Origin: Rhodospirillaceae bacterium
Lineage (GTDB): Bacteria > Pseudomonadota > Alphaproteobacteria > SHVZ01
Assembly: GCA_016792585.1 (NCBI GenBank)
Contig: JAEULB010000149.1
Coordinates: 1 to 36,842 of the forward strand
Reading direction: 5' to 3'
Length of the DNA: 36,842 nucleotides
Below are positions 1-36,842 of this stretch, one piece after another. Position 1 is the first letter of the stretch. Every line of letters begins with the position of its first letter. The translations under genes were made by a program, and so were the position numbers. Below the pieces are notes generated by a model that saw only the letters and a program-made list of their open reading frames with translations, made no database searches and was not told the DNA's origin.

Positions 1-584
1 GCTCCGCCCCGTTCATGTTCCTGATCGAATGCGCCGGCGTCGTCGAGCAGCAGGCCCCGCGCCGCGCGCTCAAGATCCTCAAGGAGATCGAGGTCGCCAA
101 GGGCGACTGCTTCGTGCGCCTGGCCCCGTCGTCATCGACCACGATCAGCTTCGATATCGATTTCAACAGCCCGGTGATCCGCCGCCAGCAGGCGGAAGTG
201 CGGCTCGCCAACGGCACCTTCAAATCCGAGATCGCCCGGGCTCGCACCTTCGGCGTCCGGCACGAGGTCGACCAGCTGCGCGCCGCCGGTCTCGCGCGCG
301 GCGGCTCGCTCGACAACGCCGTGGTCGTCTCGGCGGACGGCGTGATGAACGAAGGCGGGCTCCGCTACGACGACGAGTTCGTGCGGCACAAGATGCTGGA
401 TGCGGTCGGCGACCTCTATCTCGCCGGCGGGCCTCTGCTCGGCCGCTTCCACGGCCATCGCTCGGGCCACCACCTGCATCACGCGGCGCTGGTCCAGCTC
501 TTCGCCGATCCCGCCGCCTGGCGCTGGGCCGAACTGCCGGCCGCCGCCGCGGCCGGCGACGGGCGCCTCGCCGCCACCGCCTGA
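1..584 (+). CDS. lpxC: UDP-3-O-acyl-N-acetylglucosamine deacetylase LpxC, C-terminal part
   Basis: LpxC removes the acetyl group from UDP-3-O-acyl-GlcNAc, the committed step of lipid A synthesis in the cytoplasm. The gene enters from the left edge, read in frame from base 3, so about 194 C-terminal residues are visible. Seen in the sequence: the ARTFG block, the GGSLDNAVV block, the zinc-binding HKMLDAVGD segment (the family's HKxxD ligands) and the downstream HRSGHH block that matches the catalytic-His region of the family. The first zinc histidine would lie outside the window. The stop is TGA at 582-584. The next gene is bamD, 42 nt downstream, with its own promoter overlapping this gene's 3' flank. 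The lpxC-bamD-recN-ligA order is common in alphaproteobacteria. I am very sure of the identity. Confidence 0.96.
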   Translation, partial: SAPFMFLIECAGVVEQQAPRRALKILKEIEVAKGDCFVRLAPSSSTTISFDIDFNSPVIRRQQAEVRLANGTFKSEIARARTFGVRHEVDQLRAAGLARGGSLDNAVVVSADGVMNEGGLRYDDEFVRHKMLDAVGDLYLAGGPLLGRFHGHRSGHHLHHAALVQLFADPAAWRWAELPAAAAAGDGRLAATA

Positions 585-591
585 GGCGGTG

Positions 592-620
592 CTGACAGCC
601 GCCGTCGGCGCCGGTATATA
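592..620 (+). promoter_or_regulatory. Predicted bamD promoter, leaderless type
   Basis: A -35 hexamer CTGACA (592-597, one mismatch to TTGACA), a 17-nt spacer and a -10 hexamer TATATA (615-620) precede the bamD ATG at 627 by only 6 nt. A start site about 7 nt after the -10 would be the A of the ATG, giving a leaderless mRNA. The -10 is flanked by two GGCGCC hexamers (607-612 and 621-626) that form an inverted repeat. The call is by inspection only. Confidence 0.6.
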
Positions 621-626
621 GGCGCC

Positions 627-1427
627 ATGCGCCGCCTCCGATTCGCCATCCTCGCCGCTGCACTGGCACTCGCCGCCTGCGGCGAGAAGCCCGAACCATA
701 TGTCGAGAAGCCGGTCGAGGACCTCTACAACGAGGCGATGAACACGCTCGAGGAGCGGCTCTACCTCAAGGCGGCGCGGCAGTTCGAGGAAGTGGAGCGC
801 CAGCACCCCTATTCAGCCTGGGCGACCAAGGCCCAGGTGATGGCGGGCTTCTCCTTCTACCAGGGCAACAAGTACGACGACGCGATCGCTACGCTCGACC
901 AGTTCATCGAACTCCATCCCAGCCATCGCGACGCGCCCTACGCCTACTACTTGAAAGGCCTCAGCTACTACGAGCAGATCGCCGACGTCGGCCGCGACCA
1001 GGAGGTCACCGACCGGGCGCTGAAGTCGTTGGACGAGGTCGTCCGCCGCTTCCCCGACTCGCGCTACGCGCGCGACGCCCGCCTCAAGATCGACCTGACC
1101 CGCAACCATCTCGCCGGCAAGGAGATGGAGATCGGCCGCTATTACCTGACCCGTGGCCAGCCGGTCGCCGCGATCAACCGCTTCCGCCGGGTGATCGAAA
1201 ACTACCAGACGACCGAGCAGGTACCGGAAGCGCTGCTCCGGCTCACCGAGGCCTACCTGGCCCTCGGCGTCCGCGAGGAGGCCCAGCAGGCCGCCGCCGT
1301 CCTCGGACACAACTATCCCGGCAGCGAGTGGTATCGCGACGCCTACGCGCTGCTCCAGGGCCAGGGGCTGGCGCCCGACGGCAGCAAGCCCGGCTGGATC
1401 AGCCGGACCTTCGGCTCGCTCTTCTAG
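627..1427 (+). CDS. bamD: Outer membrane protein assembly factor BamD
   Basis: BamD is a TPR lipoprotein of the BAM complex, which folds beta-barrel proteins into the outer membrane from its periplasmic face. The 266-aa protein begins with a short lipoprotein signal whose lipobox LAAC places the acylated Cys at residue 18. The rest consists of TPR-like helical repeats (YNEAMNTLEERLYLKAARQF, then GNKYDDAIATLDQFIELHP, then a third region near YYLTRGQPVAAINRF), as expected for the family, and the length is normal. The start at 627 is supported by the lipoprotein signal and by the promoter directly upstream; there is no room for a Shine-Dalgarno site. The stop lies 7 nt from that of the convergent gene at 1435, with no terminator visible. 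Confidence 0.95.
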   Translation: MRRLRFAILAAALALAACGEKPEPYVEKPVEDLYNEAMNTLEERLYLKAARQFEEVERQHPYSAWATKAQVMAGFSFYQGNKYDDAIATLDQFIELHPSHRDAPYAYYLKGLSYYEQIADVGRDQEVTDRALKSLDEVVRRFPDSRYARDARLKIDLTRNHLAGKEMEIGRYYLTRGQPVAAINRFRRVIENYQTTEQVPEALLRLTEAYLALGVREEAQQAAAVLGHNYPGSEWYRDAYALLQGQGLAPDGSKPGWISRTFGSLF

Positions 1428-1434
1428 GGCTTCC

Positions 1435-1776
1435 CTACTTCTTTACGGACGCCGCCGGCTTCGGCGGCGGTGCGGCGGGCTTCGCTGCCGGCTTCGGCGG
1501 GGGCCCGTCATGCTCCTCGTCGACCTCGAACTTGAGCCTGGGCGGCTCGGCCTCCTCCTCGAGGAAGGCGGCGATGTCCATGATGATGCGACGCGTCATC
1601 TCGGCCAGCACGAAGGCCAGCACGACGCCGCCGGTCCAGAACGCCGCCGTCTTGATCGCCCAGTCGAACTGCCCGAGATAGCCGAGCGCCTCGAGGCTCG
1701 CCATTCCGCCGACATAGAAGATGGCGACGGCCATCGCGGCCGCGCCGATCGCCTTCAGGATTCCAAGAAAGCCCAT
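1435..1776 (-). CDS. Small membrane protein of unknown function
   Basis: The 113-aa product is not one I recognise. Two hydrophobic stretches (about residues 8-28 and 42-62) should span the inner membrane. They are followed by an acidic stretch (FLEEEAEPPRLKFEVDEEHD) and a low-complexity Pro/Ala/Lys tail to the C-terminus. I chose the ATG at 1776 because the hydrophobic segment starts right after it and a GAGG sequence lies a few bases upstream; longer starts would run through recN antisense. The gene is divergent from recN and convergent with bamD. Small two-helix proteins with basic/Pro tails next to recN exist in other alphaproteobacteria, but no role can be deduced here. Confidence 0.65.
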   Translation of the reverse strand: MGFLGILKAIGAAAMAVAIFYVGGMASLEALGYLGQFDWAIKTAAFWTGGVVLAFVLAEMTRRIIMDIAAFLEEEAEPPRLKFEVDEEHDGPPPKPAAKPAAPPPKPAASVKK

Positions 1777-1818
1777 ACATGCCTCGGTCGGTGGCCGAAT
1801 CACCAAGACTCTACATGC

Positions 1819-1837
1819 ATCGCGCCGTATGCGCGAT
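1819..1837. repeat. Inverted repeat in the recN divergent intergenic region
   Basis: ATCGCGC (1819-1825), a 5-nt spacer CGTAT, then GCGCGAT (1831-1837) form a perfect 7-bp inverted repeat between the start of the small membrane protein gene (1776) and recN (1876). It could be an operator or an mRNA hairpin in the recN leader. I see no GTTC-N7-GTTC box of the alphaproteobacterial LexA type in this gap. Confidence 0.45.
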
Positions 1838-1875
1838 TGCCACCCGGCGGCACCTTTGGCACCCTCCGCCCGGCG

Positions 1876-7348
<5,473 letters not shown>

Positions 7349-7352
<4 letters not shown>

Positions 7353-7609
7353 GACCGCTGCCGCGGCTCCCGGAACCGGACTCCGCGCCCGCCGCTGGCA
7401 CTGGCCGCGTTGTCGCCGATCAGCTCGACGCCGGCGCGGTTCAGTGCCTCGACCACCTTGGTCAACGTGTCGACGACGCCCCTGACCGTGCCGTCGCTCG
7501 CCTCCATCCGCTGGATGGTGGGCAGCGACACGCCGGAGAGTTCGGCCAGCTTCCGCTGGTCGATCCCGAGTAGGGCCCGGGCGGCCCGCATCTGGGCGGC
7601 TGTTATCAA
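7349..7609 (-). CDS. Small XRE-family HTH regulator coupled to SulP
   Basis: This 86-aa protein has a helix-turn-helix of the XRE/Cro type at residues 7-40 (RALLGIDQRKLAELSGVSLPTIQRME) and a short helical tail ending in a Gly/Arg-rich stretch (SGGRGVRFREPRQRS). Single-domain regulators of this kind usually act as dimers on their own promoter and on the neighbouring gene. The most complete start is a TTG at 7609; an internal ATG at 7591 is the alternative and would remove only six residues. The stop overlaps the SulP start by 4 nt, which strongly suggests that it controls or is made together with the transporter. The effector is unknown. Confidence 0.85.
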
Positions 7610-7621
7610 GGCACTGATCAG

Positions 7622-7651
7622 ACGTTAGAGCTTCCGGACCGAAGCCTACAA
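7622..7651 (-). promoter_or_regulatory. Candidate promoter of the XRE-SulP operon
   Basis: Read on the minus strand, TTGTAG (7646-7651), an 18-nt spacer and TAACGT (7622-7627) sit 12 nt upstream of the TTG start. An 8-bp palindrome CTGATCAG (7614-7621) lies between the -10 and the start codon, where an autorepressor could bind. Both hexamers match the consensus only partly, so this is a weak call. Confidence 0.3.
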
Positions 7652-7687
7652 TCCATGCTGGATGACCGTATAGTAATGTTTTTTACA

Positions 7688-9925
7688 TCAACCAGCGGTG
7701 ACGAAGCTGTCCATCACCTTCTTCAGGCCGGCATGCTCGAACTCGATCTCCAGCTTGTCCCCGTCGACCGCGCGGACGGTGCCGTAGCCGAATTTCTGGT
7801 GGAAGACGCGGGTGCCGGCCGGGAAGCCACCTGAGCGTTTCGGCGTCAGGTTGACCGCGCGCCCTTCGATCAGCGGCGCCTGCCTGCGTGGCTGGCTGAG
7901 CCAAGCCGCCGGGCGGGACTCGTAGATCGAGCCCGCATAGCTGCCGCCGACCGCAGATCCGCCGAAGAGGCCGGACTCAGCCTCGACCTCGATCGCATCG
8001 GCGGGAAGCTCACCGATGAAGCGCGACGGCACGCTCGACTGCCACATGTTGTGGATGCGGCGATTGGCGGCGTGGGTGACGTAAGCGCGCTTCCGCGCCC
8101 GAGTGAGGCCGACATAGGCCAGCCGCCGCTCTTCCTCGAGGCCGGCATTGCCATTCTCGTCGAGCGAGCGCGGATGCGGGAACAGCCCCTCCTCCCAGCC
8201 CGGCAGGAACACGGAATCGAACTCCAGGCCCTTGGCGGCGTGCAAAGTCATCAGACTGATCTGCTGGCCGGGATCGACCTCGTCGATATCCATCACCAGC
8301 GAGACGTGCTCGAGGAACGAGGCGAGGCTCTCGAATTCGCCGATCGCGCGCACCAGCTCCTTCAGGTTCTCGAGCCGGCCCGGCGCCTCGGCCGACTTGT
8401 CCTGCTGCCAGTGCGCGGTGTAGCCGCTTTCGTCCAGCACCGTCTGCGCCAGGTCGGCCGGACCGACGCCGTCGACCATCTGGCGCCAGCGGGTGAAGTC
8501 CTCAACCACGGTCGCGATCGCGCGGCGCGCCGCGGGCTTGAGCTCGTCGGTGCCGGCCATCGCCGAGGCCGCGGCCAGCAGCGGCACGCCCTGGGCCCGC
8601 GCTAGCTTGTGCAATGTCTGCACCGTGGTCTGGCCGATGCCGCGCTTCGGCGTATTGATGATGCGCTCGAAGGCGAGGTCGTCGTCGGGCTGCTGGACGA
8701 CGCGGAGATATGCGAGCGCATCGCGGATCTCGAGCCGCTCGTAGAAACGCTGGCCGCCGATCACGCGATAGTTGATGCCGAGCGTGATGAAGCGTTCTTC
8801 GAACTCGCGGGTCTGGAAGCCGGCGCGGACCAGGATCGCCATCTGGCCGAGCTGGAGCCCCTTGCGCTGCAGCGCCTCGATCTCGTCGCCGACGCGCCTG
8901 GCCTCGTCCTCACCGTCCCAGACTGCCGTCACCTTGACGTTGTCGCCGGCCTCGGCTTCGGTCCAGAGCGTCTTGCCGAGACGGTCCTTGTTGTTCGCGA
9001 TCAGGTGCGACGCGGCAGCCAGGATCGACGGCGTCGAGCGGTAGTTCTGCTCGAGCCGGATGACCTTGGCACCGGGAAAGTCGGCCTCGAAGCGGAGGAT
9101 GTTGCCGATTTCGGCACCGCGCCAGCCGTAAATCGACTGGTCCTCGTCGCCGACGCAGCAGATGTTGTGGCGGCCCTGCGCCAGCAGACGCAGCCAGAGG
9201 TACTGGGCGACATTGGTGTCCTGATACTCGTCGACCAGGAGGTAGCGGAACTGCCGCTGATACTGCTGCAGCACGTCGGCCTCGGCGGTGAACAGCGCCA
9301 CCGTGTGCATCAAAAGGTCGCCGAAGTCGGCGGCGTTCAGGGTCTTCAGGCGCTGCTGATAGGCGGCGTAGATCTGCGGCAGCTTGCCGCCGGCGAGGTC
9401 GCCCGCCTCGGCCGCGCCGATCTTCTCCGGCGGCAGCGCTCGGTCCTTCCACCGCTGAATCACGGTCATCAGCACGCGCGCCGGCCAGCGCTTGTCGTCG
9501 ATGCCCTCGGCCTCCAGCACCTGCTTCAGCAGGCGCACCTGGTCGTCGGCATCCAGGATCGTGAAGTTCGACTTGAGCCCCACGAGCTCGGCGTGCTTGC
9601 GGAGGATGCGCGTGCAGAGCGCGTGGAAGGTGCCGAGCCAGACCTGTTCGACCGAGGGGCCGATGATGTTGGCCACCCGCTCGCGCATCTCGCGCGCCGC
9701 CTTGTTGGTGAAGGTGACGGCCAGGATGTTCCAGGGCCGGGCCGCGCCCGAAGCCAGCAGATGGGCAAGCCTGGTGGTCAGCACCCGGGTCTTCCCGGTG
9801 CCTGCGCCGGCCAGCACCAGGACCGGCCCCTCGACGGTCTCGACGGCCCGTCGCTGGGCCTCGTTGAGGCCGGCGAAATAGGGAGGAAGCTGCGCCTGGG
9901 TCGGCGGCAGCGGCTGGGAGGTCAT
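7688..9925 (-). CDS. UvrD/PcrA/Rep-type superfamily 1 DNA helicase
   Basis: This is a 3'-5' SF1A helicase involved in nucleotide excision or mismatch repair and replication restart. The 745-aa protein shows motif I AGAGTGKT (39-46), motif II VDEYQDTN, motif III VGDEDQSIYGWRGA, motif IV EQNYRST, motif V LMTLHAAKGLEFDSVFLPG and motif VI RLAYVGLTRAR. It ends with the Tudor-like C-terminal segment (GTRVFHQKFGYGTV) typical of PcrA/UvrD. The open frame continues 52 codons further upstream into the 3' end of the GGDEF gene, but that part is Arg/Pro-rich shadow. The ATG at 9925 fits the family N-terminus and has a -10-like TATATT only 6 nt upstream. Whether it should be called uvrD or pcrA is not decidable here. 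Confidence 0.95.
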   Translation of the reverse strand: MTSQPLPPTQAQLPPYFAGLNEAQRRAVETVEGPVLVLAGAGTGKTRVLTTRLAHLLASGAARPWNILAVTFTNKAAREMRERVANIIGPSVEQVWLGTFHALCTRILRKHAELVGLKSNFTILDADDQVRLLKQVLEAEGIDDKRWPARVLMTVIQRWKDRALPPEKIGAAEAGDLAGGKLPQIYAAYQQRLKTLNAADFGDLLMHTVALFTAEADVLQQYQRQFRYLLVDEYQDTNVAQYLWLRLLAQGRHNICCVGDEDQSIYGWRGAEIGNILRFEADFPGAKVIRLEQNYRSTPSILAAASHLIANNKDRLGKTLWTEAEAGDNVKVTAVWDGEDEARRVGDEIEALQRKGLQLGQMAILVRAGFQTREFEERFITLGINYRVIGGQRFYERLEIRDALAYLRVVQQPDDDLAFERIINTPKRGIGQTTVQTLHKLARAQGVPLLAAASAMAGTDELKPAARRAIATVVEDFTRWRQMVDGVGPADLAQTVLDESGYTAHWQQDKSAEAPGRLENLKELVRAIGEFESLASFLEHVSLVMDIDEVDPGQQISLMTLHAAKGLEFDSVFLPGWEEGLFPHPRSLDENGNAGLEEERRLAYVGLTRARKRAYVTHAANRRIHNMWQSSVPSRFIGELPADAIEVEAESGLFGGSAVGGSYAGSIYESRPAAWLSQPRRQAPLIEGRAVNLTPKRSGGFPAGTRVFHQKFGYGTVRAVDGDKLEIEFEHAGLKKVMDSFVTAG

Positions 9926-9931
9926 TCGGCC

Positions 9932-9960
9932 AATATAGGCGCGCCCGCGCCTGAATCTAA
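9932..9960 (-). promoter_or_regulatory. Candidate leaderless promoter of the helicase gene
   Basis: On the minus strand, TATATT (9932-9937) lies 6 nt before the ATG at 9925. A weak -35 (TTAGAT, 9955-9960) is spaced by 17 nt and overlaps the stop codon of the GGDEF gene. The -10 position implies an mRNA that begins at or next to the ATG; the -35 is poor. Confidence 0.4.
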
Positions 9961-10973
9961 CCCGCGCTCTCGCCCTCGACGACCAGGCGGTTCCGGCCCT
10001 GGCGCTTGGCGGCGTAGAGGGCCGAATCGGCGCGGGCGACCAGGGCGGCGGGCGTTTCGCCCGGTTGGTAGAGCGCGGCACCGATCGAGATCGTGATACC
10101 GCCCAGCCCCTCGCCGGTGTTGCGGCGGATGATCTTGCGCGCCGCCAGCGTGGTGCGGATCCGCTCGGCGATCGGGCGGGCGACCTGGATGCCGGTCTTT
10201 GGCAGGACCACCGCGAACTCCTCGCCGCCGTAGCGTGCCGGAAGGTCGCCCGCGCGCACGCAGTCGGTCAGCGTCTTCGCCACGAGCCTGAGCACCTGGT
10301 CGCCGACCTGGTGGCCGTGGGTATCGTTGAAGCGTTTGAAGTGGTCGATGTCCACCATCAGCAAGGTCAGCGCCTCGCCGCGCTCGACCGAGTCGGCGAT
10401 CGCCTTGCGGATCGTCTGATCGAAGCGCTTGCGGTTGGCGATCGCGGTCAGCGCGTCGGTCTCCGCCTGCTCGCGCGCCTCGCCCAGGCTCTGGCGGAGC
10501 CCGTCGATCTCGGAGCCGGCGGCCCTCAGATGCGCCTGCATGTCGCGGTTGAGCGCGGCCATGCGGTGGGTCTCCTCGACCAGACGGGTGACGATGCCGC
10601 CGATCTCGCCGCCCTTGAGCTCGGTCGCCGCGTCGGCCAGCGCGCCGCCATAGGCCTCGGCGCCGCGGGCCTGAGCCGAGACCCGCTCCATCAGGCGCGC
10701 CAGCAGCGTATCGACGGTTTCGGAGGCTTCCATCACCTCGGCGGTCTCGACGCCCTGGGCGAAGAAGCGGCGGTAGATCTCCTCGGTCAGGACAGTGTCG
10801 GCCGGGCGGCCGCCGGCGATCAGCAGGTCGACCGCCTTCTTCAACGTCGGCGGCTTGGCGCTGAAATAGCCGTACCAGACCAGGAAATTCTCCGGCGTCG
10901 GCGGGATGCCGAGCACCGTCATGCGCGACAGCGCATTACGGGCGAAGAAGTCCGCCTGCTCCCGATCCTGCAC
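9957..10973 (-). CDS. GGDEF domain diguanylate cyclase
   Basis: The protein makes cyclic di-GMP from two GTP molecules, a second messenger for attachment and motility. With the GTG start at 10973 it has 338 residues: an N-terminal helical region without obvious membrane segments (TPENFLVWYGYF, about 26-37), a coiled-coil linker (about 130-178) and a C-terminal GGDEF domain from about 180. The active-site loop is GGEEF (249-253). An inhibitory-site motif RAGD (240-243) lies exactly five residues before it, so the enzyme should be active and subject to product inhibition. The GTG is preceded by AGGGGG; an ATG at 10922 (321 aa) or a TTG overlapping the upstream stop are alternatives. No EAL domain and no recognised sensor domain are present. 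Confidence 0.9.
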   Translation of the reverse strand: MQDREQADFFARNALSRMTVLGIPPTPENFLVWYGYFSAKPPTLKKAVDLLIAGGRPADTVLTEEIYRRFFAQGVETAEVMEASETVDTLLARLMERVSAQARGAEAYGGALADAATELKGGEIGGIVTRLVEETHRMAALNRDMQAHLRAAGSEIDGLRQSLGEAREQAETDALTAIANRKRFDQTIRKAIADSVERGEALTLLMVDIDHFKRFNDTHGHQVGDQVLRLVAKTLTDCVRAGDLPARYGGEEFAVVLPKTGIQVARPIAERIRTTLAARKIIRRNTGEGLGGITISIGAALYQPGETPAALVARADSALYAAKRQGRNRLVVEGESAG

Positions 10974-10986
10974 CGAGCCCCCTGGG

Positions 10987-11004
10987 GCGGCCGCTTGCGG
11001 CCGC
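10987..11004. repeat. GC-rich dyad between thioesterase and GGDEF genes
   Basis: Two copies of GCGGCCGC (10987-10994 and 10997-11004) separated by TT. Each copy is itself palindromic, so the whole is both a direct and an inverted repeat. It lies between the thioesterase stop (11045) and the preferred GTG start of the GGDEF gene (10973). In RNA it could fold into a very stable hairpin just upstream of the GGDEF ribosome-binding site. No T-run follows, so it is not a typical terminator. Confidence 0.4.
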
Positions 11005-11044
11005 TCTTCGTTGCTCTCGGACGTAGCCAATCGGGCGTGCGGAC

Positions 11045-11542
11045 TCAAGTCCGTTCCGACTTCGGAGGGCGAGGCTGCCCGATCGCGCGGCCGATCTCGG
11101 CCGGCAGGCCCCGGGCTCGGTCCCGGGCGACCGCCTCGTCCAGGCGGCCGCGCAACGCCGCCGGGAAGGGCGCCGAGCGCCGCGTGCCGAGATCGACGTT
11201 GAGGCCGATGAACTCCGCGGCGGCGGCGCGATAGCCCTTCTCGGCGTGGAACATCTCGAGGAAGTAGCGGATCTTCCGCTCGCCGGTCTCGACCACCCAG
11301 CACTCGAAGCGGAGCGGGTCGCCTTCCAGCACCTCGCGGCCATAGATCACATGCGCCTCGACCACGAAGAATCCGTGGTTGGTCGCCTCGCGATGGGCAT
11401 GGCCGAGGCCGATCCGGTCGAACATCACGTCGCTCGCCCGGTCGAAGGCGAGGACGTAATAGGCCACGTTCATGTGGCCGTTGTAGTCGATCCATTCCGG
11501 CCGGACATGGTCGCGATAATCGCCGAGCCAAGTGTCTTGCAT
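11045..11542 (-). CDS. Hotdog-fold acyl-CoA thioesterase-like protein
   Basis: The 165-aa protein belongs to the 4HBT-type hotdog thioesterases. The N-terminal block EWIDYNGHMNVAYYVLAFD carries the family's substrate-binding and catalytic signature. The following strands (HGFFVVEAHVIYGREVLEGDPLRF, KIRYFLEMFHAEKGYRAAAAEFIGLNVDL) match a single hotdog domain. Its closest-looking relatives are annotated as thioesterases near carnitine or betaine catabolism genes, but no such genes are present here and the acyl substrate is unknown. The start at 11542 is supported by AGAGGA about 7 nt upstream. The gene is divergent from the BASS-type transporter 54 nt away and lies upstream of the GGDEF gene on the same strand. 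Confidence 0.85.
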   Translation of the reverse strand: MQDTWLGDYRDHVRPEWIDYNGHMNVAYYVLAFDRASDVMFDRIGLGHAHREATNHGFFVVEAHVIYGREVLEGDPLRFECWVVETGERKIRYFLEMFHAEKGYRAAAAEFIGLNVDLGTRRSAPFPAALRGRLDEAVARDRARGLPAEIGRAIGQPRPPKSERT

Positions 11543-11560
11543 GGCGATTCCTCTAGCGTA

Positions 11561-11589
11561 TTGGCCCTGTCTTCGAAAGCCGCTAGCGT
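11561..11589 (+). promoter_or_regulatory. Candidate leaderless promoter of the BASS-type transporter
   Basis: TTGGCC (11561-11566), a 17-nt spacer and TAGCGT (11584-11589) end 7 nt before the ATG at 11597. A start site at the usual distance would fall on or next to the ATG. No Shine-Dalgarno sequence fits in between. The -10 is a moderate match. Confidence 0.45.
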
Positions 11590-11596
11590 CGGACGC

Positions 11597-12538
11597 ATGC
11601 TCGCAGGCGCCCTCGGCTGGCTCGGCCGTCATGGCAAGGCCGTTCTCGCCGCCGGTGTCTTCCTCGGCCTCGCGGTCCCGCCCCTCGCCCAGTTCCTCCG
11701 GCCGCTGCTGACGCCGTCGGTCGTGCTGCTCCTCGCGTTGACGCTGCTGCGGATGGACTGGACGGTGCTTTCCGCCCACCTCAAGCGACCTCTTCGTGCC
11801 ATCCTGCTCATCGCCTGGCTGCTGATCGCCTCGCCGGCCCTGATGGCAGCCGCGACAAGCCTTGCCGGTCTTCCTGCCGGCCTCGCCGAGGCGATGCTGC
11901 TGTGGGCGGCCTCCCCGCCCCTGATCGCCGCACCGGCCATCGCCGTCCTGCTCGGGCTCGAAGGCGGACTCGCCATCGTCGGCACGGTGCTCGCGACCTT
12001 CGTCATGCCGTTGACCTTGCCGCTGCTGGCGCTGCTTCTCGCCGGCGTCGATCTTGGCCTCGACGTGACGGGGCTCTTCCTCCGCCTCGCCCTTCTCACA
12101 TTCGGCGCGCTTGTCATCGCGCTGGTCGGGCGTCGCGCCTTCGGCGCCGCCGCCATCGCGGCGCATCCCCAGCGAATCGACGGCGCCATCGTGGCGACGC
12201 TGCTCGTCTTCGCCGTCGCGGCGATGGATGGAATCACCACGGCAGCGATTGCCGAGCCGCTCCGGGTCGGCGGCTTCGTCGCCGCCGCTTTTGCCGCCAA
12301 TCTGTCGTTCCAGGCGCTCGGCGCCGTCGTCTTCGCGCGCCTGCCGCGGCGTACCGCGCTCGCTCTCGGCGTCACCAGCGGCAACCGCAACCTTGCTATC
12401 CTTGTAGGCTCGCTCGGCGCCTCGGTGCCGCCCGACGTTTTCCTCTATTTCGCGGTCGGGCAATTGCCTATTTATCTGCTGCCGGGCCTGCTTGCGCCGA
12501 TCTATCGGAGGTTGGCGGATATACAACGCGGACGATAG
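11597..12538 (+). CDS. Bile acid:sodium symporter (BASS) family-like transporter
   Basis: The 313-aa product is almost wholly hydrophobic, with about 9-10 predicted membrane segments. It carries the motif GVTSGNRNLAILVG near residue 260, like the conserved GNRN block of the BASS/SBF sodium-coupled transporter family. Members carry bile acids, pantoate, pyruvate or other organic anions; the substrate here is unknown. The frame is open upstream for 117 codons, but that portion is antisense to the thioesterase gene. The ATG at 11597 starts a credible first helix and has a promoter directly before it. The TPR gene follows 44 nt downstream on the same strand. Confidence 0.75.
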   Translation: MLAGALGWLGRHGKAVLAAGVFLGLAVPPLAQFLRPLLTPSVVLLLALTLLRMDWTVLSAHLKRPLRAILLIAWLLIASPALMAAATSLAGLPAGLAEAMLLWAASPPLIAAPAIAVLLGLEGGLAIVGTVLATFVMPLTLPLLALLLAGVDLGLDVTGLFLRLALLTFGALVIALVGRRAFGAAAIAAHPQRIDGAIVATLLVFAVAAMDGITTAAIAEPLRVGGFVAAAFAANLSFQALGAVVFARLPRRTALALGVTSGNRNLAILVGSLGASVPPDVFLYFAVGQLPIYLLPGLLAPIYRRLADIQRGR

Positions 12539-12582
12539 GGGGCCGATTGTCGAATTCACCCGCCGGGGGCCGGTTCTAGCCG

Positions 12583-14319
12583 ATGGCGAGCGCGCTTTCG
12601 AAGACGCGTGGCGGCGGCGCGTGGGCGAGGCGGGGGCTGATCGTGCTGGCTTCGGGGGTCGCAGCGATCGGATCGTACCCGTTGACATTGGGCGACCCGC
12701 AGCCGATCCGCGACATGGTGGCGCAAGGCGTCCTGGTCTTCGGCGCCATCTGCGTGGTCATCGACATGTGGATGTCGCGCCGCATCCGTCGCTCCGGCGG
12801 CGTGCAGGCGATCCGCACCGGCGTCGGCACGGGACCCAAGGCCGCCGGCAGCCGCTTCTGGATCCAGGGCGACGGCATGCGCTACGCGCACCGCTTCGAC
12901 GACGCGCTCAGGCACTACAAGGAGGCCGCGTCGCTTCTGCGCGAGGCCAAGGATCCACAGGGCGTCGGCCTGGTCATGATCGGCCAGGGCGAGGTCGCCG
13001 AGGCCCAGACCCGCTTCGACGACGCGCAGCGCCTGTACGCCGACGCGCAGCAGCAGTTCATCGAGGCCAAGGACGACCGCGGCCAGATCAAGTCGCTCCT
13101 GCTGCAGGGCCGCGCCCAGCTCCGCCAGGGCGCCTACGAGCCTTCCCGGAGCTTCTACGACCAGGCGCGCGAGATGTCGGTGCGTGCCGCCGACCGATAC
13201 TCCGAAGGCGAGGCCAGCCTGGCGCTTGCCGAGCTCGCCGCGCGCCAGGGCAAGCCCGAGGAGGCGATGACCGGGTTCGACTTCGCCCGCTTCGCCTTCA
13301 GCCAGTCGGGCGATCGCTCCGGCGAGGCGCATGCGCTCACCTGCCGCGCCGACATCGAGCGGACACGTCGCAACAGCTCCGAAGCCGTCACCCGTTACGA
13401 GCGCGCCCTCACCATCTACAAGACCGTCAGCGATCCCATCGGCGAAGGCGTCGTCCGCCAGTCGCTGGCCGAGATTCTCCGCATGATGGAACGCCCGCGC
13501 GAGGCCAAGGACTCGGCGGTCGCGGCGGTCGAACAGTTCAAGATCGCAGGCCGGCGCTTCAGCGAGGGCGAGCTGCTCTCCGGGCGCGGCGATCTCAGGC
13601 GCGCGACGCTCCGCTTCGCCAACGCACGCACCTCGGCGGCGCAGTGCACGAGCATGTTCGTCGAGGCCAAGGACAAGTCGGGCGAGGCGCGCGTCCATAT
13701 CGGCATCGCCGAGCTCGAGCGCATGATCGGCAACCTCAACGAGGCGCGGAGCCAGTACGAGAAGGGCCGGGCACTCGGCCGCAGCGTCCAGGACACGACG
13801 ATCGAAGCCGAGGCCATGAAGGGTCTCGGCCATATCGAGCGCCAGGGCGGCAGCACGCGGCAGGGACACGAGCTGATGCGCGGTGCCTATACGCTCTATC
13901 GCGCCATCGGCGGCCAGCGCGAGCAGGCCCAGGCGCTTCTCGACCTCGGCCAGCTCGACGGCCTGCTTGAGAATGCGGATCTCGCCAAGGTCAACTTCAC
14001 CCACGCCCGCGCCATGTTCGGGCGCATCGGCGACAAGGCGGGAGAGGCGACGTCGATGCGCGCGATCGGCGACCTGGATGCGGCGCGCGGCCGGCTCGAT
14101 GCCGCCTGCGTCGCCTATGGCGAAGCCCGCATGCTCTATCAGATGATCGGCGACCGCGTCGCCGAGGCCGACGTGCTGACCATGGTCGGCGTCGCCTGCA
14201 TCGAGAGCGAGCGACAGACCGCCATCTCCGCCATCAACTATGCTGCGCGACTTTATCGCGCCGTCGGCTGCGTCGAGTGGCAGCGACGCCTCCTGGGCTA
14301 TCTCGGTCGGCTGCGTTGA
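12583..14319 (+). CDS. Membrane-anchored tetratricopeptide repeat protein
   Basis: The 578-aa protein has two hydrophobic segments at the N-terminus (about 17-36 and 47-63), so the body could lie on the cytoplasmic side if both span the membrane. From about residue 95 to the end it consists of about 40-residue helical repeats of the TPR type (for example DGMRYAHRFDDALRHYKEA, EAVTRYERALTIYKTVSD, EARSQYEKGRALGRSVQD). This spacing resembles the LGN/Rapsyn-like TPR class used as protein-binding scaffolds. No catalytic motif is seen. Its stop overlaps the ATG of the next gene by one base (TGATG), so it is co-translated with a secreted glycosidase-like protein. The partner is unknown; a scaffold for an envelope polysaccharide system is one possibility. 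Confidence 0.85.
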   Translation: MASALSKTRGGGAWARRGLIVLASGVAAIGSYPLTLGDPQPIRDMVAQGVLVFGAICVVIDMWMSRRIRRSGGVQAIRTGVGTGPKAAGSRFWIQGDGMRYAHRFDDALRHYKEAASLLREAKDPQGVGLVMIGQGEVAEAQTRFDDAQRLYADAQQQFIEAKDDRGQIKSLLLQGRAQLRQGAYEPSRSFYDQAREMSVRAADRYSEGEASLALAELAARQGKPEEAMTGFDFARFAFSQSGDRSGEAHALTCRADIERTRRNSSEAVTRYERALTIYKTVSDPIGEGVVRQSLAEILRMMERPREAKDSAVAAVEQFKIAGRRFSEGELLSGRGDLRRATLRFANARTSAAQCTSMFVEAKDKSGEARVHIGIAELERMIGNLNEARSQYEKGRALGRSVQDTTIEAEAMKGLGHIERQGGSTRQGHELMRGAYTLYRAIGGQREQAQALLDLGQLDGLLENADLAKVNFTHARAMFGRIGDKAGEATSMRAIGDLDAARGRLDAACVAYGEARMLYQMIGDRVAEADVLTMVGVACIESERQTAISAINYAARLYRAVGCVEWQRRLLGYLGRLR

Positions 14320-16217
14320 TGCGCTGGATCCTGGTCGCGCTGCTGGCGCTGGCGCCGGCGACGGTGGAAGCCTGCACCGACTTCGGCCAGGCGTCGTCGA
14401 GCCGCTGGACGACCCAGCGCGACGACGGCGCCTCGTGGCTGGTGACGCCGTGCGGCGACAGGTTCCTCTCGCTCGGCGTCAACGTCATCGACGGCGGATC
14501 CTCGTACCCGAGCCCTGAGAGGCGCTATCACTGGAGTCACTTCGACCCGAGCCTGGATGCCTGGGCTACCAGGAACCGCGCCCGCGTGCTCGAATGGGGA
14601 TTCAATACCGCCGGCGGATGGTCGCTCGATTCCAAACGCGTCGATCTTCCATTCACGCCGAACCTCGAGCTCGGCCGCAATTCGCGTTTCCACTGGTTCG
14701 ATCCTTACGCACCGGAGACCGAAACGCGGGCGCGGGTTCTCGCGCGCAAGCTGGTCGAGCCGTATCGCGGCGATCCCCGGCGCATCGGCTACTACACCGA
14801 CAACGAGGTCGGCTGGTGGCGGGGTGCGCTGTTCACCTTCTATGTCCAGGAGCCGCCGCGGAGCATCACCAAGCAGCGGCTGATCGAGACGCTGACGACG
14901 CACTACAAGGACGATTTCGGCCGCTTCAATCGCGACTTCGTACCTCCGAAAGGGGTCGCCTCCTTCGCCGACCTGCTGGTCAGCGAGGGCGAACCGGTGC
15001 GGCTCAGGCCCGGCGGCCGCGGCATCGACGTGGTCCGGATCTGGGCCAAGCAGATCTCGGGGCTCTACTACAGGATGATGTCGGATGCGCTGAAAGCCGC
15101 CGACCCCGAGGCGCTGAACCTCGGCGACCGGCTGCCGATCTACTACGACCCCGATGCGGTCGCGGCGATGGCCGCGCATGTCGACGTGATTTCGACCAAC
15201 TACAACGTCGATGCGCCCGACGGCTGGCTCGCACGCTACTTCTTCGACGGCATCGCCAAGATCGCGCAGCGAAAGCCGGTGCTGATCTCCGAATGGTTCT
15301 TCGCCGCCCACGAGAACCGCTCGGGCAATCGCAACTCCGGCCACCTGATGACGGTGGGCACGCAGTCCGAGCGCGCAGCCGGCGCCGGCGCAGCGACGCG
15401 ACGCTTCGCGCAGCTTCCCGACGTCGTCGGCGTCCACTGGTTCCAATTCCACGATCACCCGCCCGGCGGCCGCGCCGACGGCGAGGACTACAATTTCGGC
15501 CTCGTCGACATCGCCGATCGGCCTTACGACCATTTGATCGAAGCGCTCACCAAGGCGAACCGGGAAGCGGCGAAGCTGCATGCACGGCCCGGCCAGCCGC
15601 CGTCACGGGCCCGGACCTCTCTGCCGAAAGCCCAGATCAAGATAGACGACGCGGTTCTGACCGACTGGCCGAAGTCACGCGCGCTGCTGCCGCCCCTGAT
15701 CCCGCAGCCAGGCGAGGTCGCCTTCGGCGAGGCATATGCCGCCTGGAGCGCCGAAGGCGTGTCGCTGGCGCTGATCGGCATGGACTACTACGACCTCGAC
15801 CTGCTGGCCTATGGCGAGGAGTACCCGCGAAGCGAGGCCTTCCGCCTCGATCTCGGAATCGATGCCGGACAGGGTGCTCGTCGCTTCCGGATCCACGTCC
15901 TGCCGCCGCGGGAGGGGACCGCCGGCGGCTCGCAGAGCATGCGTGCCGAGCTTTGCCGCGTCGAGGAGACGGCTTGCGTCCCGGTCGTCGACGGGCAGGT
16001 GCGCTACTTCGGCTCCGACCAGCCCCGCATCACCTTCGAGGCGACGCTGCCCTGGCGCGCGCTCGGCACCTCGGGCCCGCCGGCCGACGGCATCGCCTTC
16101 GACCTCGCCGTCGTCGCCTGGTATCGCTCGCGCTGGATGTCGCTGACCGGCCGCCCGCCGCAGCTGGTGATGCACGACCCGACGCGCTGGAAGGTCTACA
16201 CGCTCGACGGACGCTGA
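14319..16217 (+). CDS. Secreted clan GH-A glycoside hydrolase-like protein with C-terminal CBM9-like domain
   Basis: The 632-aa protein starts with a signal peptide (about residues 1-18, hydrophobic core ILVALLALAPA). The middle (about 40-410) reads like a TIM-barrel glycosidase of clan GH-A. The likely acid/base is Glu163 in YTDNEVGW and the likely nucleophile Glu325 in LISEWFF; the general look recalls agarase or beta-galactosidase families (GH50/GH42-like). The C-terminal part (about 440-632), ending in WMSLTGRPPQLVMHDPTRW, resembles CBM9-type domains. Export to the periplasm or beyond is expected. The true start is the ATG at 14319, overlapping the TPR gene's TGA; the 14 codons before it are shadow. 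The substrate is unknown. The stop lies 4 nt from that of the convergent hydrolase gene. Confidence 0.75.
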   Translation: MRWILVALLALAPATVEACTDFGQASSSRWTTQRDDGASWLVTPCGDRFLSLGVNVIDGGSSYPSPERRYHWSHFDPSLDAWATRNRARVLEWGFNTAGGWSLDSKRVDLPFTPNLELGRNSRFHWFDPYAPETETRARVLARKLVEPYRGDPRRIGYYTDNEVGWWRGALFTFYVQEPPRSITKQRLIETLTTHYKDDFGRFNRDFVPPKGVASFADLLVSEGEPVRLRPGGRGIDVVRIWAKQISGLYYRMMSDALKAADPEALNLGDRLPIYYDPDAVAAMAAHVDVISTNYNVDAPDGWLARYFFDGIAKIAQRKPVLISEWFFAAHENRSGNRNSGHLMTVGTQSERAAGAGAATRRFAQLPDVVGVHWFQFHDHPPGGRADGEDYNFGLVDIADRPYDHLIEALTKANREAAKLHARPGQPPSRARTSLPKAQIKIDDAVLTDWPKSRALLPPLIPQPGEVAFGEAYAAWSAEGVSLALIGMDYYDLDLLAYGEEYPRSEAFRLDLGIDAGQGARRFRIHVLPPREGTAGGSQSMRAELCRVEETACVPVVDGQVRYFGSDQPRITFEATLPWRALGTSGPPADGIAFDLAVVAWYRSRWMSLTGRPPQLVMHDPTRWKVYTLDGR

Positions 16218-16221
16218 CGCC

Positions 16222-17241
16222 TCATTCGTCCAGGAAGTCGTTCACCACCTTGGCGACGAAGCGCTCGTCCTCCGGGTTCGCCAGCGGGTTGCCGGCCCGA
16301 TGGCCCCAGATCGACTTGATCGGAACCAGCTTCGCGTTCGGCATGCCGGCGACCTCGATCTCGTTGTCGGCGACCTGGAAATAGAGGTCGTGGTCGCCGG
16401 GCATCACCAGCGCCGGACAGGTGATGCCCTTCAGCGCCGCCTTGAAGTCGCCCTTGTACTTGTCGTTGGCCGAGATGTCGCCGTGCTGCCACGTCCAGAG
16501 CTGGGCCAGCAGGTTGTTGGCGTCGCGACGGAGGAAATAGTTCGCCTCCCAGCCGTGCACCAGGAAATCCTCGAGCGAGGCGAAGCCCTGGGTCAGGTAG
16601 ACCTTCTCGCGATACCAGGTCTGCGAGATCGCCCAGCCGGCATAGACCCGCGCCATCGCGCGGAACCCGCGGACCGGCGTGCGGTGGAACCAGCCGTCCT
16701 GGAACGCCTCGTCGGCGGTCAGCGCAGCGCGCACGCCTTCGAGGAACACCTTGTTGTGCTCCGACGTCTTGGCCGATGTGCAGGCGCAGATGATACGGCC
16801 GACGGCTTCGGGGAACAGCGCGCCCCAGTGATAGGCCTGCTGGCCGCCCATCGACCAGCCGTACACCGCCTTGACCTTCTCGACGCCGAAGACCTCGCGC
16901 ATCATCCGGCGCTGGGTCACGACGTTGTCGTAGATGGTGACGTTCGGATAGCGGCCCTTGTCGAGCGGCGGCGCCACGTTGCTGGGCGAGGTCGAGTACC
17001 CGTTGCCGAACATGTTGGGTATGACGACGAAGTACTTCGACGGATCGAGGATGCTGCCGGGCTTGATCAGCCAGTCGATCTCGGTGTGGTTGGCCGAGTA
17101 CGAGGTCGGATAGACGATGACGTTCGACCTGTCGGGCGCGAGCGTGCCGTAGGTGGCGTAGACGATCTTGGCGCCCTTCAGCGTGATGCCGGACTGGAGG
17201 ACGACGTCGCCGGCCTCGAAGGTCTGAACGTTGCCGCTCAT
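16222..17241 (-). CDS. Alpha/beta hydrolase related to homoserine O-acetyltransferase (MetX-like)
   Basis: The 339-aa protein has an alpha/beta-hydrolase fold of the MetX type. The nucleophile is Ser130 in GWSMGGQQ, the acid is probably Asp283 or Asp285 in PGDHDLYF, and the His is His314 in IWGHRAGNP. The N-terminal block (GITLKGAKIVYATYGTLAPD) matches the family start. Because it sits with a desaturase and not with methionine genes, and because many MetX-like proteins are simple hydrolases or acyltransferases, I do not assign homoserine acetylation. The ATG overlaps the stop of the desaturase gene (ATGA), so the two are translated together. It may act on a lipid-derived ester, but that is inference. 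Confidence 0.82.
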   Translation of the reverse strand: MSGNVQTFEAGDVVLQSGITLKGAKIVYATYGTLAPDRSNVIVYPTSYSANHTEIDWLIKPGSILDPSKYFVVIPNMFGNGYSTSPSNVAPPLDKGRYPNVTIYDNVVTQRRMMREVFGVEKVKAVYGWSMGGQQAYHWGALFPEAVGRIICACTSAKTSEHNKVFLEGVRAALTADEAFQDGWFHRTPVRGFRAMARVYAGWAISQTWYREKVYLTQGFASLEDFLVHGWEANYFLRRDANNLLAQLWTWQHGDISANDKYKGDFKAALKGITCPALVMPGDHDLYFQVADNEIEVAGMPNAKLVPIKSIWGHRAGNPLANPEDERFVAKVVNDFLDE

Positions 17242-18167
17242 GGGCGCCCCGTGATCCTGCGCAGGATCTGCTTCTGGGTTTCGAAATAGCTTGGCGCCAC
17301 ATGGGCGAAGCGATCGCCGATCTCCCTGTGCGCCTGCGGCAGGCGGAAGAACGGGATCGACGGATAGAGGTGGTGCTCGGCGTGATAGGGCATGTTCCAG
17401 TGCACGAGGTGCACCGGCCAGCTCTTGAGTGTGGTACGCGTGTTGGTGAGGCCGTTGTCGTCGTCGCTGCACAAAGTGTGCTCGGAGAGCAGCATCACGC
17501 GGAGGATCGGCTGCGCCATCGCGACGGGCAGCAGCCAGAAGATCCACGGGCCTGCGGGATCCATCCACGACCACGCGCCGAAGACACCGAAGAACAGGAC
17601 CAGCATCCAGATCACCGAACGGCGGACGCCGGCCCGCTCGCGCTCGGGGATGTAGGGGAAGCCATCCCACTCGCCCCGGAGGATGCGGCCGTAGAAGTCG
17701 AAGCGGCTGGCGTAATAGCCCCAGCCGCTGATGCGGACGACGTATTGCCAGACCGTCTGCGGCAACGGCCCGCCCAGTTCGGGATCCTTCTGCGGATCCT
17801 GGGTATGGCGATGATGGGCATAGTGGAACAGCCGATAGAAGGTCGAGTTGATCAGCGTCGGCACGCTGGCGATCCAGCCGAGCACAACGTTGAGATGCCG
17901 GCTCTTGAACGCGGTGTAGTGGACGCTCTCGTGCACCGGCGCGAAGAGTGCGATCAGGAACCAGCCTTCGAGGAACATCGCCGGCAACACCCACCAGGTG
18001 CCGCGGGTCCAGGCGATCAGCGCCGCGCCCGCGGCGATCAGCAGCCAGTGGACCGTGTAGCGGACGAGACCCTGGAGATCCGACCGTTCGCTCAGGCGCT
18101 TGAGGTCGGCTGGAGCCAACACCCGGTCCGGTCGGCCGGCGACGACGGTCTCGGCAGTCAAAAGCAT
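17238..18167 (-). CDS. Membrane fatty acid desaturase/hydroxylase family protein
   Basis: The 309-aa integral membrane protein has the three His boxes of the di-iron desaturase family: HESVH (79-83), HYAHHRH (115-121) and HAEHH (262-266). Hydrophobic segments lie at about 38-55, 60-78, 187-200 and 209-228. Such enzymes use O2 to introduce a double bond or hydroxyl into an acyl chain or carotenoid-like substrate; the exact substrate is not readable. The ATG at 18167 follows a purine-rich GGGGAGAGGGG sequence and a TTGCCT/CATAAT promoter. It is coupled to the alpha/beta hydrolase by a 4-nt overlap. Confidence 0.9.
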   Translation of the reverse strand: MLLTAETVVAGRPDRVLAPADLKRLSERSDLQGLVRYTVHWLLIAAGAALIAWTRGTWWVLPAMFLEGWFLIALFAPVHESVHYTAFKSRHLNVVLGWIASVPTLINSTFYRLFHYAHHRHTQDPQKDPELGGPLPQTVWQYVVRISGWGYYASRFDFYGRILRGEWDGFPYIPERERAGVRRSVIWMLVLFFGVFGAWSWMDPAGPWIFWLLPVAMAQPILRVMLLSEHTLCSDDDNGLTNTRTTLKSWPVHLVHWNMPYHAEHHLYPSIPFFRLPQAHREIGDRFAHVAPSYFETQKQILRRITGRP

Positions 18168-18187
18168 GTTCCCCTCTCCCCGGCGGG

Positions 18188-18217
18188 ATTATGGCCAGGG
18201 GCGGGAGGGCGAGGCAA
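18188..18217 (-). promoter_or_regulatory. Predicted promoter of the desaturase-hydrolase operon
   Basis: On the minus strand TTGCCT (18212-18217), an 18-nt spacer and CATAAT (18188-18193) lie 20 nt before the ATG at 18167, leaving room for the GGGGAGAGGGG ribosome-binding region. The match to a sigma-70 type promoter is reasonable. Confidence 0.5.
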
Positions 18218-18225
18218 TCCGCCCT

Positions 18226-18447
18226 CTAGCGCCGGGAACGGCCCATTGTGGCTATCTCGTAAGCGACTACGGTCAGGAACGCGCCGGCGACCCCGAAAAC
18301 GAGTTCGTCCCAGTGGTTTCCGACCGCGACCTCAACCACGGAAAAGACGTGGTCCCCGAAGGTGGCGCCGAGGACGAAGCCGACCGAGGCCGCGATCCAG
18401 AGCCCGCGAGCGTGAGAAGAAAGGCCGTTCCAGGTCTCTCGTATCAT
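18226..18447 (-). CDS. Small two-helix membrane protein, hypothetical
   Basis: This 73-aa frame fills most of the gap between the desaturase and M81 genes. It encodes two hydrophobic segments (about 17-27 with flanks, and 48-64) separated by a short polar loop containing GDHVF and GNHWDEL, and ends in basic residues (GRSRR). I do not recognise it. Only a weak GGGG lies upstream of the ATG. A gap of this size is unusual in this packed region, and the two-helix pattern is coherent, so I think it is probably real, but it could be a chance frame. Confidence 0.5.
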   Translation of the reverse strand: MIRETWNGLSSHARGLWIAASVGFVLGATFGDHVFSVVEVAVGNHWDELVFGVAGAFLTVVAYEIATMGRSRR

Positions 18448-18485
18448 CGCCCCATAGTCGCCGTTTACGGCTAAGCGGTCACTAA

Positions 18486-20021
18486 TTACCGCACCGCCAC
18501 CTCAGCGGGCACTTGCCAGACCATGTTCTCCTCAAGGGGCCAGATCGGGTGCCGGAGATTGGTCCAGGGCAGCCGCTGCAGCACCGGCGTGGTGAGACCG
18601 GGCGAGTCGACTTCCAGGATCTGCTCGTCGGTGAAGATGTCGTTGAAGCCGGCGCGGAAGTGGCCGCGCGACTTGACCACGACGCAGCGCATGTTCCGGA
18701 CCTTGATGCCGATATGCTCGATCATCTCGGTGTCGAGGCATTGCTGGCGGTTGGTGATGAAGACGACGTCGATGCGGCCATCGAGCCGGAGCCACGCGGT
18801 CTGGCCGAGGCTGCCCTTGCGGCCGCCCATCGTGCCGCGCCGGCCGACGAACTCGCCGTCGCTGAGGCCCATCACCTCAGCCGGCGCGGTCAGCTTGCCG
18901 GAGAGCTTGTTGGTCTCGTCGCGGTTGAGCTGGGCGGTGAAGCGGGCACCGATGCCGAGGCGATGCGCCTCGGCCGCCAGCAGCGGATCGTTGAAGATGC
19001 CGTAGGCGGTGCGGTCGATGCCGTTCTCGAGGAAGGCCTTCAGCACATGGATCGTGTTGCCGCGTCCGCCGCCGCCAGGATTGTCGGCGCAGTCGGCGAA
19101 CAGCAGCGGCTTCCTCGTCGGATCCGCCAGCACCGCCTTCACGCGGCGAACCGCCTCGTCGATCTCCATCACTTTCGGACGGAGCCGGTCGCGCTGGTCC
19201 CAGAGGTACTGCGCCAGCTCCTTGGCCAGGTCGTCGGCCGCCTTCTGGTTCTCGCGCGCGGTCACGATCACGCTCATGCCGGTCTTGGGCGAGTCGGCGA
19301 AGCTGCAGTTGCCGAGCACCGAGACGTTGAGGATCGAGCCTTTCACGGCCTTCTGGCCCTTGGCGATGGCCTCGCCATAGGGGCCGCGGTCGGAGAGCAG
19401 GGAGACCTGCGGCGGCAAGATCGGCACCTGGATGAAGGCCTTCGCCGTCTTAACGCCCGACAGCAGCTCGCGCATCGCGAAGGCCGCCTCGCGTCCGCGC
19501 TCGACCATGTCGATGTGCGGGTTGGTCAGGTACGAGATCAGCACGTCGGTGTTCCGGACCATCGCGTCCGAGACGTTGGCATGCAGGTCGAGCGTGGCGA
19601 CGATCGGGACCTTGGGCCCGACCACATTCCGGATCAGCGCGAAGATCGTGCCGTCGGGATCGATGTCGACGGTGGCACCGGCGGCGCCATGGTCCTGGAC
19701 GTAGATGCCGTCGAAAGGCATCGCCGCCTTGAGCCGCTCTTCCAGGATCTTCAGGAACTTGTCGAGGAAGACCTGGTCCATCGGACCGGACGCGCCGGCC
19801 GAGGTATAGAACAGCGGCACCGGCGTCCAGGCCTCGCCCGCGTTCATGCCGGAGATGAACCCGACGAAGCCGCCGGGCTCACGCGGCGCCTTGGCCGCGG
19901 CGTCGTTCAGGATCGCCTCGCCGTCCATCCAGGTGCGGCGGAAATCGGCCTCGACCGCCATCGGCGCGAAGCCGTTGGTCTCGAGGATGAACCCGAGCAA
20001 GGCAATACGCGGCGGCGCCAT
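18486..20021 (-). CDS. M81 family metallopeptidase (MlrC-like)
   Basis: The 511-aa protein matches the M81/MlrC family, named for the enzyme that degrades linearised microcystin but found widely as hydrolases of small peptides or amides. Likely metal ligands are Asp145 and His147 in TLDLHANV and His169 in TNPHID; an early Glu sits in GFILETNGF (residues 10-18). The C-terminal MlrC domain is present (GGRKGSLGQTAWLRLDG, FITNRQQCLD). No signal peptide is seen, so it is likely cytoplasmic. The ATG at 20021 has GGAG just upstream. It is divergent from the PhyH-type dioxygenase across 71 nt, which suggests a shared control region. The natural substrate is unknown. Confidence 0.9.
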   Translation of the reverse strand: MAPPRIALLGFILETNGFAPMAVEADFRRTWMDGEAILNDAAAKAPREPGGFVGFISGMNAGEAWTPVPLFYTSAGASGPMDQVFLDKFLKILEERLKAAMPFDGIYVQDHGAAGATVDIDPDGTIFALIRNVVGPKVPIVATLDLHANVSDAMVRNTDVLISYLTNPHIDMVERGREAAFAMRELLSGVKTAKAFIQVPILPPQVSLLSDRGPYGEAIAKGQKAVKGSILNVSVLGNCSFADSPKTGMSVIVTARENQKAADDLAKELAQYLWDQRDRLRPKVMEIDEAVRRVKAVLADPTRKPLLFADCADNPGGGGRGNTIHVLKAFLENGIDRTAYGIFNDPLLAAEAHRLGIGARFTAQLNRDETNKLSGKLTAPAEVMGLSDGEFVGRRGTMGGRKGSLGQTAWLRLDGRIDVVFITNRQQCLDTEMIEHIGIKVRNMRCVVVKSRGHFRAGFNDIFTDEQILEVDSPGLTTPVLQRLPWTNLRHPIWPLEENMVWQVPAEVAVR

Positions 20022-20050
20022 GTTCCACTCCGTCTCGCTGAAGCGCTTGG

Positions 20051-20058
20051 ACTATACT
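20051..20058. promoter_or_regulatory. Overlapping divergent -10 boxes for the M81 and PhyH genes
   Basis: The octamer ACTATACT gives TATACT on the plus strand (20053-20058, 34 nt before the PhyH ATG) and TATAGT on the minus strand (20051-20056, 29 nt before the M81 ATG). No convincing -35 is seen for either direction, so this is a tentative bidirectional promoter core. Confidence 0.4.
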
Positions 20059-20092
20059 CCCGCCATCATCGGCCACCACGCCGGAGCCTTCC

Positions 20093-20947
20093 ATGCCGAG
20101 CGTCCTCACCGCGGAACAGCGCCAGCAATTCGACCGGGACGGGTATTTCCTGGTCCGCGGCCTCTTCGATGCCGAAGAGACGCGGCTGATGCGCGAAGCG
20201 ATGGAGACCGACCCGACGGTCCGCGCCAACTTCTACAACCGAGGAGACTCGGAGGGGCTGGTCACGCGCATGGTGACCTGGAACCAGCCCGGCGACGGCG
20301 TCTACGGCCTTGCCGCCCGCTCGGCGAGGATGGTCGACACCATGGAGGACCTGCTCGGCGGCGAGGTCTACCACTACCACTCGAAGCTGACGGCGAAGGA
20401 GCCCCGCGAGGGTGGCGCCTGGGAGTGGCACCAGGACTACGGCTACTGGTACCACAATGGCTGCCTGTTCCCGCTGATGGCCTCCTGCATGATCGCGCTC
20501 GACCGCAGCGACCGGAACAACGGCTGCCTGCAGGTGCTGAAGGGCTCGCATCTGATGGGCCGCCTCGACCACGGCCTGCTCGAAGGCCAGCAGGTCGGCG
20601 CCGATCTCAAGCGGGTCGAGGAGGCGAAGAAGAGCCTGGAGCTCGTCTATGCCGAGATGGATCCGGGCGACGGCCTCTTCTTCCACTGCAACACGCTGCA
20701 CCGCTCCGACCAGAACCGCTCGGCCAACAGGCGCTGGACGATGATCTGCTGCTACAACGCGGCCAGGAACAATCCCTACCGGCAGCACCACCACCCGTTC
20801 TACACGCCGCTCGAGAAGGTGCCGGACACGGCGATCAAGGCCGCCGGCGCGCGCTTCGCCGATCCGGCGCTCGACCAGGCCTTCCTCAAGAAGCCGGTAG
20901 CGCCAGCCGAGCTGACCAAGGTGGTGGGTAAGAGCTTCAACGGGTGA
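20093..20947 (+). CDS. Phytanoyl-CoA dioxygenase (PhyH) family protein
   Basis: The 284-aa product is a non-heme Fe(II)/2-oxoglutarate dioxygenase of the PhyH/EctD type. The facial triad is visible as His113 and Asp115 in WHQDYGYW and His203 in NTLHRSDQNRS; the downstream Arg (ANRRW) would hold the 2-oxoglutarate. The start is supported by GGAG 6 nt upstream of the ATG. Family members hydroxylate diverse small molecules and many are unassigned. The divergent M81 hydrolase and the convergent class III aminotransferase suggest a small catabolic or modification locus, but no substrate can be named. Confidence 0.88.
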   Translation: MPSVLTAEQRQQFDRDGYFLVRGLFDAEETRLMREAMETDPTVRANFYNRGDSEGLVTRMVTWNQPGDGVYGLAARSARMVDTMEDLLGGEVYHYHSKLTAKEPREGGAWEWHQDYGYWYHNGCLFPLMASCMIALDRSDRNNGCLQVLKGSHLMGRLDHGLLEGQQVGADLKRVEEAKKSLELVYAEMDPGDGLFFHCNTLHRSDQNRSANRRWTMICCYNAARNNPYRQHHHPFYTPLEKVPDTAIKAAGARFADPALDQAFLKKPVAPAELTKVVGKSFNG

Positions 20948-20956
20948 TGTCCTGCC

Positions 20957-20985
20957 CCCTCTCCCGCGTCGTACGCGGGGGAGGG
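20957..20985. terminator. Stem-loop between convergent dioxygenase and aminotransferase genes
   Basis: A 12-bp stem (CCCTCTCCCGCG / CGCGGGGGAGGG, with one G-U pair) around a TCGTA loop lies between two convergent stops (20947 and 20995). It is followed by TTCT on the plus strand and could end transcription from both sides. It also looks like the CCTCTCCCGC...GCGGGAGAGG palindromes that are scattered between genes in many GC-rich proteobacteria, so it may be a copy of a dispersed repeat. Confidence 0.6.
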
Positions 20986-20994
20986 TTCTACGAG

Positions 20995-22332
20995 TTACTT
21001 CCCCGGAAGCTTCGCCAGCGCCGCGTCGACCGAGTCGCCGAGGCGGTCGACGATCGTGTCGATGTCGGCGTCGGTAACGATGTAGGGCGGCGCCAGGATC
21101 ATGTGGTTGCCGCGCTTGCCGTCGATCGTGCCCGGCATCGGATAGGCCAACAGGCCGCGCTCCATGCACTCGACCTTGATGCGGTCGTGCAGCATCAGCT
21201 TCGGGTCGAAGGCCTCCTTGGTGCCGCGATCCTCGACCAGTTCGATCGCCTGGAAGAGGCCGCGCCCGCGCACGTCGCCGACATGCGGATGGTTGCCGAA
21301 GCGCGCCTCCATGCGCTGGCGGAGCTTGGCACCCTGCACGCGCACGCGCTCGACCAGCCCCTCCTCCTTGATCGTCTTCACCACCGCGATGCCGGCAGCG
21401 CAGGCGACCGGATGGGCCATGTAGGTATGGCCGTGCATGAACAGGCCGGAGCCGTTGGTGATCGGGTCGTGCACCTTCTTCCCCACCAGCACCGCGCCGA
21501 TCGCCTGGAAGCCGCCGCCCATGCCCTTCGCGATCGTCATCAGGTCTGGCGCAATCCCGTCCTGCTCGCAGGCATGCATGGTGCCGGTTCGGCCCATGCC
21601 GCTCATCACCTCGTCCAGGATCAGCAGCACGCCGTACTTGTCGCAGATCTCGCGGATGCGCTTGAAGTAGCCCTTCACCGGCGGCACGCAGCCGGTCGTG
21701 GCGCCGACCACGGTCTCGGCGGTGAATCCGGCGACAGTCTCCGGTCCCAGCCGCAGGATCTCGGCCTCGAGCTCGTCGGCGACGCGACGCCCGTACTGCT
21801 CCTCGGTCTCGTCGTCGCGCTTGAAGTGGTAGGCGAAGCAGGGCGCGATCAGCGACACGTCCATCAGCATCGGCGCATACGGCTCGCGCCGCGCGAGGTT
21901 GCCGCCGACCGAGAGCGCGCCGAGCGTATTGCCGTGATAGCTCTGCCGGCGCGAGATGAACTTGGAGCGCTTCGGCTGGCCGATCTCGAGGAAGTACTGG
22001 CGCGCCATCTTGAGCGCCGCCTCCATCGCTTCCGAGCCGCCGGAGACGAAATAGACATGGGAGATCCCGGCCGGCGCGTCCTCCATCAGCAGATCGGCCA
22101 GGTGCTCGGCCGGCTCGGCGGAGAAGAATCCCGGATGCACGTAGTCGAGCTTCCGGACCTGCCGGTCCATCGCCTCCATGACCTTCGGGTGTCCATGGCC
22201 GAGGCACGAAACGGCGGCACCACCGCAGGCGTCGATGTAGGACTTGCCGCTCGAATCCCAGATGTGCAGCCCCTCCGCGCGCACGGCGACGGGCGGAAGC
22301 TTGGCGGTCATGCGGTTGAAGACGCGGGTCAT
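20995..22332 (-). CDS. Class III PLP-dependent aminotransferase
   Basis: The 445-aa enzyme is a fold-type I, class III (omega-type) aminotransferase. Seen: the substrate/PLP-binding GGSEAMEAALKMARQ, SYHGNTLGALS, the PLP-binding Asp240 in LILDEVMSGMGRTG and the Schiff-base Lys269 in MTIAKGMGGGF, with a conserved C-terminal small domain. Such enzymes use terminal amines, beta-amino acids or amino-alcohols; the subfamily annotated as aspartate aminotransferase family does not define a substrate. I place the start at the ATG at 22332, because the 20 residues encoded upstream are unlike family N-termini. It is divergent from the kelch gene. Confidence 0.92.
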   Translation of the reverse strand: MTRVFNRMTAKLPPVAVRAEGLHIWDSSGKSYIDACGGAAVSCLGHGHPKVMEAMDRQVRKLDYVHPGFFSAEPAEHLADLLMEDAPAGISHVYFVSGGSEAMEAALKMARQYFLEIGQPKRSKFISRRQSYHGNTLGALSVGGNLARREPYAPMLMDVSLIAPCFAYHFKRDDETEEQYGRRVADELEAEILRLGPETVAGFTAETVVGATTGCVPPVKGYFKRIREICDKYGVLLILDEVMSGMGRTGTMHACEQDGIAPDLMTIAKGMGGGFQAIGAVLVGKKVHDPITNGSGLFMHGHTYMAHPVACAAGIAVVKTIKEEGLVERVRVQGAKLRQRMEARFGNHPHVGDVRGRGLFQAIELVEDRGTKEAFDPKLMLHDRIKVECMERGLLAYPMPGTIDGKRGNHMILAPPYIVTDADIDTIVDRLGDSVDAALAKLPGK

Positions 22333-22478
22333 GGCAAGGCCTTGTCGAGAGACGTTGAAGAAAGAAGAGCACGAGAAGCCGGTCAACGCCAAGCAACGCG
22401 GATTTGAACGTACCCGGGTTGCGGCCGGCTGCCGAAGAGTCGCATCATCGGTTGCAAGAGATCGAAAGTGAGTCGCCG

Positions 22479-23399
22479 ATGATCCGGGCTCTCCTGGCCG
22501 TCACCGTCCTGTCGTTCGCCTTTCCTGCCCTCGCCGGCTCGGGCACCTGGAAGAGCGCGGCGCCGATGCCGGCGGCGCGGGCGGAGATCGCGGTGGCGGA
22601 GGTCGGCGGCCGGATCTACGCAGTGGGCGGCATCACCCATGTGCACGAGATCGAGATCTATGATCCCGCCACCGACAAGTGGACGCGCGGGGCGCCGATC
22701 CCGCGCAGCGTGCATCACCCGGCGGCGGTCGGCCTCGACGGCAAGCTCTACCTGATCGGGGGATACGTCGACGGCTGGAATCCGACCAACGAGGTGCGCG
22801 AGTACGATCCCCAGACCGACAAGTGGCGGGCGCTGGCACCCCTGCCGCATGCGCGCGGCGCGCTCGCCGCCGCGGTGCTGAACGGCAGGATCCACGCGGT
22901 CTCGGGCGTCGGCGGATCCGACCGGCAGAACACGCCGATGCACGAGGTCTACGACCCCAAGACCAACAAGTGGAAGGCGCTGGCGCCGCTGCCGACGCCG
23001 CGCGATCACCATGCGGTCGTGGCGCTCGACGGCAAGCTCTATGCGATCGGCGGACGCGTCAACGGCAGCTATGCGCGGAACCTCGGCGACAACGAGGTCT
23101 ACGATCCGGAGACCAACCGCTGGGAGAAGCGGGCGCCGCTGCCGACGATCCGGAGCGGCATCGCCGGCGCCGTGCTCGACGGCAAGATCTTCATCGTCGG
23201 CGGCGAGGCCCCGTCGGGCACCTTCAACCAGACCGAGGCCTACGATCCGAAGACCAATGTCTGGATCTCGTACAAGCGGATGCCGACGGCGCGCCACGGT
23301 CTCGGCGCCGCGGTGGTCGCGGGCAAGCTCTACGCGATCGGCGGCGGGCCGACGCCCGGCGGGTCGAACTCGGCGCTGAACGAGGTGTTCACGCCCTAG
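22479..23399 (+). CDS. Secreted six-repeat kelch beta-propeller protein
   Basis: The 306-aa protein begins with a signal peptide (IRALLAVTVLSFAFPALAG). It then contains six kelch repeats of about 45-50 residues, each with a W-x-x-x-x-P-(L/M)-P start, a GG doublet and an (E/x)xYDPxT end. It should fold as a six-bladed propeller in the periplasm or outside the cell. Propellers of this type bind proteins or sugars or, as in NanM, act as mutarotases; no catalytic residues can be assigned. The ATG at 22479 was chosen because the signal peptide starts there; a longer TTG start at 22404 adds an unlikely polar leader. Its TAG stop shares the palindrome CTAG (23396-23399) with the stop of the convergent ABC exporter. 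Confidence 0.88.
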   Translation: MIRALLAVTVLSFAFPALAGSGTWKSAAPMPAARAEIAVAEVGGRIYAVGGITHVHEIEIYDPATDKWTRGAPIPRSVHHPAAVGLDGKLYLIGGYVDGWNPTNEVREYDPQTDKWRALAPLPHARGALAAAVLNGRIHAVSGVGGSDRQNTPMHEVYDPKTNKWKALAPLPTPRDHHAVVALDGKLYAIGGRVNGSYARNLGDNEVYDPETNRWEKRAPLPTIRSGIAGAVLDGKIFIVGGEAPSGTFNQTEAYDPKTNVWISYKRMPTARHGLGAAVVAGKLYAIGGGPTPGGSNSALNEVFTP

Positions 23400-25177
23400 G
23401 ACGCGGCGGCGGCGTCCGGCGCGGCATCCTGGAACTGGGTCTTATAGAGCTTGGCGAACTCGCCGCCCTTGCCCAGCAGCTCGGCAAAGGGGCCGGCCTC
23501 GACGATCACGCCATCCTTCAGCACGACGATCCGGTCGGCCTTGAGGATGGTCGAGAGCCGGTGCGCGATGGTGAAGACGGTGCGGCCCTCGGTGAGCTTC
23601 GCCAAGCCTTCCATGACCTCGGCCTCGGTCTGCGCGTCGAGCGCGCTGGTCGGCTCGTCGAGGATCAGAACCGGGGCGTTCATCAGGATCGCGCGCGCGA
23701 TCGTCATCCGCTGCTTCTCGCCCTCCGAAAGGGCGACGCCACCCTCGCCGATCGGCTGGTCGTAGCCCTGCGGCTGGCGGGCGACGAGGCCGTCGATGCG
23801 CGCGAACCTGGCCGCCGCCTCGATCTCCTCCTGGCTCGCGTCGGGACGGCCATAGGCGATGTTGTCGCGGATCGACAGCGGGAAGATCATCGGCGGCTGG
23901 AGGACCAGAGCCACGCGGTGGCGAAGATCGCGGATCGGATACTGGCGGATGTCGACGCCGTCGAGCTCGACCGTGCCCGCCGTCGGATCGAAGAAGCGCG
24001 GCAACATCGAGAGCATCGTCGACTTGCCGGCGCCGGTCGGCCCGACCACGGCGATCTTCTCGCCCGGTCTCACATCGAGGTCGATGCGCTGCAGCACCGA
24101 GACTTCGGGAGAGTACTGGAAGGCGACGCCTTTCCAGGTGATGCGACCCTCGACCTTCTCAGGCCACGGCAGCGGCCCGTCCTTGAGGTCGGGTGCGATG
24201 TCGAGGATCTCGAACACGCGCTTGGCGCCGATGCGGGCTCCCTGGATCTGCGCCCAGGTCTGGCTCATCGTGTTGATCGGACCGTAGAGCGTCGCGAGGT
24301 AGGAGATGAAGACCAGCAGCTGGCCCAGCGTCAGGCGCGAGCTCATCACCGCCTCGGCGCCGACATAGAGGACGAGCGCAGTGCCGAGCGCGATCACGGT
24401 GTTGACGATCGCCGAATAGGCGGTCTGCCAGTTGTAGAGGCGGAGGTTGGCCCGCATGCTGGCCTGGGTCGCGGTCAGCAGGCGTAGGCGCTCGTCCTCC
24501 TCCTTGCCGAAGGCCTGGACCACGCGGATCGCGCCCATCGCCCACTGCACCAGCGAATAGACCTGGCTCTCCGTCATCTTCATCTCGGTCGCTGCGCTGA
24601 CGATCGGACGATCGAGCGCGACGATGGTGACGTAGAGCGCCGGGACCACGATCATCGAGACCATGGTCAGCGTCGAATCCATCCGCCACATGATGAAGAA
24701 CATACCGATCAGCATCGCGATCGCCTGGAGGACCGGCAGCACGCCGTTCAGCATCAGCGTCTGCACCGCGAAGGTGTCGGCGGTGATCCGGTACATGAGG
24801 TCGCCCATGCGCTGGCGGCTGTGGAAGACCAGCGAGAGGCGCTGCAGGTGGCCGTAGAGGTCGTCGCGGAGGTCGGTCACCATGCGGTGGCCGAGATTGA
24901 TCGAGACGTGGTTCGACCACATGCTGCCGAGACCGACGATCGCCTGGATCCCGACGAGCGCGGCACAGGCGACGATCAGCAGCACGGGCGTCGCCAGACC
25001 GGAGAGTCCGGGCAAGGTGACCGGCTTCCCGCTCAGCACGTTGTCGACGACGATCTGCAGCGGCCACGGCTTCACCAGCTCGAAGGCGGTAAGCGCCAGC
25101 ACCAGCAGCAGACAGAAGGCGAAGGTCCCGAGATAGGGCCGGAGATAGGGCAGGACCTTGCGAAATACCCCGCTCAT
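23396..25177 (-). CDS. ABC exporter, fused permease and ATPase (MsbA/NdvA-like)
   Basis: The 593-aa half-transporter has six membrane segments in its first about 310 residues and a C-terminal ATPase. Walker A is GPTGAGKS (379-386), the Q-loop is VLQPPM, Walker B is VLILDEPT (503-510), and the H-loop His539 is in TIAHRLS. The signature is LSEGE (483-487) rather than the usual LSGGQ; some exporters tolerate such changes. It should work as a homodimer in the inner membrane, exporting a lipid-linked or free glycan. It is the last gene of the galE-glycosyltransferase-exporter operon, only 20 nt after the glycosyltransferase, so the product of that enzyme is the most likely cargo. The ATG at 25177 fits the family start. 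Confidence 0.92.
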   Translation of the reverse strand: MSGVFRKVLPYLRPYLGTFAFCLLLVLALTAFELVKPWPLQIVVDNVLSGKPVTLPGLSGLATPVLLIVACAALVGIQAIVGLGSMWSNHVSINLGHRMVTDLRDDLYGHLQRLSLVFHSRQRMGDLMYRITADTFAVQTLMLNGVLPVLQAIAMLIGMFFIMWRMDSTLTMVSMIVVPALYVTIVALDRPIVSAATEMKMTESQVYSLVQWAMGAIRVVQAFGKEEDERLRLLTATQASMRANLRLYNWQTAYSAIVNTVIALGTALVLYVGAEAVMSSRLTLGQLLVFISYLATLYGPINTMSQTWAQIQGARIGAKRVFEILDIAPDLKDGPLPWPEKVEGRITWKGVAFQYSPEVSVLQRIDLDVRPGEKIAVVGPTGAGKSTMLSMLPRFFDPTAGTVELDGVDIRQYPIRDLRHRVALVLQPPMIFPLSIRDNIAYGRPDASQEEIEAAARFARIDGLVARQPQGYDQPIGEGGVALSEGEKQRMTIARAILMNAPVLILDEPTSALDAQTEAEVMEGLAKLTEGRTVFTIAHRLSTILKADRIVVLKDGVIVEAGPFAELLGKGGEFAKLYKTQFQDAAPDAAAAS

Positions 25178-25197
25178 GCGCGAGATCCTGACGGTCG

Positions 25198-27774
25198 TTA
25201 CGGCGTGACGGAGCCGCGCTCGGCCAGCGACATGAGCCCGATGCGGCCGGCGACGATCTCCGTCACCCGATGCAACACGCGCCCCAAGCGGAAGGTTTCA
25301 TAGGCGATGGCCGCGCCGTTGAGGACGCCGACCGCGAGCGCCGCCACGGCCACCGCGGGCACCCCGAACAGAAGGCCCGCAATCGCCACGCCGCCATAGA
25401 TCCTCAAGACCAGAGAGGACAGGCGCGAGAGCCGGAGCGCCACCCGGAGCCGGACCAGGCGCTTCGGATCGCCGTGGTTCTCGCCGACCGCCTTGAGTTC
25501 GGCCCTGGCCCAGAGGCCGCGGCTGACCTTCAGGTCCCAGTCGCTCCAGCCCTGGTCCATGATCACGAAGTACTTCCTCGGCACCAGGAAGTCGTGAATG
25601 CCGGTCAGGAGGGCTTCCTTCTCGATCCCCTTCTCGTTCCAGTAGGAGAGATAGAAGGCACGCTGAGCCGGCTTGATCTCGGCCGTCTGGCGGACCGGCT
25701 CGTACTGGATCGGGTCGACCTGGGTCAGGCCCTTCACGCGCCATTTGACGCGTTCCCAGCCGCGGGCGAAGGGGCCTGCATAGATCAGGAAAGCGATCAG
25801 GGCGCGGGCCCTGAGCCCGGTGAAGCGCGGATCGACCGGTGCGCGCATCGCACCGGCGATCGCGATCGCGAACGACAGCAGCAGCGGCAGGACCGCGAGC
25901 CACATCGTGCCGCCGGCGATGGCGCCGGCGAGCGCCAGCGGCCAGGAGACCAGGCCCCATTCGAAGGTCAGCGGCAGATATGCCGCGATCGACGACGGCG
26001 GCTCGTAGAGCGTCTGGAACAGACCGCGGCCGAAGATGCCGGAATAGATGATCGGCTTGGACGACAGCAGCATCGAGGCCGAGAGGTCGCCGTAGATGCG
26101 CCCCAGCCACTTCGCCTGGCCAAACAGGTTGAAGCGGAACGGATGCTTGGCATAGACCATCGCCTCGGCCTTGCCGTATCCCCGCTGCTGGCCGAAATAG
26201 GCCTCCACCGTGTTGCGGCGGAAATGCCAGACGGTCGCCGACGGGCTGAAGCCGATCTTGTATCCAGCGAACTGGAGGCGCCAGCACAGGTCGACGTCGT
26301 CGCCGGCGGCGCGGAAGATCGGGTCGAAGCCGCCGATCGCCTCCAGCGCCTCGCGGCGGAAGGCCATGTTGCAGCCGGCGATGTGCTCGGCCTCGTCGTC
26401 GGAGACGAGAACGTGGGTGGGTCCGCCCGGAGAGACGGCGACCGCCGACGGCACCAGCGAATCCTCGGGCGGCGGGAAGTTCGGGCCACCGCAGGCATAG
26501 AGATCGGCCGCCTGCATCTTGGCGACCATGTAGGTCAGCCAGTCTGGATCGGCGACGCAGTCGGAGTCGGTATAGGCGATGATCTCGCCGGTCGAGTGCT
26601 GCAGGCCGACGTTGCGAGCGACCGAGAGGCCCTTGTTCTCTTGGCTGACGATCTTGGTGTAGCCGTGGCGCTCGGTGATCTCGAGCGTCTTGTCCTTCGA
26701 GCCGTCGTTGACGACCACCACTTCGTAGTTCGGATAGGTCAGCTTCTTCAGCGACTCGAGGCACGGATCCATCGTGCGCTCGGCGTTGTAGGCGCAGACC
26801 ACGACCGAAACCTTCGGGTACGAGGCGAGCTTCGGCGGCAGGGTCTCGTGATAGACCTTGCGGACCGCATGGTACGAGGGCTTCGGCTCGCGCTTGTGGT
26901 CGACCAGGCCAAAGGCCCAGTTCTCGATCAGGTAGCCGCCGGTGAACCACTCGTCGGTCCAGGCGAAGATCGAGGTGCCGGCGACGCCGGTCTCGTAAGC
27001 CGCACGCACCTGCCACTCCAGCGTCTTCGCCTGCGCCTCGAGGCCTTCGCGCATCGAGTCCATGCCGAACTCGGTCAGCACCACCGGCCGGTCGACGGCC
27101 AGGTTGTGAAGCCGCATCAGGTAGGCGCGGAAGTCCTTCTCGTGGTGGAGATAGACGTTGAACGAGAGGAAGTCGAAGAAGTCGAGGTTGAGATACTCGG
27201 TCGACGGATAGTTCGCGTAGGAGACGAGCCCGTCGGGATCGATCTCCTTGGCGATGTCGTAGAGCTCCTCGAGGAAGTTCCGGACCTTTTCGGCGCCGTG
27301 CCAGCGGACGATGTCGGGCGAGATCTCGTTGCCGACCAGATGCGCGATCACCGCCGGATGGCCGGCATTGACCTTCACGCCGTCGCGGATCGCCTGGCGG
27401 ATGCGGTTCTTCTCCGCGCGCGAATCCAGGAAGGCGACATGCTGGGTCCAGGGGACGCCGATCAGCATGCCGACGCCGGCTTCGTGGCACATGTCCGCGA
27501 ACCAGCGCGGCGGCACCGTGAAGACGCGCAGCATGTTGCAGCCGAGCTCGCCCATCAGCGCGAGGTCGCGCGCGATGACATCCTTCTCGGGAAGCTGGGC
27601 GCCGTGGGTGCCGGGGCCGAACGGGCCGTAGGTAACGCCCTTGAGGAAGACCTTCTCCTCGCCACGGAAGAAGAACTTTCCATGTGCGACGATGCGCGAC
27701 GTGCTCGCGCCCTTGGGCTTATCGACGCCGGCCGGCGCCGCCTGTGACGCCGGCTCGGCCATGACGACGGACAT
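25198..27774 (-). CDS. Fusion of a glycoside hydrolase-like barrel and a family 2 glycosyltransferase
   Basis: The 858-aa protein has three parts. Residues about 30-315 read as a clan GH-A barrel: GKFFFRGEEKVFLKGVTYG at the start, the likely acid/base Glu150 in HLVGNEIS and the likely nucleophile Glu235 in VVLTEFGMDS. Residues about 320-560 are a GT2 catalytic domain (VSVVVCAYNAERT, VVVVNDGSKDKT, DSD at 403-405, the base region GDDVDLCWR at 491-499 and a QQRGYG motif near 539-544 in the place of QxxRW). The rest carries membrane segments (about 608-652, 667-680 and 800-835) around a basic cytoplasmic domain. No signal peptide precedes the barrel, so both active sites should face the cytoplasm. 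It lies 23 nt after galE and 20 nt before the exporter. The product is unknown; a processive synthase with a built-in trimming or transfer activity is my inference. Confidence 0.85.
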   Translation of the reverse strand: MSVVMAEPASQAAPAGVDKPKGASTSRIVAHGKFFFRGEEKVFLKGVTYGPFGPGTHGAQLPEKDVIARDLALMGELGCNMLRVFTVPPRWFADMCHEAGVGMLIGVPWTQHVAFLDSRAEKNRIRQAIRDGVKVNAGHPAVIAHLVGNEISPDIVRWHGAEKVRNFLEELYDIAKEIDPDGLVSYANYPSTEYLNLDFFDFLSFNVYLHHEKDFRAYLMRLHNLAVDRPVVLTEFGMDSMREGLEAQAKTLEWQVRAAYETGVAGTSIFAWTDEWFTGGYLIENWAFGLVDHKREPKPSYHAVRKVYHETLPPKLASYPKVSVVVCAYNAERTMDPCLESLKKLTYPNYEVVVVNDGSKDKTLEITERHGYTKIVSQENKGLSVARNVGLQHSTGEIIAYTDSDCVADPDWLTYMVAKMQAADLYACGGPNFPPPEDSLVPSAVAVSPGGPTHVLVSDDEAEHIAGCNMAFRREALEAIGGFDPIFRAAGDDVDLCWRLQFAGYKIGFSPSATVWHFRRNTVEAYFGQQRGYGKAEAMVYAKHPFRFNLFGQAKWLGRIYGDLSASMLLSSKPIIYSGIFGRGLFQTLYEPPSSIAAYLPLTFEWGLVSWPLALAGAIAGGTMWLAVLPLLLSFAIAIAGAMRAPVDPRFTGLRARALIAFLIYAGPFARGWERVKWRVKGLTQVDPIQYEPVRQTAEIKPAQRAFYLSYWNEKGIEKEALLTGIHDFLVPRKYFVIMDQGWSDWDLKVSRGLWARAELKAVGENHGDPKRLVRLRVALRLSRLSSLVLRIYGGVAIAGLLFGVPAVAVAALAVGVLNGAAIAYETFRLGRVLHRVTEIVAGRIGLMSLAERGSVTP

Positions 27775-27797
27775 CGCTTGAAAATCCTTGAGAGCGG

Positions 27798-28802
27798 TCA
27801 GACCGCAGCGGCAGCGAGCGGCCGATCCTCGGGCCGCTCATGCCAGCGGAGAGCCGAGGTGACGATCGTGTCGAGATCCGATCGGCTCGGAATCCAGTCG
27901 AGCTTGAGCCTCGCCTGGCTCGCATCGGCAACCAGCGCCGGCGGGTCTCCGGCACGGCGCGGCGCCTCGATCACCGGAACCGGGCGGCCGGTCGCGCGCT
28001 CGACGGCGCCGATGACCTCGCGGACGGTGTGCCCGCGGCCGGTGCCGAGATTGAGCTTCAGCGATGGGCCGCCGTGCAGGAGATGGCGCAACGCCTGGAC
28101 ATGCGCCTCGGCGAGGTCCTCGACGTGGATGAAGTCGCGGATCGCGGTGCCGTCCGGCGTCGGGTAGTCGGTGCCGAAGATGCTGAGCGCCGGCCCCTGA
28201 CCCAGTGCCGCCTTGATCGCCAGCGGGATCAGATGAGTCTCGGGCTCGTGGTCCTCGCCGATCTCGCCATCGAGGTCGGCGCCGGCGGCGTTGAAGTAGC
28301 GAAGGCAGACCGACTTGGTCTCGTAGGCCTGGTCGTACCAGTCGAGCACGCGCTCGATCATCAGCTTCGATTCGCCATACGGATTGACCGGACGCTGCGG
28401 CGTGGTCTCGGCGATCGGGACCTCGCCGGGAATGCCGTAGGTGGCGCAGGTCGAGGAGAAGACCATGCGGTCAACGCCGACGTCGCGCATCGCGTCCAGC
28501 AGTGTCAGGGTGCCTGTCGTGTTGTTGCGGAAGTACTTGGCCGGATCGCTCATCGACTCGCCGACATAGGCGAAGGCGGCGAAGTGCATAACCGCGACCA
28601 CGCGCTCGGCCGAGAGCACGGCGCGAAGGCGCGGACCGTCGGCGATGTCGCCGTCGACCAACGGTCCCCACTTCACGGCCTCGGTGTGGCCGTAGGTGAG
28701 ATTGTCGTAGGCAATTGGACGGAAGCCGGCGCGAGCGAGCGCCTTGCAGGCATGGCTGCCGATGTAGCCGGCGCCGCCGGTGACGAGAACGGAGGCGTTC
28801 AT
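27798..28802 (-). CDS. galE: UDP-glucose 4-epimerase GalE/ExoB
   Basis: The enzyme interconverts UDP-glucose and UDP-galactose using bound NAD. The 334-aa short-chain dehydrogenase-type protein has the NAD motif GGAGYIGSH (9-17), the SSTCATYG block with Thr118 at the catalytic Ser/Thr position, and Tyr142 and Lys146 of the YxxxK pair, followed by LRYFNAAGAD and the DFIHVEDLA block. An upstream ATG at 28859 would add 19 residues; I prefer 28802 because the Rossmann strand starts there and AGGAGA lies about 10 nt upstream. It is the first gene of the operon and may supply UDP-galactose to the downstream glycosyltransferase, although a housekeeping role is also possible. Confidence 0.93.
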   Translation of the reverse strand: MNASVLVTGGAGYIGSHACKALARAGFRPIAYDNLTYGHTEAVKWGPLVDGDIADGPRLRAVLSAERVVAVMHFAAFAYVGESMSDPAKYFRNNTTGTLTLLDAMRDVGVDRMVFSSTCATYGIPGEVPIAETTPQRPVNPYGESKLMIERVLDWYDQAYETKSVCLRYFNAAGADLDGEIGEDHEPETHLIPLAIKAALGQGPALSIFGTDYPTPDGTAIRDFIHVEDLAEAHVQALRHLLHGGPSLKLNLGTGRGHTVREVIGAVERATGRPVPVIEAPRRAGDPPALVADASQARLKLDWIPSRSDLDTIVTSALRWHERPEDRPLAAAAV

Positions 28803-28901
28803 GCCCGAGCCGTCTCCTGAATGCTGCTCACCACCATACCGTCCCTCTGAGTGGCCCATGTCCTCGTGGCTCCTCCGGGAACCGCGCGCTTGGATCAGCG
28901 C

Positions 28902-28915
28902 TCACGGGCCCGTGA
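28902..28915. promoter_or_regulatory. Perfect 14-bp palindrome upstream of galE, possible operator
   Basis: TCACGGGCCCGTGA is a perfect self-complementary 14-mer, 99 nt upstream of the preferred galE start and 42 nt upstream of the alternative ATG. One or two such palindromes would be expected by chance in a window this size, but its place in the only long intergenic gap makes it a reasonable operator candidate for the galE-glycosyltransferase-exporter operon. Confidence 0.35.
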
Positions 28916-29095
28916 CTGCCACGAAGATGATCGACCTTGGCGACGAAAATTAGGACCGACTATGGCGGAAGCACGGCACAAGATCGGATGCGGCGTCCCT
29001 TGAACAGACCCCGTCGTCCGAGCCTCCCGGCCTCCCCGCCGGACCGTCTCGTAGGACGCCCAACCGATCAAATCAAGGGTTTTCAACAACTAAGC

Positions 29096-29114
29096 GCGCG
29101 GTAGGTTGCCGCGC
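29096..29114 (-). terminator. Weak stem-loop after the 148-aa gene
   Basis: On the minus strand a 6-bp GCGCGG/CCGCGC stem with a 7-nt loop lies 9 nt after the TAG stop at 29123, followed by a mixed T-containing stretch (TTAGTTGTTG) and not a clean T-run. It may weaken or end transcription before the galE operon. Confidence 0.3.
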
Positions 29115-29122
29115 AGGCACGC

Positions 29123-29569
29123 CTACTTTTTAGGCTTCTCGCCCTGCTTCGCGTCAGCCGGCTTGCTCTTGTCGTCCCCGCCTTCGGCTTCGGCCGCGGC
29201 AGGCTCCGAGGTATTGGGGTTATAGCCGGGGCCATGCCGCAACATGTAGCGCTTCAGCCAGCGCGCCTCCGCCCCCGTCATCGTCACCCACTTGGCGGCA
29301 AGCTGGTCACCGACGGTCAGAACCTCGGCAGTCGCCGGGATGACGATCGAGTCCTGCTCGAGCTCGATGGTGATCCGAGGGTAGAAGATCTGGGTGGCGA
29401 CGAGGTCGCCCGTATAGGGCTTCAGGATGAAGCCGAAGCCGTCCCACTGGAACAGATGGTAGACGGTGGAATCGATCTGGGCCTTGCTCGACTTGATGGC
29501 CGCCGCGACCTTCCCCGGCGGGACCTGGGCCGCGTCACCCTTCTTCTTGTTGAAGAGAAAATTGAGCAT
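29123..29569 (-). CDS. Conserved-looking protein of unknown function, 148 aa
   Basis: I do not recognise this protein. It has a basic N-terminus (MLNFLFNKKKGD), a central region of likely beta structure (YHLFQWDGFGFILKPYTGDLVATQIFYPRITIELEQDSIVIPATAEVL, given here only by its residues 37-82) and a helix (TMTGAEARWLKRYMLRHGPGY). The C-terminal tail of about 35 residues is low-complexity and Ala/Glu/Lys-rich. No signal peptide or membrane segment is seen, so it is likely cytoplasmic. The lack of repeats and the ordered core argue for a real gene. It stands alone between the methionine operon and the galE operon on the same strand. Confidence 0.7.
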   Translation of the reverse strand: MLNFLFNKKKGDAAQVPPGKVAAAIKSSKAQIDSTVYHLFQWDGFGFILKPYTGDLVATQIFYPRITIELEQDSIVIPATAEVLTVGDQLAAKWVTMTGAEARWLKRYMLRHGPGYNPNTSEPAAAEAEGGDDKSKPADAKQGEKPKK

Positions 29570-29611
29570 GAACCGGTCCCTGGCGAACGCGCGGCGGCAA
29601 CGGCCGCAGTG

Positions 29612-29626
29612 TTTTCGCAGCGAAAA
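29612..29626. repeat. Near-palindrome upstream of the 148-aa gene
   Basis: TTTTCGC (29612-29618), one base, then GCGAAAA (29620-29626) form a perfect 7-bp inverted repeat, 43 nt upstream of the ATG at 29569. A TATAAG hexamer lies about 10 nt further upstream on the minus strand (29638-29643), so the repeat would be at or just after a transcription start, where an operator could act. It may alternatively mark the 3' end of the methionine operon transcript. Confidence 0.35.
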
Positions 29627-29699
29627 GCGATGACTGCTTATAGAACGCAGATCGGGATGGGTCTAGGCCGCCCGGGGTTAAGGCCGCGTTAAGAGAGCG

Positions 29700-30322
29700 C
29701 TACTGCCGGGATACCACGAGGTGGACGCCGAGGCCCATCAAGGTCGCGCCGCTCGCCACCCGGAATATCCGAGCCGCCCGCTCGCTGCGCCTGAGCCCGT
29801 CCATCAATCGCGACATCAGCACGACGGTGACGAGATCGGCGGCGCTGAAGGCGAGGTTGACGATCCAGCCCAGCACCAGGAACTGGATCCAGGCCGGCCA
29901 CGCTGCGCCGGGATCCACAAACTGCGGCAGGAATGCCACGTAGAACAGCGCCGCCTTGGGATTCAGCGCCTCGACCATGACGCTTTCGAGAAACGCCCGT
30001 CGCGCGTCGCGGTCGCGCACCGTCGGCAGCGCGCTCGCATCGAAGCGGCTGCGGATCATGCTGATCCCGAGCCAGACGAGATAGGCGGCGCCGAAGAGCC
30101 TCAAGGCCAGATAGAGATCCGGCACCATCTCGAGCAGCGCTGCGAGGCCGGCGGCCGCAGCGAAGACATGGAACAGACCCCCGACATGAATGCCGGCGGA
30201 GGCGAGCAGTCCGCCGCGGCGGCCGCGCGCCAGGGTCTGCGCCGCGGTGTAGAGGATCGCCGGCCCCGGAGTGACCGCGAAGATCAGGGTCGCGACCGCG
30301 AAGGCAATCCACTGTTCCATGA

Positions 30323-30326
<4 letters not shown>
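29700..30326 (-). CDS. LysE/RhtB family amino acid exporter
   Basis: The 208-aa protein has the LysE/RhtB pattern: an N-terminal helix ending in FAVTPGPAILY, a GLLASAGIHVGGLFHV second block, LFGAAYLVWLGISMIRS and ALNPKAALFYVAFLPQFV, with about six membrane segments. Family members export amino acids or homoserine derivatives from the cytoplasm. The start overlaps the metH stop by 4 nt (ATGA at 30323-30326), with a second ATG two codons later, so it belongs to the methionine operon. Export of methionine, homocysteine or a related compound is an inference from that position and not from the sequence itself. Confidence 0.88.
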
Positions 30327-33796
<3,470 letters not shown>

Positions 33797-33807
33797 GGCG
33801 ATGGTCC

Positions 33808-34665
33808 TCAGGCGGCCCGGCCCGCCGGCTGCGGGCGGACGCCGAGCAGATGGCAGATCGCGTAGGTCAGCTCGGCGCGGTTCAGCGTGTAGAAATGGAA
33901 CTCGTTGACGCCGTTGAACTCGAGCTTCTGGCAGAGCTCGGCGGCGGTGGCGAGCGCCACCAGGCGACGAGTCTCCGGGTCGTCGTCGAGGCCTTCGAAG
34001 CGCTCGGCGAGACGCTGGGGCACCGAGACCTTGTTCGTGGCGGCGAACTTCACGACCTGGGCGAAGTTGGTCACCGGCAGGATGCCCGGCACGATCGGCA
34101 CCTTGATGCCGGCGCGGCGCACCCGCTCGATGAAGCGAAGATAGGTCTCGGCCTCGAAGAAGAAGTTGGTGATCGCGCGGGTGGCGCCGGCGTCGATCTT
34201 GCGCTTCAGCGCGTCGAGGTCGGCAGCGGCCGACGTCGCCTCCGGATGCACCTCCGGATACGCCGCGACGCTCAAGTCAAAGTCGGCGACCTTGGCCAGG
34301 CCTTCGACCAGCTCGTTGGCGTAGCGATAGCCTTCGGGATGGATGCCGACGCCGTCCGGCGGGACGTCGCCGCGGAGCGCCACCAGATGCTTGACGCCCA
34401 TCTGGGCGTAGCTGCGCGCGACCTCGTCGACTTCCGCACGGCTGGCGCCGACGCAGGTGAGGTGCGCCGCCGGCGTCAGCGACGTCTCATTGAGGATGCG
34501 GGCGACCGTCGCATGCGTGCGGGCCCGCGTCGATCCGCCGGCGCCATAGGTCACCGACACGAAGCGTGGATTGAGCGGCGCCAGGCGCTGGATCGCCTGC
34601 CACAGCGTCTGCTCCATCGCCTCGGTCTTGGGCGGGAAGAATTCGAAGGAGACGAGCGGGTTCAT
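33808..34665 (-). CDS. metF: 5,10-methylenetetrahydrofolate reductase MetF
   Basis: MetF reduces 5,10-methylene-THF to 5-methyl-THF, the methyl donor for the MetH encoded just downstream. The 285-aa TIM-barrel flavoprotein shows the N-terminal SFEFFPPK with the catalytic Glu, VSVTYGAGGSTR, HLTCVGASR, the FAD-contacting LVALRGDVPPDG and the ITNFFFEAETYLRFIE block. The length is typical. Its ATG overlaps the stop of the ArsR-methyltransferase gene by 4 nt (ATGA). Placement between the regulator and metH shows a single methionine-cycle operon. Confidence 0.97.
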   Translation of the reverse strand: MNPLVSFEFFPPKTEAMEQTLWQAIQRLAPLNPRFVSVTYGAGGSTRARTHATVARILNETSLTPAAHLTCVGASRAEVDEVARSYAQMGVKHLVALRGDVPPDGVGIHPEGYRYANELVEGLAKVADFDLSVAAYPEVHPEATSAAADLDALKRKIDAGATRAITNFFFEAETYLRFIERVRRAGIKVPIVPGILPVTNFAQVVKFAATNKVSVPQRLAERFEGLDDDPETRRLVALATAAELCQKLEFNGVNEFHFYTLNRAELTYAICHLLGVRPQPAGRAA

Positions 34666-35681
34666 GACTGGCCTCCCGAAGCGGTGCGGGCCGGATCGTT
34701 GGCGGGCGACGTGCGCGGCCGGCGCTGGCTCTCGGCCGGGCGGCGTCCGATCCAGACGCCGACGGTCAGCGGGCGGCCCGGAAGATGGACCGGCGGCTCG
34801 GGCGCGAGCCCGGCGGCCTTGAGCCAGCCCTGGATCTCGGTGTCAGAGAAGCCCAGCCGGCGGTGAGCGTGATCCTGCCTCAGCTCTTCCAGGTCGTGCG
34901 GGGCGAAGTCGATGATCGCCAGCCGCCCGCCGGGCGCCAGCGTCCGCGCCGCCTCGGCCGTCGCCTGGTCCGGACGCTCCGAGTAGTGGAGCACCTGGTG
35001 GATGACGACATGGTCGAAGCTGCGGTCGGCGATCGGCAGCGTGTACATGTCGGCGAGCCTGACCGAGCAGTGGCGAAGCCCCGCCTTGTCGAGATTGGTG
35101 CGGGCGACGGCCAGCATCTCTCGGGACGAATCGACGCCGAGGCCGCGCTCGACCTTGGGCCCGAGAAGCTCGAGGATCCGGCCGGTGCCGGTTCCGATGT
35201 CGAGAAGCGCGCCATGGCCGTCGAGCTCGAGCGCCCGCGCCAGCGCCGACTCGACCTCCGCCTCGTCGACATGGAGGGAGCGGATGCGATGCCACTCGGG
35301 CGCATTGACGCGGAAATAGGCAGAGGCCGACTCGGCGCGCGTCCGCCGTATCTCGGCGAGTCGCGCCCGGTCACGCTGCAACGTCGGGTCTTCTGCCGGG
35401 AGGGCCGCAACCAGGCCGCGAGCCAAGCCGGCGGCGGCCCCGGCGCCGACCAGCCGGAAGAAGGCCCAGCTGCCCTCCTGGTAGCGCTCGAGAAGCCCCG
35501 CCTCTCCCATCAATTTCAAGTGACGGGAAATCCGGGGCTGGCTCTGGCCGAGTACCTGGGTGAGCTCGCTGACCGTGAGTTCGGCATCGGCAAGCAGGGC
35601 CAGCAGCCGCAGCCGAGTCGGCTCGGCCGAAGCGCGCAGAATGGTGAGAATCCGGTCCACGGTGGCGATGTCTTCAGCCAT
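34662..35681 (-). CDS. ArsR-type regulator fused to a SAM-dependent methyltransferase domain (SahR-like)
   Basis: The 339-aa protein has an N-terminal ArsR-family winged helix (about 10-95; TVSELTQVLGQSQPRISRHLKLM) and a C-terminal class I methyltransferase domain (about 140-310) with the SAM/SAH-binding motif DIGTGTGRIL (161-170) and GGRLAIIDFAPHD. The ELCVCDL-type metal site is absent (the matching stretch reads ELTVSEL), so it is unlikely to sense metals. Heading a metF-metH operon, it matches the idea of a regulator that senses S-adenosylhomocysteine or SAM through the methyltransferase fold, as proposed for SahR-type regulators of methionine metabolism in proteobacteria. The ATG at 35681 lies within a palindromic operator candidate and has no Shine-Dalgarno site. 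It is coupled to metF by ATGA. Confidence 0.9.
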   Translation of the reverse strand: MAEDIATVDRILTILRASAEPTRLRLLALLADAELTVSELTQVLGQSQPRISRHLKLMGEAGLLERYQEGSWAFFRLVGAGAAAGLARGLVAALPAEDPTLQRDRARLAEIRRTRAESASAYFRVNAPEWHRIRSLHVDEAEVESALARALELDGHGALLDIGTGTGRILELLGPKVERGLGVDSSREMLAVARTNLDKAGLRHCSVRLADMYTLPIADRSFDHVVIHQVLHYSERPDQATAEAARTLAPGGRLAIIDFAPHDLEELRQDHAHRRLGFSDTEIQGWLKAAGLAPEPPVHLPGRPLTVGVWIGRRPAESQRRPRTSPANDPARTASGGQS

Positions 35682-35700
35682 ATAAGGACATCTTTATATG
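35679..35700. promoter_or_regulatory. Palindromic operator over the -10 box and start codon of the methionine operon
   Basis: CATATAA (35679-35685) and TTATATG (35694-35700) form a perfect inverted repeat around an 8-base centre. The left arm contains the start codon of the ArsR-methyltransferase gene and the right arm overlaps its -10 box, an ideal place for autorepression. AT-rich palindromes of this kind are typical ArsR-family targets. Binding is inferred, not shown. Confidence 0.65.
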
Positions 35701-35721
35701 CGAAAGCGTCTATGGGCGCAA
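35693..35721 (-). promoter_or_regulatory. Predicted promoter of the regulator-metF-metH-LysE operon
   Basis: On the minus strand TTGCGC (35716-35721), a 17-nt spacer and TATAAA (35693-35698) precede the ATG by 11 nt. A start site about 7 nt after the -10 leaves a leader of only 4-5 nt, so the first gene would be translated almost leaderless. Confidence 0.6.
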
Positions 35722-35848
35722 CTGTCGCCGTCCGGCCACAGCGGCGCCCGCCCTAGCCCCTTGAAGAGGTTAACGTATGGCGTTTTGGCGGGCCCTGTGG
35801 TACCCGGACGGTCCGTCTGGATTAACTGTTTCGCAACCTCGAGCGCGC

Positions 35849-35854
35849 TATAAA
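35849..35854 (+). promoter_or_regulatory. Candidate -10 box for mlaA
   Basis: TATAAA lies 22 nt before the mlaA ATG. The hexamer 17 nt upstream (CTGTTT) is a poor -35, so the promoter assignment is tentative. Confidence 0.35.
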
Positions 35855-35876
35855 GCCTCGGTAGAGATCCCCAAAT

Positions 35877-36653
35877 ATGGCCCGCGCCCGTCCCCTCCTC
35901 TCGTCCCTTGCAGCTCCTCTGGTCGCCGCCGTCCTCCTGGCCGGCTGCGCCACGATGAACGATGACGCGCGCGATCCGCTGGAGCCGCTCAACCGGCACA
36001 TCTTCGCGGTCAATCAAGCCGTCGACGTCGCCATCGTGCGCCCGATCGCGGTGACGTACCGCGACTGGGCGCCGGAAATGGTCAAGACCGCGGTCAACAA
36101 CTTCCTCAATTACCTGAAGTCGCCGGTGATCCTCGCCAACGACCTGATGCAGGGCGAGTGGAAGCGAGCGCAGGAGACCGTCCAGCGCTTTGCCCACAAC
36201 ACCCTGGCGCTGGGCCTGGCCGACCTCGCCGCGCCGACCATCCCGTTCCACGACGAGGATTTCGGCCAGACGCTCGCGGTCTGGGGGATCGGCGAAGGCC
36301 CCTATCTGGTGCTGCCGCTGATCGGCCCCTCGAACCCCCGCGACGGCATCGGCATCGTCGTCGACTGGTTCATCGACCCGGTCTACTGGGTGGCCGATCA
36401 CAACAACTGGGACGGCTTCACTTACGGCCGGACCGCTGCGCGCGTAATTACCGCACGCGTCGACACGCTGAAGATCACGGACGATCTCGAGCGCACGTCG
36501 CTCGACTATTACGCCGCGATTCGCGATATCTACCGTCAGCGGCGTGCCGACGAGATCCGCAACCGGTCCACCGGCCCCGCACCCCGCGCAGCGTTCGGCG
36601 CGGACAAGGCCGAGAACTTCGATGGGTTAGCGCGGACCGCGTTGACGAACTGA
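35877..36653 (+). CDS. mlaA: MlaA (VacJ) family outer-membrane lipoprotein
   Basis: MlaA removes misplaced phospholipids from the outer leaflet of the outer membrane and hands them to the periplasmic carrier MlaC. The 258-aa protein has a lipoprotein signal with lipobox LAGC (Cys24). The family core follows: DPLEPLNRHIFAVNQAVD, then NNFLNYLKSPVILANDLMQG, GLADLAAPTIP, EDFGQTLAVWGIGEGPYLVLP and LIGPSNPRDGIG. The ATG at 35877 is supported by the signal peptide. An mlaC-like gene begins one base after its stop region, so the two form an operon that continues beyond the window. Confidence 0.95.
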   Translation: MARARPLLSSLAAPLVAAVLLAGCATMNDDARDPLEPLNRHIFAVNQAVDVAIVRPIAVTYRDWAPEMVKTAVNNFLNYLKSPVILANDLMQGEWKRAQETVQRFAHNTLALGLADLAAPTIPFHDEDFGQTLAVWGIGEGPYLVLPLIGPSNPRDGIGIVVDWFIDPVYWVADHNNWDGFTYGRTAARVITARVDTLKITDDLERTSLDYYAAIRDIYRQRRADEIRNRSTGPAPRAAFGADKAENFDGLARTALTN

Positions 36654-36654
36654 G

Positions 36655-36842
36655 ATGATCGATCGCCGTTTCTTTCTGGTTTCGGTCGCATCAGCCGCGG
36701 CGCTCTCGGCGCTTCCGGTATCAGCGGCCGTCGATCCCGAAGCGGCGAAGACCTTCATCCGGACGCTCGCCAACGAGGCGATCCAGCTCATGGGTCGCAA
36801 GGACCTGCCGCCGCCCGAGCGCATCCAGAAGTTCCGCGAACT
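36655..36842 (+). CDS. mlaC: MlaC/Ttg2D family phospholipid carrier, N-terminal part
   Basis: Only the first 62 codons are in the window, from the ATG at 36655 to the right edge. The product starts with an exported-protein signal (DRRFFLVSVASAAALSALPVSA). The two arginines followed by FFL resemble a twin-arginine motif, though a normal Sec signal is also possible. The mature start (DPEAAKTFIRTLANEAIQLM ... PPERIQKFREL) matches the beginning of MlaC-type proteins, which shuttle phospholipids across the periplasm. It begins one base after the mlaA stop, which supports the call. Confidence 0.85.
   Translation, partial: MIDRRFFLVSVASAAALSALPVSAAVDPEAAKTFIRTLANEAIQLMGRKDLPPPERIQKFRE

Follow-up and report, generated by a model that had tools for sequence, protein, structure and literature searches.

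A conserved fusion of a GH157/GH2-like glycosidase barrel with a family 2 glycosyltransferase, and its neighbouring ABC exporter

Described synthases with glycosidase-type domains

The systems nearest in working principle to the locus described here are NdvB and the pair Cgs/NdvA, in which the product of Cgs is exported by the ABC protein NdvA, and the features of membership that we tested fail for both. In the available part of PMC10237404, the pseudomonad Orphan/NdvB proteins have a GH17 domain first and a GT2 domain second and are proposed to be cyclic beta-1,3-glucan synthases; the meaning of the Q(Q/R)xRW motif of NdvB/BcsA-type processive synthases is taken from the same part. Cgs, according to the accessible sections of PMC11842490, has a mass of approximately 300 kDa and includes a GH94 domain as well as a GH144/GH162-related cyclisation domain. 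Among the hydrolases, clan GH-A is defined in the available portion of PMC7157763 by an acid/base glutamate after strand beta4 and a nucleophile glutamate at beta7; in GH158, according to the same portion, an N-E pair follows beta4 and a glutamate follows beta7, with activity lost upon mutation of N136, E137 or E220. Linear beta-1,3-glucan is the substrate of a GH157 enzyme for which activity on pustulan was not detectable, as given in the accessible text of PMC10229575.

The window analysed here, a contig of 36,842 nucleotides from a Rhodospirillaceae bacterium, encodes on its minus strand (25198-27774) a GH-GT2 fusion protein of 858 amino acids, the ORF of which starts with ATG, is uninterrupted and has full-length relatives. 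Like NdvB, as far as its partial description goes, the protein is a single membrane-bound polypeptide with a glycosidase barrel before the GT2 domain. The sequence-only reading of this locus had taken that order to be without precedent, a claim that falls with the GH17-first, GT2-second arrangement of NdvB (PMC10237404, available part). On the same partial description, the real differences from NdvB lie in the barrel family, the lack of a membrane region between the domains, the QQxGYG-type motif and the ABC partner. The NdvB barrel is GH17, whereas that of the fusion is GH157/GH2-like and gave no match to the Pfam GH17 model (PF00332) at E ≤ 1, consistent with the earlier expectation of a different hydrolase family. 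NdvB has a signal peptide, a periplasmic modelled barrel and a transmembrane region between its domains, whereas the fusion lacks a signal peptide and no comparable region between barrel and GT2 is predicted from its model and hydropathy. The QRxRW motif of NdvB is QQxGYG-type in the fusion, and Q(Q/R)xRW is absent from all 73 rows of our wider alignment; this replacement speaks against a processive channel of the BcsA type and suits a separate exporter, the conserved ABC partner being counted here as a difference from NdvB in its own right.

With Cgs, as partially described, the fusion has in common that one membrane protein combines GT2 with a glycosidase-type domain that processes and cyclises the chain or may do so, and that an ABC protein exports, or here would export, the product; it differs in size (858 aa against approximately 300 kDa), and neither the GH144/GH162-related nor the GH94 domain of Cgs was matched in it by Pfam at E ≤ 1. 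The exporter encoded beside the fusion reached 285.4 of 585.4 and 373.6 of 733 bits against the NdvA/ChvA models TIGR01192 and NF010178, respectively, below their cut-offs. For the GT2 domain, the best NCBIfam match was MftF (TIGR03965, 159.7 bits), although the score is below the cut-off of 280 and the match is limited to residues 316-549.

Domains and active sites of the fusion protein

Conservation was assessed in two aligned sets. The first combined the window protein with 120 homologues (62-91% identity), the best 120 of 7971 proteins with E ≤ 0.001 among 7994 scored; as 120 of the 7971 were listed, the fused state is not claimed for all of these matches. The second, a wider alignment of fused proteins, drew on at least 80 loci, from which 19 that matched GT2 alone (L099-L117) and eight that were near-duplicate, truncated or broken (L038, L060, L087, L088, L093, L094, L097 and L098) were omitted; 53 loci were tried, L046 and L065 were removed for stops, and the 73 rows of the alignment have 37-84% identity to the window protein. 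Residues E150, E235, D403, D405, D492 and D493 are invariant in both sets (121/121 and 73/73). With 22 rows common to the two and two locus rows contained in listed proteins, the sets hold 170 distinct sequences, every one of which, down to 37% identity, keeps both barrel glutamates and the GT2 aspartates. The fusion is a conserved protein family and not a chance ORF.

The N-terminal clan GH-A barrel spans residues ~27-312 (26839-27696, minus strand), as supported by AlphaFold2, a profile match, Foldseek and VIA. In the AlphaFold2 model (mean pLDDT 86.6, pTM 0.81, built on 73 aligned sequences), all eight strands of a (beta/alpha)8 barrel are present, with Glu150 (27325-27327, minus strand), the predicted acid/base within a GNE motif, immediately after beta4 (142-149), and Glu235 (27070-27072, minus strand), the predicted nucleophile, at the end of beta7 (231-236). 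The Asn preceding E150 is found in 71 of the 73 rows, with Lys in the other two. Barrel fold, Asn-Glu after beta4 and Glu at beta7 together place the domain in clan GH-A, and Pfam matched Glyco_hydro_2_C at residues 64-250 (1e-7, above cut-off) and Glyco_hydro_72 at residues 25-152 (4e-5, slightly under cut-off).

Comparison of the barrel profile with solved proteins gave LaGH157 as the best match (1.3e-23), ahead of the best GH2 protein (8.1e-14) and of matches over part of the barrel to GH158 (2.6e-8) and a 1,3-beta-glucanosyltransferase (8.9e-7). LaGH157 (PDB 9g4n/9fz9/9g5g), whose solved chains carry names as GH proteins only, also ranked first in Foldseek, in a structure with laminaritriose and laminaribiose, and GH2 beta-glucuronidases were almost level with GH157 in the structure comparison. 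By sequence profile, GH157, an endo-beta-1,3-glucanase family, is the nearest solved relative. In the alignment with LaGH157, E235 is opposite E224, the residue mutated in 9g4n, E150 falls on the Glu of the NE motif, and N206, Y208, D274 and G279-G280 face identical residues, although the barrels are only about 20% identical; a search of the open-licence literature returned no paper on PDB 9FZ9, 9G5G or 9G4N. In the accessible part of its description, the GH157 enzyme of Bacteroides cellulosilyticus differs in being degradative and predicted at the cell surface. The GH2 beta-glucuronidases and galacturonidases differ in their pre-barrel domains, which are missing in the fusion, where the barrel begins at about residue 27; no GH2 sugar-binding or Ig-like domain was matched, PF02836 being the only GH2 model with a match at E ≤ 1.

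The GT2 (GT-A) domain covers residues ~320-560 (26095-26817, minus strand) and matches Glycos_transf_2 (PF00535) at residues 323-480 (6.3e-35; 121 bits vs a cut-off of 23.3). Its DSD (DxD) motif lies at residues 403-405 (26560-26568, minus strand) and its GDD motif, the predicted catalytic base region, at 491-493 (26296-26304, minus strand), the latter being GDD in 71 of 73 rows and ADD in two; the PF00535 match, the DxD and the DD base motif identify the region as GT2. The QQxGYG-type sequence occupies residues 529-534, with Tyr533 in place of Trp in 73/73 rows. The sequence-only reading had proposed a GH-A-like barrel in the N-terminal half, for which Pfam, the AlphaFold2 fold and the LaGH157 profile match now agree, and it had located Glu150, Glu235, DSD and GDD correctly; the profile search that it suggested led from the barrel to GH-A relatives and from residues 320-560 to PF00535.

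Neither a signal peptide nor any hydrophobic segment N-terminal of about residue 604 was seen in the AlphaFold2 model or the hydropathy scan, and residues 1-23, which have low AlphaFold2 confidence, contain no hydrophobic stretch. The first membrane region consists of helices 604-620, 622-644 and 654-685 (25720-25965, minus strand; AlphaFold2 and hydropathy), with 625-643 the stretch best supported by hydropathy. It is followed in residues 686-858 (25201-25719, minus strand) by a C-terminal alpha/beta domain and a second membrane hairpin; E765 and H767 of this domain are present in 67/67 rows that reach it, and no solved fold was matched with confidence. Across the wider alignment, 70 of 73 rows have no 19-residue window above the hydropathy threshold before query residue 560, and the remaining three barely exceed it, two of them in the same barrel segment. 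From residue 299 to 320, a stretch that is partly the last barrel helix in the model, 66 of 73 rows have a spacing of 21 residues. Because the helices begin only at about 604 and residues 1-23 are non-hydrophobic, barrel and GT2 are predicted to share one side of the membrane, which would be the cytoplasmic side, given that GT2 enzymes use nucleotide sugars. Both active sites are thus predicted to face the cytoplasm. On topology, then, structure prediction sides with the earlier reading, which had expected no signal peptide and a hydrolase-type site next to a synthase site on the cytoplasmic side.

Distribution and gene neighbourhood

A whole-protein search of the genomes of 60 relatives gave matches in 48, mostly to GT2 alone. 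Among the matches listed, the barrel was present in eight (the window's genome, five of the same genus, one of the same family, and one in which the gene is divided between two contigs) and weakly in a ninth (G041). A sample of the class had a barrel match (E ≤ 1e-8) in 16 of 385 genomes, 14 of them with members of the fused family (in one case divided between two contigs) and two with remote matches. In a sample of the phylum, 2 of 398 genomes matched, one being that of the window and the other matching through a GH2-type protein. Full-length fusions among the at least 80 loci scanned came from Alphaproteobacteria, Cyanobacteria (Nostoc, Tolypothrix, Brasilonema, Scytonema and Synechococcus), Binatia, Deltaproteobacteria, Nitrospirae, Nitrospinae, Verrucomicrobia, Planctomycetes, Bacteroidetes, Acidobacteria, Chloroflexi, Actinobacteria and Omnitrophota, these names being submitters' record labels, many from MAGs. 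The labels of L038, L087 and L058 look unreliable (Rhizobium and Asaia on 91%-identical relatives, Klebsiella on another). Five carrier genomes searched whole had one fused copy apiece, one of them with an extra remote match. Annotation names of the relatives among the matches listed include 'GT2 family glycosyltransferase' and 'O-antigen biosynthesis protein'.

In the window, the fusion is the middle gene of a tight same-strand run. The gene for UDP-glucose 4-epimerase, galE (27798-28859, minus strand; TIGR01179, 421.4 bits vs a cut-off of 262.3), lies 23 bp upstream, and an ABC exporter half-transporter (23396-25177, minus strand) lies 20 bp downstream. The latter joins a membrane domain (PF00664, 6.5e-39) and an ATPase domain (PF00005, 1.3e-30) in one chain, as in MsbA-like half-transporters, and among its best 25 NCBIfam matches listed no model exceeded its cut-off. 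Convergent with the exporter gene is a Kelch-repeat protein (22404-23399, plus strand) with an apparent signal peptide and sub-cut-off similarity to NCBIfam N-acetylneuraminate epimerase models.

For the neighbour count we used 60 loci (L098 left out), of which 58 were fused, as L060 and L094 fail the fused criterion; three of the 58 had less than 1.5 kb downstream, leaving 55 scored for the exporter. An ABC exporter on the same strand was found within 1.5 kb downstream in 44 of the 55 and within 6.5 kb in 47, loci that are not independent since several are close relatives; for relatives below 50% identity the corresponding counts were 15 and 18 of 25. By comparison, an exporter stood downstream on the opposite strand in 2/55 and anywhere upstream in 3/48 fused loci, and galE within 1 kb upstream in 18/48. 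This downstream pairing with an ABC exporter in most fused loci is new here. At a few distant loci, the downstream genes scanned encode hexapeptide transferases, a pyruvyl transferase, GDSL, acyltransferase and YdjC-like proteins, and a methyltransferase, the hexapeptide, pyruvyl and acyl transferases being likely glycan decoration enzymes. A family of ~400 aa, with some members weakly Glyco_trans_1_2-like, occurs in 27 of 61 loci (for example, L066:14284-15489 and L090:5956-7170). The window's genome has two unlinked copies of this family, which are 64% and 59% identical to the L066 protein.

Five filamentous cyanobacterial loci, four in the alignment and the fifth outside it, have a split version in which barrel and GT2 form one ORF and the C-terminal domain the next (L046:12074-12637, L050:12074-12637, L054:12022-12654, L061:12023-12607 and L063:12023-12607), after which two ABC half-transporter genes stand in place of a single one; the stand-alone C-terminal copy had no Pfam match. 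The same five loci carry a ~790-aa protein upstream within the fetched flank, and the sole copy scanned (L046:7140-9488) has NACHT and NCH2 domains.

A proposed export system and its alternatives

The account that we place first, though tentatively, is that galE, fusion and exporter may be one system, in which a cytoplasmic-face GT2 builds a beta-linked glycan, the barrel cuts and re-joins it, and the exporter ships it. Judged by its family, GalE would keep UDP-glucose and UDP-galactose in balance; the GT2 domain, anchored by the helices from about 604, would on the evidence of its motifs extend the glycan from a UDP-sugar. The first candidate substrate is a beta-1,3-glucan-type chain. The barrel may then attack the nascent chain by a two-step retaining route in which Glu235 would be the nucleophile and Glu150 the acid/base, and the covalently held piece would most probably pass to a sugar hydroxyl rather than to water; were the acceptor the chain's own end, a ring would result, and with another acceptor a set length. 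As the conserved gene order suggests, the ABC half-transporter would act as the flippase that takes the finished oligosaccharide over the inner membrane. A role of the barrel in cutting, cyclising or transferring the chain is plausible, but the transfer step is the weakest link of the mechanism, with a trimming hydrolase as a close rival. The broader version is less likely than not: it would make these proteins an undescribed, widespread class of cytoplasmic-face synthases with a dedicated ABC exporter, in which the GH157-like barrel is the cyclising or resizing transglycosylase of its fused GT2, and so, under the same joint reading, a third, independent route, next to those of Cgs and NdvB, to glucans that are cyclic or controlled in size.

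The barrel may instead be a plain retaining hydrolase, a reading that we consider possible without expecting it to prevail, which, before export, trims or proof-reads the GT2 chain or frees it from, say, a lipid or protein carrier; the acceptor would then be water, with neither ring nor transfer. Its nearest solved relatives (GH157, GH2 glucuronidases and GH158) hydrolyse, and both glutamates are kept, but such an enzyme next to a synthase would waste product unless controlled; the fixed fusion and the constant spacing suit chain handover equally well and are not decisive. An unlikely alternative is a lipid-linked heteropolysaccharide pathway to which the GT2 domain contributes one or a few sugars, with the exporter as a PglK/HepA-like ABC flippase and the barrel editing the lipid-linked unit. 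The QQxGYG-type motif in place of QxxRW, MftF as the best, though sub-cut-off, NCBIfam glycosyltransferase model, and the decoration enzymes and GT-B-like partners at distant loci all point that way, but galE and the exporter are the only same-strand genes adjoining the fusion in the window, and no initiating phosphoglycosyltransferase was found among the minority of neighbours scanned. Enzyme-derived modules can turn into binding domains, but a non-catalytic, glycan-holding barrel is very improbable here, as the catalytic pair kept in 170/170 distinct sequences and the Asn before the acid/base in 71/73 rows would be needless for binding.

Within the literature searched, this synthase-hydrolase fusion with its partner exporter is real, conserved and uncharacterised. 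Among the papers listed by open-licence searches, no title or abstract describes a GH157/GH2-like barrel-GT2 fusion with an ABC partner, which is weak evidence of absence, and the available part of the text of PMC5352709 contains neither 'fusion' nor 'fused'. The outcomes that the sequence-only reading had named as speaking against it (no GH-A homology, loss of the glutamates, or a published function) did not appear in the data reached.

Glycosidases are mostly known for degradation, whereas here one is built into a synthase, is predicted to be cytoplasmic, and has an active site that is invariant across the aligned members from many phyla. If the barrel transfers and does not hydrolyse, it would open a new path to glycans that are cyclic or of controlled length, and glycan synthesis would gain a compact, single-chain tool. 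Should it merely trim, the locus would still represent a common glycan export system that present annotation names hide.
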